Of a stretch of DNA of 64,000 nt, positions 1-64,000 are shown piece by piece. The notes beneath the pieces are model-generated. The model was not told the origin of the DNA and did no database searches. It saw only the letters and a list, made by a program, of their open reading frames with translations. Source of the stretch: Mycobacterium cookii. Lineage in GTDB: Bacteria; Actinomycetota; Actinomycetes; Mycobacteriales; Mycobacteriaceae. Location: the NCBI RefSeq assembly GCF_010727945.1, contig NZ_AP022569.1:3410001-3474000 (forward strand). Direction: 5' to 3'. Position 1 is the first letter of the stretch, and every line of letters starts with the position of its first letter. The position numbers and the translations under genes are program-made.

Positions 1-1176
1 TGCTACCGCAAGCGCCATGCCCACCACCAGCCCGATGACGGCGGACGACACAGTGAGGATCAGCGTGTTCGGCAGGCCCGTCGTCAACATGGCCGGGATG
101 GCTTGCTTGTAGAGGTCCCAGTCGAAGAACTGGTCCCGCAGCTGGGCCAACGTGGATTTCGGCGGTGCGGCCCCGGGCGCCTCGCGGTGGTTGCGTTCGG
201 CGATCGCCGCGAAATCCGGTAGGTGCGGCGTCGGCGCCGCTTTCGATCCCGGCTTCCAACCCTGCGGCAAGGGCCGTGGAACCCAGTCGGTGTACAGCTG
301 CGACCAGGTGCCGTCGGCGATGACGGCGTCCAAGCCGGCGTTCAGCGCATCGATCAGCGGCTGGTTGTCCTTGGCGACCGGGAAGGCGATGAAACTGCCC
401 GGGCTGTAGGTGTATCCGGCGACGGTGGCGCGGTCGCCGGGCCGCATCACTTTGGCCGCCTCCATGGCCGGCGCCACCCACGCGTCGATCTGGTGGTTCT
501 TCAGGCAGGTGTACAGGGTGGTGAAGTCGGGGAATTTCACTGGCTGCACATGCACGGTTTCGACGGCGTAGGCCTCTTCGACGGTGCCCTGAATAACGCC
601 GATCCGCTGGCCCGCGCCGAGCTGGTCGAAGCCGTGCAGCGGCGAGCCGGACGGCACGATCAAAGACAGGTAACCGAAGTCGTAGCCGTTGGTGAATCCG
701 ACTGTGCGGCGGCGCGATTCGGTGGCGACGATCGACGACGACGCGACGTCGAAACGTCCGGTCGCCACTTGTGCGAGCAGGCCGGCGAATTCGGTGCCGG
801 CGAAGACGACGTTCAGTCCGAGCTTGGCGGCGATCGCGCGCAGCAGCTCGTTGTCATAGCCGGTGTAGCGGCCCGTGCTGTTGAGGCAGCTGGTCGGGGG
901 ACCGCCCGGCTGGGTGCCGATGGTCAGCGTTCGCGGCGTGCGCAAACCGAGCGCGTCGATGTTCACCGAACTCAACGGCTCGACGTCGGCCGTCGTGTAA
1001 TCGCGTTCCTCCGGCGGGCTGGCGGTGACCAGCTTCTCCGGCAGGGCCATCGCGCCCGCTATGCCCGACGGCTTGCACATGTGGTTGTCGGCCGCCGCCG
1101 GCGCCATCGGAGCCAGACAATAGGTCAGCAGCACGGTGGCGAGCAGCGCGATCAGTTGCGACGAGCGGACTCTCAT
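1..1176 (-). CDS. Amino-acid ABC transporter, substrate-binding/permease fusion (3' end off window)
   Basis: The gene enters from the left edge, so 392 codons are visible and the C-terminus is missing. The product starts with a Sec-type signal peptide (hydrophobic LIALLATVLL, likely cut after APAAA). A polar-amino-acid binding domain follows, with the family-typical stretch LTIGTQPGGPPT and the segment GRFDVASSSI. At about residue 370 a transmembrane segment (LILTVSSAVIGLVVG) begins, which is the start of a permease domain. Such fusions import glutamine-like amino acids with a separate ATPase. The ATG overlaps the stop of the upstream LLM gene (ATGA), so the two are probably co-translated. 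The exact substrate is not visible. Confidence 0.85.
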   Translation of the reverse strand, partial: MRVRSSQLIALLATVLLTYCLAPMAPAAADNHMCKPSGIAGAMALPEKLVTASPPEERDYTTADVEPLSSVNIDALGLRTPRTLTIGTQPGGPPTSCLNSTGRYTGYDNELLRAIAAKLGLNVVFAGTEFAGLLAQVATGRFDVASSSIVATESRRRTVGFTNGYDFGYLSLIVPSGSPLHGFDQLGAGQRIGVIQGTVEEAYAVETVHVQPVKFPDFTTLYTCLKNHQIDAWVAPAMEAAKVMRPGDRATVAGYTYSPGSFIAFPVAKDNQPLIDALNAGLDAVIADGTWSQLYTDWVPRPLPQGWKPGSKAAPTPHLPDFAAIAERNHREAPGAAPPKSTLAQLRDQFFDWDLYKQAIPAMLTTGLPNTLILTVSSAVIGLVVGMALAVA

Positions 1177-1961
1177 CCCCGACCACGCCATCGGCATAGT
1201 GCTTCGGCGTTGCTCAGGTCGTAGTCGGGGCCGTTGACGCCGACGGTCAGCAGCGTGACGCCCAGCGCGGTCAGGCCTTCGGCGCTGGGAATCAACTCGT
1301 CGCCTTCCTTGACGCCGGCGGACCGCTCGATCTCTCCCGGGTCGCGACCGACCGCGGCGCAGTGTCCGGCCAGCACCTCGGCGGCGTGCGGGTAGCTGTC
1401 GACCGAGGTGAACCCGTGCCAGATGTCGGCGTGCTCGGCGACCAGCCGCAGCGTCTTCTTCGGGCCCTTGCCGCCGATCAGTAGCGGGATGTCGCGGGTC
1501 GGCGCCGGGTTCAGCTTGGCCAGCCGCGAATTGATCCGCGGCAGCGCCTCGCCCAGGTCGTCGAGCCGGCTCCCGACCGTGCCGAACTCGTAGCCGTACT
1601 CGTCGTAGTCCTTCTCCTTCCAGCCCGACCCGATGCCCAGGATCAGCCGTCCGCCGGAGATGTGGTCGACGGTGCGGGCCATGTCGGCCAGCAGTTCGGG
1701 ATTGCGGTAGGAGTTGCACGTGACCAGTGCGCCGATCTCGATGCGCGAGGTCTGCTCGGCCCAGGCGCCGAGCATGGTCCAGCATTCGTAGTGCGCACCG
1801 TCGGGATCGCCGTAGAGCGGAAAGAAGTGGTCCCAGTTGAAGGCGATGTCGACGCCGATGTCCTCGCAGCGGCGGACGGCGTCACGCAGGTTCTTGTAGT
1901 CAGTGGTGTGCTGGGGCTGCAACTGAACGCCGATGCGGATCGGCCGGCCGGAAGAAGTCAT
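1173..1961 (-). CDS. LLM-class F420-dependent oxidoreductase, Rv0044c-like
   Basis: This 262-residue protein is of the luciferase-like monooxygenase fold, which in mycobacteria usually binds F420. Visible hallmarks are the N-terminal strand IRIGVQLQPQ, the segment GRLILGIGSGW near residues 105-115 and the C-terminal IPLLIGGKGPK. Length and position next to the Rv0045c/ino1 block match Rv0044c of M. tuberculosis. It is shorter than the usual 300-350-residue family members. It overlaps the ABC transporter gene by four bases and is divergent from the HD-domain gene 38 bases away, so both promoters lie in or beside that short gap. The substrate is unknown. Confidence 0.88.
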   Translation of the reverse strand: MTSSGRPIRIGVQLQPQHTTDYKNLRDAVRRCEDIGVDIAFNWDHFFPLYGDPDGAHYECWTMLGAWAEQTSRIEIGALVTCNSYRNPELLADMARTVDHISGGRLILGIGSGWKEKDYDEYGYEFGTVGSRLDDLGEALPRINSRLAKLNPAPTRDIPLLIGGKGPKKTLRLVAEHADIWHGFTSVDSYPHAAEVLAGHCAAVGRDPGEIERSAGVKEGDELIPSAEGLTALGVTLLTVGVNGPDYDLSNAEALCRWRGRG

Positions 1962-1999
1962 GGCCTCTACCGTAGGCGCGGGGATAGGCTGAGCAACAT

Positions 2000-2638
2000 A
2001 TGTCCGACAGCATCGCTGGCATCGCCATTCCCGACACTGCGCTGGTCAGGGCTATAACTGCGCACATCCGGGACGCCGAAGACGACCTATTGTTCAACCA
2101 TTCGCGACGAGTGTTCATCTTCGGGGCCTTGCAGGGTCGCCGCCGTGGACTGCAGCCGGATCCGGAATTGCTGTACGCCGGGGCGATGTTCCACGACATC
2201 GGCCTGACGGAGCGCTACCGCGACTCGACGCTGCGCTTCGAGGTCGACGGCGCCAACGCCGCGCGCGACTTCCTGCTGGAGCACGGTGTCGAGCAGGCCG
2301 ACGTCGACAAGGTGTGGCTGGGTATCGCGCTGCACACCACGCCCGGTGTGCCCGAATTCCTGGCACCGGAGACGGCCTTGGTGACGGCCGGCGTCGAGAC
2401 CGATGTGCTCGGCATCGGCCGTGACGACCTGCCGCCCGAGGCGCTGGACGCCGTCACCGCCGCCCACCCGCGGCCCGACTTCAAACAGCAGATCCTGGCG
2501 GCATTCAACGACGGGATGAAGCACCGCCCGCAGACCACATTCGGCACCTGCAACGCCGACGTTCTGGAGCGCTTCGACCCGACGTTCACCCGGGACAACT
2601 TCGTCGACAACATTCTCGGGAACAGCTGGCCGGAGTAG
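2000..2638 (+). CDS. HD-domain hydrolase, cyanamide hydratase-like
   Basis: The 212-residue protein has an HD-fold metal-binding pattern: a first histidine in the segment NHSRRVF (near residue 34), the HD doublet in AMFHDIGLTER (near residue 66) and a further histidine in GIALHTTPG. The arrangement resembles the urea hydro-lyase/cyanamide hydratase branch of HD proteins; the actual reaction is not deducible. It is transcribed away from the LLM gene at 1961 and ends six bases from the convergent hydrolase gene at 2644. No obvious hairpin separates the two converging genes. Confidence 0.8.
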   Translation: MSDSIAGIAIPDTALVRAITAHIRDAEDDLLFNHSRRVFIFGALQGRRRGLQPDPELLYAGAMFHDIGLTERYRDSTLRFEVDGANAARDFLLEHGVEQADVDKVWLGIALHTTPGVPEFLAPETALVTAGVETDVLGIGRDDLPPEALDAVTAAHPRPDFKQQILAAFNDGMKHRPQTTFGTCNADVLERFDPTFTRDNFVDNILGNSWPE

Positions 2639-2643
2639 GCGGT

Positions 2644-3546
2644 TCAATCGCCGTCGAGCACTCCGCGTAGCAGGTCGATCAGCACCAGGGGCTGGTCGCT
2701 TTGCACGGAGTGGCCGGAGTTCTCGACGACATGCACACCGCGGAATTGCGTTGCGCGCTGGCCGAGTTCGGCGGCGTCCTCGTCGGTGACGAAGCCCGAG
2801 GTGCCGCCGCGCACCAGCGTGATCGGTGCAGACAGTCCCGCGACGTCATCCCAGAGGCTGTCGAAGTCGGGAAACTCCCGGATGGTGTCCCAGCGCCACG
2901 TCCACGCGCCATTGTCCAGCTGGCGGGAGTTGTGAAACACGCCGCGGCGCAGCGATTTCGGATCGCGGTGCGGGGCCGCGGCGGTGGTGAGCTCGACCAT
3001 CGCGGCGAAGCTGGGGAACTCCCGGTCGCCCTGCATCAGCGCCACGGTGCCCTGCTGCTCCTTGGTCAGCTCGGAGTGCCTGCGCAGCGCCGACGGGGTG
3101 ACGTCGACCAGCACCAGCTCGCGGACCAGTTGCGGCGCAACGGCACCCAGGCCGATCGCGGTCAGCCCGCCCAGCGACATACCGACGATCAAGTCGGCGT
3201 CCGGCGCGAGGTCGCTCAGCACCGGGGCCACCGCTGCGGCGTTGTTCTGCGGCGAGTAGTTGCCGTCTTCGCGCCACGCCGAATGCCCGTGGCCGGGCAG
3301 GTCGACCGCCAGCGCGGGGACGCCCAGGCCCACGATCACGGTGTCCCAGGTGTGCGCGTTCTGCCCGCCGCCGTGGAAGAACACCACCCGCGGCGCGTCG
3401 TCGCCCCACTGCAGCGCGCTGACGCCGTCCGCCTCGACCCGGCGCACGGTGGGTAGCGGGCCGGTGACGCCGGCCTGCTCGGCATTCTCGGGCAGCAGCG
3501 CGAACTCGGACAGCCCAACCAGTTCGTCGTGGGAGATATCGCTCAT
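2644..3546 (-). CDS. Alpha/beta hydrolase, Rv0045c-like esterase
   Basis: The protein has 300 residues from the ATG at 3546 (MSDISHDEL), very close to the 298 of Rv0045c; longer in-frame starts at 3558 and 3600 exist. Visible features are the oxyanion-region HGGGQNAHTW, the stretch VDLPGHGHSAW, the nucleophile elbow GMSLGG and the late GHSVQSDQP that supplies the catalytic histidine. Rv0045c is a characterised esterase of short acyl chains; its cellular substrate is not settled. The gene is last in a minus-strand operon starting at 7821 and begins 11 bases after the DUF1214 stop. Confidence 0.9.
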   Translation of the reverse strand: MSDISHDELVGLSEFALLPENAEQAGVTGPLPTVRRVEADGVSALQWGDDAPRVVFFHGGGQNAHTWDTVIVGLGVPALAVDLPGHGHSAWREDGNYSPQNNAAAVAPVLSDLAPDADLIVGMSLGGLTAIGLGAVAPQLVRELVLVDVTPSALRRHSELTKEQQGTVALMQGDREFPSFAAMVELTTAAAPHRDPKSLRRGVFHNSRQLDNGAWTWRWDTIREFPDFDSLWDDVAGLSAPITLVRGGTSGFVTDEDAAELGQRATQFRGVHVVENSGHSVQSDQPLVLIDLLRGVLDGD

Positions 3547-3557
3547 GGCCTCCGACA

Positions 3558-4766
3558 TTAGAGGACGTACCGGCGGCGAATGCCCCGGAATCGTTGCCAC
3601 ATCTCGGCGGCTCGCTCGGCTTCGGTGACCGTGGCGGTGTCCGCGGGCAGGGCGCCGAGCAGTTCGCCGTAACCGACCAGACGGGTGCTGAGCACCGCAG
3701 GCTGACCTTCCAGCATGTGCCGGTAGGTCAGGTTGCCGCGCTCGAAGCCTTGGGTGTCCAACCAGTTGCGCACGCCGGGATCACGGTGCGCCATAACCAA
3801 GCGGACGCGCCCGTCGGCGTCGGTGCTGGCCCGGCTCGGCGTGTAGCTCACCGGCCGGTAGAGGTAGTCCATGCTGTTGAAGAAGACGCCCATGTTGGTC
3901 AGCATCCACAGGCCGTCGTGGGCGTCGAACTCGACGATCAGCGCCTGGTCAGGGCCCAGCTCCCAGTACATGTTCGCCGCGGCCCGGCCCCGCTTGGCGT
4001 CGGCGCCGGTGGTGTCGACGCGCGGAAAAGTGTTCGGGTGCGCGGCGTCCACACCGCCGTAGCTGAACGGGAACTCCGGCCAGTCCGACATCAGGCCGGT
4101 GACGAAGTCGCCCGCCCAGCCGATCGCCTCGATCATGACCTCGGCGGTGGGCAGCGGCTTGGGCGTCGACATGTCGACGCGCTCGATCCGGATCTGCGCC
4201 GGCAGTTCGTCCCAGCGGTCGAATCCCTGCCGGATGAACAGTTTTCGCGAATCAACGGTGGTCGGCAGCCAATTCGGACCGCGCTGTGCGCCGCCGATGT
4301 ACAGCTCGAACTGGCCGTCGGCGCCGACGTCGAGCCGCTCGCCGGAGATGTTGGCTTCCGGTGTGTCGCCGAAAGGTTCGTGCAGCACGCCGGGGCCGGG
4401 GGTGCGTGCTCCCTGAACGGTCACGTTGAAGAAGCGGGCGGTGCCGCGGCTGCCGGTCAGCCGGTACGTCGACTGCCCGTCGATCCAGGCCTGCTGGTAG
4501 GTGAAATCACCACAGTCGCCGCCGAGTTTGCGGGTCGGGCCGCAGAATGCGTGCAACGCCGGGTAGCGGGTGTCGCGGGTCTCCAGCGCCAAATCGAAAG
4601 CCTGGCCAACGTTTTGGGTGAGAAACCGCAGCGCGTCGACGCGCTGCAGGGCGGTGGCGGCGTTGGCGTCTTTGAACACCTGCGCCCCGGCGCTCTGTAG
4701 CTGTGCGCAGAACGCCGTCCACGCCGACTCGAGGGCGGCGTCGTCGGGGCAGTCGCCGAATGCCAT
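3558..4766 (-). CDS. DUF1214 domain protein
   Basis: This 402-residue soluble protein ends in a region typical of DUF1214 (FSYGGVDAAHPNTFP, then VLSTRLVGYGELLG and the arginine-rich tail FRGIRRRYVL). No signal peptide is evident and its biochemical role is unknown. Mycobacterial DUF1214 proteins often sit beside sulfotransferases and LLM oxidoreductases, as here. Its start is three bases beyond the TIM-barrel gene stop, so it belongs to the same transcript. The association suggests a role in modification or degradation of a shared small molecule, which is inference. Confidence 0.75.
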   Translation of the reverse strand: MAFGDCPDDAALESAWTAFCAQLQSAGAQVFKDANAATALQRVDALRFLTQNVGQAFDLALETRDTRYPALHAFCGPTRKLGGDCGDFTYQQAWIDGQSTYRLTGSRGTARFFNVTVQGARTPGPGVLHEPFGDTPEANISGERLDVGADGQFELYIGGAQRGPNWLPTTVDSRKLFIRQGFDRWDELPAQIRIERVDMSTPKPLPTAEVMIEAIGWAGDFVTGLMSDWPEFPFSYGGVDAAHPNTFPRVDTTGADAKRGRAAANMYWELGPDQALIVEFDAHDGLWMLTNMGVFFNSMDYLYRPVSYTPSRASTDADGRVRLVMAHRDPGVRNWLDTQGFERGNLTYRHMLEGQPAVLSTRLVGYGELLGALPADTATVTEAERAAEMWQRFRGIRRRYVL

Positions 4767-4769
4767 CGC

Positions 4770-5537
4770 TCAACCGCCCAATCTGTCGAGCATCGAACCC
4801 ACGACTTCGCATGCGCGCCGGGCGGATTCGAGGTGCCCTTCCTCGTCGATGCGCGGGCCGATCAACTCCAGGTCGAACCCGTGGGCGTATCCGCCGGCCA
4901 ACGCTTGCCTGATGATCGCTTCGATCGGGATGGCGCCGTCGCCGGGGACTGCGCGGCCCGGCAGTGCCCGGTCACCCAGCACGTAGTCGCTCAGTTGGAT
5001 CAGCCGGGTCCGCGGCAGCGCCTGCTGCAGCAGGACGTCGAGCTCTCCTTCGGCCCAGCAGTGGAAGATGTCGATGCAGATATCGAGCCCAGTCATCTCG
5101 GCCAGTGTGATGGTGTCGCGCAGCGTGTGGGCGATGTGCAGGTCGGCGTACAGGCTGGAGGCGTTTTCGATCGCCAGCGCCACGCCTGCATCGGCCGCAC
5201 GCTGCCGACACGGCGCGATCATCTCGCAGAATCGCTCGGCGGCTTGCCGCCAGGAGCGGTCACCTCGCCCACCGGTCAGCATGTACACGGTGCCGGCCCC
5301 GGCGTCTGCCGCTGCGTCGATGACCGGCTCCAGCGCGGTTGCGCCGCTGAACAGGTGATACACCGCCTCGACCGTATAGTCGTTGTGCTGCAATAATTTT
5401 GGGAATTCGGGGTCCAGCAGCTGGCTATCGAGGATGCTCAACCGGCGCACACCCAGATCCGTCCAGTACTTCTGCAGCTCGGGCAGCGTGGCACCGTAGA
5501 AGGTGACGTTGTGCACCGACAAGCGTTGGTGGGTCAC
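4770..5537 (-). CDS. Sugar phosphate isomerase/epimerase-like TIM barrel
   Basis: The 255-residue product is a xylose-isomerase-like TIM barrel (AP endonuclease family 2). Supporting segments are TVYMLTGGRGDRSW in the middle, the strand VALAIENAS, GLDICIDIFHCWAEGEL (metal-ligand Asp/His region) and FDLELIGPR near the end. The GTG start at 5537 overlaps the sulfotransferase stop (GTGA), indicating translational coupling. Family members isomerise sugars, inosose or hydroxypyruvate; nothing in the sequence fixes the substrate. Operon partners are an LLM oxidoreductase, a sulfotransferase and a DUF1214 protein. Confidence 0.8.
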   Translation of the reverse strand: MTHQRLSVHNVTFYGATLPELQKYWTDLGVRRLSILDSQLLDPEFPKLLQHNDYTVEAVYHLFSGATALEPVIDAAADAGAGTVYMLTGGRGDRSWRQAAERFCEMIAPCRQRAADAGVALAIENASSLYADLHIAHTLRDTITLAEMTGLDICIDIFHCWAEGELDVLLQQALPRTRLIQLSDYVLGDRALPGRAVPGDGAIPIEAIIRQALAGGYAHGFDLELIGPRIDEEGHLESARRACEVVGSMLDRLGG

Positions 5538-6697
5538 GCCCTATTCTCGATCTCGACGCCGAATCGCTCACGGAAAGGCCGGAATTCCTCGTGCAGCGCG
5601 TCGAGGTCTTCGCCGATGTCGGTGAGCAGTTGGGTGGAGTAGCGGAACTTGCCGTGCCGGTCGCCGCGGTTGGTGGCCAGATAATCGCGCATCGCCGCCT
5701 CGGCTTTCGCCGTCAGCTCCCGGCCTGCGAACTCGTAGTAGCGCCGCACCGTGGCGACCTGATCGGCGATGAAGTCGGCGTAGCGGACATGCAGGATCCG
5801 CGGATCGTCGACCATCGGATTGGTCATGGTGTTGGCGATGCTGGCGCGGGTCATCTCCAGGTGCTTCTTGGCCTCGGCGTGCAGGTCGACCGGCCCCACG
5901 ATGCCTTCGGCGATGTCGGCCATCATCATCGTGCGCGACGCGGCGACCTGCACCGGGTCGCGGTGTAACCACACCAACCCCGCATCGGGGTACGCCTCGA
6001 ACATCTCCGCAAGCCGGAAGCCGTGAAAACCCTTAAGTACCCAGTACTTTCGCGGCCGATGGTATTGCAACTGCTGCAGCATGGCTTTGTGCAGCCAGTA
6101 TTGCGCCTTGGCGTCGCTGGCCAGGCCGCCGACCAGCGACTGCATCGGCACCCGCCACCACGCCGTCGGCGTCATCACCCGGAAATCGAACGCCCAGGTG
6201 CGCTCGTCTTCGGGCAGGCCGTCGCCGAGCATGTCGTTGTAGGGATGGCTGTGCAACCACTTCGGCAGTTTGGCGTTGATCTCGCGCCAGTCGGCGTCGG
6301 CCTGCTCGCGTCGCCGGTCGTCCGAACCGGCCACGCCGGGCGGCGGCGACGGGTACATCACCTCCCAGAACCGCAGCGCCCGCGCGTCCGGGTCGACCGC
6401 CATCAGCGCGTGCATCAGCGTTGTGCCCGAACGGGGTTCGCCGGTGACGAACATCGGTGCCTCGATCACTTCGTCGGCGATCGGATAGGCGTTGCGGTCT
6501 TCGATGAACACCAGTCGTGAGGTCAGCAGCCACCGGCACACCTGCGCCGCCGCGGCGACGCCGGCGTCGTCCATGCCGAGGGCGTTGAGATGTTCGACGG
6601 CCACCGCGAAGCGCTCCGGCAGTGTCGCGTCGCCGAAATCAGCCAAACCGGTTTCCGCGGTCGCGGCGGCCAGCAACTCCGCGGCGTCGAGAGTCAC
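5534..6697 (-). CDS. PAPS-dependent sulfotransferase family protein
   Basis: The protein has 387 residues from the GTG at 6697, chosen because it overlaps the preceding stop as GTGA. The 5'-phosphosulfate-binding loop is visible as TGEPRSGTT (residues about 85-93), typical of Stf0/sulfotransferase-3 proteins that use PAPS as donor. A later segment, YADFIADQVATVRRYYEF, is common in mycobacterial members. These enzymes sulfate lipids, carbohydrates or sterols; the acceptor here is unknown. It sits between an LLM oxidoreductase and a TIM-barrel isomerase with overlapping reading frames on both sides. Confidence 0.88.
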   Translation of the reverse strand: MTLDAAELLAAATAETGLADFGDATLPERFAVAVEHLNALGMDDAGVAAAAQVCRWLLTSRLVFIEDRNAYPIADEVIEAPMFVTGEPRSGTTLMHALMAVDPDARALRFWEVMYPSPPPGVAGSDDRRREQADADWREINAKLPKWLHSHPYNDMLGDGLPEDERTWAFDFRVMTPTAWWRVPMQSLVGGLASDAKAQYWLHKAMLQQLQYHRPRKYWVLKGFHGFRLAEMFEAYPDAGLVWLHRDPVQVAASRTMMMADIAEGIVGPVDLHAEAKKHLEMTRASIANTMTNPMVDDPRILHVRYADFIADQVATVRRYYEFAGRELTAKAEAAMRDYLATNRGDRHGKFRYSTQLLTDIGEDLDALHEEFRPFRERFGVEIENRA

Positions 6698-7821
6698 CGA
6701 AGATCTCCGCACAGCCGCAGCAATTCATCCTCGGCCGCAAGGACATTGGCTGCCGACGCTGCGGCGTGGTCGAGGCCGGCCATCGCGCCGTAATCGAGGA
6801 TCTTCGGTACGCGCAGACCGGCGTCGACGAACGACTTGATCGTCGTCGCGACCTGCTTGGGCGTGCCGTGCGGGACCAGGGCGAGCAGCATCTCGGGTTG
6901 CACCTTGGCCAGGAACTCGACGATCCGCTCGCGGGTCAGCACCGCGGGGTCGATGTCGTGAAATCCACGCCAGGACGGGCCCATTGGATGTTCGAAACCG
7001 AAGTCGCGCAATGTTTCTGCGGATACCTGTAACAGGAACGCCTTGACCAGCGGAGCCTGCAGGATGTCGGCCAGCGCCGCGTCGTCCTTGCCGATGAAAC
7101 ACACCTGGATGAAGCACGGTGTTATCGCCATCGGATCGCGGCCGGCGCGTTCGGCCGATGCCCGCACCTGGCCGAGCATGGCGGCGTAGTGCTCCGGGGT
7201 CCACGCCCCGGCCGGCCACCAGCCGTCGGCGTATCGACCGGCGATGTCGAGCATCCGCGGGCCGCTGGCGCCGATCCAGATCGGCGGCAGGTGCCCGTCG
7301 CACGGCTCGGTGTCCAGCCGGGCGTGGTGCAGTGTGTAGAACCGGCCGTCGAAGTCGACCGGGCCGTCGCTGTCCCAGAGCAGCCGAATCACTTGCAGGG
7401 CTTCCTCGAAGCGGCTGACCGGTCGGGCGAAGTCGAAGCCGTACGGCAGGGTGTTCTCGCTCTCGCCGCTGCCGAGGCCGAGGATGAATCGGCCGCGGGC
7501 GAGGTGATCGATGGTCAGCGCGGTCTGGGCCAGCATGGCCGGATGGCGGCGGACGGTGTCGACGACGGCGGAGACCAGCGGGACGTTCTTGGTCAGTGCC
7601 GCCGCAGCGGCCGCGACTGCAAGCCCGTCGAGGTGGCGATGCGGTGACGGCGACGCGCTGGCCAGATCGGTGAATTCGGGAGTCCAGATCGAGTCCGGCC
7701 AGAAGCTGACCATGTGGTCGGGCAGCCAGATCGAGTGATAGCGGCCGCCGTCCAGTTCATCGAGCCGAGTCAGATCCAACGGCAGGCTGGTGCGCAGAAA
7801 TGCGGCGGGCTGAACCTTCAT
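6694..7821 (-). CDS. LLM-class F420-dependent oxidoreductase
   Basis: This 375-residue luciferase-like monooxygenase-family protein is probably F420-linked. Supporting features are the N-terminal strand ending in IWLPDHM, the conserved segment GRFILGLGSGESENTLPYG, and LPPIWIGASGP in the second half. It is the first gene of the minus-strand operon reaching to 2644. Its last codons overlap the sulfotransferase start. The region upstream of its start holds a 31-bp inverted repeat (7883-7974) and the ino1 terminator. The substrate is unknown; family members reduce or oxidise hydrophobic small molecules. Confidence 0.87.
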   Translation of the reverse strand: MKVQPAAFLRTSLPLDLTRLDELDGGRYHSIWLPDHMVSFWPDSIWTPEFTDLASASPSPHRHLDGLAVAAAAAALTKNVPLVSAVVDTVRRHPAMLAQTALTIDHLARGRFILGLGSGESENTLPYGFDFARPVSRFEEALQVIRLLWDSDGPVDFDGRFYTLHHARLDTEPCDGHLPPIWIGASGPRMLDIAGRYADGWWPAGAWTPEHYAAMLGQVRASAERAGRDPMAITPCFIQVCFIGKDDAALADILQAPLVKAFLLQVSAETLRDFGFEHPMGPSWRGFHDIDPAVLTRERIVEFLAKVQPEMLLALVPHGTPKQVATTIKSFVDAGLRVPKILDYGAMAGLDHAAASAANVLAAEDELLRLCGDLR

Positions 7822-7882
7822 CGAAAGATGATGCTAAGCACCTGCACAGCGCCGTGTTGATGGAATCGAACATCTGGCGACC

Positions 7883-7974
7883 ATGTGTCGATGTGCCCAC
7901 CTCACAGCGACAACGCGCTTCCCCGGCACTGTCTCCGCCGAATTTGTCGCTCGGAGGTGGGCACGTCGACACAT
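7883..7974. repeat. Long imperfect inverted repeat (31-bp arms, 30-bp loop)
   Basis: Arm 1 is 7883-7913 and arm 2 is 7944-7974; 28 of 31 positions pair. Both arms contain GTGCCCACCTC. It lies in the gap between the terminator of ino1 and the first gene of the LLM-sulfotransferase operon. It is too long and too separated to be a simple operator, and may be a relic of a small mobile repeat or a structured 5' leader of the operon. Confidence 0.7.
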
Positions 7975-7984
7975 CCCACAAAGC

Positions 7985-8023
7985 CGAACCGGCCCGCCAC
8001 CATGTCGGTGACGGGCCGGTTCG
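7985..8023 (-). terminator. Terminator hairpin of ino1
   Basis: A perfect 12-bp stem (CGAACCGGCCCG at 7985-7996 pairing with CGGGCCGGTTCG at 8012-8023) encloses a 15-nt loop and lies eight bases beyond the ino1 stop. It has no U tract, which is usual for mycobacterial hairpins. Confidence 0.75.
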
Positions 8024-8030
8024 CACAAGA

Positions 8031-9128
8031 TCAGCCCTCGCTGATGAACTCTTCCAGCTGCGCCCGCGCGATGTCGTCGGGCAGCTGCTTGGGCGGGCTC
8101 TTCATCAGGTACGCCGACGCGGGCACCACCGGTCCACCGATGCCACGGTCCTTGGCGATCTTGGCCGCCCGCACCGCGTCGATGATGACGCCGGCGGAGT
8201 TCGGCGAGTCCCACACCTCGAGCTTGTACTCCAGGTTCAGCGGCACGTCGCCGAACGCGCGGCCCTCGAGCCGGACGTAGGCCCACTTGCGGTCGTCGAG
8301 CCAGCCGACGTGGTCGGACGGGCCGATGTGCACGTCCTTGGTCTTGAACTCGCGCTGCACGTTCGACGTCACGGCCTGCGTCTTGGAGATCTTCTTGGAC
8401 TCCAGCCGCTCACGCTCGAGCATGTTGAGGAAATCCATGTTGCCGCCGACGTTGAGCTGCATGGTGCGGTCGAGCTGTACCCCTCGGTCTTCGAACAGCT
8501 TGGCCATCACCCGGTGCGTGATCGTGGCACCGACCTGGCTCTTGATGTCGTCGCCGACGATCGGCACGCCGGCATCGGTGAACTTCTTGGCCCACACCGG
8601 GTCGGACGCGATGAATACCGGCAGCGCGTTGACGAATGCCACGTTGGCGTCGAGCGCGCACTGGGCGTAGAACTTGTCGGCCTCTTCGGAGCCCACCGGA
8701 AGGTAGGAGACCAGCACGTCGACCCTGGCGTCTTTGAGCGCCTTGACCACGTCGACGGCCTCGGTGTCGGAGATCTCGATGGTCTCGGCGTAGTACTTGC
8801 CGATGCCGTCCAGGGTCGGGCCGCGCTGCACCGTCACATTGGTCGGCGGCACGTCGGCGATCTTGATGGTGTTGTTCTCCGACGCGAAGATCGCCTCGGA
8901 CAGGTCGAAGCCGACCTTCTTGGCGTCCACGTCGAACGCTGCGACGAACTTGACGTCGCGGACGTGGTACTGACCGAACTTCACGTGCATGAGGCCCGGC
9001 ACGGCGCTGTTCTCGTCCGCGTCGTAGTAGTACTGGACGCCCTGGACCAGTGAGGAAGCGCAGTTCCCGACGCCGACGATGGCGACTCGTACCTCGGTGG
9101 ACGCCTGGGGCGCGTTCTGCTCACTCAT
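8031..9128 (-). CDS. ino1: Myo-inositol-1-phosphate synthase
   Basis: The 365-residue enzyme converts glucose 6-phosphate to inositol 1-phosphate with NAD, the first step toward phosphatidylinositol, PIMs, lipoarabinomannan and mycothiol. The Rossmann motif GVGNCASS lies at residues 19-26. Conserved blocks such as [16 protein letters not shown], the segment [14 protein letters not shown] and [10 protein letters not shown] are intact. Length and neighbours match Rv0046c. It lies 55 bases downstream of the PadR-family gene on the same strand, as in M. tuberculosis, so PadR and ino1 are likely co-transcribed. A hairpin terminator follows directly. Confidence 0.97.
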
Positions 9129-9183
9129 TGGGCGTTCTCCTTTACTCGATATCCGTGCAGTGGATGTGGTGGGGTGCCTGGCT

Positions 9184-9726
9184 CTAGGCCTGCTCAGCGC
9201 CGCGTTGCGCTACACGTTCGGCCGCGATCAGTTCATTGAGCCAGTTGACTTCGCGCTCACTGGATTCCAGCCCGAGCTGATGGAGCTGCCGGGTGTAGCG
9301 GTCCAGCGAATTACTGGCCCGCGCAATTGCTTCACGCAGACCTTCGCGACGTTCTTCGACCTGGCGGCGACGGCCCTCCAGGATGCGCATCCGCGCTTCG
9401 GCCGGTGTGCGGTTGAAAAATGCCAGGTGCACGCCGAAGCCGTCGTCGGTGTAGTTGTGCGGGCCGGTGTCGGCCACCAGCTCGCTGAAACGCAGCCGGC
9501 CCGAGTCGGTCAGTTCATACACCCGTCGAGCGCGACGCACCGGCGTTCCGGTCGGGGCGGCGTTCTCGGCGATCAGGCCGTCGGACTGCATCCGGCGCAA
9601 CGCGGGATAGAGCGACCCGTACGAGAAGGCCCGAAATGCTCCGAGCAGACCGGTCAACCGCTTGCGCAGCTCGTAACCATGCATAGGCGACTCGAGCAGA
9701 AGTCCCAGGATGGCGAGTTCCAGCAT
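9184..9726 (-). CDS. PadR-family transcriptional regulator, Rv0047c-like
   Basis: The 180-residue protein has an N-terminal winged helix of the PadR type: the opening [21 protein letters not shown] and then [17 protein letters not shown], which holds the recognition helix. A coiled helical C-terminus ([13 protein letters not shown]) supports dimerisation. It is homologous in position and size to Rv0047c. PadR proteins are usually repressors, so it may control itself and ino1 downstream. A short palindrome TATCG-CCC-CGATA at 9792-9804, upstream of its start, could be part of its operator; that link is inference. Confidence 0.9.
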
Positions 9727-9791
9727 CGAGTCACCTCCTTTGCTCGGTTTTGTGCAACGCTGCTATGTCGGCTAACAGTCTCGCGCCATAG

Positions 9792-9804
9792 TATCGCCCC
9801 GATA
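9792..9804. promoter_or_regulatory. Small palindrome in PadR/ssuD divergent promoter region
   Basis: TATCG-CCC-CGATA is a perfect 5-3-5 palindrome in the 226-bp gap between the PadR start (9726) and the ssuD-like start (9953). It may bind PadR or another regulator. The remainder of the gap shows no gene I can support. Confidence 0.3.
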
Positions 9805-9952
9805 TATTAGCGATCACTCCAGTTGGCGTCTACCCTACGTTCAGCCGGCCGTGGCCGCAGTGTCAGGACGAATACACCGAAGCCCGTCGAGTTGGAATCA
9901 CCCTGGTTGCAAGCCTGTTCGTGTCGGCATCCCGCAGGCATAACCAGACAAC

Positions 9953-11131
9953 GTGCCAATTCACTTTCACTGGTTTCTTCCCACCTACGGCGACTCGCGC
10001 GACCTGATCGCCGGCGGCCACGGCAGCAACATGCGCGGCGACCGGCCCGCCGACCTGAGATATCTCACCCAGCTCGCCCAGGCCGCCGAGATCAACGGCT
10101 TCGAAGCGGTGCTCACGCCCACCGGACTCTGGTGCGAAGACGCCTGGCTGACCACCGCGATGCTGATCAACAGCACCGAGACGCTGAAGTATCTCGTTGC
10201 GTTCCGGCCTGGGTTGGTCAGCCCGACTCTTGCCGCGCAGATGGCGACCACCTTCCAGTGGCAGTCGCAGGGCCGGCTGCTGCTCAACGTGGTCACCGGC
10301 GGCGAGAGCAGCGAGCAGCGAGCGTTCGGCGACTTCCTGCCGAAAGAGGCCCGCTACGCCCGCTGCGGAGAGTTCCTCGACATCGTCCGGCGGTTGTGGA
10401 CGTCCGAGCAGCCGGTCAGCGTGACCGGTGAGCACCTGCAGGTCGAGCAAGGCAGCTTGGCGCGCCACCCCGATCCGCTGCCGCCGGTGTTCTTCGGCGG
10501 CTCGTCGCCGGAGGCCGGCGAGGTCGCGGCCCGCTACGCCGACACGTACCTCACCTGGGGTGAGCGCCCCGAACAGGTCAAGGAGAAGCTGGACTGGATC
10601 CGTGGCCTTGCCGCGGCGCAGGGCCGGCAATTGAGCTACGGCATCCGGCTGCACGTCATCTCTCGCGATACCAGCGAGCAGGCGTGGGCAGAGGCCCAGC
10701 GGCTGCTGAGCGGGCTCAGCCCGGAGACCGTGGCCGCCGCCCAGCAGTCGCTGGCCCGCTCGGAATCGGTGGGCCAGCGCAGGATGCGCCAATTGCACGG
10801 CGGCGGTGAGGATTTCGCGGCCGGTGCGGACGCCCGTCAGCTGGAGATCTATCCCAACCTGTGGTCCGGCGTCGGCCTGGTGCGCGGCGGCGCGGGCACC
10901 GCGCTGGTCGGTTCGCACCAGGAGGTAGCCGATCGCATCGCCGAGTACGCCGCGCTGGGCCTGGACCACTTCATCCTGTCCGGCTACCCACACCTCGAGG
11001 AGGCCTACATCTTCGGCGAGGGTGTGCGACCTCTGCTGGCCCAGCGCGGGCTGCTCGACGCGGCCGGACGCTCGACCGAGCCCGTTCGATCGGCGTTCCT
11101 GCCCCGGCTCGGTGACGTCAGTGCTTCATAG
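9953..11131 (+). CDS. Alkanesulfonate monooxygenase-like LLM flavoprotein
   Basis: The 392-residue protein begins at GTG 9953 (MPIHFHWFLPTYGDSR). SsuD-type hallmarks include FHWFLPT, the segment GRLLLNVVTGGESSEQRAFGD and PPVFFGGSSPEAGEVA. SsuD uses FMNH2 and O2 to desulfonate alkanesulfonates and release sulfite. No SsuE flavin reductase or SsuABC transporter is adjacent, so the exact substrate (alkanesulfonate or dimethylsulfone type) remains open. The gene sits between the ino1 block and the ponA1 block, a position with no LLM gene in M. tuberculosis, so it is an insertion relative to that genome. Confidence 0.85.
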   Translation: MPIHFHWFLPTYGDSRDLIAGGHGSNMRGDRPADLRYLTQLAQAAEINGFEAVLTPTGLWCEDAWLTTAMLINSTETLKYLVAFRPGLVSPTLAAQMATTFQWQSQGRLLLNVVTGGESSEQRAFGDFLPKEARYARCGEFLDIVRRLWTSEQPVSVTGEHLQVEQGSLARHPDPLPPVFFGGSSPEAGEVAARYADTYLTWGERPEQVKEKLDWIRGLAAAQGRQLSYGIRLHVISRDTSEQAWAEAQRLLSGLSPETVAAAQQSLARSESVGQRRMRQLHGGGEDFAAGADARQLEIYPNLWSGVGLVRGGAGTALVGSHQEVADRIAEYAALGLDHFILSGYPHLEEAYIFGEGVRPLLAQRGLLDAAGRSTEPVRSAFLPRLGDVSAS

Positions 11132-11234
11132 CCCGACCGCAGTCTGACGGCGACGCTGCTGCTCACGCCGCGCGCGTCGGAAACGTAACCGACCTACATC
11201 TCGACACCGGCCGGGCGGACGTACTCTGGTCATC

Positions 11235-11669
11235 GTGCGATTGCAGCGACAGGTGGTGGACTACGCCCTTCGACGTCGCTCGCTGCTGGCCGAGGTGTAC
11301 TCGGGCCGGACGGGGGTGTCCGAGGTCTGCGACGCCAACCCCTATTTGCTCCGGGCCGCGAAGTACCACGGCAAGGCCAGCTCGGTGATGTGCCCGATCT
11401 GCCGCAAGGAGCAGCTGACGCTGGTGTCGTGGGTGTTCGGCGAGCACCTGGGCGCCGTGTCCGGCTCTGCGCGCACCGCCGAAGAGTTGGTCATGCTGGC
11501 GACCCGATTCGAGGAGTTCGCCGTACACGTGGTGGAGGTATGCCGCACTTGCAGCTGGAATCATCTGGTCAAGTCGTATGTGCTCGGCGCGGCCCGGACG
11601 GCTCGTCCGCCGCGGAAGCCGCGCAGCACACGGACGGCGCGCGATGGCGCCCGCACGGCCAGTGAATAG
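11235..11669 (+). CDS. DUF5318 zinc-ribbon-like protein, Rv0049 homologue
   Basis: The 144-residue conserved actinobacterial protein starts at GTG 11235. Two cysteine pairs, MCPICRKEQ near residue 54 and VCRTCSWNH near residue 102, suggest one bound zinc. Its position immediately before ponA1 matches Rv0049. The tail is rich in Arg and Pro, and the last 26 bases overlap the probable ponA1 start. The function is unknown; constant linkage to ponA1 suggests a cell-envelope or division link, which is inference. Confidence 0.85.
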   Translation: MRLQRQVVDYALRRRSLLAEVYSGRTGVSEVCDANPYLLRAAKYHGKASSVMCPICRKEQLTLVSWVFGEHLGAVSGSARTAEELVMLATRFEEFAVHVVEVCRTCSWNHLVKSYVLGAARTARPPRKPRSTRTARDGARTASE

Positions 11670-14145
11670 CGAAGGGCCGCAAGACCAGTCAGCCGCTGAT
11701 CGTTCGTCAGGGGCTGCTGGCGGCCCGAAACCCGGTGGCCCGCGGAAGCGACCCCCGATCCCGCCCGACGATCGGCTGACCACGATCCTGCCGCCGGTGC
11801 GTGACCGCGACGACGTGCCGCATCATCTGCGCGATCCGATCGAAGCGGTCAAGGCCGCGCTGGACGGCCGGCCCACCCCCCGCGGCGCGGACCGCGACGA
11901 CCGCGGGCCGCGTCAGCCTCCCCCTGCCGCACCGCCGCCCCGTCGCCAGCACGCGGCAGGCAGCCCGCCCGGTGGGCGTCCGCCGAGCGGCAAGCCACCG
12001 CTGCCGGACTGGGGCTGGCTGCAACGGATCGACTGGAGTCGGCTCGAGCACATCAACTGGCGTTGGGTCCGTCGCGGCCTCTACGTCAGCGCCGTGGTGC
12101 TGCTGCTGTTGCCGATCGTCACGTTTGCGATGGCCTACTTCATCGTCGACATCCCCAAGCCCGGCGACATCCGCACCAATCAGGTCTCGACCATCCTGGC
12201 CAGCGACGGCTCCGAGCTGGCGAAAATCGTTCCGCCCGAAGGCAATCGGGTCGACGTCAACATCGACCAGGTACCGGTGCATGTGCGTCAGGCGGTGATC
12301 GCGGCCGAGGACCGCAACTTCTACTCCAACCCCGGCTTCTCCTTCAGCGGATTCGCGCGGGCGTTCAAGAACAACCTCTTCGGCGGCGACACCCAGGGCG
12401 GTTCGACGATCACCCAGCAGTACGTCAAGAACGCGTTGGTGGGAGCGCAGCGCGCCGGAGTCGGCGGACTCGTCCGCAAAGCCAAGGAACTCGTCATCGC
12501 CACCAAGATGTCGGGGGAGTGGTCCAAAGACGATGTGCTGCAGGCGTATCTGAACATCATCTATTTCGGCCGCGGTGCCTACGGCATCTCGGCGGCCTCG
12601 CAGGCCTACTTCGGCAAGCCGGTCGAGCAGCTCACCATCGCCGACGGCGCGCTGCTGGCGGCGCTGATCCAGCGGCCGTCGACGCTGGACCCCGCGGTGA
12701 ACCTGGAAGGTGCCACCGAGCGGTGGAACTGGGTGCTCGACGGCATGGTCGACGACAAGGCCCTCTCACCGACGGACCGCTCGGCACAGCAGTTTCCGCC
12801 GACGGTGCCGCCCGAGCAGGCCCGCGCGCGCAACCAGACGACGGGCCCCAACGGGTTGATCCAACGTCAGGTGACCCGCGAATTGATGGACCTGTTCAAC
12901 ATCGACGAGCAGACGCTGAACACCCAAGGGCTGCAGATCACGACCACGATCGACACGACGGCGCAGAAGGCCACCGAGTCCGCGGTGTCGAAGTACATGG
13001 AGGGCCAGAACCCCGACATGCGCACCGCGGTCGTGTCGATCGACCCGCACAACGGCGCGGTGAAGGCCTACTACGGCGGGTCCGACGCCAACGGGTTCGA
13101 CTTCGCCCAGGCTGGGCTGCAGACCGGATCGTCGTTCAAGGTGTTTGCGTTGATCGCCGCGCTCGAGCAGGGCATCGGGCTGGGCTACCAGGTGGACAGC
13201 TCGCCGCTGACCGTCAACGGCATCAAGATCACCAACGTGGAGGGCGAAGGCTGCGGGGTCTGCAACATCGCCGAGGCGCTGAAGCGGTCGTTGAACACCT
13301 CCTACTACCGGCTGATGCTCAAGCTGAAGAACGGCCCCGAGGACGTCGCTCAGGCCGCACACCAGGCGGGCATCGCGACCAGCTTCCCGGGCGTGGCGCA
13401 CACGTTGTCCGAAGACGGCAAGGGCGGCCCACCCAACAACGGAATCGTGTTGGGCCAGTATCAAACCCGGGCGATCGACATGGCCTCGGCCTACGCCACG
13501 CTGGCCGACTCCGGGGTGTACCACCGCCCGCACTTTGTGCAGAAGGTGGTCAACGCCGAAGGCCGCGTGCTGTTCGACGCCGGCAGCTCGGACAACAACG
13601 GCGAGCAGCGCATCCCCAAGGACGTCGCTGACAACGTGACTTCGGCGATGCAGCCGATCGCGGGGTACTCGCGCGGACACAATCTGGCCGGCGGCCGGCC
13701 GTCGGCGGCCAAGACGGGCACCACGCAGCTGGGTGACACCGACGCCGACAAGGACGCCTGGATGGTCGGCTACACGCCGTCGCTGGCGACCGCGGTGTGG
13801 GTGGGCACCACGCGAGGTGACATTCCGCTGGTGAGCAAGTGGGGAGGCGCGATCTATGGATCGGGTCTGCCATCCGACATCTGGAAGGCGACGATGGATG
13901 GGGCCCTCAAGGGCACGTCCATCGAGTCGTTTCCCAAGCCCACCGAAATCGGCGGATCCGCCGGCGTCCCCGCCGCGCCACCACCACCACCTGCACCACC
14001 CCCGATGACCGTCATCCAGCCCACGATGGAGATCGCGCCGGGCATCACCATCCCGATCGGACCGCCCACCACGGTTCCCGTCGGTCCGCCGCCCGCGCCG
14101 CCGGGAGGGCCCGAGCCGGCACCTGCACCTGCACCGCCGCCGTGA
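11644..14145 (+). CDS. ponA1: Bifunctional penicillin-binding protein PonA1
   Basis: This class A PBP polymerises and cross-links peptidoglycan. I prefer ATG 11644 (833 residues); an earlier in-frame ATG at 11578 lies deep inside the DUF5318 gene. A proline-rich cytosolic region of about 145 residues precedes one membrane helix (VVLLLLPIVTFAMAYF). The GT51 glycosyltransferase domain has its catalytic Glu in AAEDRNFYSN (residue 222). The transpeptidase domain shows SSFK with nucleophile Ser496, the SLN motif (KRSLNTSYY) and the KTG motif (AAKTGTTQ). The C-terminus is a long proline-rich tail like that of Rv0050. It overlaps the downstream gene by four bases. Confidence 0.96.
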   Translation: MAPARPVNSEGPQDQSAADRSSGAAGGPKPGGPRKRPPIPPDDRLTTILPPVRDRDDVPHHLRDPIEAVKAALDGRPTPRGADRDDRGPRQPPPAAPPPRRQHAAGSPPGGRPPSGKPPLPDWGWLQRIDWSRLEHINWRWVRRGLYVSAVVLLLLPIVTFAMAYFIVDIPKPGDIRTNQVSTILASDGSELAKIVPPEGNRVDVNIDQVPVHVRQAVIAAEDRNFYSNPGFSFSGFARAFKNNLFGGDTQGGSTITQQYVKNALVGAQRAGVGGLVRKAKELVIATKMSGEWSKDDVLQAYLNIIYFGRGAYGISAASQAYFGKPVEQLTIADGALLAALIQRPSTLDPAVNLEGATERWNWVLDGMVDDKALSPTDRSAQQFPPTVPPEQARARNQTTGPNGLIQRQVTRELMDLFNIDEQTLNTQGLQITTTIDTTAQKATESAVSKYMEGQNPDMRTAVVSIDPHNGAVKAYYGGSDANGFDFAQAGLQTGSSFKVFALIAALEQGIGLGYQVDSSPLTVNGIKITNVEGEGCGVCNIAEALKRSLNTSYYRLMLKLKNGPEDVAQAAHQAGIATSFPGVAHTLSEDGKGGPPNNGIVLGQYQTRAIDMASAYATLADSGVYHRPHFVQKVVNAEGRVLFDAGSSDNNGEQRIPKDVADNVTSAMQPIAGYSRGHNLAGGRPSAAKTGTTQLGDTDADKDAWMVGYTPSLATAVWVGTTRGDIPLVSKWGGAIYGSGLPSDIWKATMDGALKGTSIESFPKPTEIGGSAGVPAAPPPPPAPPPMTVIQPTMEIAPGITIPIGPPTTVPVGPPPAPPGGPEPAPAPAPPP

Positions 14146-15779
14146 CCGACCGCGCCGCCATTTCGCCGCGGCGGCTGGCCGCCGATCTCCGGTCGGCGGA
14201 TGACCGGGATTGCCCGAGCCGCACCGACTTTCTCGGCGCAGCGCTGTCCGGTGTCGTGGGCGGCCCGGTGGGCCGGCACGCGCTCATCGGCCGCACGGCC
14301 GTGTTCACGCCCGTGCGGGTGATGTTCATGATCGCGCTGGTGTTCCTGGCGTTGGGGTGGTCGACGAAGGCGCCGTGCCTGCAGACCATCGGGACGGGGC
14401 CGCCCGACCAGCGGGTCGCCAACTGGGAGAACCAGCGGGCCTATTACGAACTGTGCTATTCCGACACCGTGCCGCTGTACGGCGCGGAGTTGTTGAGTCA
14501 GGGCAAGTTTCCGTACAAGTCCAGCTGGATCGAGAAGGACGGCAGCGGCAAACCGCAGACCCGTTATGACGGCCTGCCCGCCGTGCGCTACATGGAATAT
14601 CCGGTCCTCACCGGCGTCTACCAATACGTCGCGATGTCGCTGGCCAAGACCTACACCACATTCAGCAAGCTGATCCCGCTACCCGTCGTTGCCGAGGTGG
14701 TGGTGTTCTTCGACATCGCCGCGCTCGGGCTGGCACTGGCCTGGTTGGCGACCGTGTGGGCCACCGCCGGCCTGGCCGGGCGCCGCGTCTGGGACGCCGC
14801 GCTGGTGGCCGCGTCACCGTTGGTGATCTTTCAAATCTTCACCAATTTCGATTCGCTGGCAACGGCTTTGGCGATCGGCGGCCTGCTGGCATGGGCGCGA
14901 CGACGGCCGGTGCTCGCAGGGGTGCTGATCGGCCTGGGCACCGCGGCCAAGCTGTATCCGCTGCTGCTGTTGGGTCCGCTGCTGGTGCTGGGCATCAGAG
15001 CCGGGCGGCTGCGCGGCGTGGCTCGCGCTGCGGCGACGACGGGGCTGACCTGGCTGCTGGTGAATCTGCCTGTGCTGGTGTTGTTTCCGCGGGGTTGGTC
15101 GGAATTTTTCCGGCTCAACGCGCGCCGCGGCGAGGACATGGATTCGCTGTACAACGTGGTCAGATCCTTTACCGGCTGGCGGGGTTTCGACACCAACCTC
15201 GGTTTCTGGCAGCCGCCTGAGCATCTGAACGCCGTCGTGCTGGTTTTGTTCGTGGTGTGCTGTGCGGCAATCGGTTTCGTCGCGCTGACCGCTCCCCGGC
15301 GCCCGCGGGTGGCGCAGCTGGCGTTCCTGGTGGTGGTGGCGTTTCTGCTGACCAACAAGGTGTGGAGCCCGCAGTTTTCGCTGTGGCTGGTACCGCTGGC
15401 GGTGTTGGCGTTGCCGCACCGCCGGATTCTGCTGGCCTGGATGACGATCGACGCGCTGGTGTGGGTGCCGCGGATGTACTACCTGTACAGCGTGCCCGAT
15501 CGCGGGTTGCCCGAGCAGTGGTTCACCGCGACGGTGCTGCTGCGCGACCTCGCGGTGCTGGGGTTGTGCGCGCTGGTGGTCCGCCAGATCTATCGGCCCG
15601 AGGAGGATCTGGTCCGCTGGGGCGGCCGGGTCGACGATCCGGCGGGCGGGGAATTCGACCGTGCACCCGACGCACCGCCGAGCTGGCTGCCGCCGTTGCT
15701 GCGCCCGGGCCGCCGTCAGCAGCCGGTCGCCGCCGATGCGCCCGAAGCGGATTTCGTCAGCTCGGCCCCCGTCCGGTAA
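14142..15779 (+). CDS. GT87/DUF2029 polytopic membrane protein, Rv0051-like
   Basis: The protein has 545 residues from GTG 14142, which overlaps the ponA1 stop (GTGA). Many hydrophobic segments are visible (for example RVMFMIALVFLALGW, AEVVVFFDIAALGLALAWLA and VVLVLFVVCCAAIGFVAL), with a large loop after the first helix. The layout fits GT-C glycosyltransferases of the DUF2029 group, which use polyprenol-phosphate sugars outside the membrane. Position and size match Rv0051 (560 residues). The coupling to ponA1 suggests a function in cell-wall assembly. The sugar and acceptor are not known. Confidence 0.85.
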   Translation: MTDRAAISPRRLAADLRSADDRDCPSRTDFLGAALSGVVGGPVGRHALIGRTAVFTPVRVMFMIALVFLALGWSTKAPCLQTIGTGPPDQRVANWENQRAYYELCYSDTVPLYGAELLSQGKFPYKSSWIEKDGSGKPQTRYDGLPAVRYMEYPVLTGVYQYVAMSLAKTYTTFSKLIPLPVVAEVVVFFDIAALGLALAWLATVWATAGLAGRRVWDAALVAASPLVIFQIFTNFDSLATALAIGGLLAWARRRPVLAGVLIGLGTAAKLYPLLLLGPLLVLGIRAGRLRGVARAAATTGLTWLLVNLPVLVLFPRGWSEFFRLNARRGEDMDSLYNVVRSFTGWRGFDTNLGFWQPPEHLNAVVLVLFVVCCAAIGFVALTAPRRPRVAQLAFLVVVAFLLTNKVWSPQFSLWLVPLAVLALPHRRILLAWMTIDALVWVPRMYYLYSVPDRGLPEQWFTATVLLRDLAVLGLCALVVRQIYRPEEDLVRWGGRVDDPAGGEFDRAPDAPPSWLPPLLRPGRRQQPVAADAPEADFVSSAPVR

Positions 15780-15850
15780 CCTATGGCGGTTGCCGACGCA
15801 GGCGACCCTCCTGCCACGGGGACCCCGTGGCCGCACACGACCATAGGAGG
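15780..15850 (+). promoter_or_regulatory. Probable S6:S18 ribosomal-protein leader of rpsF operon
   Basis: A long-range stem pairs CCTATGG (15780-15786) with CCATAGG (15841-15847), the latter merging into the Shine-Dalgarno AGGAGG. Inside is a 9-bp hairpin, GCCACGGGG (15813-15821) with CCCCGTGGC (15823-15831), followed by the unpaired CCGCACACGA. Known S6:S18 leaders place a CCG-containing bulge next to a hairpin before rpsF for feedback by the S6-S18 complex. The match is by eye, so the family assignment is inference. Confidence 0.5.
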
Positions 15851-15863
15851 TGATGAGGTTCCC

Positions 15864-16154
15864 ATGCGTCCATACGAATTGATGGTCATCCTCGACCCCA
15901 CTCTCGACGAGCGCACCGTGGCTCCCTCGTTGGAGACCTTTCTCAACGTTGTCCGCAAGGACGGCGGATCGGTGGAGAAGGTCGACATCTGGGGCAAGCG
16001 CCGGCTGGCCTACGAGATCGCCAAGCACGCCGAGGGCATTTACGCGGTGATCGATCTGAAGGCCGCGCCCGCGACGGTGTCCGAGCTCGACCGCCAGCTC
16101 AGCCTGAACGAGTCGGTGCTGCGCACCAAGGTGATGCGCACCGACAAGCACTGA
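15864..16154 (+). CDS. rpsF: 30S ribosomal protein S6
   Basis: The 96-residue protein starts at ATG 15864 ([16 protein letters not shown]), 13 bases after a strong AGGAGG. The S6 fold pattern is complete: the strand YELMVI, then [12 protein letters not shown] and [11 protein letters not shown], with the C-terminal helix ending VMRTDKH. S6 binds 16S rRNA in the platform together with S18, encoded two genes downstream. It heads the rpsF-ssb-rpsR-rplI operon, the same order as Rv0053-Rv0056. The upstream leader structure would allow autoregulation. Confidence 0.97.
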
Positions 16155-16268
16155 CTGACCTGTTGACGATTGACCGCGTCGCGTCGGAGCCGTTGCGTAG
16201 GCTCAGCGAGACACCGCTCATGATCATGCGCCGCTTCCGGCGTGCCCAGAAGGACTGAGGAGTTCACA

Positions 16269-16793
16269 GTGGCTGGTGACACCGTCATCACGGTCATCGG
16301 AAATCTGACCGCCGACCCCGAACTGCGTTTCACACCGTCGGGCGCGGCCGTCGCGAACTTCACCGTCGCGTCGACGCCGCGCATGTTCGACCGCCAGACC
16401 AACGAGTGGAAGGACGGCGAAGCGCTGTTCCTCCGCTGCAACATCTGGCGCGAGGCCGCCGAGAACGTGGCCGAGAGCCTGACCCGTGGCTCGCGGGTGA
16501 TCGTCAGCGGACGGCTCAAGCAGCGTTCGTTCGAAACCCGTGAGGGCGAGAAGCGCACCGTGGTCGAGCTCGAGGTCGACGAGATCGGCCCGAGCCTGAA
16601 GTACGCCACCGCGAAGGTCAACAAGGCCAGCCGCAGCGGCGGTGGCGGCGGCGGTTTCGGTGGTGGCGGCGGATCCCGTCAGTCGGCCCCGAGCGGCGGC
16701 GGCGCAGCACCAGCAGCCGGCGGCGACGACCCGTGGGGCAGTGCCCCGGCATCGGGCTCGTTCGGCGGCGGCGACGACGAGCCACCCTTCTAA
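16269..16793 (+). CDS. ssb: Single-stranded DNA-binding protein
   Basis: The 174-residue SSB starts at GTG 16269 after the ribosome site GACTGAGGAG. The N-terminal OB fold shows [17 protein letters not shown] and the DNA-contact region [17 protein letters not shown]. It is followed by a glycine-rich flexible linker and the acidic tip DDEPPF that recruits replication partners. It protects single-stranded DNA in replication and repair. It is slightly longer than Rv0054 (164 residues), the difference lying in the low-complexity linker. Confidence 0.97.
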
Positions 16794-16826
16794 CCAACTT
16801 TTTACGACAGAACGAAAGAGACAGAC

Positions 16827-17084
16827 ATGGCCAAGTCCAGTAACAAGCGGCGCCCGGCGCCGGAGAAGCCGATCAAGACCCGCAAGTGCATCTTCTGCTC
16901 CAAGAAGGGCCAGCCGATCGACTACAAGGACACCCAGCTGCTGCGCACCTACATCAGCGAGCGGGGCAAGATCCGCGCCCGCCGGGTGACCGGTAACTGC
17001 GTGCAGCACCAGCGCGACGTTGCGATCGCGGTCAAGAACGCCCGCGAGGTGGCATTGCTGCCCTTCACCTCCGCGTCGCGGTAA
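16827..17084 (+). CDS. rpsR: 30S ribosomal protein S18
   Basis: The 85-residue basic protein ([15 protein letters not shown]) has the S18 signature [19 protein letters not shown]. The segment KCIFCSKKG carries a CxxC pair, and a further Cys lies in GNCVQHQRD, which makes it a zinc-binding (C+) type paralogue. In mycobacteria the C+ form belongs to this operon (rpsR1), and C- copies elsewhere replace it under zinc starvation; that is family knowledge. It lies between ssb and rplI. Confidence 0.96.
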
Positions 17085-17115
17085 CCGCTAAGCGCAGAAC
17101 GGAATCAGCGAAACA

Positions 17116-17574
17116 ATGAAGCTCATTTTGACCGCCGACGTCGACCACCTCGGGTCCGTCGGCGACACCGTTGAAGTCAAAGACGGCTACGGCCGTAACT
17201 TCCTGCTGCCGCGCGGCCTGGCCATCGTCGCCTCCCGCGGTGCTGAGAAGCAGGTGGCCGACATCCGTCGCGCCCGCGAGTCCAAGCAGGTCCGCGACCG
17301 CGAGCACGCCAACGAAATCAAGACCGCGCTGGAGGCGCTGGGTTCGGTTGCGCTGCCGGTGAAGACCGCAGGCGATTCGGGCAAGCTGTTCGGCTCGGTG
17401 ACCGCCGGTGCCGTCGTCACCGCGATCCGCAAGGCCGGCGGGCCCAACCTCGACAAACGGGTCGTCCGGTTGCCCAAGGGCCACATCAAGGCCGTCGGCA
17501 GCCACCCCATCATGCTGCATGTGCACCCCGAGGTCGACGTGCAGGTCGCGCTCGACGTCGTCGCCGAAGGCTAG
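17116..17574 (+). CDS. rplI: 50S ribosomal protein L9
   Basis: The 152-residue protein has the L9 N-terminal domain ([32 protein letters not shown]), split here as strand, loop and the [13 protein letters not shown] signature. A long connecting helix and the C-terminal rRNA-binding domain (KLFGSVTAG and [10 protein letters not shown]) follow. It stabilises the L1-stalk region of the large subunit. It is the last gene of the rpsF operon. A hairpin at 17590-17622 follows its stop. Confidence 0.97.
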
Positions 17575-17589
17575 AGGTTCGACACCCTA

Positions 17590-17622
17590 CCCCGGTTCAG
17601 CCGTCACCGGCCCGGACCGGGG
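17590..17622 (+). terminator. Hairpin after rplI
   Basis: CCCCGGT (17590-17596) pairs with ACCGGGG (17616-17622), with additional CCGG pairing inside the loop. It lies 15 bases beyond the rplI stop and would end the ribosomal operon. There is no U tract. Confidence 0.5.
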
Positions 17623-18195
17623 CAGAAAGCACGGTTGACGCTGTGGCGAACTCGCCCGCGTCGGTCAGATATAGCGAACGTTACCGTCCGTTAACGCGGT
17701 TAATCATTGGCTGAAACGCAACACGCCCGAAGTGGCTACCAGTCACGACACGCCGTAGAGATTCCCATCCACACAAAATCCGCAGCTGTGTGGTGCGCTT
17801 ATCTGCAGTGATGTTGCAAAGTCGCATATTGCTCCACAAGTTCTCCACAACCCCTCAACACGGGCGCGGATGGATATGCACACACGATGCACAGGTCTAT
17901 GAACAACACCGTTTGTTGTCCTCGCCAGCAACCTTTAACGTCGACCCGTCGTGAGGTGATGCCGGCGTTCGAAGACCGACAGCGCGGCCCGCGGTGGGAG
18001 TCCCGCCGACTGTGGGCTCGAGTTGGTCACGAGGGCGAAGGCCGACGATGCGCCCGGGGTGGGGGGTCCCCCCGTTTAGACGGGGGCCACTCGGGCGGTC
18101 GGGCTGAGTCGAGCGGTGTCGGTGGCATGACCTAACGTCAGGTCGCCGGTTTCGAATGCGCGTTCGATCATCGTGCGGAGGAGGCGGGAGATTCA
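17623..18195 (+). other. dnaB upstream region (no supported gene)
   Basis: About 570 bases separate the rplI terminator from dnaB. I find no convincing coding region; an 82-codon frame at 17887-18135 has a low-complexity Gly/Arg-rich end and no known similarity. Two DnaA-box-like nonamers stand almost in tandem: TGCTCCACA (17830-17838) and TTCTCCACA (17841-17849), each one or two bases off the mycobacterial TTGTCCACA. A 7-bp hairpin CCCCCGT/ACGGGGG lies at 18069-18086. The dnaB promoter must lie here. Confidence 0.4.
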
Positions 18196-21100
18196 GTGGC
18201 CGTAGTAGACGATTTGGGTCGTGCCGGAGCGGACGTCCCCAGCGAGGACTACGGGCGTCAACCGCCGCAGGACCTCGCCGCCGAGCAGTCGGTGCTGGGC
18301 GGCATGCTGCTGAGTAAGGACGCCATCGCCGATGTCCTGGAGCGGGTGCGGCCCAGCGACTTCTACCGCCCGGCGCACCAGAACGTCTACGACGCCATCC
18401 TGGATCTTTACGGCCGCGGCGAGCCGGCCGACGCGGTGACGGTGGCCGCGGAGTTGGATCGCCGCGGGCTGCTGCGCCGAATCGGCGGGGCGCCCTATCT
18501 GCACACGCTGATCTCGACGGTGCCGACCGCGGCCAACGCCGGCTACTACGCCGGGATCGTCGCGGAGAAGGCGCTGCTGCGACGGCTGGTCGAGGCCGGG
18601 ACCCGGGTGGTGCAGTACGGCTACGCCGGCGCTGACGGCGCCGACGTCGCCGAGGTGGTCGACCGCGCGCAGGCCGAGATGTACGAGGTCACCGAGCGGC
18701 GGCTGTCCGAGGACTTCGTGCCGCTGGAAGACCTGCTGCAGCCGACGATGGACGAGATCGACGCCATCGCCTCCAACGGCGGTCTGGCGCGTGGTGTGCC
18801 GACCGGGTTCACGGAACTCGACGAGGTCACCAATGGGCTGCACCCCGGGCAGATGATCATCGTCGCGGCCAGGCCTGGCGTGGGCAAGGCGCTGGCGCTG
18901 GATACCCCGCTGCCGACGCCGACCGGCTGGACGACCATGGGCGACGTCGCCGTCGGCGATGAATTGATGGGCCCAGACGGACGTCCGACGCGCGTCGTGG
19001 CCGCGACCGAGATCATGCTGGGCCGGCCATGCTACGAGGTGGAGTTCTCCGATGGCACGGTGATCGTCGCTGACGCTGAGCACCCGTGGCCGACGGCGTT
19101 TGGCATCCGCACAACGGGCCAATTAATTAGCGGCCTGGATACTATCTCCGCTGCGGGATCCGTCGTGCCTTCCGCGGGGCGTTCGGGCGCGACCACTGTG
19201 ATGGCTCCGGTGTTGCAAGTCGACAAAGTTCGCCCGGTCACGAGCGTTCCGGTGCGGTGTGTGCAGGTCGACAACGCCTCGCACCTGTATCTGGCCGGCC
19301 GCGGCATGGTGCCGACGCACAACTCGACGCTGGGTCTCGATTTCATGCGGTCGTGCTCGATCAAGCACCGGATGGCCAGCGTCATCTTCTCGCTGGAAAT
19401 GAGCAAGTCCGAGATCGTGATGCGGCTGCTGTCCGCCGAGGCCAAGATCAAACTCGGCGATATGCGGTCGGGCCGAATGAGCGACGACGACTGGACACGG
19501 CTGGCGCGGCGGATGAGCGAAATCAGCGAGGCGCCACTGTATATCGACGATTCGCCGAACCTGACGATGATGGAGATCCGCGCCAAGGCGCGTCGGCTGA
19601 AGCAGAAAGCCGATCTGCGCCTGGTCGTCGTGGACTACCTGCAGCTGATGTCATCGGGCAAGAAGGTCGAGTCACGGCAGCTCGAAGTGTCTGAATTCTC
19701 AAGGCATCTCAAGCTTTTGGCCAAGGAGCTTGAGGTTCCGGTGATCGCGATCAGCCAGCTCAACCGTGGTCCCGAGCAACGCACCGACAAGAAACCGATG
19801 CTGTCGGACCTTCGTGAATCGGGATGCCTGACCGCTGCGACGCGGATCCTGCGGGCCGACACCGGTGCCGAAGTGACGTTCGGCGAGCTGATGCGCACGG
19901 GTGAGCGGCCCCTGGTGTGGTCGCTGGACGAGCAGCTGCGAACGGTGGCCCGGCCGATGACGAACGTGTTCCCGAGCGGCCGCAAGGAGGTGTTCCGGCT
20001 GCGCTTGGCTTCTGGGCGCGAAGTCGAGGCCACCGGCAATCATCCGTTCAGGACGCTTGACGGGTGGACACCGTTGGAAGAGTTGACGATTGGCGACCGG
20101 CTGGCGGTGCCGCGCCGGATTCCGGAGCCGGTTGGCACACAGCGGATGGCCGACTCCGAGGTCGTTCTGCTGGCGCACATGATCGGCGACGGCTCGTGTG
20201 TGAAGAAGCAGCCGATCCGGTATGCGTCGATCGACGAGGCCAACCTCGCTGCGGTGGCCGTTTCGGCGGCGTATTTCGGAGTGACTGCGGTGCGTGATGA
20301 CTACCCCGCCGCCAGGGTTACTACGCTGCGGTTGCCCGCTCCGTATCGGTTGACGCATGGTCGACGTAATCCGATCGCCGCATGGCTGGACAAGCTCGGG
20401 CTGTTCGGGTTGCGGAGCTACGAAAAGTTCGTGCCGCAGACAGTTTTCGCATTGCCGAACGATCAGGTAGCGCTATTCCTGCGGCATCTCTGGGCGACCG
20501 ATGGATCGGTGCTCTGGAATCAGTCGTCTGACCACGCACAGATCTACTACGCGTCTACGAGCCGGCAACTAGTCGACGATGTCATGCAGCTGCTACTGCG
20601 TCTCGGCGTATGCTCGCGGATAGCGCGCGTGCCGAAGTCTGGCTACCGTGATTGCTGGCATCTGTATATCGACAGGGCAGAGAACCAGAGCAGGTTCCTA
20701 CGAAGCGTCGGTGTGCACGGCATTCGAGGGGCCGCTGCGCGAGAGGTTCTTGCCAAGCTGGACACTCGCAGCGGTCGTCCAGGCTCTGACACAGTACCGA
20801 AAGAGGTGTGGATCAAAATCGGAGAAGCGCTGGCTGCCAAAGGAATCACGCACCGCGAACTCTCGGCTTCGCTTAACGCATCCTTTGCTGGTGCGACACG
20901 CAGATTTGCACCAGGTCGGCCGCGGTTGCACAGCGTCGCCGCGATGCTGGAGGACCGCGAAATCCATGCATTGGCTACTAGCCATGTATTTTGGGACAAG
21001 ATTGTGGAGATCAGCAGCATAGGCGAACAAGATGTTTATGATGGAACTGTCCCTGGCACGAATAACTTTGTGGCACAAGGCATTTCAGCCCATAACAGCC

Positions 21101-21276
21101 TCGAACAAGATGCGGACATGGTCATCCTGCTGAACCGGCCCGATGCCTTCGAGCGCGATGATCCTCGCGGTGGCGAGGCGGACTTGATTCTGGCCAAGCA
21201 CCGCAACGGCCCGACCAAGACGGTGACCGTCGCTCACCAGCTGCACCTGTCGCGCTTCGCCAACATGGCGCGGTGA
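18196..21276 (+). CDS. dnaB: Replicative DNA helicase DnaB with two in-frame inteins
   Basis: The precursor has 1026 residues; removing two inteins (residues 232-376 and 544-967) leaves a 457-residue helicase, the normal DnaB size. The N-terminal domain (PPQDLAAEQSVLGGMLLS) and RecA-like motor are complete. Walker A reads ARPGVGK then STLGLDF after the first intein. Walker B is LRLVVVDYLQLM, and SDLRESG then SLEQDADMVILLNRP spans the second intein. The mature hexamer unwinds DNA at replication forks. Start GTG 18196. Neither half of the helicase can bind ATP properly until the first intein is spliced, because it sits between Lys and Ser of the P-loop. Confidence 0.97.
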   Translation: MAVVDDLGRAGADVPSEDYGRQPPQDLAAEQSVLGGMLLSKDAIADVLERVRPSDFYRPAHQNVYDAILDLYGRGEPADAVTVAAELDRRGLLRRIGGAPYLHTLISTVPTAANAGYYAGIVAEKALLRRLVEAGTRVVQYGYAGADGADVAEVVDRAQAEMYEVTERRLSEDFVPLEDLLQPTMDEIDAIASNGGLARGVPTGFTELDEVTNGLHPGQMIIVAARPGVGKALALDTPLPTPTGWTTMGDVAVGDELMGPDGRPTRVVAATEIMLGRPCYEVEFSDGTVIVADAEHPWPTAFGIRTTGQLISGLDTISAAGSVVPSAGRSGATTVMAPVLQVDKVRPVTSVPVRCVQVDNASHLYLAGRGMVPTHNSTLGLDFMRSCSIKHRMASVIFSLEMSKSEIVMRLLSAEAKIKLGDMRSGRMSDDDWTRLARRMSEISEAPLYIDDSPNLTMMEIRAKARRLKQKADLRLVVVDYLQLMSSGKKVESRQLEVSEFSRHLKLLAKELEVPVIAISQLNRGPEQRTDKKPMLSDLRESGCLTAATRILRADTGAEVTFGELMRTGERPLVWSLDEQLRTVARPMTNVFPSGRKEVFRLRLASGREVEATGNHPFRTLDGWTPLEELTIGDRLAVPRRIPEPVGTQRMADSEVVLLAHMIGDGSCVKKQPIRYASIDEANLAAVAVSAAYFGVTAVRDDYPAARVTTLRLPAPYRLTHGRRNPIAAWLDKLGLFGLRSYEKFVPQTVFALPNDQVALFLRHLWATDGSVLWNQSSDHAQIYYASTSRQLVDDVMQLLLRLGVCSRIARVPKSGYRDCWHLYIDRAENQSRFLRSVGVHGIRGAAAREVLAKLDTRSGRPGSDTVPKEVWIKIGEALAAKGITHRELSASLNASFAGATRRFAPGRPRLHSVAAMLEDREIHALATSHVFWDKIVEISSIGEQDVYDGTVPGTNNFVAQGISAHNSLEQDADMVILLNRPDAFERDDPRGGEADLILAKHRNGPTKTVTVAHQLHLSRFANMAR
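18889..19323 (+). other. Class-3-like mini-intein in the DnaB Walker A loop
   Basis: The 145-residue intein begins with Ala (ALALDTPLPTPTGW) instead of Cys or Ser and ends in VPTHN before Ser of the extein. It carries Trp67 (EHPWPT), Cys124 (PVRCVQVD) and Thr143 (VPTHN), the W-C-T set of class 3 inteins, in which the internal Cys forms the branched intermediate. There is no endonuclease domain. The M. smegmatis DnaB intein at this site is a known class 3 intein and has been proposed to respond to oxidative stress; transferring that property to this protein is inference. Confidence 0.92.
19825..21096 (+). mobile_element. Second DnaB intein with LAGLIDADG homing endonuclease
   Basis: The 424-residue intein is inserted between DLRESG and SLEQDAD. 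It is a class 1 intein: Cys1 (CLTAATRIL), a block B TxxH-type motif (ATGNHPF) and the C-terminal ISAHN before Ser+1. Two dodecapeptide motifs of a DOD homing endonuclease are visible, LLAHMIGDGS and LFLRHLWATDGS, each with its acidic residue, so the endonuclease may still be active. The last third has visibly lower GC than the flanking exteins (for example around 20980-21090), consistent with horizontal spread. Such elements home into inteinless dnaB alleles. Confidence 0.93.
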
Positions 21277-21283
21277 GTGTAGG

Positions 21284-21322
21284 TTCTCAAATCCCGTGTC
21301 CAATTCTCAAATGAAATGTCCA
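21284..21322. repeat. Tandem 20-bp repeat directly after dnaB
   Basis: TTCTCAAATcccGTGTCCA (21284-21302) is followed by TTCTCAAATgaaATGTCCA (21304-21322), and a third GTGTCCAATT follows at 21327. Terminal arrays of about 20-bp repeats are typical of IS21-type element ends, but no transposase remains. It marks the left boundary of the accessory region. Confidence 0.45.
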
Positions 21323-21964
21323 CTGCGTGTCCAATTGGACAACCGAGTGAGACGCGCGACGCAAATAGGCGGGAGTCGGTGGGCCCCTGGTTCTTAGAAC
21401 GCCCCGCCTTTATCGGTGTAGCCGGCGGTCAACTTCTAGACGAAAATTACTGTTGCACAACAATTTCTGCCCACGTTAATCTGAGATCTAGTCTCGTGAA
21501 AGCGCGTGCAAATTACCGGAGATCGAAGATAGTGCAAGGAGTCCTTCGAATCGCGCCAAGCTGGGTGCCTACCTGATGGTGGGCATCGTGGCACTGCTTC
21601 TGTTCATCACGGGAACGCAGCTGCCGAGCACCGCAATGAGATTCGTGACCAACGGCCCGCTGGTTGTCACAGCGCTTTTCACGGCGTAGGACCGCTGGAT
21701 ATGGCGTTGGCCGGGCATCGTGCGGATAGCCGGCCGGCCGTCACTGGTTGGTACTTGGTAAGGAACCTTGAACTCGTATCGCTATGACGCGCAACAGAAT
21801 CGAACAATAGAGACCACCCTGGATATCGCGCTGGCGATAGCCCAGTCCTGATCAGCGCATCAGACGACGCGCGTGCGCCCACAACAAGCGCGACCAGAAC
21901 GACGATCTAGGCGCGCCGCAGGCGGCAGCTGATCGAAAGCCCATTCAAGGCCTTGCACGGCGCC
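21323..21964. other. Junction region, mostly non-coding
   Basis: Between the repeats after dnaB and the TetR gene there is no gene I recognise. The only notable frame is open from 21492 to 21689 and encodes a hydrophobic C-terminus (from MVGIVALLLFITGT at 21576) that looks like the end of a membrane protein. I regard the stretch as eroded sequence at the edge of the island. Confidence 0.35.
21576..21689 (+). CDS. Possible small hydrophobic peptide or membrane-protein remnant
   Basis: From ATG 21576 a 37-residue peptide is encoded with one clear hydrophobic helix (VGIVALLLFITG) and a second weaker one (PLVVTALF). The frame continues open upstream for 28 codons without a start codon of good quality, and no strong ribosome site precedes the ATG. 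It may therefore be the surviving tail of a longer membrane-protein gene cut by the island junction. No function can be assigned. Confidence 0.25.
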   Translation: MVGIVALLLFITGTQLPSTAMRFVTNGPLVVTALFTA

Positions 21965-22573
21965 TCAGCTGCGCCGTTGCGGCGTGGCGAAGGAGGCGAT
22001 GTGATCGATGGTCGTGTTCAGTGCGGTCCTCAGTGGCTCGCCGTCGCGGAAGGTCTTGGCCAGCAGCAGGCCGCCCTGCAGGGCGGCCAGCAATGCCATG
22101 GCTAGTTGGTCGACGTCGGCGCTTTCGACGAGTGCGCCGCGGGCCTTCATCGCTCCCAGGCCATCACGGATGGCGCCCTGCCATCGCCGGTAACCGACCA
22201 CGACGTCGTTTCGTGCGACGTCGTCTCTGTCGGCGAGCTCGCTTGCCAACGAACCCAACGGGCATCCTCCGCGAAAGTCGTTGGCCCGCGCGCTGGCGAC
22301 GATCGCCTGGGCCCAGGCGCGCAATGCGTCGATGTCGTCGAGGTGGGCGAGCAGGGGTTTATGAAACCCGAGGTTCGCGTCGCTCCAATACCCGATGACG
22401 GCGCACGTGAGGGAGTGTTTGTCGCCGAAGTAGTGGTAGATCTGCGACGCGCTGACCCCGGCGGCGGCCTGGAGATCCTCGAAGCTGGTGCCAGCTACTC
22501 CCTGCTGGAACATCAGGGCCGCGGCCTCGGCCAGGATGCGGTCACGGGTGGCTTGGCCCTTGCGCGTGATCAT
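21965..22573 (-). CDS. TetR/AcrR-family transcriptional regulator
   Basis: The 202-residue repressor-type protein has an N-terminal helix-turn-helix (TSFEDLQAAAGVSASQIYHYF, with recognition helix around residues 39-48) and a helical ligand domain. The segment CPLGSLASELADRD resembles the LmrA/YxaF-like subgroup, which often controls neighbouring SDR or efflux genes. A perfect palindrome TTCTTTGG-N10-CCAAAGAA lies 16 bases upstream of its start (22589-22614) and is the natural candidate for its operator. It is divergent from an SDR gene at 23099. Confidence 0.88.
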   Translation of the reverse strand: MITRKGQATRDRILAEAAALMFQQGVAGTSFEDLQAAAGVSASQIYHYFGDKHSLTCAVIGYWSDANLGFHKPLLAHLDDIDALRAWAQAIVASARANDFRGGCPLGSLASELADRDDVARNDVVVGYRRWQGAIRDGLGAMKARGALVESADVDQLAMALLAALQGGLLLAKTFRDGEPLRTALNTTIDHIASFATPQRRS

Positions 22574-22588
22574 CTCACAAGAATAGCC

Positions 22589-22614
22589 TTCTTTGGTATG
22601 TAAGTTCCAAAGAA
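22589..22614. promoter_or_regulatory. Palindromic operator upstream of TetR gene
   Basis: TTCTTTGG (22589-22596) and CCAAAGAA (22607-22614) are perfect 8-bp inverted arms separated by 10 bp. The site lies between the TetR start and the gap toward the SDR gene, the usual place for an autoregulatory operator. Confidence 0.6.
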
Positions 22615-23098
22615 ATCCTATTTTTCTAGAGTGCTCAATTCAGTAACGAGAGACTAGCGCCGTTAAGGCCATGTAGACGTCCACCAGCGTGCATCAGGCG
22701 GAATCGCTGACAATATCGCTGCAGATCATATGGTTTACCACGTGATACGGGCGGTCAGGATGCGTTCCGGGGTGGTGCAGCCTGTGCGAGTACTCATCGC
22801 GGGAGGGCCCCCTGATTCTGGTGTTGACATTCCAAACATTATGCGGTTTTGTGAAGTAGTCATTCCAACCTGGCAGGGAGGCGGTTGCATGACTACTCGG
22901 AGTTCGACCATCGGGAGGCAGGCGGAGGCGGCCGGGACATCACCGCAATTCGCCGTCGCCTACATCGCGCTGCACGCGGCCGCCCCCGCGGTCCTCACTG
23001 GTGGCGTCGAGCCGATCCCGGGTCGACCGGCCGCGCCATGATCCCGGGCGCAACGCCCGCAATTTCACGCTAAAACCTCACACGATTAGGAGACTTCA
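22615..23098. other. TetR/SDR intergenic region with direct repeats
   Basis: This stretch of about 480 bases separates TetR from the SDR gene. It contains TTGACA at 22824-22829 and two direct repeats CATTCCAA at 22828-22835 and 22861-22868, 33 bp apart (about three helical turns), which may be regulator sites. The SDR ribosome site TTAGGAG lies just before 23099. Confidence 0.35.
22889..23041 (+). CDS. Possible 50-residue small protein
   Basis: The ATG at 22889 follows a good ribosome site (GGGAGG at 22876-22881) and encodes 50 residues (MTTRSSTIGRQAEAAGTSPQ at the start) rich in Ala and Pro. It could be translated ahead of the SDR gene 57 bases downstream. There is no recognisable family, and codon bias alone does not decide whether it is real. 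Confidence 0.3.
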   Translation: MTTRSSTIGRQAEAAGTSPQFAVAYIALHAAAPAVLTGGVEPIPGRPAAP

Positions 23099-24052
23099 AT
23101 GAGCAAGAACCCCTCGCCCAGCGGCCGGATGCAGGGCCAGACCGTCCTGGTCACCGGCACCACCAAGGGTGGCATCGGGTATGAGACCGCCCGCCTTCTC
23201 GGTGACGAGGGAGCCACCGTCCTGACCCACGGCCGCACCCAACAAGCGGCGGGCGCCAGCGTCGGCAGCCTCACAGTCGACGGCAACGGAGCGGGCACGT
23301 TCATCCCGGTCGCCGCCGATCTGAGCTCAATCGCCGGCGCCCAGCAGCTGGCAGACGTCGCCCGAGCCGCAGCCCCCCACGGCATCCACGGTCTGGTCAA
23401 CAACGCCGGCGCCGGGTTCAACGAGCGGCGGCTGTCCCCCGATGGCTTCGAGATGACCATGGCCATCAACCACGTGGCGGTCGCCGCCTTGACCGATGCA
23501 CTCCTGGACCTGTTGCAGGCCGGTGCCGGCGCCTTGGGAAGACCGTCGCGGGTAGCCAACATGACCGCGCTGATCGAGGGGCGCGGCAAAGTTGAGACCG
23601 ACTGGTCCTATCCGGGCAGGTACTCCCAGACTCAGGCCTACTTCAATGCGAAGTTGACCAACCTGCTCTACACCTACGCCTTGGCTCGCCGGCTCGACGG
23701 TCACGGGGTCACGGTCAACGCGGTCAGCCCCGGCAGCGTGAACAGCGGTTTCGGCGCCAAGGCTGGCGGAACCTTCGGGCTGATGATGAAGCTGGGTTCA
23801 CCGCTCTACGGCCACGCCAGCAAAGGCTCCGCCGGGGTCATCCGGATCATGACCGACCCCGGCCTGGCCACCGTCACCGGCGGCTACCACACGCCCTCCA
23901 AGCAGAAGAAGTCCTCCAAGAAGTCCCGCACCGAGCACCTGCAGGACCAGGTCTACCTGCAGACCCAACGCATCCTGCGCGCCCACCACGACGACCACCC
24001 CAGAAGCGTCGGTGATGACCGCGCTCACCCCACGCCGCAGCGTTTCCAGTAG
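23099..24052 (+). CDS. Short-chain dehydrogenase/reductase, retinol-dehydrogenase-like
   Basis: The 317-residue SDR starts at ATG 23099 after TTAGGAG. The cofactor-binding motif is TGTTKGGIG (residues 19-27), NNAG is present at GLVNNAGAGF, and the catalytic YxxxK is YFNAK. The usual active-site serine segment reads NMTALIEG, with no Ser at the standard place, which may impair activity or shift the residue. The C-terminus is Lys/Arg-rich (KQKKSSKKS). It is probably controlled by the TetR gene upstream. A strong hairpin terminator follows. Confidence 0.85.
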   Translation: MSKNPSPSGRMQGQTVLVTGTTKGGIGYETARLLGDEGATVLTHGRTQQAAGASVGSLTVDGNGAGTFIPVAADLSSIAGAQQLADVARAAAPHGIHGLVNNAGAGFNERRLSPDGFEMTMAINHVAVAALTDALLDLLQAGAGALGRPSRVANMTALIEGRGKVETDWSYPGRYSQTQAYFNAKLTNLLYTYALARRLDGHGVTVNAVSPGSVNSGFGAKAGGTFGLMMKLGSPLYGHASKGSAGVIRIMTDPGLATVTGGYHTPSKQKKSSKKSRTEHLQDQVYLQTQRILRAHHDDHPRSVGDDRAHPTPQRFQ

Positions 24053-24081
24053 CTAGTCGCCGCGGCGGCGGACCCGGGGGG

Positions 24082-24117
24082 TGGCCGCTACGCCTGTGCG
24101 CCCGGGCGTAGCGGCCA
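24082..24117 (+). terminator. Strong hairpin terminator after SDR
   Basis: TGGCCGCTACGCC (24082-24094) pairs perfectly with GGCGTAGCGGCCA (24105-24117) around a 10-nt loop, 30 bases after the SDR stop. It has no U tract. Confidence 0.75.
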
Positions 24118-24289
24118 GCTCCCCATCAGCCCGAGACCTCGGGCGGGCAGGTGGCAGCCAAGACGCGTGCGCCGACCAACTGGCCCGCGCGAGCTGGCCG
24201 GTGGCGGCGGTCTTTCCGGCTAGTGCACGCGAGGCGATCAGATGAATCGGAAAGGGGGATCGGGAGGGCGGGAGCCAAACCTGGGCACA

Positions 24290-24643
24290 GTGATAACAGC
24301 AAGCGAATCAGTCGCCGAGCCGCACCGGCTCACCCCCAAAGGGCGGGCGACCCGGGAGCGGATCGTGGCAACAGCAGCGCAACTGATGTATCACCACGGT
24401 GTCGCCGGCACCAGTCTGGTCGACGTCCACAAAGCGGCCGGGGTTGGCCCCTCGCAGGTGTATCACTACTTCGAGGACAAGGAATCCCTGGTCAGGGCGG
24501 TCATTGCCCACCGCCTGCACGCTGTGCTGGCAACGCTTCGGGGGCTGGACAGCATGGAAGGGCTGCGCGCCTGGCGAGATTTAGTCGTCGACACCTATCG
24601 CCAGCGCAACTGTGAGGGGGGCTGGGCGCCGACACCGGTCTGA
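24290..24643 (+). pseudogene. TetR regulator truncated after its DNA-binding half
   Basis: From GTG 24290 the frame gives a clear TetR N-terminus (RATRERIVATAAQLMYHHG, then the helix-turn-helix AAGVGPSQVYHYF). It stops after CEGGWAPTPV at 117 residues, where the intact paralogue at 53285-53923 continues for another 90 residues. Similarity to that paralogue, including the shared ATGAATCGGAAAGGGGGATC at the 5' end, breaks off at about 24620. The following bases belong to an acyl-CoA dehydrogenase in another frame. A deletion or recombination therefore fused the two genes. The truncated protein lacks the ligand and dimer domain. Confidence 0.8.
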
Positions 24644-25959
24644 CCCTGAACCTGGGGATCAACCCGATCGTCGCCCGCCTCATCGGCCAGTACGGGCCAG
24701 TTGCCTTGCGCGACATGTACGTGGCGGGATTAAGTACCGAAGACCCCGACGCCTTCGTCGGCGGGCTGTTTCTGACCGAACGTGGCGGCGGTTCGGATCT
24801 CAACAACACCGTCCATACCCGGGCGCATGACATCGGTGACGGCCTGGTCGAGATCACCGGCGAGAAATGGTTTTGTTCCGACGCCGACGCCGACGTCATG
24901 GTGGTGATGGCGCGCAATGCCCCCGACGCACCGGTGAGCCTGTTCCTGGTGCCGCGGCGCCGCGAGGACGGCACCCTGAACATCCGGGTCCGCAAACTCA
25001 AAGACAAGCTCGGCACCCGAAGCTGCCCGACCGGTGAGATCGAATTCGACCGATCCATCGGATGGCCGCTACGCCTGCAGGACGCCGGCGCTACCGGCCT
25101 GCGCGACGCCATGGACGTCACCAACGCCTGCCGACAGGGCGTGGCGATGATGGGCCTGGGCACCGCCCGCCGCGGCCTGCTGGAATCGGCGATCCAAACG
25201 CATCACTGGAAAGTCAAGGAACGCTTACTGATCGATCTTCCGATTATCCGTGAACAACTCGTCGATCTGCTCGTCGACGTGGAAGCCGCCACCGCACTTG
25301 GCTTCGAATGCAACTCCGATCGCTACCCGACAGGACACGGCGTGCCGCGCATGCTGATCCCCGCAACCAAATCGCATCTGTGCCGACTCGGTGTGTCCGC
25401 GGCCGCGCAAGCACTCGAACTGCACGGCGGCAACGGCTACAGCAACGACTTCGGGCTGGCCCGACAGCTACGTGACGCCCAGGCCAACCCCATCTGGGAA
25501 GGCACCGAACACATCCTCGCCCTCGACGTGCTGCGCGCCATCGGCCGCGAAGGCGCCCACCACGACGTACTGACCCGCATCGACGACGCCCTGTCCACCG
25601 CCGAGCACCACACCGCGGGCTGGGCGGTCCCCGAACTGCATGCCGTTCAGATCGCCCGCAACCACCTGGCACGGCGCGTCACCCAGATCGCGGAAGCCGG
25701 GCCCGGCGCGGCTGAAGCCAACGCCATCAGGTTGTCGCAGCTGCTGTGCCGAACGGTCATGTCGGCGTTGTTGTTTGAACACGCCGCCCGCGACGACACC
25801 TCAGCCCGCTCCACCCTCATCGCGGTCCGCCACACCCGCCGCCACCTCATCGCCGACGCGTCCTGGACCGACCGCATCGCCCAACACCTTGGCCGAGAAC
25901 TGCTTGCGCACAACGATATCGACGAACGCAGCGCGGCCAGCGCCGCCACCATTATCTGA
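24621..25959 (+). pseudogene. Acyl-CoA dehydrogenase lacking its N-terminus (AidB-like)
   Basis: The readable frame starts right at the TetR junction (LGADTGLTLNLGINP) after a TGA and runs to 25959; the first usable start codon is TTG 24706 (417 residues). Features are FLTERGGGSDL, the FAD/substrate segment GEKWFCSDADADVMVV, and the C-terminal ELHGGNGYSNDFGLARQLRDAQANPIWEGT, the hallmark of AidB-like dehydrogenases. About the first 100 or more residues of the usual 550-residue protein are missing, so the enzyme is probably inactive, although the rest is well preserved and may be recently truncated. Confidence 0.8.
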
Positions 25960-26024
25960 TCGCGCCGTTCGCAGAAAGTCACCGACAACAGTCGACCACG
26001 ATCCGACAAAGGAGCCGAATCTCC

Positions 26025-27505
26025 ATGGCGACAATCAGCAGCACCGAACAATTCATAGCTCGGGCAAAGCGCCGCCTTCCCACCGTCAGCACACTGCCGG
26101 GTCTGGGCTACATCGAGCAGCGGCTACGGACGCGGGCGCGGGAGCAGGTGCCCTTCGCTGAGCCGCCGCGGGCAGTGGGCTCAAACCCGTCATGGGCGAC
26201 TTCGGTCTGCCGGTCTTAGGCCACATGATCGAGCAGTTTCGTAGCGGACCTGACTTTGCCCGGGCCCTCTACAACGAGCGCGGGCCGGTTAGCTGGTACG
26301 GGTCGCCGTACATGAAAGCTGTTGCGGTACTGGGCCCAGACGGCACCCAGGAGGTCTTCACTAACAAAAGCAAGGATTTCTCCCAGCAGGGTTGGGTGCC
26401 GGTCGTGGGAGCTTTCTTCAATCGCGGCCTCATGCTGCTCGATTTCCAGGAGCACCACCAGCACCGGTTGATCATGCAGCAGGCGTTCACGCGGACCCGG
26501 CTGGCCGGCTATGTCGAACACATCGACACCGTCGCCACCGACGTCGTCGGGCAGTGGCCCACCCACAATAGTCGGTTCCTGCTGCATCCTGCGGTGAAGG
26601 AGCTGACCCTCGATATCGCGTCCGTGGTATTCATGGGCAACCCCCCGGGAGCCGACAGCGCACAGCTCACCAAGGTCAACCAAGCGTTCGTCGACACCGT
26701 CCAAGCCCCCGGCGCGGTGATCCGGTTCCCCCTGCCACCATTCAAATGGTGGCGCGGCGTGAAAGGCCGCAAGCTACTCGAGGAGTACTTCACCCCACGG
26801 ATACAGGGTGCACGGCGACAAGAACCCAGCACCGACATGCTGTCGGTGCTGTGCAACGCCGCCACCGATGAGGGCGACGCATTCACCGACAAGGACATCG
26901 TCAACCACATGATCTTCCTCATGATGGCCGCACACGACACCTCGGCATCCACCATGACGACCATGGCGTATCACCTTGCCGCGCAACCACACTGGCAGCA
27001 ACGTGCCCGAGACGAGTCAGCTCGCCTCGGCGACGGACCCCTGGACATCGAGGCACTGGAAAAGCTGGAAACCCTCGAGTTGGTGATGAACGAATCGCTG
27101 CGGCTGGTATCGCCGCTACCCCTGGCTGTGCGATCCACCGTGCGTGACACCGACATCCTGGGGCACTACGTCCCCAAAGACACCACCATCGTGGTGTGGC
27201 CCAGCATGAACCACCGGTTACCCGAATTGTGGACCAGCCCCGATGAATTCGACCCCGAGCGGTTCGCCGAGCCACGCTGCGAGCACAAACGTCACCGCTA
27301 CGCCTTCTCACCATTCGGCGGCGGCGCACACAAATGCATCGGCATGATGTTCGGCCAACTCGAGATCAAGACGGTCCTACACCGGCTGCTTCGGCGATAC
27401 CGGTTGGAACTCACCCGACCCGACTACCAACCACACTGGGAATACAGCGGGATGCCCCTGCCACTCGACGGGATGCCGATTACCCTGCGCCCCATAACAC
27501 CATGA
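26025..27505 (+). pseudogene. CYP136-like cytochrome P450 with a frameshift
   Basis: Two frames together give a complete P450 very similar to CYP136 (Rv3059). MATISSTEQFIARAKRRLP opens the first frame at 26025, and about 26176 the frame shifts by one base (consistent with a lost base between GAGCCGCCGCGGGC and AGTGGG) to continue as SGLKPVMGDFGLPVLGH. The second frame retains the I-helix MMAAHDTS, the ExxR MNESLRL and the haem loop FGGGAHKCIG (Cys codon at 27335). Translation could restart at ATG 26192 without the first 55 or so residues. A read error must be excluded. The substrate is unknown. Confidence 0.85.
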
Positions 27506-27842
27506 CCCACCCGCTTTCCCAGTGACAAAGACGGGCGGCCGACTGGCGAAACACCTTTAACCAGTACTTATGCAGCGAAGATTAGCAAATGGCACCAGCT
27601 TGCTAAAAGGCCCGATTGCATCTTCGGGCTCGGGGAACACATGGAACCTTCGTCCTACCGCGTGGTCCCGTGGGCGACGGGAGATACCGGCGCCGGCGCG
27701 AGTGGCGGTGACGCGGCGCCCTGGCTGGGCCAGCCTGCACCCTCGCGGCGGCTTGGCCCAGTGGCACGCCAGCGGCGAACGGCCCCGCCTCGTGCGGTTT
27801 TGACCGCGACGCAGCCGTCGAATGTCGCGGCCGTCACCACTG
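27506..27842. other. Gap between P450 and aldehyde dehydrogenase genes
   Basis: About 340 bases lie between convergent genes. No frame here has recognisable protein features and no strong terminator hairpin stands out. I see nothing to annotate. Confidence 0.4.
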
Positions 27843-29256
27843 TCATGCTTCGCTCAAGATCGCGATGGACTTTGTGTCCAGGTAACTGTCGATGCCCTCG
27901 GGGCCCAGTTCGCGGCCGTAGCCGCTGGCTTTGACGCCGCCAAACGGCGCGAAGGGGTCCATGGTGTAGCCCTGGTTGATACCAACGGTTCCGGTGCGAA
28001 TGCGCGCCGCGATCGCCAACGCCCTTTCGGTGTCATCGGACCAGACTGAGCCGGCCAGGCCGTAGTCGGAGTCGTTGGCGATCGCGATGGCCTCGTCGTC
28101 GTCGCGGTAGGGGATGACGGTGATGACCGGTCCGAAGATCTCTTCGCGCGCAATCCGCATGGTGTTGTCGGCGCTGGCGAACAACGTGGGCCGGACATAC
28201 CAGCCGGTGTCGAGGCCGTCGGGCATATCTGCGCCACCGGCAATCCGTTGCGCACCTTCATGTTCCCCGATCTGGATGTAGTCGTGGACGCGCTGCTGTT
28301 GGCGCCGCGACACCAAGGGGCCGAGATGGGTGTCGGGGTCGCTCGGGTCGCCGACCCGCAGATTCGACATCTCGGCGGCTAACGCGTCGACGTATTCGTC
28401 GTGACGCGCTTGAGGTACCAGGACGCGGGTGAGCGCGTTGCAGATCTGCCCGCTGTTGGACAGGCTTGCCGATCGGACTCCGGCGGCGACTTTCTCAGGG
28501 GACGCGTCCTCGAGCACGATCGCAGCGGACTTCCCGCCGAGTTCGAGGCTGACCTTGGTGAGGTTGGCTGCGCAGGCCATTGCCACGGCGCGGCCCGCCG
28601 CGGTCGATCCGGTGAACGAGACTCTGTCCACGCCCGGGTGCGCGACGAGGGCCGCACCCACCTTGCTGCCGCCGACGACGACACTCACCACCCCGGCAGG
28701 CAGGCCCGCTTCGGTGATCATCTCGCTCAAAAGCAATGCATCCAAGGGGCTTTCGGGCGCAGGCTTCAACACGACGGCGCAGCCGGCCAGTAGAGCAGGC
28801 ACGAGCTTGGCGATGATGAGCAATTGAGGCATGTTCCACGGCACGACCGCGCCGACGACGCCGACCGGTTCTTTCCGGACGCGCACATCGGCCCCGAAGA
28901 AGCCGCGCCGGTCCTGCTGCCACTGATGACCTTCGGCGAGGTCGCAGAACGCGCGGATCATCATGGCGCAGTCCCACGTGTGCGCGCTTGGCGAAGCTGA
29001 TCGGGGCGCCCATCTCGGCGCTGATGATGCCAGCCATCTCGTCGCGGCGGCGGTCGTAGGTGTCGGCCAGGCGCCGAACCATGGCGATTCGTTCGGCCGG
29101 TTCGCTACGGCCCCAAACCGCGGAGTCGAAGGCCGCGCGTGCCGCGGCGACAGCACGGTCGATGTCCGCGACGGTTGCCGCATCGACTTCGGCGATGACC
29201 TTTTCGGTGTGCGGCGATATCACTGACAGGACGTCTCGCCGAGTCTGCAACGCCAT
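27843..29256 (-). pseudogene. Aldehyde dehydrogenase with a frameshift
   Basis: The N-terminal part is read from ATG 29256 (MALQTRRDVLSV), which has GGGAGG upstream, to about 28982. There an extra base (GCA-C-ACG context) moves the remaining sequence to another frame. The second frame carries the NAD-binding VVPWNMPQLL, the catalytic Glu in VSLELGGKSAA, the nucleophile Cys in NSGQICNALTR and the C-terminal FGGVKASGYGRE. All catalytic residues are kept, so the single indel is the only defect seen. The gene is divergent from the first Rieske gene, with a putative MarR operator between them. Confidence 0.85.
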
Positions 29257-29276
29257 CAGAACCTCCCGGTCATCGA

Positions 29277-29293
29277 CTAATATCAACTACTTG
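29277..29293. promoter_or_regulatory. Putative MarR operator, ALDH/Rieske divergent promoter
   Basis: CTAATA-TCAAC-TACTTG matches the CAAGTA-N5-TACTTG consensus seen at three other places in this cluster at 10 of 12 arm positions. It lies 21 bases upstream of the aldehyde dehydrogenase start. Confidence 0.5.
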
Positions 29294-29303
29294 CTATTGA
29301 AGT

Positions 29304-29323
29304 GCCGACGATATACCGTCGGC
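29304..29323. promoter_or_regulatory. Perfect palindrome upstream of Rieske gene 1
   Basis: GCCGACG-ATATAC-CGTCGGC is a perfect 7-6-7 inverted repeat about 80 bases before the Rieske start. It may be a second operator in this divergent promoter or a leader hairpin. Confidence 0.45.
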
Positions 29324-29404
29324 TCCGATGGGGTCGCAGGGGCCGGTCGATCACGGTGCCGGTTGCCGCAGGTCCTTGCTAATCGGATTGCACGAGGAGC
29401 GATC

Positions 29405-30673
29405 ATGGCGCGTTTCCCGAAGCCGGCGGAGGGCAGCTGGACCGAGCACTATCCCGAGCTCGGCACGGCGCCGGTGTCCTATGAAGACTCCATCAGTCCC
29501 GAGATCCACGACCTCGAACGCGAGGCCATCTTCAAACGAGCCTGGCTGAATGTCGGTCGTGTTGAACAGCTTCCCCGCAAGGGTAGTTACTTCACCAAGG
29601 AACTGAAGGTCGTCAATACGTCAATCATTCTGGTGCGCACGGGATCAGGTGAGGTCAAGGCGTTCCACAACGTGTGCCGGCATCGCGGCAACAAGTTGGT
29701 GTGGAACGACATGCCGCTGGAAGAGACCCGCGGTGTGTGCCGGCAGTTCACCTGCAAGTACCACGCCTGGCGCTATGACTTGGACGGCAACCTGACGTTT
29801 GTGCAGCAGGAAGGCGAATTCTTCGACCTCGACAAGAGCCGCTACGGCCTCGTACCGGTGCACTGCGATGTCTGGGCGGGATTCATTTTTGTCAACTTCG
29901 CCAAGAGGCCCGAGCAGTCATTGCGCGAATTCCTCGGGCCGATGGTGACCGCGCTGGAGGGCTATCCCTTCGACCAGATGACCTCGCGCTGGTGCTACCG
30001 ATCGGAAGTCAAAGCGAACTGGAAGCTCTACATGGACGCCTTTCAGGAGTTTTACCACGCACCGGTATTGCATGCGAACCAGTCACCGACCGCGTACTCA
30101 AAAGCCGCGGCCGAGGCGGGTTTTGAAGCCCCGCACTATCGGCTGGATGGGCCGCACCGGCTGGTCAGCACCTCGGGGGTGCGGGCCTGGGAGATGGCCG
30201 CCGAGATGCGCAAGCCAATCGAGGACATCTGCCAGAGCGGGCTGTTCGGCCCGTGGGACAAGCCTGATCTGGGGCCGATGCCCGACGGGCTGAACCCGGC
30301 GAAATGTGATCCGTGGGGCCTGGATTCGTTTCAGCTGTTCCCGAATTTCGTCATCCTGTTCTGGGGCCAGGGCTGGTATCTGACATACCACTACTGGCCG
30401 ACGTCCTACAACAGCCACGTCTTTGAAGGGACGCTGTACTTCCCGGCGCCCCGCACGCCGCGCGAGCGGGTGGCTCAGGAGTTGGCGGCAGTCTCCTTCA
30501 AGGAATACGGGCTGCAGGATGCGAACACTCTCGAAGCGACGCAGTCGATGATCGAATCGCGGGTGATCGACACCTTCGTCCTCAACGATCAGGAGATCCT
30601 TCTCCGTCATCTCCACAAAGAGACGGCGGCCTGGATTGAGCAGTACCGGCAGATGACCACGGCGGGGGTGTGA
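29405..30673 (+). CDS. Rieske non-haem iron oxygenase alpha subunit (copy 1)
   Basis: The 422-residue oxygenase starts at ATG 29405. The Rieske [2Fe-2S] ligands are Cys91, His93, Cys117 and His120 (CRHRG and CKYHAW). The catalytic domain keeps Asp211 for electron transfer and His218/His223 (YHAPVLH) of the mononuclear iron site. Such enzymes hydroxylate or dihydroxylate aromatic rings, steroids or quaternary amines using electrons from a ferredoxin. Copy 2 at 34041 has the same spacing and roughly half its residues in common. It is followed by a small partner gene three bases downstream. The substrate is unknown. Confidence 0.92.
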   Translation: MARFPKPAEGSWTEHYPELGTAPVSYEDSISPEIHDLEREAIFKRAWLNVGRVEQLPRKGSYFTKELKVVNTSIILVRTGSGEVKAFHNVCRHRGNKLVWNDMPLEETRGVCRQFTCKYHAWRYDLDGNLTFVQQEGEFFDLDKSRYGLVPVHCDVWAGFIFVNFAKRPEQSLREFLGPMVTALEGYPFDQMTSRWCYRSEVKANWKLYMDAFQEFYHAPVLHANQSPTAYSKAAAEAGFEAPHYRLDGPHRLVSTSGVRAWEMAAEMRKPIEDICQSGLFGPWDKPDLGPMPDGLNPAKCDPWGLDSFQLFPNFVILFWGQGWYLTYHYWPTSYNSHVFEGTLYFPAPRTPRERVAQELAAVSFKEYGLQDANTLEATQSMIESRVIDTFVLNDQEILLRHLHKETAAWIEQYRQMTTAGV

Positions 30674-30676
30674 CCT

Positions 30677-30997
30677 ATGCTTCCCGTCGAGTTCGCCGAC
30701 TTAGAGCCGTTTACGGAGTGGTGTCTGCCCAGTGAGCCGCAACGCTATGCCAAGCGGCTGGCCAGCTCCATGGTTGAGATGAAGGCGTTCTATGACGCGA
30801 TCACCCCGAGAGCCGAAGAGGCGTTGGCGTTCTGCGACAAATTTCCTCTCAGCGAACTACCTGATGATGTCGAGAACCTGATGCATTTGCTGTACTCGAT
30901 GATCATGGTGTCGTTCCCGGTGGAGTGCTGGAAACAGCCCCGGGTGCCCGACTCGGGTGCCTCCACCCTGAACTGCGTGTCCGAGCCCGCTCCGTGA
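30677..30997 (+). CDS. Small Rieske-linked protein, unrecognised family (copy 1)
   Basis: The 106-residue acidic protein belongs to no family I recognise. It is clearly a paralogue of the protein encoded at 35300-35641. The shared positions are WCL (residues 16-18), SM-E, FYDA, PR-EEA, CDKFPL, LPDD, YS-IMV and a late QP. Both copies start within a few bases of a Rieske alpha-subunit stop. This strict pairing suggests a subunit, assembly factor or electron-transfer adaptor of the oxygenase. It is too short and lacks the usual features of a ring-hydroxylating dioxygenase beta subunit (about 160 residues). It overlaps the next gene by four bases. Confidence 0.8.
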   Translation: MLPVEFADLEPFTEWCLPSEPQRYAKRLASSMVEMKAFYDAITPRAEEALAFCDKFPLSELPDDVENLMHLLYSMIMVSFPVECWKQPRVPDSGASTLNCVSEPAP

Positions 30998-32253
30998 GCG
31001 ATGTCACGGTTCTGCGGGCGGCGCGATGGGCCGACGTCGTCACCGGCGAGATCCGTACACCGGCGGTGGTCGTCGTCGAGGACGAATGTATTGCGGCTAT
31101 CAATCCCGAAGCGCCGCTGCCGGATTCGGCCACTATCGTCGATTTGGGTGACCTGACGTTGCTGCCGGGTTTGATGGACATGGAGCTCAACCTGCTGATC
31201 GGCGGGCCCGGCGGCCCCGAGGGTTTGCCGTCGCCGATGCACGGCGTCCAAGACGATCCGGCCTACCGCACGCTGCGCGGCGCGGTCAACGCGCGCACCA
31301 CACTCGACGCCGGATTCACCACCGTGCGCAATCTAGGGTTGATGGTCAAGACCGGCGGCTACCTGCTCGATGTGGCGCTGCAGCGTGCCATCGATCAAGG
31401 CTGGCACGTCGGGCCTCGGATCTATCCCGCCGGCCACGCCGTCACCCCCTACGGCGGTCACCTCGACCCGACGGTGTTTCAACGGCTCGCACCCGGCATC
31501 ATGCCGCTGTCGGTGGGGGAGGGCATCGCCAACGGTGTGCCGGACGTGATCGCCTGCGTGCGGTACCAGGTTCGGCACGGCGCCAAGCTGATCAAGGTGT
31601 CCGCCTCCGGGGGTGTGATGTCGCACAGCACTGCGCCGGGCGCGCAGCAGTACTCCGATGCCGAGTTCGCCGCCATCGCCGACGAGGCCCATCGCGCCGG
31701 TGTGCGCGTCGCGGCCCACGCGGTCGGAGACAGCGCCATCCGGGCCTGCATCCGGGCCGGCATCGACTGCATCGAGCACGGTTTTCTTGCCAGCGACGAC
31801 ACCATCCAGATGATGGTCGACCACGGCACCTTCCTGGTGTCGACCACCTATCTGACCGAGGCCATGGCGATCGACCGCATCGCACCCGAACTGCGCAAGA
31901 AAGCGCTGGAGGTGTTCCCGCGCGCAAAAGCCATGTTGCCGAAGGCAATTGCGGCCGGCGTACGAATCGCGTGCGGCACGGACGCTCCCGCCATCCCGCA
32001 CGGCCAGAACGCCAAGGAGCTCGGCGCGCTGGTGACACGCGGTATGACACCGGCGCAGGCAATCAAGGCGGCGACCATCGTCGCCGCCGAGCTTGTCGAG
32101 GCCGACGACGAGTTGGGCCGGCTGTCACCGGGCTACCTCGCCGACATCATCGCCGTGCCCGGCGATCCTTTCACCGACATCGCCGCCACCCTCGACGTCC
32201 GCTTTGTCATGAAGAACGGGCAGATCCACAAGTCGCCCGCCGCATGCCCATGA
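30994..32253 (+). CDS. Amidohydrolase-family protein lacking the HxH metal motif
   Basis: The 419-residue protein starts at GTG 30994, overlapping the previous stop (GTGA). It has the imidazolonepropionase/Xaa-Pro-dipeptidase-like amidohydrolase fold: the lysine segment AKLIKVSASGG, AHAVGDSA, CIEHGFL and the Asp in CGTDAPAIP. The first metal-binding motif, normally DxHxH after LPGL, reads MDMELNLL (residues 61-68), so both of its histidines are gone. Other ligand positions remain, so it may bind one metal or use a different site. Its position in the Rieske operon suggests hydrolysis of an amide, lactone or cyclic intermediate. Confidence 0.85.
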   Translation: MSDVTVLRAARWADVVTGEIRTPAVVVVEDECIAAINPEAPLPDSATIVDLGDLTLLPGLMDMELNLLIGGPGGPEGLPSPMHGVQDDPAYRTLRGAVNARTTLDAGFTTVRNLGLMVKTGGYLLDVALQRAIDQGWHVGPRIYPAGHAVTPYGGHLDPTVFQRLAPGIMPLSVGEGIANGVPDVIACVRYQVRHGAKLIKVSASGGVMSHSTAPGAQQYSDAEFAAIADEAHRAGVRVAAHAVGDSAIRACIRAGIDCIEHGFLASDDTIQMMVDHGTFLVSTTYLTEAMAIDRIAPELRKKALEVFPRAKAMLPKAIAAGVRIACGTDAPAIPHGQNAKELGALVTRGMTPAQAIKAATIVAAELVEADDELGRLSPGYLADIIAVPGDPFTDIAATLDVRFVMKNGQIHKSPAACP

Positions 32254-32301
32254 ACAGAGCGCGGACACCCCACATGTCGCCACGTGCGATAACGTCGAGT
32301 C

Positions 32302-32811
32302 GTGGCTGATCAGCGATCCCGCAGGCGGAGTCCGCAGACAGTGGACACGCAGGCGGGTCTGGAACTCACCGACAACATCCTCTGGCTGCTCAAGCAGGCG
32401 TTTTACTACTCGCTGACTACCATCAACGACGCGATGAAGATGCACGGTGTGAGCACCGCCCAGATCGGTGTGTTGCGCCAACTCAGCAACGAACCAGGCC
32501 TCTCCGGTGCTGAATTGGCCCGGCGACTACTGATCAGCCCTCAAGGTGTGCAGCTCGCCCTCACCGCGCTGGAGAAGCGCGGCTTCGTCGAACGCAAACA
32601 AGATCCCCAGCACGCACGCATCTTGCGGGCGCACCTCACCGGTGAAGGACGCAAGGTCGCTGAAACCGTTGTCAGCGAGGCGATCTCAGCGCATCAGGAC
32701 GTGTTCGGGGTCCTCACCGCCGATGAGCAGCAGACGTTGCGCGAACTACTGGGCCGCGTGGTCGAAAAAGGCACCGGCCACGAACTCTTCATCGATCACG
32801 TCGAGAGTTAA
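32302..32811 (+). CDS. MarR-family transcriptional regulator
   Basis: The 169-residue protein starts at GTG 32302. The winged helix-turn-helix is clear: LSGAELARRLLISPQGVQLAL, in which SPQGVQLAL is the recognition helix, then the wing RKQDPQHARILRAHLT. MarR proteins usually repress catabolic operons until an aromatic or lipophilic ligand binds. Palindromic sites of the form CAAGTA-N5-TACTTG flank this gene on its downstream side and recur before other transcription units of the cluster, making it the likely regulator. It sits between the amidohydrolase and ferredoxin genes in the same direction. Confidence 0.9.
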   Translation: MADQRSRRRSPQTVDTQAGLELTDNILWLLKQAFYYSLTTINDAMKMHGVSTAQIGVLRQLSNEPGLSGAELARRLLISPQGVQLALTALEKRGFVERKQDPQHARILRAHLTGEGRKVAETVVSEAISAHQDVFGVLTADEQQTLRELLGRVVEKGTGHELFIDHVES

Positions 32812-32848
32812 CCCCCTGCTCGCTGGCGTGAGCGCCGTTCCGGTGAAC

Positions 32849-32892
32849 CTAGTATCTAGTACTTGAGATTAGTCACAAGTAGTTGATACTCT
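32849..32892. promoter_or_regulatory. Two putative MarR operators before ferredoxin operon
   Basis: Site A is CTAGTA-TCTAG-TACTTG (32849-32865, 11 of 12 arm positions). Site B is CAAGTA-GTTGA-TACTCT (32876-32892, 10 of 12). Their centres are 27 bp apart, and both lie within 50 bases of the ferredoxin start, consistent with repression of the ferredoxin-SDR-Rieske 2 transcript. Confidence 0.6.
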
Positions 32893-32899
32893 GACCGGG

Positions 32900-33235
32900 A
32901 TGAGTGACGAGCCCACGCCCTTACGTAACGGACCGGTCGCAACGGCCGCCGCCGGCGCCGTGCCGGACGAGATCACGATCAAGCTCGACGGGCGCACCAC
33001 CGCAGCGCCGTACTCCGCCGGCGACACAATTCTGCAGACGGCGCGCATGGCAGGTCTGCAGGCACCGTCGTCCTGTGAAATCGGCTCGTGCGCCACGTGT
33101 ATGGCTCGGATAACCCACGGCAGCGCCCGGATGCTCAACAACGATGCGCTCGAGCCGGATGAGGTGGACGAAGGCTGGGTGCTGACATGCCAGGCGTTGC
33201 CCACCAGTTGCACTGTGCGGGTGGAATATGAATGA
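32900..33235 (+). CDS. [2Fe-2S] ferredoxin, plant type
   Basis: The 111-residue ferredoxin has cluster ligands Cys59, Cys64, Cys67 and Cys97 (CEIGSCATC, then VLTCQA). This spacing is that of plant-type ferredoxins and of the C-terminal domain of oxygenase reductases such as KshB. Here the domain is free-standing and no FAD/NAD reductase is encoded nearby, so a reductase from elsewhere must supply electrons. It is the natural electron donor for the two Rieske oxygenases. It is first in a plus-strand series reaching to about 37.6 kb and is preceded by two putative MarR operators. Confidence 0.9.
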   Translation: MSDEPTPLRNGPVATAAAGAVPDEITIKLDGRTTAAPYSAGDTILQTARMAGLQAPSSCEIGSCATCMARITHGSARMLNNDALEPDEVDEGWVLTCQALPTSCTVRVEYE

Positions 33236-33271
33236 CCGACCGGAGGTATTGACCGCGATGGATCGCAACTG

Positions 33272-34015
33272 ATGAGCAAGGTGGCGGTGGTGACCGGCGG
33301 GGCCTCCGGCATGGGCGAGGCGACGTGTCACGAACTAGGCCGGCGCGGGATAAAAGTCGCGGTCTTGGACGCCAATGAGGTCGCCGCACAACGTGTGACC
33401 GAGGATCTGCGGGCCGACGGCGTGACCGCGCTCGGGGTAGGCGCTGACGTCACCGACCGGCCAGCGGTTGAGCAGGCCTTCGCGAAGGTGCGCAGCGAAC
33501 TGGGGCCGGTAACGATCTTGGTGACCAGTGCCGGCATGTTCGGATTCTCGCCGTTCGCCGATATCACCACCGAATCCTGGTCTCGCATGATCGATGTCAA
33601 CCTGACCGGCACGTTCCACTGTTGCCAGGTTGCGTTGCCCGACATGGTCGACGCGCGGTGGGGCCGGATCGTGATGATCTCGTCGTCGAGCGCCCAGCGC
33701 GGATCCCCCTTCGCGGCGCACTACGCGGCTTCCAAGGGGGCGGTGATCACCTTGACGAAGTCGTTGGCCCGCGAATACGCCGCATACGGAATCACCGTCA
33801 ACAACATCCCACCCTCAGGCATCGAAACCCCGATGCAACACCAGGGTCAGGCCGCCGGATACCTACCCTCCAACGAGCAGCTTGCCAGCAACATCCCACT
33901 GGGCTACCTGGGCACCGGCGCCGACATCGCGGCGGCAGTGGGATTTTTGTGCTCAGAGGAAGCCCGCTACATCACCGGCCAAACCCTCGGCGTCAACGGG
34001 GGAGCGGTGATGTGA
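33272..34015 (+). CDS. Short-chain dehydrogenase/reductase
   Basis: The 247-residue classical SDR (FabG-like length) shows the glycine motif TGGASGMG at residues 8-15, Ser in MISSSSAQRG and the catalytic YAASK. The NNAG motif is altered to TSAGM. The C-terminal TLGVNGGAVM is typical. Classical SDRs oxidise the alcohols or dihydrodiols generated by Rieske oxygenases. It lies between the ferredoxin and Rieske 2 genes with only 25 bases to the latter. Confidence 0.9.
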   Translation: MSKVAVVTGGASGMGEATCHELGRRGIKVAVLDANEVAAQRVTEDLRADGVTALGVGADVTDRPAVEQAFAKVRSELGPVTILVTSAGMFGFSPFADITTESWSRMIDVNLTGTFHCCQVALPDMVDARWGRIVMISSSSAQRGSPFAAHYAASKGAVITLTKSLAREYAAYGITVNNIPPSGIETPMQHQGQAAGYLPSNEQLASNIPLGYLGTGADIAAAVGFLCSEEARYITGQTLGVNGGAVM

Positions 34016-34040
34016 CGACCGATGACGACTGGAGGTTTCG

Positions 34041-35303
34041 ATGACACGATCAGGAAGGCCCCCGGAAGGTTCCTGGACCGAGCACTACCCCGAGCTCGGC
34101 ACCGGCCCGATCTCCTTCAGGGATTCGACCTCCCAGGAGTTCTACAACCTTGAACGCGAGGCAATCTTCAAGAAGGCCTGGCTGAACGTCGCGCGCGTCG
34201 AGGAACTTCCACGGGCCGGCAGCTATCTCACCAAAGAAATTGAAGTTGTCGGAACGTCGGTGATCCTGGTGAAGGGCAAAGACGAACGGGTTCGCGCCTT
34301 TTACAACGTATGTCGGCACCGTGGAAACAAGTTGGTGTGGAACGACTTTCCTGGCGAAGAGACCCGAGGCACGTGCCGCCAGTTCACCTGTAAGTATCAC
34401 GGTTGGCGGTACGACCTGCAGGGTGCCCTGAAATTCGTTCAGCAGCAGTCGGAGTTTTTCGACCTTGACCTGGCCGACTACGGCTTACGTCCGTTGCCTT
34501 GCGAGGTGTGGAACGGCTTCATATTCATCAACTTCGACCCCGAGCCGGACCAGAGCCTGCGCGACTTTTTGGGCCCGATGATCACCGGGCTTGATGACTA
34601 CCCCTTTGCGAAACTGACTGAACGCTACGAATGGGTAGCGCACAACAACAGCAATTGGAAGATCTTCGCCGACGCCTTCCAGGAGTACTACCACGTCCCC
34701 TCGCTGCACTCCCAGCAAGTGCCCGCAGAGGTACGTGAACCCAACGCCGGATTCACCTGCGGCCATTTCCAACTCGACGGCCCGCACCGACTGGTATCCA
34801 CCGCCGGTACGCGCCGCTGGCTGCTGCCCCCCGAATACATGTATCCGATCGAGCAGGCTACCCGCAGTGGACTGGTCGGACCGTGGCGTACCCCCGATAT
34901 CGGTGAGCTTCCGGACGGGCTCAACCCCGGCAACATCGAGCCCTGGGGAATCAGTAATTTCCAGATCTTCCCCAACACCGAAATCCTCATCTACGGCGGC
35001 TGGTATCTGCTGTACCGATACTGGCCCACATCGCACAACACCCACCGTTTCGAGGCCTACACATTCTTCTCGCCTGCCCGCACCGTACGAGAACGCGTGG
35101 AGCACGAAGTCGCCTCGGTGGTGCTCAAGGAGTTCGCACTGCAGGACGCGGGCATGCTCGGCGGAACTCAGGCAGCGCTGGAATACGGGATCGTCGACGA
35201 CTTTCCACTCAACGATCAAGAGATCCTGGTGCGCCACCTGCACAAGGTGGTCGTCGACTGGGTCGAGGCGTACCGCCGCACCCAGGCCCCGGTAGGAGTA
35301 TGA
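34041..35303 (+). CDS. Rieske non-haem iron oxygenase alpha subunit (copy 2)
   Basis: The 420-residue paralogue of the 29405 gene has identical ligand spacing: Cys91, His93, Cys117, His120 for the Rieske cluster and His218/His223 with Asp211 in the catalytic domain (YYHVPSLH). The N-terminal EGSWTEHYPELGT is nearly the same in both. Substrate-pocket segments differ (for example around residues 224-240), so the two may act on successive intermediates. The stop overlaps the start of its small partner gene (ATGA). The ferredoxin encoded upstream likely reduces it. Confidence 0.92.
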   Translation: MTRSGRPPEGSWTEHYPELGTGPISFRDSTSQEFYNLEREAIFKKAWLNVARVEELPRAGSYLTKEIEVVGTSVILVKGKDERVRAFYNVCRHRGNKLVWNDFPGEETRGTCRQFTCKYHGWRYDLQGALKFVQQQSEFFDLDLADYGLRPLPCEVWNGFIFINFDPEPDQSLRDFLGPMITGLDDYPFAKLTERYEWVAHNNSNWKIFADAFQEYYHVPSLHSQQVPAEVREPNAGFTCGHFQLDGPHRLVSTAGTRRWLLPPEYMYPIEQATRSGLVGPWRTPDIGELPDGLNPGNIEPWGISNFQIFPNTEILIYGGWYLLYRYWPTSHNTHRFEAYTFFSPARTVRERVEHEVASVVLKEFALQDAGMLGGTQAALEYGIVDDFPLNDQEILVRHLHKVVVDWVEAYRRTQAPVGV

Positions 35304-35641
35304 CCGTGGGAGAAACCCGGCTGCCGAGCGCGTTCGCCGAATTCGAAAGCTACGCCCAGACCTGGTGTCTGGCAACAGAAACCGAGCGATGGAACGCCCG
35401 TGTCAACGCGTCGATGCCTGAACTGCACGACTTCTACGACGCGTTCTTCCCGCGCCTGGAAGAAGCGATCGAGTATTGCGACAAGTTCCCGCTCGACGAC
35501 TTACCCGACGACGCGCTGCACCTGCTGCACCTCATCTACTCGCTGATCATGGTGGCCATGGCGGTGGAAATCATGCACCAGCCCGCCCCGGTCGACGCCG
35601 CCGACGCGGTCATGATCCGTACTGGCGAACCAATCCCGTGA
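35300..35641 (+). CDS. Small Rieske-linked protein, unrecognised family (copy 2)
   Basis: The 113-residue protein is a paralogue of the one at 30677-30997. Conserved features are TWCLATETERW, the block FYDAFFPRLEEA, YCDKFPLDDLPDD and YSLIMVAMAVE. The pattern predicts a mostly helical protein with two conserved cysteines (WCL and CDK). The ATGA overlap with the Rieske gene means they are translated together, supporting a stoichiometric complex. No known domain is recognised. Having the same pair twice in one cluster is the best evidence that this is a functional unit. Confidence 0.8.
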   Translation: MTVGETRLPSAFAEFESYAQTWCLATETERWNARVNASMPELHDFYDAFFPRLEEAIEYCDKFPLDDLPDDALHLLHLIYSLIMVAMAVEIMHQPAPVDAADAVMIRTGEPIP

Positions 35642-35672
35642 TCAATCCGCTGGCTTCCGAAAAGGAGTGTTC

Positions 35673-36518
35673 ATGAGCCTGCTCACTATCACGAAACTCA
35701 CCGACTCCGTCGGAGCCGAAGTTCACGGCTTGGACCCAGCCGGGCTCGGAGGTGACGATTTGGTCGGCGCGGCCGTGCTGGATGCGTTGGAGCACAACGG
35801 AGTTCTGGTGTTCCGCGGCCTGCGACTCGATCCGGAAGCCCAAGTCGACTTCTGCCGGCGCCTCGGCGAGATCGACCATTCCTCTGACGGACACCACCCG
35901 GTGGCGGGCATCTACCCGATCACCCTGGACAAGTCGAAGAACGCCTCCGCGGCCTACCTGAAAGCGACGTTCGACTGGCATATCGACGGCTGCACGCCAC
36001 TGGGTGAGGAATGCCCGCAAAAGGCGACGGTGCTCTCAGCAGTTCAGGTTGCCGAATGGGGCGGCGAAACCGAATTCGCCAACTCCTATGCAGCTTACGA
36101 CGCACTCACCGAGCAGGAGAAGGAGCGCTTGGGGGCATTGCGTGTGGTCCATTCGTTGGAGGCATCGCAGCGGCGGGTATACCCCGACCCCACGCCGGAG
36201 CAAGTAGAGCGCTGGCGTGCGCGGCGTACCCATGAGCACCCGCTGGTGTGGACCCATCGAAGCGGTCGAAAGTCCTTGGTGCTCGGCGCTTCCGCCGATT
36301 ACGTGGTCGGCGTGGATCTCGAGCACGGCCGTGCGCTACTCGATGAGCTGCTGGTGCGAGCCACCTTGCCGGACAGGGTCTACAGCCATTCCTGGTCGGT
36401 TGGCGACACCGTTATCTGGGACAACCAAGGCGTGCTGCATCGCGCCGCCCCTTACGACCCCGACTCACAACGCGAGATGCTGCGCACCACTGTTCTCGGT
36501 GACGAACCGATCCAGTAG
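35673..36518 (+). CDS. TauD/TfdA-family Fe(II)/2-oxoglutarate dioxygenase
   Basis: The protein has 281 residues from ATG 35673, preceded by AAGGAG at a good distance; an upstream in-frame GTG at 35667 is less likely because it overlaps the ribosome site. The iron triad is His103 and Asp105 (DWHIDG) with His256 (GVLHRAAPYD), and an Arg near 267 would bind 2-oxoglutarate. TauD-type enzymes hydroxylate taurine, aryloxyacids, carnitine precursors or similar acids. It is part of the plus-strand catabolic series, but its substrate is unknown. Confidence 0.9.
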   Translation: MSLLTITKLTDSVGAEVHGLDPAGLGGDDLVGAAVLDALEHNGVLVFRGLRLDPEAQVDFCRRLGEIDHSSDGHHPVAGIYPITLDKSKNASAAYLKATFDWHIDGCTPLGEECPQKATVLSAVQVAEWGGETEFANSYAAYDALTEQEKERLGALRVVHSLEASQRRVYPDPTPEQVERWRARRTHEHPLVWTHRSGRKSLVLGASADYVVGVDLEHGRALLDELLVRATLPDRVYSHSWSVGDTVIWDNQGVLHRAAPYDPDSQREMLRTTVLGDEPIQ

Positions 36519-36530
36519 AGGGAAGAAGCC

Positions 36531-36845
36531 ATGGCCAAAGCACTGCTGTTCGTCGAAAGCAAACCCGCCTCACCCGAGCAGGTCGACGACTATCACGCGT
36601 GGCACGAGAGCACGCACATCCCCGAGATGCTCAGCGTCGATGGGTTCGTTTCGGCGCGACGCTGGCACGCCGACGACGGTGAATCCTTCATCACGCTCTA
36701 CGAGATCGACACCGATGTCGAGACCGCCCGAGCGAACCTCAAAGCCGCGCTGCAAGCCGGTCAGATGTCCCGACCCGACGTTGTCCAGTTGCAACCGCCT
36801 CCCGTCCAGCGCTATCTGACATTCGTGGGTGAAACCACCGCGTGA
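36531..36845 (+). CDS. EthD-like dimeric alpha/beta-barrel protein
   Basis: The 104-residue protein has the ferredoxin-like pattern of dimeric alpha/beta-barrel (EthD/DUF4286-type) proteins: strand ALLFVESK, helix with YHAWHESTHIPEML and strand GFVSARRWH. Such small proteins act as monooxygenases, isomerases or chaperone-like partners in aromatic and steroid degradation. It lies 12 bases after the TauD gene and overlaps the next gene by four, so it is co-translated with it. A conserved His pair in HAWHESTH could be catalytic. Confidence 0.75.
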   Translation: MAKALLFVESKPASPEQVDDYHAWHESTHIPEMLSVDGFVSARRWHADDGESFITLYEIDTDVETARANLKAALQAGQMSRPDVVQLQPPPVQRYLTFVGETTA

Positions 36846-37396
36846 TCCACCCGCTTCGCCTGACTCCGCTGCCAGACGTTGAGTGGGACGACGAGTCTCG
36901 CGCAGCGCTGTCCTCGCTGATCCCGGCCGAACGGGCCAACGTCCGCGGCGCCGGCAACGTCCTGTCGACCATGCTGCGCCACCCCGCGCTGACCGCGGCC
37001 TACCTTCCGTTCAACGCGTACCTGCTTACCGCATCGACGCTGTCCCCGCGGACACGCGAAGTGGCGGTGCTGCGCGTTGTCTACCGGAGTAACTGCGACT
37101 ATCTGTGGACGCATCACGTGCCGCTGGCAGCGCGTGCCGGGCTGACGACCGCCGACATCGACGGCATCCGATCTGGCCACTGTGCCGACAGCACCGACCA
37201 ACTGGTCATCCAGGCTGTCGACGATCTCACTACCGACGCCACTATCAATCAGCACACCTGGGACCAGCTCTGCGACAACCTCACCCATCAGCAATGCATG
37301 GATCTGACCTTCATCATTGGGGGTTACTTGCTGCTTGCGTTGGCGGTCAACACCTTCGGCATACAGAACGAGGAACCCGCGCAGGGGCGACGGTGA
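36842..37396 (+). CDS. Carboxymuconolactone decarboxylase-family protein
   Basis: The protein has 184 residues from GTG 36842, in ATGA-type overlap with the upstream gene. The CMD signature is visible as STLSPRTREVAVLRVVYRS, followed by NCDYLWTHHVPLA (Cys and His of the active region; the second Cys of AhpD-type enzymes is absent, as in true CMDs). Members decarboxylate lactones in the protocatechuate pathway or act as peroxidases. No other protocatechuate genes are nearby, so the role may be in another ring-cleavage or lactone step. Confidence 0.85.
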   Translation: MIHPLRLTPLPDVEWDDESRAALSSLIPAERANVRGAGNVLSTMLRHPALTAAYLPFNAYLLTASTLSPRTREVAVLRVVYRSNCDYLWTHHVPLAARAGLTTADIDGIRSGHCADSTDQLVIQAVDDLTTDATINQHTWDQLCDNLTHQQCMDLTFIIGGYLLLALAVNTFGIQNEEPAQGRR

Positions 37397-37593
37397 CTGG
37401 GTCGTCCTCCGACGCCCAGCTGTTCATCACCACGACGCGAGCGTTTCTCGACAAACATGCCTCACTTGCCGACGTGCGAGCGCTGCACAGTGACGGGCGT
37501 TCGTACGATGCGCAGTGGTGGCAGCGGGCGACCGAACTCCCTGATGAGTCCGGTAAGCGGCCGCGTATTGACCCCCGCCTCCGACCGACCTAA
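37393..37593 (+). pseudogene. N-terminal fragment of an acyl-CoA dehydrogenase
   Basis: From GTG 37393 the frame encodes 66 residues that begin like an acyl-CoA dehydrogenase (FITTTRAFLDKHASLADVRA, then YDAQWWQRATEL). It turns into unrelated sequence and stops 17 codons later. The remaining 300 or so residues of the enzyme are absent, so this is the stump left by a deletion. The start overlaps the CMD gene stop (GTGA), showing that the full dehydrogenase once belonged to the operon. It is a different gene from the headless dehydrogenase at 24.6 kb, as far as I can judge. Confidence 0.7.
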
Positions 37594-37596
37594 TGT

Positions 37597-37613
37597 CAAG
37601 TACCTGATACTTG
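37597..37613. promoter_or_regulatory. Perfect MarR-type operator before SDR gene
   Basis: CAAGTA-CCTGA-TACTTG is a perfect 6-5-6 palindrome and the best example of the motif shared by four sites in the cluster. It stands 82 bases upstream of the SDR start at 37695. Confidence 0.65.
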
Positions 37614-37694
37614 CCACTGAGATGTGGTGCTGTGCGGCTTGATCGGCCCATGACTTTCACGCAGTTTTGGTCAATATCCGGAACGGAGGCACCA

Positions 37695-38480
37695 ATGAGC
37701 CCGTCACTGGCCGGCCAGGTGGCGATCGTGACCGGCGGAGCCTCGGGTCTCGGCCGCGGAATTGTCGAAGGCTTCATCAAAGCCGGCGCCGAGGTAGTCA
37801 TCGCGGACGTCAACGACAAACTCGGACAGGACCTGGCGCACTCCTGCGGGCCGCGGGCGCACTATAGCCACGCCGACGTAGCCAACGCCGACAATGTGAG
37901 CACTCTGATCCTGGAGACAACTGAACGCCTTGGTGGCCTGGATGTGATGGTCAACAATGCCGGGATCTCCACCAGAATGCACAGGAGCTTTCTCGAGGAC
38001 GATCTCGCAGACTTTTCAAAAGTCATGGCAGTCAACCTCTTCGGGGTCATGTTGGGTACCCGGGAATCTGCGCGCTACATGAGCACCCATGGCGGCGGCG
38101 CCATCATCAACATTGCCTCTATCGGAGGGTTGCAGGCCGGCGGCGGCGTCATGACCTACCGCGCCTCCAAAGCCGCGGTCATCCACTTCAGCAAGAGCGT
38201 GGCAACTGAGCTGGGACCCAAAGGAATCAGCGTCAATTGCATTGCACCCGGGGGGATTCCAACGCCTATCCTGGCATCTTCAGTACAAGGCTTAGGTCTC
38301 AGCGAGGAGGCCGTCGACAAATTCGTGGACAAAACGCGTACCAGAATGCGCAACGACCGCCCCCTTCCCCATGAGGGCACTCCCGAGGACGTGGCCGAAG
38401 CCGCCCTTTATCTCGCCGCCTCCCCAGGCACAACCGGTGCAGTTCTCACCGTCGATGGAGGCACGTCCGCGACTGCCTGA
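37695..38480 (+). CDS. Short-chain dehydrogenase/reductase
   Basis: The 261-residue classical SDR starts at ATG 37695 with CGGAGG nearby. Motifs are TGGASGLG (residues 13-20), VNNAGIS, Ser in NIASIGG and the catalytic tyrosine in TYRASKAA. The C-terminal VLTVDGGTSATA is typical. It likely oxidises or reduces an intermediate of the neighbouring Rieske/TauD pathway with NAD(P). A perfect CAAGTA-N5-TACTTG palindrome lies upstream, placing it in the putative MarR regulon. It is the last intact gene of the catabolic cluster. Confidence 0.9.
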   Translation: MSPSLAGQVAIVTGGASGLGRGIVEGFIKAGAEVVIADVNDKLGQDLAHSCGPRAHYSHADVANADNVSTLILETTERLGGLDVMVNNAGISTRMHRSFLEDDLADFSKVMAVNLFGVMLGTRESARYMSTHGGGAIINIASIGGLQAGGGVMTYRASKAAVIHFSKSVATELGPKGISVNCIAPGGIPTPILASSVQGLGLSEEAVDKFVDKTRTRMRNDRPLPHEGTPEDVAEAALYLAASPGTTGAVLTVDGGTSATA

Positions 38481-38748
38481 GTATCACGATACGGTCGACG
38501 TGTCTGATCGTTATCGGCGTTGGCTGCCGTCTTATGTTCGCGGCGAACTAGTCTCCATCGCGGTCAAGCTGTTGTGCCCGAACAGATTGGCAGGGGCGCA
38601 ATTCAGCGGTGGGCTACCAGCCACCGCCGCAGTAGCGGTGGCGAAACAGCAGCGAAGACAAGCGGCCCGGCCAAGTCTTGCTGCGGCCGCCGACCAATGC
38701 ACCCGGCCAGGGTCCAACCGCATCGACTGCAAGACGGGAGGATTTCCC

Positions 38749-39072
38749 ATGGGTATCGGTATTCAGGTTGATGGGCTGACGAAGTCCTTCAGTGCCTAGC
38801 GAATCTGGGAAGACGTCACGATGGACATTCCCGAGGGAGAGGTCAGCGGGCCGCTGGGCCCCTCAGGTACCGGTAAGTCCGTTTTCTTGACGTCGCTGAT
38901 CGGCCTGCTGCGCCCCGAGCGCGGCTCGATCATGGTCGACGGCACCGGCATCACCGAGTGCTCGGCCAAAGAGCTCTACGACATCCGCTCCCTGTTCGGC
39001 GCCATGTTCCAGGACGGCGCCCTGTTCGGGTCAATGAACCTGTTCGACAACTCCACGTTCCCGTTTCTTTAG
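38749..39072 (+). pseudogene. mceG: mceG (mkl) ATPase remnant with nonsense codon and truncation
   Basis: The frame begins as the Mce-transporter ATPase MceG (MGIGIQVDGLTKSFSA), meets an in-frame TAG at 38797-38799 and continues as RIWEDVTMDIPEGEVSG. The P-loop GPSGTGKS, the RPERGSI segment and FQDGALFGSMNLFDN follow. It ends at FPFL, where MceG would continue for more than 200 residues. The 3' break coincides with the end of the convergent TetR gene, so a rearrangement joined them. It is non-functional; genome-wide mce import would rely on another mceG copy. Confidence 0.88.
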
Positions 39073-39656
39073 CCGCGCAGTGCGGGGAGGACGAGGTGGT
39101 CGATGACGGCGATGATGAAGTCCCGGTCGACGGGGGCGTTGAGTGCGGTGATCTGATGGAAGACCATGGCGGGCAGCACTTCTGCAATGAGGTCGGTGTC
39201 GGGTGGGTCGGGGATGTCCCCGCGTTCGACGGCGCGTTGCACCATGAGTCGAAAAGCCTGCTGGCCGGGTCGGGCGAGGGCGTCATCGACGGCGGTCTGA
39301 AGTTCGGGGTGATGACGCATGGCGGTCAGGAGACCGGCGACGATCCCGTCGCGGCGGCTGTCAGGTGAGTGCCAGCCGGCGCCAAACAGGATCATGTCGT
39401 CGCGGAGGACTCCGGTGTCGGGGATTTTCGGACCGAGGTGGGTCGACGCGACGGCGACGGCGTCGGCGACCAGGGCGGCTTTGTCGGGCCAGCGCCGGTA
39501 GATGGTGGTTTTGCCGACGCCGCAGTGGGCGGCGACCGATTCGATGCTCAGGCGGTCGTAGCCGACGTCGGCGAGCAGATCCTGGGTGGCCCGCAGGATC
39601 GCGTCGTGGCGTGCGGCGTCGCGTGGCCGGCCGGTTCGGGTCTGGGTTGTCTGCAT
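39069..39656 (-). CDS. TetR-family transcriptional regulator
   Basis: The protein has 195 residues from ATG 39656 (MQTTQTRTGRPRD); longer in-frame starts at 39674 and 39689 are possible. The helix-turn-helix is LSIESVAAHCGVGKTTIYRRW, the standard TetR arrangement, with a C-terminal domain of the TetR_C_16/AcrR-like type (FHQITALNAPVDRDFI). Its stop overlaps the end of the mceG remnant. It runs toward that pseudogene and away from the methyltransferase gene, so its target may be itself or genes lost in the rearrangement. Confidence 0.85.
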   Translation of the reverse strand: MQTTQTRTGRPRDAARHDAILRATQDLLADVGYDRLSIESVAAHCGVGKTTIYRRWPDKAALVADAVAVASTHLGPKIPDTGVLRDDMILFGAGWHSPDSRRDGIVAGLLTAMRHHPELQTAVDDALARPGQQAFRLMVQRAVERGDIPDPPDTDLIAEVLPAMVFHQITALNAPVDRDFIIAVIDHLVLPALRG

Positions 39657-39749
39657 GTTCCTAGGGTCTCGCATCGTGTGGGTAGTCACGGTCCGGGCGG
39701 CGACGGGTTTCTTCGGTGAAAGGTGTCGAGTGCCGGGGCGACGGCTTGG

Positions 39750-40427
39750 TCATGCCGCTTTGTGGCCGGTCAGCAGCCAGGCCGGTATTTTGGCGCGACC
39801 TGTGTCGTCAAGGGCGACATGGTCAGGCATGGGCAGTCCCCGGGGCACGTGGGCGTGGATGAAGGCCGGTCGGATCTCGTCGATGACCCAGTACCTCTGC
39901 ACGGCCTGGCGTAGCTCCTCTTCGGTGACGGCCTTGGGTCCTTGCTCCAGGGACACCGGAAATGTGCCGTGGGCGAACACCAGAATGAACAGCGACGCGC
40001 CCGGCGCCGCTGCCCGGTGTATTGCCTTCAGGTAGGCGTCGCGCAGTTCCACGGGCAGGGAGTGGAACAACGTGCTGTCCATGACCGTCGAGAAGCGTCC
40101 GTCGTAGCCGGTGAGCGTCGTGATATCGGCCTGGACGTAGGTGGCGGTGGTCAGGCCACGTTCGGCCGCGGCTTGGGTGGCTGCAGCGACCGCGGTCGGG
40201 GTGAGATCCACACCTACCACCGTGTAGCCCTGCTGGGCTAGATGCAGCGATGCCTCGGCAAAGCCGCAGCCGGCGTCGAGCACGTCGCTGCGGAACTTGC
40301 CTTGGCGCATGAGTTCGGCCAGCTCGGGTTGCGGCTCACCGATGTTCCATCCCGGTGGCCCCTCGAGACCATCAAACTTCTGTTGATAGATCGCGTCCCA
40401 ATCGGTGACCTGCTGAGGTTCTGTCAC
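39750..40427 (-). CDS. Class I SAM-dependent methyltransferase
   Basis: The protein has 225 residues from GTG 40427 (VTEPQQVTDWDAIYQQKF); an upstream in-frame extension through the promoter palindrome is unlikely. SAM-binding motif I is VLDAGCGFAEASLHLA, followed by VVGVDLTPTAV and YVQADITTL. The small size and the DWDAIYQ opening resemble thiopurine- or small-molecule methyltransferases. It is divergent from an ACMSD-like amidohydrolase, with a palindrome at 40457-40486 between them. The methyl acceptor is unknown. Confidence 0.85.
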   Translation of the reverse strand: MTEPQQVTDWDAIYQQKFDGLEGPPGWNIGEPQPELAELMRQGKFRSDVLDAGCGFAEASLHLAQQGYTVVGVDLTPTAVAAATQAAAERGLTTATYVQADITTLTGYDGRFSTVMDSTLFHSLPVELRDAYLKAIHRAAAPGASLFILVFAHGTFPVSLEQGPKAVTEEELRQAVQRYWVIDEIRPAFIHAHVPRGLPMPDHVALDDTGRAKIPAWLLTGHKAA

Positions 40428-40456
40428 GATCGCCTCTCTGACGGTGCGTTGTCTCG

Positions 40457-40486
40457 GATATACGATACGATACGATAGCGTATATC
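40457..40486. promoter_or_regulatory. Palindrome with TACGA repeats in divergent promoter
   Basis: GATATACG (40457-40464) and CGTATATC (40479-40486) are perfect inverted arms; the 14 bp between contain two further direct copies of ATACG. The site lies between the divergent methyltransferase and amidohydrolase starts and is a likely operator for both. Confidence 0.6.
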
Positions 40487-40524
40487 GCAACGCAAGACCG
40501 CATCCGAGACAGGGGAGAGCCCGC

Positions 40525-41532
40525 GTGACCGCACCGACAGAACGCCTCGGGCGCATCGATGTCCAGTTCCACTTTTCTCCGGCGTTCTACACCGAACGCG
40601 TCAGACAGTCCGGCGGCCACATCACCACGGACCGGTGGAGCGTCGAGGCCGCGCTGGACTACATGCACAGATACCGCGTCGCAGTGGGCGTCATGTCGGT
40701 CTCGACCCCTAGCGTCAACTTTCTCGAACCTGCGGACAGCGTCGCCATGGCCAGAACGCTCAACGACGCCGCCGCCGAGGTCGCCCGCGACAATCCCGGC
40801 CGCTTCGGCAACTTCGCGACACTGCCCATGTTGGACGTTGCGGCGACCCTCGCAGAAATCGACTACTGCCTGGACGAACTCGAGATGGAAGGCGTCTGCA
40901 TGATGTCGAACGTCGGTGGAACCTACTTGGGACACGAGAGTTTCGCTCCCATCTTCGACGAGCTGAACCGGCGCAAGGCCGTCGTCTTCGTCCACCCGAC
41001 CGACCCCGCCTACGGACAGGTCAGAATGGCCCCCGTGGCAGAGTGGCCGTTCGACACCACCCGCGCCGCGATAGATCTGATGTACTCCGGGACGATTCGG
41101 CGTTGCCCCGACGTCAGCTTCATCCTTGCCCACGCCGGCGGGGCACTACCGATGGTGGCGACCCGGGTGCAGTCGATGAGCGCCTTCTACGGCTCCAACC
41201 CGTCACCCACGTCCATGGACGACACCATCGCCCACATCGCGAACTTCTACTACGACTTGGCGATCTCCGCGCACCCCAACGCCATCGGCGCGCTGCGCGC
41301 AGTATCCAGCCTGGAGCACGTGCTGTTCGCCTGCGACTGGCCCTTCGCGCCAGACATCGCGGTACAACAGAACGTCGCCGGGTTCGAGTCGCTCGACCTG
41401 ACCCCCGGCGAGCGCCATGCCATCGAACGCGGCAACGCTGCACGACTCTTCCCGACACCGGTCACCGATCACCCGTTGGCCAGTCATGACGACCTTGCCC
41501 GCGCTCCTTTTCGCCAGGACCGCGGCGGGTAA
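40525..41532 (+). CDS. ACMSD-like amidohydrolase (amidohydrolase-2 family)
   Basis: The protein has 335 residues from GTG 40525 after AGGGGAG. It has the metal-dependent decarboxylase/hydrolase fold of ACMSD and gamma-resorcylate decarboxylase. Visible ligand segments are VFVHPTDP, ILAHAGGALP and FACDWPFAP. The N-terminal HxH motif appears as IDVQFHF (Gln14-Phe-His16), so the first His is replaced by Gln. Family members decarboxylate aromatic or semialdehyde acids. It is transcribed opposite to the methyltransferase and shares its regulatory palindrome. Confidence 0.87.
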   Translation: MTAPTERLGRIDVQFHFSPAFYTERVRQSGGHITTDRWSVEAALDYMHRYRVAVGVMSVSTPSVNFLEPADSVAMARTLNDAAAEVARDNPGRFGNFATLPMLDVAATLAEIDYCLDELEMEGVCMMSNVGGTYLGHESFAPIFDELNRRKAVVFVHPTDPAYGQVRMAPVAEWPFDTTRAAIDLMYSGTIRRCPDVSFILAHAGGALPMVATRVQSMSAFYGSNPSPTSMDDTIAHIANFYYDLAISAHPNAIGALRAVSSLEHVLFACDWPFAPDIAVQQNVAGFESLDLTPGERHAIERGNAARLFPTPVTDHPLASHDDLARAPFRQDRGG

Positions 41533-42040
41533 ACGTCCACGCCTTCCCGACCGCACACATTCGGACGCTCGCGGCAGGGCCTTCATCGCGCGAACCAAAC
41601 TCGAGCGGTCGGTCAGGATCTATATCCGGCCGTTATGGATTAGTCGATCGACGCTGCGCGTGCGGCATTCGAAGGGTTCCCGTTGAAGACTCTCGTTCTT
41701 GACGAAACGCGCCAGCGAGAACGTCAGCCGCAGGCGGGTCCTGGCAGTCCCGGCACGGATGCAAGATCGCCGTGTCGGAACACAACCTTGCGGCATCGGC
41801 CCTTCGACGGATGAGCGAAACCAGCAGGTGCGCAACCGGTTCCATCTTAAACATTGACTCCAAAAAGACCGCGCCTGAACCTGCTGTCAGGCCCGGCGGA
41901 ATACCGCGCGCGGCTGATCGGTGCTGAGGAACTCGAACGCAATCTCGGGCACTACCTCGGTGTGGCCAGCCAGCAGAGCTGACCACCCTCCAACACGGCA
42001 CCACGACATCGAAAAGCACACTCACACAAAGGAAATGATC
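41533..42040. other. Gap with a probable gene remnant
   Basis: About 500 bases lie between the amidohydrolase and SDR genes. A frame open from about 41854 to the TGA at 41980-41982 encodes LLSGPAEYRARLIGAEELER and a short tail, which looks like the C-terminus of a lost protein, but I cannot name it. A ribosome site AAAGGA precedes the SDR start. Nothing else is supported. Confidence 0.35.
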
Positions 42041-42853
42041 ATGGCATCACATCGACCAGTAGCACTTGTGACAGGCGCCGCCTCCGGTATCGGCAAGGCG
42101 GCTGCCCTGGAACTCGTCGACGCGGGATACGAGGTGGTCGGCACCAGCCGCCACGTCGAAGGCTCGGCGCCCTACGGCAAGGTGACGTTCGTCCCACTCG
42201 ACGTGTCGAAGGACGATTCGGTGGCAGCCGCGGTGGAGCAGATGCTCACGCGTTTCGGACGCATCGACGTCCTGGTGAACAACGCCGGCGTCGGATCCGC
42301 CGGAGCCGCCGAGGAGACCTCGCTGGCCCAGGATCACGCCGCCTTCGAGATCAACGTGTTCGGCACCATCCGCATGATCAAGGCGGTCCTGCCGCATATG
42401 CGCGCCCAAGGCGGCGGCCGAATCGTAAACCTGTCGTCGGTCGTCGGCTTCATTCCGATGCCGTTCATGGCGATTTACTCGGCCTCCAAGCACGCCAACG
42501 AGGGGTACTCGTGGTCGCTGGATCATGAGGTCCGCGAATACGGCATTCGCGTCGTGACCGTCGAACCGGCCTGGACTAAAACCGGATTCGATGTCAACAG
42601 TCTGCAGATCGCGGCACCACTGCACACCTACGACGCCCGCCGCAAGGTCGCCGAGAACCTCATCACCGATGCCGTCGAGAACGGCGAGGATAACGCTGTC
42701 GTCGCCAAGGTCATCGTCGCCGCAGCTACCGACAAGAAGCCCAAACTGCGCTACACCGCAGGCTCGCAGGCCCGCCTGGCCGCGACCATGAAGCGCATCC
42801 TGCCCGCCGGGGCGTTCGACCAGCAGATGCGCAAGCTCAACAAGATCAGCTGA
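42041..42853 (+). CDS. Short-chain dehydrogenase/reductase
   Basis: The protein has 270 residues from ATG 42041, seven bases after AAGGA (an ATG six bases earlier is also possible). Motifs are TGAASGIG, VNNAGVGSAG, Ser in NLSSVVG and catalytic YSASK. The form with the PAWTKTGFD segment is that of SDRs acting on larger hydrophobic alcohols or ketones. It is followed 40 bases later by a small YCII-like gene in the same direction. The substrate is unknown. Confidence 0.9.
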   Translation: MASHRPVALVTGAASGIGKAAALELVDAGYEVVGTSRHVEGSAPYGKVTFVPLDVSKDDSVAAAVEQMLTRFGRIDVLVNNAGVGSAGAAEETSLAQDHAAFEINVFGTIRMIKAVLPHMRAQGGGRIVNLSSVVGFIPMPFMAIYSASKHANEGYSWSLDHEVREYGIRVVTVEPAWTKTGFDVNSLQIAAPLHTYDARRKVAENLITDAVENGEDNAVVAKVIVAAATDKKPKLRYTAGSQARLAATMKRILPAGAFDQQMRKLNKIS

Positions 42854-42893
42854 CAGCAACCAACCCCAACACCGACCATCCTGGAGCATTCTC

Positions 42894-43148
42894 ATGGACT
42901 TCTTCGTCACCGCCGCACCCGGACTTACCGCCGAAGCCGAGGCCTATCAAGCCGAAGAGAAGCAGGCGCTCAACGAATTACGCGCCGAAGGCGTCGTCTC
43001 CGCCGCTTACGTCCGCACCGACGGGCAAGGCCTCGTCGGGATCGTGCACGGCACCGATCTGGACGACGTCAAGGCACATCTGGCGCGACTGCCGTTCGTT
43101 GCGCACGGCTACATGGCGTTCGACTACGTCCCCATCGTGCCCGTGTGA
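42894..43148 (+). CDS. YCII/muconolactone-isomerase-like small protein
   Basis: The 84-residue protein starts at ATG 42894 with TGGAG upstream. The pattern (MDFFVTAAPGLTAEAEAYQA, then AYVRTDGQGLVGIVHG and LARLPFVAHGYMAFDYVPI) resembles small ferredoxin-fold proteins of the muconolactone isomerase/YCII group, which form dimers or decamers. It may act on a product of the SDR upstream. No catalytic residue can be assigned with certainty. Confidence 0.65.
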   Translation: MDFFVTAAPGLTAEAEAYQAEEKQALNELRAEGVVSAAYVRTDGQGLVGIVHGTDLDDVKAHLARLPFVAHGYMAFDYVPIVPV

Positions 43149-43272
43149 TCACCGAACTCACGACGATCGTGCACTCACGAACCCCCGTTTCCCCGGATCG
43201 ACGCATGGCACAACCGCTCCGATCCTCTTGTCGAGGGCAGTGTTACGGACCCAACCCCGGTGACGCGACGCG

Positions 43273-43389
43273 ATGATCGCCGTGTTCCGCGGCGCCGCCG
43301 ATGCCGGCGTCACCTTCTTCGTCAAGTCCGCCGAGGGTTACGCCCCCTACTTCGACGAAGAACTCGTCGGTGCAGCCCTCGTGTCTTAG
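43273..43389 (+). pseudogene. Aldo/keto reductase fragment
   Basis: A 38-residue frame (MIAVFRGAADAGVTFFVKSA, then EGYAPYFDEELVGAALVS) matches the region around the catalytic Tyr of aldo/keto reductases, where the family reads GVTFFDTAE-YGP-NEELVGEAL. The usual Asp of FDTA is replaced by VKSA. Sequence before and after is lost, so it is a leftover of a deleted gene. A second, longer but frameshifted aldo/keto reductase stands at 47139-48119. Confidence 0.65.
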
Positions 43390-43856
43390 TCGAGCAGGGT
43401 GTCGTCGCCGCGCGCCGTCATTGAGGGTTGTGGGCGGCGCTCGGTATCGGAGTGGCAGGTTGCCGCATCCGGCGAGGTGGTCAGCGCGGATGCGGGCGAC
43501 CTGCGGCGTTGCAGTCGCCGGTCGTTGTTGAGCACGGCGGCGCAGGCGTAGGTGCACAGGATTGTCCCGGCCACGGCCACCGGGGGAATGGTCCACAGGC
43601 GTCGCAGCGCAACTGCGTGGCGGCACTGCTCGACGTAGGTGTGGGTTTCCCCGATCGCGGGGCCGGGGTGTTCGGCGAGTGCTGCTTGGCTGGTATCGAG
43701 CTTGAATGCGTTGCCGCACACGATGGTAAAGCCCCAGCGGTCGTAGGTGTTCAGCGATACCGGGAAGCTCATCACCAGCAGGGCGACGGCGATGATGGTG
43801 GCGCAGAGGCCGATCACGCCGGCGGTCCGGCCGATGAGGGGTTCGCGCGAGGTCAT
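43386..43856 (-). CDS. Small membrane protein of unknown function
   Basis: The protein has 156 residues from ATG 43856. It has two hydrophobic helices (VIGLCATIIAVALLVMSFPV and IPPVAVAGTILCTYACA) around a loop with two cysteines (VCGNAF and EQCRHAVALRRLWTIP). The loop and second helix resemble the protein at 56022-56369 (GCGSAV, then SCNSALGTRRLWTIPLALVG), so the two are paralogues. The C-terminal 40 residues are polar and low in conservation. It overlaps the next upstream gene by four bases (ATGA). Confidence 0.65.
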   Translation of the reverse strand: MTSREPLIGRTAGVIGLCATIIAVALLVMSFPVSLNTYDRWGFTIVCGNAFKLDTSQAALAEHPGPAIGETHTYVEQCRHAVALRRLWTIPPVAVAGTILCTYACAAVLNNDRRLQRRRSPASALTTSPDAATCHSDTERRPQPSMTARGDDTLLD

Positions 43857-44077
43857 GTCATGCAGACGTTGGAGAACAGCAAAACGGGCCAGGAGACGAT
43901 CGAACCCAGGAAGGACACGATCAGGTCGGCGCCGCGCATGGAGTGCAAATGGTCGGTGTGGGTCGATGACCAGATCAGCCCGATGATCAGGTACGGGGTC
44001 CCCAAGACCAGTCCAAGTCCGATCCATTCCGCCACAGTGAGTTCGTAGCTGAGTATTTGTCGAAGTTTGGCGAGCAA
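43853..44077 (-). CDS. Small membrane protein, MpaB-neighbour type
   Basis: The protein has 74 residues if read from TTG 44077 (LLAKLRQILSYELTVAEWIG); the start is uncertain because the frame stays open to 44158. Two hydrophobic helices are visible (LGTPYLIIGLIWSS and VSFLGSIVSWPVLLF). The layout, an amphipathic start then TP-YLIIG-IW and WPVLL, is shared with the protein at 46882-47142, so both belong to one family of unknown function. It overlaps the downstream membrane-protein gene (ATGA). Confidence 0.6.
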   Translation of the reverse strand: MLAKLRQILSYELTVAEWIGLGLVLGTPYLIIGLIWSSTHTDHLHSMRGADLIVSFLGSIVSWPVLLFSNVCMT

Positions 44078-44369
44078 CCCACACTCCCGTCGTCGTCCGA
44101 TCCGCCGTGACCAGCACCAGGTGTTGTGCACGACGGTTCTAGACGCAGCTGGCGCCACCGGATCTCATTAAGTGTTCTAGCGGCCACATCGTCGTGAGTC
44201 AAGCCGACTTAAGTTAATCACTATTCGGACCGTTGTCACGAGTGTTCGCAGATTTGGTCGGGCGCTGTCGATTGCGCTGTCGATCGTCTGCAGTTGATCG
44301 GTGGTGGCGCGTATCGATTGGGATCGCTGGCGGTGTGGGCAACGCGGATGAGGGCCGCGGTGTTGGTTG

Positions 44370-45629
44370 TTATCGGCCGCGGCGCGCGGTGGTTCCGGTG
44401 CGGGCGGGGCGGCCGAGGAGAGCGACTTCGGTGAGTCGCCGCGCGGTGGCGCGGACGCCGGCGCTGTCAGCGCGGCGGACGACGCGCCCGAGGTCGACGA
44501 TGACGGCGTAGGCGGCGTAAACGGCGTATCGGGCTCGGGCAGCGGTCATTTCGGGGCGCGTGGCGGTGACCAGGCGGACCCAGGCGTCGGCGGTGGACTG
44601 CTGTATCGCGTCAAGCATGACGAGCTCGTGGTCAGGAACGTGATAGCGCTCGGTGTAGTAGACGTAGGCAATTTCGGGGTAATTGAAGGACCGGGTGACA
44701 TACGCGGTGATCAAGGCGGCCAGCGCATCTTCGGGTTCGGGGTGGCGGGCGACGATGGTGGCGACGTCTCCGGAGGTGCGGTCGGCGGCGCGGCGGTAGG
44801 AGGCAACCAGCATGTCGGCTTTGCCCGGGAAGTAGCGGTAGAGCCCTGATGGCTGCATGTCGACGGCGGCGGCGATGTCTTCCATGCCGGTGTCGCGGAA
44901 TCCCCGCTCGTAGAACAGACGCATCGACTCTTGCAGGACGAACTCGTAGGTGCCGCCAGCCGCGGTCAGAACTGGGCGGGAGTAATACGGGCCGCGGTTG
45001 GCGCGGTTGGCGGGCAGGTCGGCGGCCAGGATGTCGGCGGCCATCTGGGACATGAAGTTACGGACCTCGCCGGAGGCCAACGGGGTCGAGTGGTCGGTGA
45101 TGCTGCCGATGACCGAAAGCGTGGCGGCCGACAATGTCGACAGTTGAGCGGTGCTGAGCTTGGGGCGTTGAGCGGCCAGCGGTCGCTGCAGTCGGCGGTT
45201 GACCAGGTCGAGATCGCGCTTGAGGGCGTCTTTGTCGCCTGGTCGCAGGTATCGGCGTTCCCAGCGATACAGTCCGCCTGCGGTGCGGTTGTCCATCGTG
45301 ATGGCTACCAGCGAGGTGATCAGCTCCGACAGCACCGACGCGGACTCCCCGGCGGTGAAGTCCTCCGCGAAGGCGGTGGCCGCAACGAGCTGTCCGCTCA
45401 ACGACAACATCGCCTCGCGGAACAAGTCGTACTTGCTGGGTGAGTGCCGGTAGAGGGCCGAGGAGGAGATGCCGACCCGCGAGGCGATGTCTTCCATACT
45501 GACCGCGTGATAGCCCTGCGCGCTGAAGGCATCGGCTGAGGCGCGCGCGATCTGCGCTTTGCGATCTTTGGGCCGGCGCCGGATGGCTGCCGGCACCCGC
45601 GCCGGCTCGCCACCTGTCATAGCGCTCAC
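44370..45629 (-). CDS. Tandem double-TetR regulator
   Basis: The 419-residue protein is made of two complete TetR units. The first helix-turn-helix is at residues 43-63 (VSMEDIASRVGISSSALYRHS); the second lies about residues 243-263 (GMEDIAAAVDMQPSGLYRYF). Each is followed by its own helical domain (AITMDNRTAGGLYRWERRYL in the first; SFNYPEIAYVYYTERYHVPD in the second). A fused pair could bind DNA as a monomer with internal pseudo-symmetry. It is divergent from the mpaB-like gene at 45960, its likely target. Confidence 0.88.
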   Translation of the reverse strand: MSAMTGGEPARVPAAIRRRPKDRKAQIARASADAFSAQGYHAVSMEDIASRVGISSSALYRHSPSKYDLFREAMLSLSGQLVAATAFAEDFTAGESASVLSELITSLVAITMDNRTAGGLYRWERRYLRPGDKDALKRDLDLVNRRLQRPLAAQRPKLSTAQLSTLSAATLSVIGSITDHSTPLASGEVRNFMSQMAADILAADLPANRANRGPYYSRPVLTAAGGTYEFVLQESMRLFYERGFRDTGMEDIAAAVDMQPSGLYRYFPGKADMLVASYRRAADRTSGDVATIVARHPEPEDALAALITAYVTRSFNYPEIAYVYYTERYHVPDHELVMLDAIQQSTADAWVRLVTATRPEMTAARARYAVYAAYAVIVDLGRVVRRADSAGVRATARRLTEVALLGRPARTGTTARRGR

Positions 45630-45959
45630 GCTAACCGCCGACCCGGCTCACAGTGACGGCAACGGTGGCGCGTCTTGGCCTCGGCTCGGCGCGCGGAGTG
45701 TCTGCTTGCAGGTATGTGGCGAATTATTGATCACTTCAGCCCCCGATCTTGAATCGATGACGGACGTAGGGCGGCCACGTATTCGCATCACGATGCAGAT
45801 CACTGTGCCCGCCATCCCCTCCGACCGCTCCCCGCGTGTGGCCTCCCGACGAAGAATAACCGTTTACATAATTGCGTGGCGGCGCTTAGTGTGAGACGCT
45901 CCACTCGACCGCAGCCGCCGTTTTCACCGGCGAGAACCGGACGGCCTCGAGGGAACGCG
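45630..45959. other. Divergent promoter region, double TetR / MpaB-like
   Basis: These 330 bases separate the double-TetR start from the MpaB-family start. An AT-rich patch around 45858-45878 (AACCGTTTACATAATTG) is the only promoter-like sequence. No gene is supported and no clear operator palindrome stands out. Confidence 0.35.
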
Positions 45960-46859
45960 ATGACGACATCCCATAAGCGGATCGACGCTGACGCGCTGCC
46001 CACCACCGGGACCCGGATCAGCGTCCGGTACGGGGCGGCACGCTGGAATGAACGGCCCGTTAGCGTGGCCGACGCGATGGACTTCTGGTCGTTTGCCGCC
46101 GGCGCGGCCAACGTGATCATGCAGCTGTCGCAACCCGGCGTCGGGCACGGTGTAGTCGAGTCGAAGGTCGACTCCGGCAACCTGCTCAAACATCCGTGGA
46201 AGCGCGCCCGAACCACATTTCAGTACCTGGCTGTCGCGGTGTTCGGTGATGAGGATGACCGCCGCGCCTACCGGGAGGCGGTCGACACCGCGCACCGTCA
46301 GGTGAAGTCGACACCATCGAGTCCGTTGTCCTACAACGCTTTTGACCGCAACCTGCAGATGTGGGTGGCGGCGTGTTTGTTCGTGGGTCTCGAGGACTCG
46401 TATCGGATGTTGCGCGGACCGATGACGGCCGAGCAGTCGGAGGTGTTCTACCGGTCGGCCTGGACGCTGGGCACCACCTTGCAGGTCCGCGAAGACCAGT
46501 GGCCGCCGACCCGCGCGGAGTTCGATGACTACTGGAATCAGGCCTGTCTGAGCGTGAGCATGGATGACACGGTGCGTGGCTATCTTCAGGATTTGATCGA
46601 CCTGAAAATGATCAATCCGTTGCTGCGGTTGCCGTTTCGGCGGTTGCTGCGGTTTCTGACCACGGGATTTTTGGCGCCGGTTTTTCGTGACGCGCTCGGT
46701 TTGTCGTGGAGTCCGCGCCAGCAACGCCGCTTCGAGCTGCTCTTCCTGCTGGTGTCGTTCGTGAATCGTTTCCTGCCGCCGTTCCTGCGCCAGGGCGGTA
46801 GCTGGGTGCTGTTGGGTGACGTGCGCCGGCGGGTGGCGCGCGGCGCGGCGCTGATCTGA
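45960..46859 (+). CDS. Oxygenase MpaB/DUF2236 family protein
   Basis: The 299-residue protein starts at ATG 45960. It shows the DUF2236 pattern: ANVIMQLSQPGVGHGVVES, then HPWKRARTTFQYLAVAVFG, with the conserved His near HRQVKS and FVGLEDSYR. Relatives include latex-clearing protein Lcp and fungal MpaB, which use b-type haem to cleave terpenoid double bonds. It is followed by a small membrane protein and a broken aldo/keto reductase gene. Regulation by the divergent double-TetR protein is likely. The substrate is unknown. Confidence 0.87.
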   Translation: MTTSHKRIDADALPTTGTRISVRYGAARWNERPVSVADAMDFWSFAAGAANVIMQLSQPGVGHGVVESKVDSGNLLKHPWKRARTTFQYLAVAVFGDEDDRRAYREAVDTAHRQVKSTPSSPLSYNAFDRNLQMWVAACLFVGLEDSYRMLRGPMTAEQSEVFYRSAWTLGTTLQVREDQWPPTRAEFDDYWNQACLSVSMDDTVRGYLQDLIDLKMINPLLRLPFRRLLRFLTTGFLAPVFRDALGLSWSPRQQRRFELLFLLVSFVNRFLPPFLRQGGSWVLLGDVRRRVARGAALI

Positions 46860-46881
46860 CTGAGGTCGACAGGAGTTCCGT

Positions 46882-47138
46882 GTGTCCATGGACAGGTTGC
46901 GGCGGATGCTGGCCAGACCGCTCAGCGTGGCCGCACTCATCGAGATCGCGTTATGGCTGCTTATCCCGCACGTGGTGATCGGCATGGCTTGGGCCACCAC
47001 CCATCCCGATACAATTCAAGCGTTGCAAAATAGTTGGGGCACTGCGGTTCCCGGACACCTCGGCGACCCCGCGTTATGGCTGGGGGCATCCTTGCTCTGG
47101 CCAGTCATTTTGCTGCTGCCCACCAATTGCACGTTTAC

Positions 47139-47142
<4 letters not shown>
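46882..47142 (+). CDS. Small membrane protein, MpaB-linked
   Basis: The protein has 86 residues from GTG 46882 (next in-frame Met at codon 3). Two hydrophobic segments are visible (IEIALWLLIPHVVIGMAW and LGASLLWPVILLLP). It resembles the protein at 43853-44077 in the order of helix, PHVVIG-AW, loop and WPVILL. It lies 22 bases after the MpaB-family gene and overlaps the aldo/keto reductase start (ATGA), so it is part of that operon. Its function is unknown; it might anchor or assist the oxygenase. Confidence 0.7.
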
Positions 47143-48119
<977 letters not shown>

Positions 48120-48177
48120 CACCCAGCGCGCGACCACCCCACACGAATTCATCTGCGGCGGTGCAGGTTTAACGCAA

Positions 48178-48585
48178 TTAGCTTTGGGGAGCCTCCAGGT
48201 GCGGCCCGCTCCATCGGCTGAGGAATTCGTCGAGGCTGTGTTCGCCGAGCAGGGGTGCGCGTCGGTCGACGCCGGCTGGGGTGTCGGTGAATTTGATGGG
48301 TTGGCCGGCGAGGGCGATGGGCCGGTTGCTGCCGGGCTGTTCGACTTGCACGAGCATCTCCCGGGCTGCCACGTGGGGATTGGCGTAGATGTCGGCGACG
48401 GTGTTGACCGGCCCAATCGGGACCCGTCCACCGAAAAGGGCGACGACCTCTTTGGTGGCGATTCCCGATAGCCATTCACTAAGTGCGGCGAAGACTTCGG
48501 CGCTGTGGATCTCGCGCTGCAGACCGGTGGCGTCGCGGCTGCCGGTGGCCATGTCGGGTCGGCCGATGGTATGGGCAAGCGTCAA
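48178..48585 (-). pseudogene. C-terminal fragment of a class III CoA-transferase (CaiB/BaiF)
   Basis: The 135-residue frame (TTG 48585, overlapping the stop of the frameshifted upstream gene) matches only the C-terminal third of a family III CoA-transferase. Supporting segments are LFGGRVPIGPVNTVADIYAN, PHVAAREMLV and RRAPLLGEHSLDEF. The catalytic Asp region of the N-terminal half is missing. These enzymes move CoA between carboxylic acids. The fragment suggests that the original gene followed the phosphotransferase fusion on the minus strand. Confidence 0.75.
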
Positions 48586-50602
48586 GCGGAGTTCGCTGAA
48601 TAACCAAGTGCAAAGCCTGCGTGGTGGGTAAATTGTGTTGTTGCACAGTCGATCGCAGTCATCCCGCTATTGATCGGGGAGGGTCTACAGGCGCGAGCTT
48701 GGTTGCGGTTCCATTCGATCCAACCGATACCGCTACGTCCATCCTCGGCGCGGACGCGGGCCATGGCGCGATGGAAGTGCGTGATGCGCCCGTCGGGCGC
48801 CTCTGCACGTCGAGGACGAGATGTTCGGGTTGGGTGAGAACCTGTGCGGCACTGATTAACCCGTCAGTGCCGGCTGTCTCGGTGGATGCTCCGGTCTGGA
48901 CTTCGGTAAGTGTGTCGCCGCGCTGGGTGTAGCCGACGGCCCGGCCACCGGGCATGCCGGGAACGGTGACGGCGTGGGTGTGGGTGCCGTCGTCAAGGTG
49001 GAAGGCGCTCCACATCCAGTCGTTGGCCCACCAGTCCCGTGATCCCCAGGAATGGTCGCGCTGCCCGGGGCCCGCGAACGCGAATTGCTGATCACCGATA
49101 CGGATGGCACCGGTGACCCGGCAAGGGATTTCGTAGCGGGTCGAGACGCGCCACTGGTACGGGACGCCGTCGGTTTCCCAGGTGAGGTCGATCGACACCG
49201 GGACCGGTTCACCGGTCTCGTCGCGCAGCGGCGCCGCGTGGTCGGCGAATGCCTGCGCGGTGGCGTCGAGTGTGACGTGGAATCGCGTCATCGGCTCGAC
49301 GCAATGCTGTACTGCTCGAAGGGATTCCGTGTGAACGATCTCGACGGAGCCGCCATCGGCGGGTAGTGGAGCCCGCTCGTCGACCACCATCAGGGTGGGT
49401 TGGCCCGGCCGGACGATGGATGCCGCGAAGAAGCAGGCTCCCAGGTTGGGCTGCAGCCCGAGTCGCACGTAGACGCCGAGCGTTTCAGTGGCGTCGACGG
49501 CGTCGAAGTACCAGCTTTCGTTCCACAACGCCTCTGAACCCGGTGTGTGGCGGCCCTCGTCGGCCGGTTCTGGGCGCAGCGCGGCCGGCGGCGAGCTGGC
49601 TGCAGGTAATAGGCTCAGCGCGTCGAGATCCAGGATCTGCTGACACACCCGGGCCAGCACCGTGGCGAACATGTCGTCCCCACGGTCGGTGCGCTCGACC
49701 ACGACACCGGCCGCGATGGTGATCACCAGACACGCGAAACTCTGCCGTCGATACTCAGCCCAACACTGATCCCAGCTGAAGTTGGTGACACCGCGGCGGA
49801 CGAGCTCGTCGTAGTAGAACCGCACTAGGTCGTGCTCGTGGGCGCGTCGGTCCGCCACGATCAGAGAGCTGCCCACAAAGTAGGCCAGGTCGTGCATCAC
49901 CGGCCCCCACGACACCGTCTGCCAGTCGACGACCGTGCAGGAATCAGCGGTGAACAGCAGGTTGTCTAGTCGGTAGTCGCCGTGGATCAGTCCCAGTGGG
50001 GTGCGACGGTCGGCGGCCCAGCCGTCGAGAACGGAGACGAAGGCGCGGCAGACGTCGGCGTGCAACACCGACAACGCTGCCTGGTTCAGCGGGTTGGGTT
50101 GGTTGAGGTAGTCACGCAAACCCTCGGCGGCGTCGTTGAAGGCCGGCGCATGTAGCTGGGCAAGCGCGCCGATGGCCAGCTGCGCTTGCTGGTTAAAACA
50201 TCCGCGGATCTGGTCGCCCACCGTCGCGTCGGCGATGTCCTCCAACACCAGGGTGAACCAGCCCGCCGACTCGTCGAACACCGCGAGATGACAGCGCGCC
50301 AGCGGGCCGTCGAACCCGTCGGGAACGTTGCGGTAAAACGTAACCTCGCGGTAGTAGGCGCCCATGCCCACACCGGTGGAGCGGCTGCTCGCATTGTCGC
50401 TGGCAAGTTTGACAATCACCGATCCCGAGCCGGCGGACGCGCGGAAACGTACGCGGTGACTCTGGCTCATCTGCCCGGTGCCGATGCGTTCGACCGACAG
50501 GATGGTCGGATCGTCGACGGCAAGGACCTCACCGAGCCACCCATCGCTGATCTGGCTTGGATCCCTGATCAACAAGGTGGCGTCGTGCGTCCTGGCAACC
50601 AT
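48582..50602 (-). pseudogene. Phosphotransferase (APH-like) fused to a DUF7064-type domain, frameshifted at 3' end
   Basis: From ATG 50602 (MVARTHDATLLIRD) an aminoglycoside-phosphotransferase/EcdRK-like kinase domain runs to about residue 330, with LIHGDYRLDNLLF (catalytic Asp) and VVDWQTVSWG. It is followed by a beta-rich domain resembling DUF7064/7065 (GPGQRDHSWGSRDWWANDW). The frame is lost at about 48803; a one-base shift restores APDGRITHFHRAMARVRAED and SGIGWIEWNRNQ, the expected end, to a stop at 48582. Unshifted, the frame runs to 48659 with unrelated sequence. Only the last domain strand is affected, so some function could remain. Confidence 0.8.
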
Positions 50603-50641
50603 CGTGGTTCGTCTCATCTTCCGACGTAATCTGATACGTAC

Positions 50642-50678
50642 CCGTGTCAACATAGTATGTGACCCACGACCGTGTCAA
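50642..50678. promoter_or_regulatory. Direct repeats CCGTGTCAA in divergent promoter
   Basis: CCGTGTCAA occurs at 50642-50650 and 50670-50678, 28 bp apart, between the divergent phosphotransferase and TetR genes. On the minus strand each contains TTGACA, so they may be -35 boxes, regulator half-sites or both. Confidence 0.5.
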
Positions 50679-50687
50679 GATGTGGTG

Positions 50688-51281
50688 GTGAGCGACGTCA
50701 AGCGCAGCTACCGGGGCGTCTCTGCCGACGCCCGGCGACAGCAACGACGTCGCGTGCTGATCGAGGCCTGTCTCGATCTCATCGGGGCCGGAGGCACCCC
50801 GGCTGTGACGGCAGAATCCGTCTCAGCCCGGGCGAAGCTGACCAAGCGCTACTTCTACGAAAGCTTCGCCAGCCGCGAGGCGATACTTCTGGCCGTGCTG
50901 GACGAGATGTTCTTCGAGTTGATCGGCAAGATCCGCGACGCCATCGATAGCGTCGATCCCGACGCCCGAGCAGAAACCGTCACCGCAGTGTTCGTTACGA
51001 CACTGTGCGACGACCCACGACGCGCCCGGCTCTACGCCGAGGCCCCCGCGATACCCACCCTGCAGGAACGCCGGGACGAGGCCATCGTCGCATTCACCGA
51101 CCTGATCGCCCGCGACGACGACACCGGAGCAGTTGCAAGCCTGAAACATCAACTGATGACACGAATTATCGTCTCCGGTGTCACCGACGCCGTCACGAGC
51201 TGGATCAACGGGACGCTCAACGCAGACCGCTCAACGCTGACCCAGGCGATCGTCGCGCTCAGCAGAAATGTCCGCCGGTAG
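50688..51281 (+). CDS. TetR-family transcriptional regulator
   Basis: The protein has 197 residues from GTG 50688; two more in-frame GTG codons directly precede it. The helix-turn-helix is VTAESVSARAKLTKRYFYESF. The following domain (EMFFELIGKIRDAIDSVDPD and VSGVTDAVTSWINGTLN) is typical of TetR proteins without a known ligand. It diverges from the phosphotransferase fusion gene 86 bases away and probably controls it through the repeats between them. Confidence 0.87.
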   Translation: MSDVKRSYRGVSADARRQQRRRVLIEACLDLIGAGGTPAVTAESVSARAKLTKRYFYESFASREAILLAVLDEMFFELIGKIRDAIDSVDPDARAETVTAVFVTTLCDDPRRARLYAEAPAIPTLQERRDEAIVAFTDLIARDDDTGAVASLKHQLMTRIIVSGVTDAVTSWINGTLNADRSTLTQAIVALSRNVRR

Positions 51282-51366
51282 GCCGGACGCCGATAGTCTG
51301 CGGTAGGCATCGACACGAGGTGGCGATGGCATTTCGGCAGTCGCGGTCGCGATCGGGTGCAGCTAG

Positions 51367-51825
51367 TCACCTATCGTCCGACCGTCGTAGCACGCACGTC
51401 CACGACACCGCCGCCCGGCGCTGTTCGGCCATCGCCCGGTCGTACTCGGCCCAGTCGTCGTGTTCACCGCCGGCTGCGGTGAAAATCGCGCGTAGCAAAA
51501 GCCGCAGCCCTTCGGCGTCCAGCCAGGGTTGGGGGTTGTCGGGTCCGGCGAGCTCGGCGCGCCCTTCGACCGCCGCCCATTGCCAACCGTTGCGGAAGGT
51601 GGCCGTGATCTGGGGTCGAGCCCGCAGGTTCGCCAGCTTGACAGGAGCTGACGCGACCAAGGCCAAGATGGTCTCCCCGGTAGCGGGATAGGCCAGGACG
51701 CCGGCGTTGACCAGCGACGACTGGATCGTGCCGTTGGCGCGCAACGTCGACACCACCACCAGGCCGCGCTCGTGGCTGGACAGCGATGCTGCTTCTTGCA
51801 GGGTGACGGTATCGGCGCTGGTCAT
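51367..51825 (-). CDS. PPOX-class F420-dependent split-barrel protein
   Basis: The 152-residue protein belongs to the pyridoxamine-phosphate-oxidase-like split-barrel superfamily: RGLVVVSTLRANGTIQSSLV, then VKLANLRARPQITATFRNG and WAAVEGRAELAGPDN. In mycobacteria this variant (with C-terminal segment RAIFTAAGGEHDDWAEY) usually binds F420 or FMN. It overlaps the upstream SDR gene by four bases (ATGA), so they form a two-gene operon. The substrate is unknown. Confidence 0.85.
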   Translation of the reverse strand: MTSADTVTLQEAASLSSHERGLVVVSTLRANGTIQSSLVNAGVLAYPATGETILALVASAPVKLANLRARPQITATFRNGWQWAAVEGRAELAGPDNPQPWLDAEGLRLLLRAIFTAAGGEHDDWAEYDRAMAEQRRAAVSWTCVLRRSDDR

Positions 51826-52844
51826 GACAACCCTCTTTCAGTGCGACCAGACGACGCGCCATCCGCACCGATAGCGCGAGGAGGCGGTTCTTGGTGTGAG
51901 CGTGGGTTCTTCGCGAAGCGATGAATGGCTTGGTCGGCATGTTGTTGTATTGCGGGGTCACGGAAGTCGGCGACGATCTCCGACTGATCCACGAGGGGCC
52001 CGGTGACGGCGCCCGGTCGGCTGGCGTAGAACACGCCGCTGCGCAACTGTTCGTCGGTGACCCCATCGACCAGTCGCTGGGCGCCCTTCTCCAGCTGGTG
52101 TCCGACCCCCAGTGCGGGAAGGACGTAGGGCAACAGAAGATGATTCATCAAGGTCCGAGTGAGCAGGCCCATGTCGCGCAATGCGTCCGTCCCCGCGGTG
52201 TTGCCCGGGCTCACAGTGAGCAGCCGCAGGCCGGGATGCTTTCGCGCCAGTGCCGACATCCACAACGCACCAAGGTATTTCACCTGTCCGTAAGCGAGAA
52301 ACGTGTTGTATTTCCGCTGCTCGAAGAACGAACCGTCGATGACGCTAACGAACTCCTCCACCGAGTGGTCCGCGAACGTCGGCCGCGGCATCCGCATCAT
52401 GCGAACACCGCGCGCGGCTTCGCTACCCACCAGTACCGCGGTGTTGGTTAGTGCCCCGGCGTCGATGAGATTCTCCAGCAGGACAACGTGGCCCAGTACG
52501 TTGGAACCGAAGAGATGCGTGACGCCATCCGCGGTGAGCGCCTGCGGTGTTGGGCCGCCGGTGCCGCCGGCGTTCATGACCACCGAATGCAGTGCGCCAT
52601 CCAACGCGCTCAGCGCTGACCTCACTGAGTCCAAATCGGTCAGGTCCATTCGAATGACCGTGAAGATGGACCTGCCCGTGAGGCGTTCCAGCTCGGCGGC
52701 CGCGGACCGCCCGCTGTCGGTGTTGCGACACCCCAGGTAGATCCTGTCGAAATCGCCGGCAAGAGCGAGTTGCCGCGCCACCTCCTTGCCGAGCCCCACG
52801 TTGGCACCGGTGATCAGAACCGCCTTGAACGACCTCGCAGCCAT
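51822..52844 (-). CDS. Short-chain dehydrogenase/reductase, protochlorophyllide-reductase-like
   Basis: The 340-residue SDR starts at ATG 52844. Motifs are TGANVGLGKE (residues 12-21), VMNAGGTGG in place of NNAG, and GQVKY near the expected YxxxK position (YGQVK). Length and the LGCRNTDSG segment resemble the POR/retinol-dehydrogenase branch. The C-terminus is Arg/Pro-rich. It is first in an operon with the PPOX protein. A 16-bp perfect palindrome lies about 100 bases upstream and recurs in front of the TetR gene at 53285. Confidence 0.85.
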   Translation of the reverse strand: MAARSFKAVLITGANVGLGKEVARQLALAGDFDRIYLGCRNTDSGRSAAAELERLTGRSIFTVIRMDLTDLDSVRSALSALDGALHSVVMNAGGTGGPTPQALTADGVTHLFGSNVLGHVVLLENLIDAGALTNTAVLVGSEAARGVRMMRMPRPTFADHSVEEFVSVIDGSFFEQRKYNTFLAYGQVKYLGALWMSALARKHPGLRLLTVSPGNTAGTDALRDMGLLTRTLMNHLLLPYVLPALGVGHQLEKGAQRLVDGVTDEQLRSGVFYASRPGAVTGPLVDQSEIVADFRDPAIQQHADQAIHRFAKNPRSHQEPPPRAIGADGASSGRTERGLS

Positions 52845-52940
52845 GCTGTGATTTCCTTTCGATAGAGACTTCGCGCCGGCACGAGCTGGTCACTCGGCTT
52901 CGTCACTTCTGTACCGGGAGCTTCATCAGCGCATTAAATT

Positions 52941-52956
52941 TGTAGCATATGCTACA
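52941..52956. promoter_or_regulatory. Operator palindrome TGTAGCATATGCTACA
   Basis: This perfect 16-bp palindrome lies about 100 bases upstream of the SDR/PPOX operon. A related site at 53128-53143 precedes the divergent TetR gene, so both are probably bound by that regulator. Confidence 0.7.
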
Positions 52957-53127
52957 TAATCACGCTTAAGTTCGCCGATGTCAAATGTCGGGTCGTCTGG
53001 CATAGATGGCCGCTCCTCATCTTTATGACGCTGCGGTGGAGTCTATTTCGATGCTTATCAGCAAGAACGAGACGCGCCTAACGGCGAAGCGACGCCGTAG
53101 CAACGGCAGGCAAGCGCAACTGCTTTA

Positions 53128-53143
53128 TGTAGTGTATACTGCA
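53128..53143. promoter_or_regulatory. Second copy of the TGTAG-type operator
   Basis: TGTAGTGTATACTGCA pairs in 6 of 8 positions and shares the TGTAG and CT-CA ends with the site at 52941. It lies about 140 bases before the TetR start, as expected for autoregulation. Confidence 0.55.
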
Positions 53144-53284
53144 AAAAGATATCGCCGTGAAGCTGTTCTGACTTCCGGGTTGCCGCGAGCAGGTCCGCGC
53201 GGAACGGCGGACAGGATCAGATGAATCGGAAAGGGGGATCAGGTCAGCGGGCCCGCAGCGGCGGATCTCGCCAGACCTGGCCAA

Positions 53285-53923
53285 GTGATGGCAGCGAACG
53301 AATCGGTCACCGAGCCGCAACGGCTCACCCCCAAGGGACGCGCCACGCGGGATCGGATCGTGGCGACCGCAGCGCAACTGATGTACGACCGCGGTGTCGC
53401 GGGCACGAGTCTTGGCGACGTCCAGAAGGCCGCGGGCGTTGGTCCTTCGCAGGTGTATTACTACTTCGGGGACAAGGAAGCCCTGATCAGGGCCGTCATC
53501 GCCCACCGCATCCACGCGCTCCTGGCAACGCTCGGGGGGTTGGACAGCATGGAGGGGTTGCGAGCCTGGCGAGACTTCATCGTTGACACATATCGCCAGC
53601 AGAACTGCGAAGGCGGATGCCCGGTCGGGTCGCTGGTCGGGGAACTGGCCGAACGCTTCCCAGAGTGTCGGGCTGACCTCGCTGGTGGATTCGACCAGTG
53701 GGAAGCGGCGATCCGCAAGGGTCTACAGGCCATGTGGGGCCGGGGCGATCTGCGCCGCAAGGCCAACCCCGACCGCCTGGCGACCGCGTTGTTGGCCGCG
53801 GTCGAAGGCGGCATCATGCTCGCGCAGGTTCGCCGCGACCCCGCTCCTTTGGAAACGGCACTCGATGAGGTCCTCGACCGCATCGAGGATCTCAGGCCCC
53901 GACGCGCGACGGCCCGTCAGTAA
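53285..53923 (+). CDS. TetR-family regulator, intact paralogue of the 24.3 kb fragment
   Basis: The protein has 212 residues from GTG 53285 (next codon ATG). The helix-turn-helix is TSLGDVQKAAGVGPSQVYYYF; the segment CPVGSLVGELAERFPEC identifies the same subgroup as the TetR at 21965. The first 110 residues match the truncated gene at 24290 closely, including the non-coding 5' sequence ATGAATCGGAAAGGGGGATC. It is divergent from the SDR/PPOX operon and likely binds the TGTAG-type palindromes in between. Regulators of this type answer to small hydrophobic or reactive compounds. Confidence 0.9.
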   Translation: MMAANESVTEPQRLTPKGRATRDRIVATAAQLMYDRGVAGTSLGDVQKAAGVGPSQVYYYFGDKEALIRAVIAHRIHALLATLGGLDSMEGLRAWRDFIVDTYRQQNCEGGCPVGSLVGELAERFPECRADLAGGFDQWEAAIRKGLQAMWGRGDLRRKANPDRLATALLAAVEGGIMLAQVRRDPAPLETALDEVLDRIEDLRPRRATARQ

Positions 53924-54434
53924 GACGCAACACTGCCCGTCGCGTTCCTTGACAGCATGAGTGATCGCGTCCAATGCATCGAACAAGCGAAAATGGTTGC
54001 ATGGCTGTGACTTTCGTAAAACCCGCGAGGAGAAATAGTGCTATCTCGACGAAATCGCGGTGCCGTCCGCCGTCGTAGTCCAGCGCAACGCCTACCTGGC
54101 TGGGCGATTCGGCCGCCGAAGACCCAACGTCCGTGTCGGGCGCGTCCTGAGAAGTCGAGGAAATGAGTGTTTAACGTGGCGGCTTGCTTCGGCTGGCAAC
54201 TTGCCGTTTATCTCGTCGAGTTAGATCGCGCGCCGAATATCCGGCCGGGCATGCCGATCCCCAAGCGAAGAGCGCCGCCGCTAAACGCGAGCGCACATCC
54301 ATCGCTGGTTGGGTGGCGGGCCGCCCGCCATGGGAAGTGTTGCCTAGGTTGGGCATCGGCGCGCCCTGCGCGTAGGAGCGCCCATGGTGTGACCCGGTTG
54401 GCGGGCCGGCCCGGCCGTCACGGTGGTGATGCCA
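53924..54434. other. Region without recognised genes
   Basis: About 510 bases follow the TetR gene. One short frame with a ribosome site (GAGGAG, then GTG 54038, stop 54166) would encode a 42-residue very basic peptide (VLSRRNRGAVRRRSP at the start); I consider it doubtful. No terminator or operator is evident. Confidence 0.3.
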
Positions 54435-54788
54435 TCACCTCGCTTCCATGTGTTGCTGGTCATTGCGGTGGTCGAGTTCCACGGGTTTCCCGTTGCGCGG
54501 AGGGCTGCGCTGCATCGGGTCGACCCGCCGCGCCGGTTGTCGGTGCTGTCGTCGTGCTGCGCGATGCAAAGCCCGACCAGCACGCCGGGGCCCACAACGG
54601 GCACATCCGGCCGCTGGTGGTGCCGGCGGCTGACAGAGGGAAGCCTCAGCGGCGCAGAAGATGGCGTCGACTTCGGCGATCAGCGCCAGCACCACTAACG
54701 GGTCATCCATGCCCAGGGTCGTGGCCAGAGCATCTGGCTCGATGGTGCCAGGCGGTGCCGGCGCCGCCATCGTGTTGCACTGCGTCAT
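54435..54788 (-). CDS. Hypothetical protein with strong ribosome site
   Basis: The ATG at 54788 has an excellent ribosome site, AAAGGAGG, seven bases away. The 117-residue product starts like a real protein (IEPDALATTLGMDDPLVVLA, helix, then LIAEVDAIFCAAEASLCQPP) but becomes Arg-rich after about residue 60 (RRAGRALHRAARRQ). This change suggests a frameshift or a spurious C-terminal part. It lies downstream of hsp20 on the same strand but beyond a strong hairpin, so it would need its own promoter or read-through. No family is recognised. Confidence 0.5.
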   Translation of the reverse strand: MTQCNTMAAPAPPGTIEPDALATTLGMDDPLVVLALIAEVDAIFCAAEASLCQPPAPPAAGCARCGPRRAGRALHRAARRQHRQPARRVDPMQRSPPRNGKPVELDHRNDQQHMEAR

Positions 54789-54890
54789 AGCTACCTCCTT
54801 TCACTGTCAGCACACCGACCATCCATGTGTGAGGCACAGCCGCGGGATCGCATCCACCGTCGACGGGGGTTCGGCCGATCGCGGGTCGGG

Positions 54891-54926
54891 GTGACCGGGC
54901 TGCGGAGAGACAAGCAGCCCGGTCAC
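54891..54926 (-). terminator. Strong terminator hairpin of hsp20
   Basis: GTGACCGGGCTGC (54891-54903) pairs perfectly over 13 bp with GCAGCCCGGTCAC (54914-54926) around a 10-nt loop. It stands 39 bases after the hsp20 stop. Confidence 0.75.
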
Positions 54927-54964
54927 CCGGGGTACCGGCGCGGACCGTCGGGCGTCGTGGCCGC

Positions 54965-55453
54965 TCAGACGCTGACCGGCTCCTTAGCGGCAGTGAAGTC
55001 GCGGACCGGGTCGCCGTTCTCAGTGATCACCCTGGTGTCGTCGATGACCTGCCCTGCGTCGGAGCGGTTCACGGTGATCTTGCGGGGCTTGGCCTTCTCG
55101 GCCACCGGGATCACCAGCCGCAACACCCCGTCGCAGTAGTCCGCAGTGATCCGGCCGGTGTCGAGGTTGCTGCCCAGCACCAGCTGACGGGAAAACACCC
55201 CGCGGGGCCGTTCAGCGGCCAGCATTTCTCGGGACGGGTCCACCGGTGCGCGTTCGGCGCGCACAGTCACCACGTTGTTCTCGATGTCGAGATCCAGCGA
55301 GTCCGGATTCACTCCCGGAAGGTCGAATTCGACATGGAATTGGTCGCCCTCGCGCCAGGCATCCATCGGCATGACCGCTGGCCGTGCGGCGGTCCCCAGC
55401 ACCTGCTGGGTGAAGCGGTCCAACTCGCGGAATGGGTCGGTACGCATCAGCAT
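54965..55453 (-). CDS. Hsp20/alpha-crystallin small heat-shock protein
   Basis: The protein has 162 residues from ATG 55453 ([13 protein letters not shown]), which has GGAGGT at 55461-55466; the longer upstream frame has no good site. The alpha-crystallin domain is complete: [20 protein letters not shown], then [23 protein letters not shown] and [16 protein letters not shown]. Small heat-shock proteins hold unfolding proteins in solution. Mycobacterial homologues include Acr2/HrpA and Hsp16.7-type proteins. The promoter contains a CIRCE element, indicating HrcA control, and a 22-bp palindrome near the start point. Confidence 0.93.
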
Positions 55454-55510
55454 GGTGGCCACCTCCGTCTGTCCTTTCCCTCGTGCCATCTATGCGTCGC
55501 CAACTGGGTT

Positions 55511-55532
55511 ATCTGTGCCAATTGGCACAGAT
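55511..55532. promoter_or_regulatory. 22-bp perfect palindrome at the hsp20 start region
   Basis: ATCTGTGCCAA (55511-55521) is followed immediately by its exact reverse complement TTGGCACAGAT (55522-55532). It overlaps the predicted transcription start of hsp20, so a protein bound there would repress. It is different from CIRCE and may serve a second regulator. Confidence 0.65.
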
Positions 55533-55535
55533 TTT

Positions 55536-55565
55536 TATTTAGCACTCGGTCGCAGCGAGTGCAAG
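55536..55565 (-). promoter_or_regulatory. hsp20 promoter with embedded CIRCE element
   Basis: TTAGCACTC-N9-GAGTGCAAG (55539-55565) matches the CIRCE consensus TTAGCACTC-N9-GAGTGCTAA at 16 of 18 positions. On the minus strand it overlaps -35 TTGCAC (55564-55559) and -10 TAAATA (55541-55536), separated by exactly 17 bases. HrcA bound here would block RNA polymerase until heat shock. Confidence 0.75.
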
Positions 55566-55976
55566 TAGGAAACGAAGAAATTTTGAACATGCTCAACGGC
55601 AGCGCGCTACCCGGCCCGTCCGCCCCCGCCGACCGCCGATGGAGCCGGCCGTCGCACCGGGCGAGGCCCATCCGATCGGGAGCGTCAGGGCCATCCTCGT
55701 GGCGACCGCCGGGATGCGTACGCGTGTGACTATCCGTTCATCGGCACCTGGCTCGTCGTTGCGCAGGTCTGCTTGGAATGCACTGTGTGGCAGCGACGTT
55801 CGTAGGAAGTAGTCTCGTGGAACGCGGCAGTAGGCTAGAGTATGTTGTGCGGCAACGCATTTGATGATACCAAATTTCACCGTGCGACATCAGCCTCGAC
55901 GTCCACGAGGCCCAGGGGTATATCGGCGGTCCGAATTTCGCAGGCGGTTAGCTCCGCGGCGGCGGCGCCGACCGAC
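55566..55976. other. Region without recognised genes
   Basis: About 410 bases between the hsp20 promoter and the terminator of the next minus-strand gene hold no frame with recognisable protein features. The middle is rich in mixed-frame Arg/Pro codons, typical of non-coding high-GC DNA. Confidence 0.35.
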
Positions 55977-56007
55977 GGGGCCTCGCATCACCCTGACGCG
56001 AGGCCCC
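55977..56007 (-). terminator. Terminator hairpin
   Basis: GGGGCCTCGC (55977-55986) pairs perfectly with GCGAGGCCCC (55998-56007), with an 11-nt loop. It lies 15 bases after the stop of the membrane-protein gene at 56022. Confidence 0.7.
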
Positions 56008-56021
56008 TAAGCGCGTGCGGC

Positions 56022-56369
56022 TCAGATGCCACCGGCGACTTTCTCCCGCCGCTGCGCAACCGCCCACCCGGTGCCGGCCAGGCCGACCAGAGCCAGCGGA
56101 ATCGTCCATAGCCGGCGGGTGCCCAAAGCTGAGTTGCACGATGCGACGAATTCGCTCTTGGGGGCGAGTTGGTTAGCAATGGGGATCTGCTGCACGACCG
56201 GCGAGTTGCCGACATTGCGGTTGTCCTGCTCGCGCGCCGCCGACAGGTCGGAGTGCACCGCGCTGCCGCACCCGACACCGCCGGAGATCGACACCGGGAC
56301 AAACAACCCGATCACGCCGGCGGCCAAGAGAATGACGCCGCCCAGAAGAACCAGCCGCCGTGTACTCAT
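56022..56369 (-). CDS. Small membrane protein, paralogue of the one at 43.4 kb
   Basis: The protein has 115 residues from ATG 56369, with AGGAGT at 56375-56380 as ribosome site (a longer frame reaches 56399). It has a first hydrophobic helix (LVLLGGVILLAAGVIGLFV), a loop with two cysteines (GCGSAVHSD and ASCNSALG) and a second helix (LWTIPLALVGLAGTGWAVA). The Cys pair and RRLWTIP motif are shared with 43386-43856, suggesting a family with an extracytoplasmic disulfide. The function is unknown. About 400 bases upstream (56370-56769) carry no gene I can support. Confidence 0.7.
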   Translation of the reverse strand: MSTRRLVLLGGVILLAAGVIGLFVPVSISGGVGCGSAVHSDLSAAREQDNRNVGNSPVVQQIPIANQLAPKSEFVASCNSALGTRRLWTIPLALVGLAGTGWAVAQRREKVAGGI

Positions 56370-56769
56370 CACATCACTCCTTCTGTTGTGCTTGCTCAAG
56401 CGTGGACCCGCGATTAATAACCCATCGGCGTCGTCGCCAAACGTCAGGTGCCGATGTCATCGATGCGGCGCTATACCCGGCGCGCGAATGTCAGCACGGC
56501 GGCGCGCGAATGCCGCGGCCAGTCGTTGACCGCACCGATATCGATGACGATATGCCTGCGCCGCCTCCGCACGGTGCCGCCGACCCTGCAGGGTCTCGCA
56601 CGGCCAGCCGAGCATCAAAAACGTTGCAGCACAGTGCATTAAAGCCTCCGACGCGATGCGGTTTGCCCTCCCGACGCGACACGGTGACCGCCGGCCGGCC
56701 GTGTGTAACGCCGCTAACACCGGCGGATGAGAAGCCACTCCTTCGCGCCGCAGATGTGACGATGACACC

Positions 56770-57909
56770 ATGACGACGACGACAGAGGCTCCGCGTGCCG
56801 ACACCGACCCGCATATCGTCCTGGGCCTCGTAGGGGCACCGGGCACCGCATTCCTGCTGGCTCGCGAACTGGCCGACTCCGGACTGAGCGACGAACTCGA
56901 CCGGCGGCTGCCCGGTGCCACTTGGCGCGTCGAGGTCGTCGAAACGCGCCTGGTGAAACCGCCGGCCACAGATGCCGCAATCGTCAACGCGGCCCGGCGA
57001 TTACTGCTGGATCGCGGCTGGGATGTGGTGGTGTGTCTGACCGACCTCCCGCTGCACGTTCACCGACGCCCCGTCGTCGCCCACGCCAACCCGGTGCAAA
57101 ACGTCGCGATCGTGTCGGTCCCGGCTTTCGGTGTCGTCGGCGCCCGGCAACGAATCCGCGAACCGATCGTGCGACTGCTGGAACGACTCATCGGATCGCA
57201 CGGCCACAGCGCAGATTCGCACGGCGTGCGCGGGACTCCGCGGCGGCTATCGATCCAACGGGTCCGCGAGTTGGGGACCGACACCGCCAGCGGAGCGTTC
57301 GCTTTCACCGCACGCGTGCTGACCGGCAACCTGGTGCTGCTCAGCGGAATGGTGGCGGCCAACCAGCCCTGGAAACTGTCCCTGCGGCTCTCGCGCGCCC
57401 TGACCGGGGCGGTAGCCGTCGGTGTGATCGGCCTGGTCACCTCCGATGTATGGCGACTGTCCGACGCATATGGATGGTGGCGGCTCGCCGGAACTGCGCT
57501 GCTGTCGATCGGCGCGACCGCGGCGACGCTGATCGTCGGGGCGGATCTGTGGGAGCACGACGCCGCGGCTGCCGTGCGAAAACAGGTGCTGCTGTTCAAC
57601 ATCGCGACCGTGTGCACGGTCGCCATCGGAGTCGCTGCGCTGTATGCGGTGCTGTATCTGCTGGCGCTGCTCGCGGCGTTTTGGTTTGTCGTGCCGCAGG
57701 TCTTCACCAACGCGGTCAGCCACCCGCCCTCACTGCGGGACTATGTCGACCTCGCGTGGTTTACCTGCTCATTAGCAATGATCGGCGGCGCACTGGGCGC
57801 AGCGCTGGAAACCGAGGATGCCGTGCGCGACGCCGCCTACGTTCGACGATCCGACGCCCAAACCGAGAAGGACGAAACCGCGGCTACGCCCAGTCGCGCG
57901 GCGACGTGA
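56770..57909 (+). CDS. Conserved mycobacterial polytopic membrane protein
   Basis: The 379-residue protein starts at ATG 56770. A cytosolic N-terminal half of about 180 residues (HIVLGLVGAPGTAFLLAREL, then GWDVVVCLTDLPLHVHRRPV) is followed by four or five membrane helices, for example LTGAVAVGVIGLVTSDVW, LLSIGATAATLIVGAD and AVLYLLALLAAFWFVV. The tail is polar. Proteins of this layout occur in many mycobacteria near stress genes, but I do not know a function. The N-terminal domain resembles a nucleotide-binding or Rossmann-like fold only loosely. Confidence 0.7.
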   Translation: MTTTTEAPRADTDPHIVLGLVGAPGTAFLLARELADSGLSDELDRRLPGATWRVEVVETRLVKPPATDAAIVNAARRLLLDRGWDVVVCLTDLPLHVHRRPVVAHANPVQNVAIVSVPAFGVVGARQRIREPIVRLLERLIGSHGHSADSHGVRGTPRRLSIQRVRELGTDTASGAFAFTARVLTGNLVLLSGMVAANQPWKLSLRLSRALTGAVAVGVIGLVTSDVWRLSDAYGWWRLAGTALLSIGATAATLIVGADLWEHDAAAAVRKQVLLFNIATVCTVAIGVAALYAVLYLLALLAAFWFVVPQVFTNAVSHPPSLRDYVDLAWFTCSLAMIGGALGAALETEDAVRDAAYVRRSDAQTEKDETAATPSRAAT

Positions 57910-58143
57910 GTCTCTGACGCCGCACCGGCAGGCCCGCCCGACACGCTGGCCCGGACGTATTCCCAGCGAATTATGCAGCGGCCGCGACGAATTTTGATCA
58001 GTCGACGTGTTTCTCGCCCTACTCCACGGGTACATCTCCGATGACCACGTCGGTGCACGAAGCGCGCCCACCAGCCCCCGGGTGAGTTCTGACGCGGAGC
58101 AGACTGACCGGCACAGGCGGAAACGCCACTGAAGGAGACCCAA

Positions 58144-59322
58144 ATGAAGGCCGTCACCTGGCACGGTAAACGCGACGTCCGCGTCGAGACCGTGCCCGAT
58201 CCGAAAATCGAAGAACCGACCGATGCGATCATCGAGGTGACCTCGACCAACATCTGCGGATCCGACCTGCATCTCTACGAAACGCTCGGCGCATTCATGA
58301 CCGCCGGCGACATCCTCGGCCACGAACCGATGGGCATTGTCCGCGAAGTGGGCGATGCCGTGACCAACCTTGCGGTCGGCGACCGCGTCGTGATCCCGTT
58401 CCAAATCTCTTGTGGCAGTTGCTTTATGTGCAATCAGCAGCTGTTCACCCAGTGTGAGACCACGCAGGTCCGCGACCAGGGCATGGGTGCAGCGCTGTTC
58501 GGCTATTCCCAGCTTTACGGCGAGGTGCCCGGCGGACAGGCCGAACTACTACGGGTGCCCCAGGCGCACTTCACCCACATCAAGGTTCCCGACGGCCCCC
58601 CGGACTCGCGGTTCGTCTACCTGTCCGACGTACTGCCCACCGCCTGGCAGTCAGTGGCCTACGCCGGCCTTCCCGAGGGCGGCTCGGTCACCGTGCTCGG
58701 CCTGGGTCCGATCGGCGACATGGCCGCCCGGATCGCCACCCATTTGGGCTACCGTGTGATCGCCGTCGACCGGGTGCCCGAGCGCCTCGCCCGCGCGGCA
58801 GGCCGCGGCGTTGAGGTTCTCAACCTCGATAACGGCAGCGACCTCGGCGACACCATCCGCGCGATGACCGATGGGCGCGGCACCGACGCCGTCATCGACG
58901 CGGTAGGGATGGAAGCGCACGGATCGCCGGTGGCCAAACTCGCGCAGCAAGTCACCGGCCTGCTACCCGACGCCGTCGCCCAGCCTATGATGCAAAAAGC
59001 CGGGCTGGACCGCCTCGACGCGTTCTACGCAGCGATCGACATCGTGCGCCGCGGCGGCACCATTTCCCTGATCGGTGTTTATGGAGGTATGGCCGACCCC
59101 CTGCCGATGCTCACCTTGTTCGACAAACAGATTCGGCTGCGGATGGGGCAGGCCAACGTCAAGAAATGGGTCGACGACATCATGCCGCTGCTCACTGACG
59201 ACGACCCGCTCGGCGTCGACACCTTTGCCACCCACACCCTGCCGCTGGACCAGGCACCGCACGGCTATGACATTTTCCAGAAAAAGCAGGACGGTGCCGT
59301 CAAGGTCATCCTCACGCCCTGA
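58144..59322 (+). CDS. Zinc-dependent alcohol dehydrogenase (formaldehyde-dehydrogenase-like MDR)
   Basis: The 392-residue medium-chain dehydrogenase starts at ATG 58144 with GGAG upstream. Catalytic-zinc ligands are Cys38, His60 and Glu61 (NICGSDLH and GHEP); structural-zinc cysteines are 90, 93, 96 and 104. The NAD-binding motif is GLGPIG. The long insert (QQVTGLLPDAVAQPMMQKAG) and threonine dehydrogenase/formaldehyde dehydrogenase-like length place it in the FDH-like MDR branch. It oxidises an alcohol or aldehyde adduct. A hydrolase gene follows 31 bases later in the same direction. Confidence 0.92.
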   Translation: MKAVTWHGKRDVRVETVPDPKIEEPTDAIIEVTSTNICGSDLHLYETLGAFMTAGDILGHEPMGIVREVGDAVTNLAVGDRVVIPFQISCGSCFMCNQQLFTQCETTQVRDQGMGAALFGYSQLYGEVPGGQAELLRVPQAHFTHIKVPDGPPDSRFVYLSDVLPTAWQSVAYAGLPEGGSVTVLGLGPIGDMAARIATHLGYRVIAVDRVPERLARAAGRGVEVLNLDNGSDLGDTIRAMTDGRGTDAVIDAVGMEAHGSPVAKLAQQVTGLLPDAVAQPMMQKAGLDRLDAFYAAIDIVRRGGTISLIGVYGGMADPLPMLTLFDKQIRLRMGQANVKKWVDDIMPLLTDDDPLGVDTFATHTLPLDQAPHGYDIFQKKQDGAVKVILTP

Positions 59323-59353
59323 TCCGGGCCGGCCCACACTACGATCGCGGTTC

Positions 59354-60322
59354 ATGACGGAAGGACCGGTGTCGGGGCAAGCACAGGCGGGCGAGGTTCC
59401 CCCGCTCGATGTCGTCGGCTCCGGAGTCCTGCCCCCGGTCGCTGACCGAGTGCGCCGACTTTTTTGGCTGCTCGAGCGGTCGGCACCCTTTCTTGGATCG
59501 CGGTGGGCGGTCGAGTTGTGGTGCACCCCACCGGTTCTCGAGTCGAGTCTGCGCATGCCGCCGGGTGTGTCGCCGGGCAGGCCGATTGAAGCGTATTGGG
59601 ATGGGCACCGAGTCGCCGGTGAGGAATGGGGCGAGGGGCCGCCGATATATCTGGTACACGGTTGGGGCGGCCAGCGCGCGCACTTGGCGGTGTTCGTCAA
59701 ACCGCTGGTGGAGGCGGGGTATCGGGTCGTTGCGTTCGACCTGCCCAGCCATAACGAATCCGATCCGGGCGCGCTCGCGCCCGGGCGTACCACGGCCACT
59801 GAGTGCGCCGACGCGATCGCGGCCATGATCGAGACCCATGGACGCGCCTACGCGGTGGTGGCGCACTCGCTCGGTGCGAACGCGACTGCGTTGGCGGCGG
59901 CGCAGGGCGCACCCGTAGGGCGCCTGGTCTTCTTAGCGCCCATGGGTGATTTTCCGCTCTACCTCGACCTGTTCGCCGCGCGCCACAACTTCGGCCGCCG
60001 GATCCTCGCGGGTCTGCACCGTCGTCTGGAAAAACGGATCGACATGCCGCTAGAAGAGACGAACATGACGCGGATCGGTCGACGAGCCAACTACCCGCCA
60101 TTGCTTCTCATCCATGACCCCGACGACCCGGACAGCCCTTACGCTGCCAGTGAGCGACTGGCCACGTTATGGCAAGGCGCACGATTAGTGACCACGCGAG
60201 GTCTCGGCCGATTAGCTCATTACCGAATCCTGCGCCACCGCCCCGCTATTCAGGCCGGGGTCGAGTTCATCGGACAACACGCAGCGGGAACGAGATCCAC
60301 AGAGCAACCCAGCACGACGTAG
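59354..60322 (+). CDS. Alpha/beta hydrolase
   Basis: The protein has 322 residues from ATG 59354 (MTEGPVSGQAQAG). Features are the oxyanion segment LVHGWGGQRAHL, FDLPSHNESD, the nucleophile elbow VAHSLGANATALA (Ser in AHSLG) and, late, GLGRLAHYRIL with the probable catalytic His. The N-terminal 90 residues form a helical extension before the core. The substrate is unknown. Gene order after the zinc dehydrogenase suggests joint transcription. Confidence 0.88.
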   Translation: MTEGPVSGQAQAGEVPPLDVVGSGVLPPVADRVRRLFWLLERSAPFLGSRWAVELWCTPPVLESSLRMPPGVSPGRPIEAYWDGHRVAGEEWGEGPPIYLVHGWGGQRAHLAVFVKPLVEAGYRVVAFDLPSHNESDPGALAPGRTTATECADAIAAMIETHGRAYAVVAHSLGANATALAAAQGAPVGRLVFLAPMGDFPLYLDLFAARHNFGRRILAGLHRRLEKRIDMPLEETNMTRIGRRANYPPLLLIHDPDDPDSPYAASERLATLWQGARLVTTRGLGRLAHYRILRHRPAIQAGVEFIGQHAAGTRSTEQPSTT

Positions 60323-60339
60323 CACCGGTCGAGCAACTG

Positions 60340-60353
60340 GACGAAATTTCGTC
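60340..60353. promoter_or_regulatory. 14-bp perfect palindrome before MFS gene
   Basis: GACGAAATTTCGTC lies about 140 bases upstream of the MFS transporter start and 17 bases after the hydrolase stop. It may be an operator or part of a hairpin between the two genes. Confidence 0.4.
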
Positions 60354-60495
60354 GGCATCGAATCCGTCGATCGGGGTTCCTTCACGTGGTGGTGAGTGAC
60401 ACGGGCGGTGTAGGAGGTCGGCCTGACAACTTGAACGCGTGATCTGTGGCTCACGCAGTGGACACGGCACTCCGCACTTTCCTACGGTTCAGTCT

Positions 60496-61713
60496 GTGAC
60501 CGGCGAGCAATCGGAAGGGGACGACTGGACCGGGCATACCCGCGGATCCGCGGCCTACGGGCGGTTGCTCGCCGCGCTATTCTGCGCCGGCGTCGCAACA
60601 TTCGCGCAGCTGTACTCGCCCCAGGCCGTGTTGCCGTTGATCTCGACGGGTCTCGGCGTCGGAGCGGCGAAAGCCGCCTTGGTCGTCTCCGCGTCGACAG
60701 TGGGCCTGGCGATCGGCGTCATCCCCTGGTCGGCGTTGGCCGACCGCATTGGCCGAGTGAAGGCGATCACCATCTCGGTCAGTGTCGCCACGCTGGTGGG
60801 GATGTTGGTGCCGTTCAGCCCGGCGTTCTCGCTACTTCTCGCGGGCCGATTCGTCGAGGGTCTGATGGTCGGCGGTGTGCCGGCCATCGCGGTGGCGTAC
60901 CTGACCGAAGAGGTCGATCCGGTGCACGCCGCCCGGGCGGCCGGCATCTTCGTCGGTGGAACGACAATCGGCGGACTGCTTGGACGTCTGGTTTCCGGAC
61001 CCGTTGCCGAGGTCGCCGGCTGGCGTGTCGGTGTCTTCACGGTCGCGGTGATCTGCGGGATGGCGGCGATGGGCTTCGTCAAGCTTGCACCCGATCCGCG
61101 CGGATTTGTTCCGGCATCGCGCCTCGACGCCAATCCCGAAGGCAGCCTTGGCCATCGGCTTGTACTCAACATGCGCACACCGCGCCAGTTGGTGCTGTTC
61201 GCACAGGGATTCCTCCTGATGGGCGGATTCGTCGCGCTGTACAACTTCTTGGGCTTCCACCTGCTGGGCGCACCCTTCAACCTCGCGCCCTCGGTGGTGA
61301 ACCTGATATTCGTGGCCTATCTGGCCGGCACCTGGGCATCATCACGGGCGGGCGCCGAGGCCGCCCGGCTCGGCCGCAAGCATGTTCTCTTGGCCGCAGT
61401 GGTGGCCATGATGATCGGTGTCGCAATGACTCTCAGCGACAACGTGATCACCGTTCTTGGCGGACTGCTGGTCGCGACGGCCGGTTTCTTTGGCGCACAC
61501 TCGACCGCGTCCGGCTGGACCGGCCAAACGCCGGTCGGCAAGGCGCAAGCTTCGTCGCTGTACAACCTGTTCTACTACGGCGGTTCGAGCGCTATTGGAT
61601 GGCTGGGAGGGGTGGCGTTCGACGCCCGCGGCTGGACAGCGGTTGCCGCCATGATCCTGGCGTGCACCGCTGTCGCGGGGGCACTCGCGGCGCTGTTTCT
61701 GCACAACGATTAG
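60496..61713 (+). CDS. Major facilitator superfamily transporter
   Basis: The protein has 405 residues from GTG 60496. Twelve membrane helices are expected; clear ones include LLAALFCAGVATFAQLY and VVSASTVGLAIGVIPWSAL. The MFS loop motif follows as ADRIGRVKAI, and in the second half LGRKHVLLAAVVAMMIG. The overall pattern, with TAASGWTGQTP-like HSTASGWTGQTPVGKAQAS, is that of YnfM/arabinose-efflux-type exporters. It probably extrudes a small drug-like or sugar compound. The start is uncertain because the frame remains open upstream to 60439. Confidence 0.9.
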   Translation: MTGEQSEGDDWTGHTRGSAAYGRLLAALFCAGVATFAQLYSPQAVLPLISTGLGVGAAKAALVVSASTVGLAIGVIPWSALADRIGRVKAITISVSVATLVGMLVPFSPAFSLLLAGRFVEGLMVGGVPAIAVAYLTEEVDPVHAARAAGIFVGGTTIGGLLGRLVSGPVAEVAGWRVGVFTVAVICGMAAMGFVKLAPDPRGFVPASRLDANPEGSLGHRLVLNMRTPRQLVLFAQGFLLMGGFVALYNFLGFHLLGAPFNLAPSVVNLIFVAYLAGTWASSRAGAEAARLGRKHVLLAAVVAMMIGVAMTLSDNVITVLGGLLVATAGFFGAHSTASGWTGQTPVGKAQASSLYNLFYYGGSSAIGWLGGVAFDARGWTAVAAMILACTAVAGALAALFLHND

Positions 61714-61935
61714 TTGGTCGCTACGAGTTGCATTCCGTCGCGGCCGATTTCGCCGCAAGTAGCTGTCGAGCCCGCAGGACGACGCGAACAGATTAACGGT
61801 GTAGCGCGATGTCATCTTCGGTATGCGGCGACACGAGGGCCACCCGTCACGAGGCACGAGGCGACGACGAGCCACCGAGGGGCACTCCGTGGATAATGGG
61901 CCGGACGAGACCGCGTGAGGGGATTGGCAGTTGCG

Positions 61936-63018
61936 ATGACGATCACGACGCTGGGGGTGCCGTCGGTGCCGCATCGGATCGACGGTGCGCCATCGTCGCA
62001 TGCCCCCGCCACCGGCCCTCTGGTGGACAGCTACGGGCGGATCGCGACCGACCTGCGGGTGTCGCTGACCGACCGCTGCAATCTGCGCTGCACGTATTGC
62101 ATGCCCGCCGTCGGCCTGCCGTGGTTGGGGGCCGAGCAGCTGCTCCGGACCGACGAGATCGTTAGGCTGCTCGGCATCGCCGTGACGCGGCTGGGCATCA
62201 CCAAGGTGCGCTTCACCGGCGGAGAACCGTTGCTGGCCAAGCACTTAGAGGACGTGGTGGCATTTACTGCGACGCTGCAGCCGCGACCCGAAATCACGCT
62301 GACCACCAACGGCGTTCTGTTGGCCGAACGTGCGGCGTCCCTGGCGCGGGCCGGGTTGAATCGGGTGAACGTGTCGCTGGACAGCGTCGACGAAACGAGT
62401 TTCGCGGCGATCAGCCGCCGCCACCGGCTGGCCGACGTGCTGTCCGGCTTGGAGGCCGCCGACAGGGCGGGTCTGCGGCCGGTGAAGGTGAATGCCGTGC
62501 TGGACCCGCGTACCGGCCTGGACGACGTGGTTCCGCTAATGCGCTACTGCCTGCGCCACGACTTCCAGCTGCGCATCATCGAGCAGATGCCGCTGGATGC
62601 CGGTCACCAATGGCGGCGTGCGGACGCGGTGACGGCAGGCGACGTGCTGGCCCAGTTGCGCCGTCACGGCTTCGCGCTGGAGCCTGATCCCGTGGCGCGC
62701 GGCGCGTCACCGGCTGAGCTGTGGCGCATCACCGACACCGCGACGGGCTCGACGGGGATGGTGGGTCTCATCGCGTCGGTGTCGCACCCGTTCTGCTCGA
62801 CCTGTAATCGTGTCCGGCTGACCGCCGATGGGCAGCTGCGCAGCTGTTTGTTCGCCAACGAGGAGACCGATCTTCGGGGACTGTTGCGCGGCGACGCGAA
62901 CGACGCCGCAGTCGAGGCCGCCTGGCGGACAGCGATGTGGGGGAAGCCGGCGGGCCACGGCATCAACGACCCGGACTTCGTCCAGCCGCGTCGCCCGATG
63001 AGCGCGATCGGCGGTTGA
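61936..63018 (+). CDS. moaA: GTP 3',8-cyclase MoaA
   Basis: The protein has 360 residues from ATG 61936 (MTITTLGVPSVPHRID), aligning with the start of Rv0869c (MoaA2); the frame also opens at 61915. The radical-SAM cluster Cys48, Cys52 and Cys55 (DRCNLRCTYC) and the C-terminal [4Fe-4S] cysteines (HPFCSTCNRVRLTADG, then LRSCLF) are present. The enzyme ends with the essential GG (MSAIGG). It starts molybdenum-cofactor synthesis from GTP. The moaD gene begins one base after its stop. Confidence 0.96.
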   Translation: MTITTLGVPSVPHRIDGAPSSHAPATGPLVDSYGRIATDLRVSLTDRCNLRCTYCMPAVGLPWLGAEQLLRTDEIVRLLGIAVTRLGITKVRFTGGEPLLAKHLEDVVAFTATLQPRPEITLTTNGVLLAERAASLARAGLNRVNVSLDSVDETSFAAISRRHRLADVLSGLEAADRAGLRPVKVNAVLDPRTGLDDVVPLMRYCLRHDFQLRIIEQMPLDAGHQWRRADAVTAGDVLAQLRRHGFALEPDPVARGASPAELWRITDTATGSTGMVGLIASVSHPFCSTCNRVRLTADGQLRSCLFANEETDLRGLLRGDANDAAVEAAWRTAMWGKPAGHGINDPDFVQPRRPMSAIGG

Positions 63019-63019
63019 C

Positions 63020-63280
63020 GTGACGAGCGAAATCGGCATCACGGTCAGGTATTTCGCGGCAGCACGCGCTGCCGTAGGATCCGACTCCGAGCAGCTGACC
63101 ATGCGGTCGGGCGCCACGGTCGACGATCTTGTGACCGGGTTGGGTGACCGCGACGGGGATTTGGCACGGGTGCTTTCGCAGTGCTCGTTCCTGCTGGACG
63201 GGATAGCGGTTCTGGACCGCGGCCAATCGCTGACGGCCGGCGACACCGTCGACGTCCTCCCCCCGTTTGCCGGCGGCTAG
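63020..63280 (+). CDS. moaD: Molybdopterin synthase small subunit MoaD
   Basis: The protein has 86 residues from GTG 63020. It has the ubiquitin-like beta-grasp fold (ITVRYFAAARAAVGSD, then VDVLPPFAGG) and the C-terminal Gly-Gly whose thiocarboxylate donates sulfur to cyclic pyranopterin monophosphate. It matches Rv0868c. Coupled to moaA, and convergent with moaE one base later. Confidence 0.95.
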   Translation: MTSEIGITVRYFAAARAAVGSDSEQLTMRSGATVDDLVTGLGDRDGDLARVLSQCSFLLDGIAVLDRGQSLTAGDTVDVLPPFAGG

Positions 63281-63281
63281 G

Positions 63282-63707
63282 TCAAGCGCAGTTGACCCAC
63301 TCGTCGGTGCCGTCGGCGAAGAACTGCCGCTTCCACACCGGCAGCCGTGCCTTGATCGCGTCGACCAGGTCCGCGCAGGTGGAGAACGCCGCTTGGCGAT
63401 GGTCGGCGGCGACCGCAACCACCAGCGCGGCCTCGCCGATCTCCAGCACACCGACCCGGTGACTCGCAGCAACCGCACGCACCCCGGCGGATTGTCCGGC
63501 GACCTCGGCCACCACCGCGGCAAGAACGTCGGGCGCCGACGGGTGGGCCGAGTATTCCAGCCGGAGCACCTCGCGTCCGTGGTCGTGGTCGCGGATCATC
63601 CCGACAAACCCGACCACGGCCCCCGCGGCCGGATGGCTCACCAGGTCTTGGTGCTCGGCGAGCACAATCGGTTGATCCGTCAGCACGGCACGCACTACCA
63701 GCGTCAT
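63282..63707 (-). CDS. moaE: Molybdopterin synthase large subunit MoaE
   Basis: The protein has 141 residues from ATG 63707 ([14 protein letters not shown]); GTG 63713 is an alternative. Conserved MoaE features are [44 protein letters not shown], the catalytic Lys of [12 protein letters not shown] and the end DGTDEWV. It pairs with MoaD to build molybdopterin. It is homologous to Rv0866. In M. tuberculosis rpfA lies between moaD2 and moaE2; here the stops are one base apart and rpfA is absent. Confidence 0.95.
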
Positions 63708-63733
63708 CGCCACCCACTATATTGACGAACACC

Positions 63734-64000
63734 ATGCGGTCTGTTGAGGAACATCAACGCATTGTCGCCGAGCTGATCACGGCCCGACCCGCCCGCACGC
63801 TCGCGCTCGCCGATGCCGAGGGTCTTGTGCTGGCCGAGGACGTGACAGCGACCCTCGACTTGCCGGTCTTCGACAACTCCGCGATGGATGGTTACGCAGT
63901 GCGCGCCGAGGACGTCGTCGCGGCCACAGCTGCGTCACCCGTGAAACTGACTGTGGCCGAGGATATTCCGGCCGGCTGCAGCGACATTCTAATCCTCGAG
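63734..64000 (+). CDS. moeA: Molybdopterin molybdenumtransferase MoeA (3' end off window)
   Basis: Eighty-nine codons are visible from ATG 63734 (MRSVEEHQRIVAELIT). The segment LPVFDNSAMDGYAVRAEDV is the hallmark MoeA sequence near the start of domain 3. MoeA inserts molybdenum into adenylylated molybdopterin. Its ATG is 26 bases from the divergent moaE start, so the promoters must overlap the coding regions. The rest lies beyond the window edge. Confidence 0.93.
   Translation, partial: MRSVEEHQRIVAELITARPARTLALADAEGLVLAEDVTATLDLPVFDNSAMDGYAVRAEDVVAATAASPVKLTVAEDIPAGCSDILILE

Follow-up and report, generated by a model that had tools for sequence, protein, structure and literature searches.

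A distinct clade of Rieske oxygenases probably has a dedicated subunit without catalytic function, namely the small protein encoded next to each of two Rieske oxygenase alpha subunit genes of Mycobacterium cookii; to this reading we assign a probability of roughly 0.6. The pairing of the genes, and the separation of the partnered alpha subunits in a phylogenetic tree, are observed; the two proteins are proposed to bind each other. The pairing is gene for gene, in mycobacteria as well as in very different bacteria, which suggests that these enzymes probably need an additional part that has so far not been described. The stretch of DNA analyzed here, referred to as the window, comprises 64,000 nucleotides, and all of its genes discussed below are on the forward strand.

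The two alpha subunits of the window, alpha 1 (422 residues; 29405..30673) and alpha 2 (420 residues; 34041..35303), match both the Rieske and the Ring_hydroxyl_A Pfam models above their cut-offs (PF00355, 8.4e-15 and 7.3e-16; PF00848, 2.9e-34 and 3.3e-49, respectively), and are identical at 247 of 416 positions. Small 1 (106 residues; 30677..30997) follows alpha 1 after a gap of 3 nt, and the start codon of small 2 (113 residues; 35300..35641) overlaps the stop codon of alpha 2 in an ATGA junction, in agreement with an earlier, sequence-only reading of this DNA, which placed a small protein within a few bases of each alpha gene. The six motifs that this reading described as shared (WCL, FYDA, PR-EEA, CDKFPL, LPDD and YS-IMV) are indeed each present in small 1 and in small 2. 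When small 2 is used as the query in a search of its own genome, small 1 is found at E 2.4e-27, and its membership in the same family is also seen in the alignments; because of this E-value, the likeness is not a matter of chance. Together with the identity of 49 of 106 residues between small 1 and small 2 and the pairing on public contigs described below, it rules out a chance likeness or a spurious reading frame. Directly 3' of small 1 there is an amidohydrolase gene (30994..32253; PF01979, 4.2e-39), and an amidohydrolase-like ORF, as read by eye, also lies 3' of a paralogous pair of the same genome (at locus L003). Between the two pairs there is a gene for a [2Fe-2S] ferredoxin (Fer2; 32900..33235; PF00111, 4.5e-16), which by its position is a candidate electron donor, and just 5' of alpha 2 there is a short-chain dehydrogenase gene (33272..34015; PF00106, 3.6e-60), considered to be a neighboring pathway enzyme.

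Judged by its sequence, the small protein is a member of a large nameless family; one small-protein query retrieves 1349 clusters of hypothetical proteins. Small 1, small 2 and 10 plasmid-encoded members are without any Pfam match, and none of these 12 proteins matches an NCBIfam model. The Pfam scan of 105 members gives one match, at chance level, to a family other than PF00866. The earlier statement that no known family is recognized is therefore upheld, in the sense that there is no Pfam or NCBIfam match to any characterized family. The names given to some members in the source databases (“Xaa-Pro dipeptidase” and “M13 family metallopeptidase”) are not supported by any family model among the 105 proteins scanned. 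Conserved cysteines or histidines are absent from the 105 aligned rows (the highest value in any column is 30% for Cys and 43% for His), and a ferredoxin or another iron–sulfur protein is rejected as the identity of the small protein, since such ligands are missing. In a literature search, mainly of open-access papers, no description of such a Rieske partner was found among the records listed.

The predicted structure of small 2 consists of four helices and a C-terminal coil tail, without any strand, and has a mean pLDDT of 88.7, with values of at least 90 for 89 of the 113 residues. Low confidence is confined to the residues from about 101 onward (mean pLDDT of 84 for residues 91–100, then 58 and 56). 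A fold search of the PDB with this model gives no clear match. A short classical beta subunit is ruled out, both by sequence (no PF00866 match) and by the predicted all-helical fold. In the wider family, two tail residues are conserved among the rows in which they are present (R105, 75%; P113, 97%), in the region where the model of the lone protein is of low confidence, and several tail positions of small 1 and small 2 deviate from the family consensus.

In the genome of M. cookii, all four small genes adjoin an alpha gene, and each of these four alphas has its own partner. The module was previously called duplicated, which is true for the window; two more pairs are found elsewhere in the genome. 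The remaining five of the nine alphas (five further PF00848 alphas) are without a small gene, and the only PF00866 beta gene above the cut-off adjoins an alpha of another kind. In 396 actinomycetote genomes, with at most four alpha candidates scored per genome, each of the 34 alphas scoring at least 467 bits, among the matches listed, has a small gene directly 3', and conversely none of the 35 small genes lacks an alpha (for the last of them this was confirmed at L170). By coordinates, none of the 21 lower-scoring alphas is paired, 14 of these being from genomes that have a small gene and 7 from others. The whole-genome survey concerns Actinomycetota, and Pseudomonadota are covered by their plasmids. 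On 80 public contigs, which were chosen with the small protein as the query and are mostly from close relatives, an alpha lies directly upstream of all small ORFs of at least 50 residues (140/140); 138 of these are counted in a window of 0–200 nt, and the other two overlap the alpha match by 1–2 nt. A 138-nt fragment of a small gene at a contig edge (L005) has no alpha in view. Bins carrying the names Candidatus Binatia and Desulfurellaceae yield the small protein alone. Locus L083 was considered as a case of a partnerless alpha of the small-protein clade and was rejected, as the second alpha there, at 116 bits, is only distantly related.

The pair is also present on plasmids of Alpha-, Beta- and Gammaproteobacteria. 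At the plasmid loci examined (16 of Pseudomonadota and one of Rhodococcus), all 17 full-length alphas of at least 217 bits have a partner, and none of the eight alphas of at most 206 bits, hand-picked from 60 of 744 records, has one; a truncated alpha piece (L129, 207 bits) and a split alpha (L135) are left out of both counts. The small gene is 5' of the alpha gene at four loci (L126, L139, L214 and L215), and no stop-to-stop ORF with both matches, which would be a natural fusion and would reveal where the two proteins touch, occurs among the loci examined. The profile search and the counting of Rieske adjacency, which had been proposed as a check, therefore show strong co-occurrence, in both directions, in other genomes and on plasmids, and the partner looks obligate, as the sequence-only reading suggested. 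SnoaL-like genes, none of which matched PF00866, lie beside the pair at five loci (L133, L134, L136, L137 and L138) where the small gene is present as well. The two are therefore not mutually exclusive, and the small protein does not simply take the place of a beta-like NTF2 protein.

The partnered alphas form a group of their own: in a tree of 67 alphas, a single branch (support 100/100) parts the 38 with a partner from the 29 without. Two partial rows (L063 and L070) are included in this tree and were dropped from the residue-conservation and distance-correlation analyses. Conserved residues of alpha 1 are C91/H93/C117/H120, H218/H223/D372 and E215, which, from the alignment, we take to be the C-X-H/C-X2-H cluster ligands, the 2-His-1-Asp iron site and the bridging residue, respectively. 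In the partnered alphas, the weighted conservation is 100% for C91, C117, H218, H223 and D372, 98% for H93 and 97% for H120. The bridging glutamate was considered as a mark of the clade and was rejected: it is Glu in 35 of the 36 partnered alphas scored and in 91% (weighted) of the partnerless ones, and, being common in both groups, it is not diagnostic. In contrast, N297, E359 and R401 (alpha 1 numbering) are each 100% conserved in the partnered alphas, versus 11%, 17% and 5%, respectively, in the others (the latter two values being weighted). The distances between alphas and those between small proteins are correlated (r of 0.894 over 36 pairs, with a shuffle maximum of 0.325), to which shared ancestry contributes.

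It is possible to combine these data in a scheme in which each alpha is served by its own copy of the small protein, encoded alongside it and in one case in the window with overlapping stop and start codons. The four-helix body and the C-terminal coil tail would bind to the alpha trimer, perhaps near the C-terminal residues N297, E359 and R401 of alpha 1, generating a complex of, for example, three alpha and three small subunits. In such a complex, the small protein might stabilize or gate the oxygenase, as beta subunits do elsewhere. The modeled tail provides a thin argument for alpha binding, and the clade-specific residues N297, E359 and R401 may serve only the fold of the alpha subunit itself, the predicted structure of which is weak (mean pLDDT of 61.8).

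Among the three roles that were offered at the outset (subunit, assembly factor or ferredoxin-docking adaptor), the subunit is favored. It is possible, if rather doubtful, that the small protein acts in assembly or maturation as a factor private to its alpha, binding the nascent alpha, aiding the loading of the cluster or the iron or the formation of the trimer, and then leaving. The strict pairing and close spacing fit such a factor, as does the presence of one copy per paralogue, and the small size and the lack of conserved Cys and His would suit a chaperone. However, the four paralogous pairs of the M. cookii genome have all retained a copy of their own, which is more typical of a stoichiometric subunit, and alphas of other clades manage without the small protein. 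An adaptor through which a ferredoxin or a reductase would dock on the oxygenase is improbable. Ferredoxin or reductase genes are indeed found near several pairs, including those of the window, but the small protein belongs to one family throughout and the type of the adjacent donor varies: it is a Fer2 ferredoxin beside the window pairs, and on plasmids, according to the annotators' names, a PDR/VanB reductase, a Rieske 2Fe-2S protein, a “non-heme iron oxygenase ferredoxin subunit” or a “(2Fe-2S) ferredoxin domain” protein. It is this constancy of the partner, while the neighboring electron-donor genes change type, that disfavors the adaptor.

It is highly improbable that the small protein is a pathway enzyme or a binding protein in its own right that only shares a transcript with the oxygenase. 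Such a protein would agree with the orphan small genes that adjoin linC on Sphingomonas MM-1 and Sphingobium MI1205 plasmids, where an EthD-domain gene is also adjacent and where there is no intact alpha next to the small gene. Nevertheless, these orphans are flanked by IS6100, and of the three regions read, two have truncated alpha pieces in the vicinity and one has none. Moreover, the neighboring pathway genes differ between the annotated loci while the alpha is constant, and the small protein has no conserved Cys or His.

The subunit reading is of practical relevance, as Rieske oxygenases are of interest in biocatalysis and in the removal of pollutants. The alpha genes of this clade are currently annotated as “aromatic ring-hydroxylating dioxygenase subunit alpha”; if the clade needs a further protein, alphas that are expressed alone may be inactive or unstable. 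If the proposal is true, it would also give a name to the family, which numbers well over a thousand clusters of hypothetical proteins.

When compared with known systems, the small protein resembles the classical beta subunit (PF00866) in that both have a partner gene adjoining that of the alpha and, as proposed for the small protein, a non-catalytic role. It differs from PF00866 in having no Pfam match and in its all-helical model, as the beta subunits of Rieske oxygenases have an NTF2-like alpha+beta fold. An earlier case of a Rieske system that depends on an additional, non-redox protein is that of the caffeine N7-demethylase NdmCDE, whose NdmE is glutathione-S-transferase-like and specific to one pathway; by this description alone, NdmE is both likened to the small protein and set apart from it. 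A small unknown protein of 125 residues, IacB, known here by description alone, is mentioned for the indole-acetate iac cluster in the available portions of two papers (PMC11676955, PMC11373566). Among PDB entries, the sequence of the alpha scores best against CntA, the oxygenase of carnitine monooxygenase (Group V; 6Y8J and 6Y9C), with a good alignment in the N-terminal half only (profile positions 31–234). CntA is described as an alpha3 homotrimer that works with the reductase CntB, and the accessible part of its description does not mention a small partner. The bridging E205 of CntA, as given in the available text of PMC7948474, has a Glu at the aligned position in the alpha described here. 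According to the accessible part of PMC10952381, a Cys-X-X-Cys pair beside the iron site is unique to some Group V members, including CntA; this pair is absent after E215 in alpha 1, and likewise in alpha 2. The stability and specificity role proposed for the small protein is like that attributed to beta subunits in the available sections of a 2025 review (PMC12445004), in which the solved Rieske oxygenase assemblies are alpha3, alpha3-beta3, alpha3-alpha'3 and alpha3-alpha3. Somewhat better than evenly balanced is the possibility that the pair represents a further architectural class, in which an alpha trimer is completed by a helical subunit that has no relationship to beta subunits. This class would extend from the mycobacteria to the Alpha-, Beta- and Gammaproteobacteria, and would have been overlooked so far because of the shortness of its small subunit and the lack of a family model for it.

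The two Rieske oxygenase alpha genes of the window, alpha 1 (29405-30673) and alpha 2 (34041-35303), both match PF00355 and PF00848, and each is followed by the gene of a small partner protein, as proposed in the sequence-only reading. Small 1 (106 residues, 30677-30997) lies behind alpha 1 with a 3-nt gap, and small 2 (113 residues, 35300-35641) has an ATGA overlap with alpha 2. The six motifs that this reading described as shared (WCL, FYDA, PR-EEA, CDKFPL, LPDD and YS-IMV) are all found in both small proteins. The alphas are identical at 247 of 416 positions and the small proteins at 49 of 106.

The pairs are surrounded by genes for a P450, an acyl-CoA dehydrogenase, an aldehyde dehydrogenase, short-chain dehydrogenases, an amidohydrolase, a Fer2 ferredoxin, a TauD-type dioxygenase and a carboxymuconolactone-decarboxylase-family protein, which looks like a catabolic cluster. 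The order alpha, small gene, amidohydrolase-like ORF (30994-32253 in the window) recurs elsewhere in this genome, at locus L003, where a SnoaL-like gene follows. Downstream of the second pair, a 104-residue protein (36531-36845) has a weak, below cut-off match to DUF4286, and DUF4286- or EthD-named genes also adjoin small genes in loci L127 and L128. An ORF at 38821-39072 resembles, by eye, the initial part of an ABC-transporter ATPase, with an early stop.

The small proteins belong to a large family. A search of a large protein set with small 2 gives 1349 matches with E no higher than 0.001, and a profile of 11 plasmid members gives 303, with Variovorax, Herbaspirillum, Ramlibacter, Rhodobacteraceae, Candidatus Binatia and Desulfurellaceae among the source names of the matches listed. 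Two alignments of the family match each other with 100% probability (E 1.2e-50), one of them including hits that the other had retrieved. Small 1, small 2 and all 10 plasmid members tested lack a Pfam match, as do, at E 0.01, 104 of the 105 alignment members, the remaining match being at chance level (0.0087). The 12 members tested against NCBIfam are also without a match, and no PDB sequence is a significant match (best E 0.47 and 0.083). P9, W22, R30 and E90 are invariant in the 105 rows, and the family has no conserved Cys or His. Some members (P0021, P0056 and others) carry the source names 'Xaa-Pro dipeptidase' or 'M13 family metallopeptidase', which are likely annotation errors; Pfam does not support them in the members scanned, which include P0021 and not P0056.

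The pairing is strict. All four small genes of the M. cookii genome adjoin an alpha, and five of its nine PF00848 alphas have no small gene. In public contigs, selected via the small protein, an alpha lies upstream of 140/140 small ORFs. The alpha profile, at 1e-20, detects some alpha in 127 of 396 actinomycetote genomes; the small gene is present in 13 of the 396, at 35 sites, a result that the 9-row and the 105-row profiles both give. When up to four candidates per genome are scored, 34 alphas reach at least 467 bits, followed by a gap down to 198 bits or less; all 34 are paired, and none of 21 lower-scoring alphas is, as checked by coordinates. The 35th small gene (G385:C64, L170) adjoins an alpha of 471 bits that was outside the candidates scored. 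In a contig labelled Acidobacteria (L074), perhaps mycobacterial contamination of the bin, identity to the window's genes is 78% for the small gene and 80% for an alpha piece.

The same is seen on plasmids: 15 records contain an alpha that matches with E no higher than 1e-40, and 13 of them have the pair; in the two exceptions, Sphingobium TKS and MI1205, the alpha match begins only at query residue 109 (TKS, and the pair of Acinetobacter YH12138, were read from match coordinates alone). By profile, all 17 full-length alphas of at least 217 bits have the partner (L130 from Rhodococcus; L125-L127, L131-L134, L136-L139, L207, L214, L215, L219 and L221 from Pseudomonadota), and none of eight selected alphas of 206 bits or less does (L206, L208-L213, L220). 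These counts exclude L135, where a small gene accompanies a split alpha, and L129, whose small gene is an orphan and whose alpha, of 207 bits, is truncated. On plasmids of Sphingomonas sp. MM-1 and Sphingobium sp. MI1205 (L128, L129, L216), orphan small genes flanked by IS6100 lie behind linC and an EthD-domain gene, with truncated alpha pieces close by in L128 and L129; linC may, as a guess, descend from an oxygenase cluster with such a pair.

In a tree of 67 alphas, the 38 with a small gene nearby and the 29 without fall on opposite sides of one branch (support 100/100; 100% of 200 bootstrap trees), as compared with an average of 22 changes for shuffled labels; the unpartnered rows came from searches with partnered alphas or their profile, and several rows of the tree are long-branched. 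The small gene lies 5' of alpha in L126 (Cupriavidus), L139 (Burkholderia), L214 (Novosphingobium resinovorum) and L215 (Novosphingobium EMRT-2). Because L214 clusters with L125 and L132, where alpha comes first as usual, parsimony suggests that the order switched at least twice with linkage retained. Alpha 1 residues N297, E359 and R401 are each present in 100% of partnered alphas, as against 11%, 17% and 5% of the unpartnered ones (weighted, over 36 and 29 rows respectively); E359 and R401 map to two C-terminal helices of a weak predicted alpha model.

The strict pairing, the single copy per paralogue, the order reversals with kept linkage, the matched divergence of alpha and small protein (r 0.894, shared ancestry still included, versus a shuffle maximum of 0.325) and the lack of conserved Cys or His point to a small protein that works on alpha itself. 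It is probably a stable subunit of alpha (probability about 0.6), since one copy per paralogue fits a cognate subunit better than a shared chaperone; an assembly factor private to each alpha is a less likely alternative. An electron-transfer adaptor is improbable, because the neighbouring donors change in type between loci: a Fer2 ferredoxin in the window and, as annotated on plasmids, PDR/VanB reductases, a Rieske 2Fe-2S protein, a 'non-heme iron oxygenase ferredoxin subunit' and a protein with a (2Fe-2S) ferredoxin domain. An independent enzyme is the least probable reading of these observations. The single above-cut-off PF00866 beta gene of the M. cookii genome adjoins a different alpha; a second, weaker PF00866 match is below the cut-off.

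A literature search, with poor coverage of subscription journals, did not find such a small partner of alpha, and the words 'auxiliary', 'third' and 'NdmE' are absent from the text of a 2025 review (PMC12445004). According to this review, the commonest assemblies among solved structures are alpha3, alpha3-beta3, alpha3-alpha'3 and alpha3-alpha3. The closest PDB sequence to the alphas is CntA, the oxygenase of carnitine monooxygenase and a Group V Rieske oxygenase. The Cys pair of CntA is missing from the alphas; its bridging glutamate is common to them, but is frequent outside the partnered clade too.
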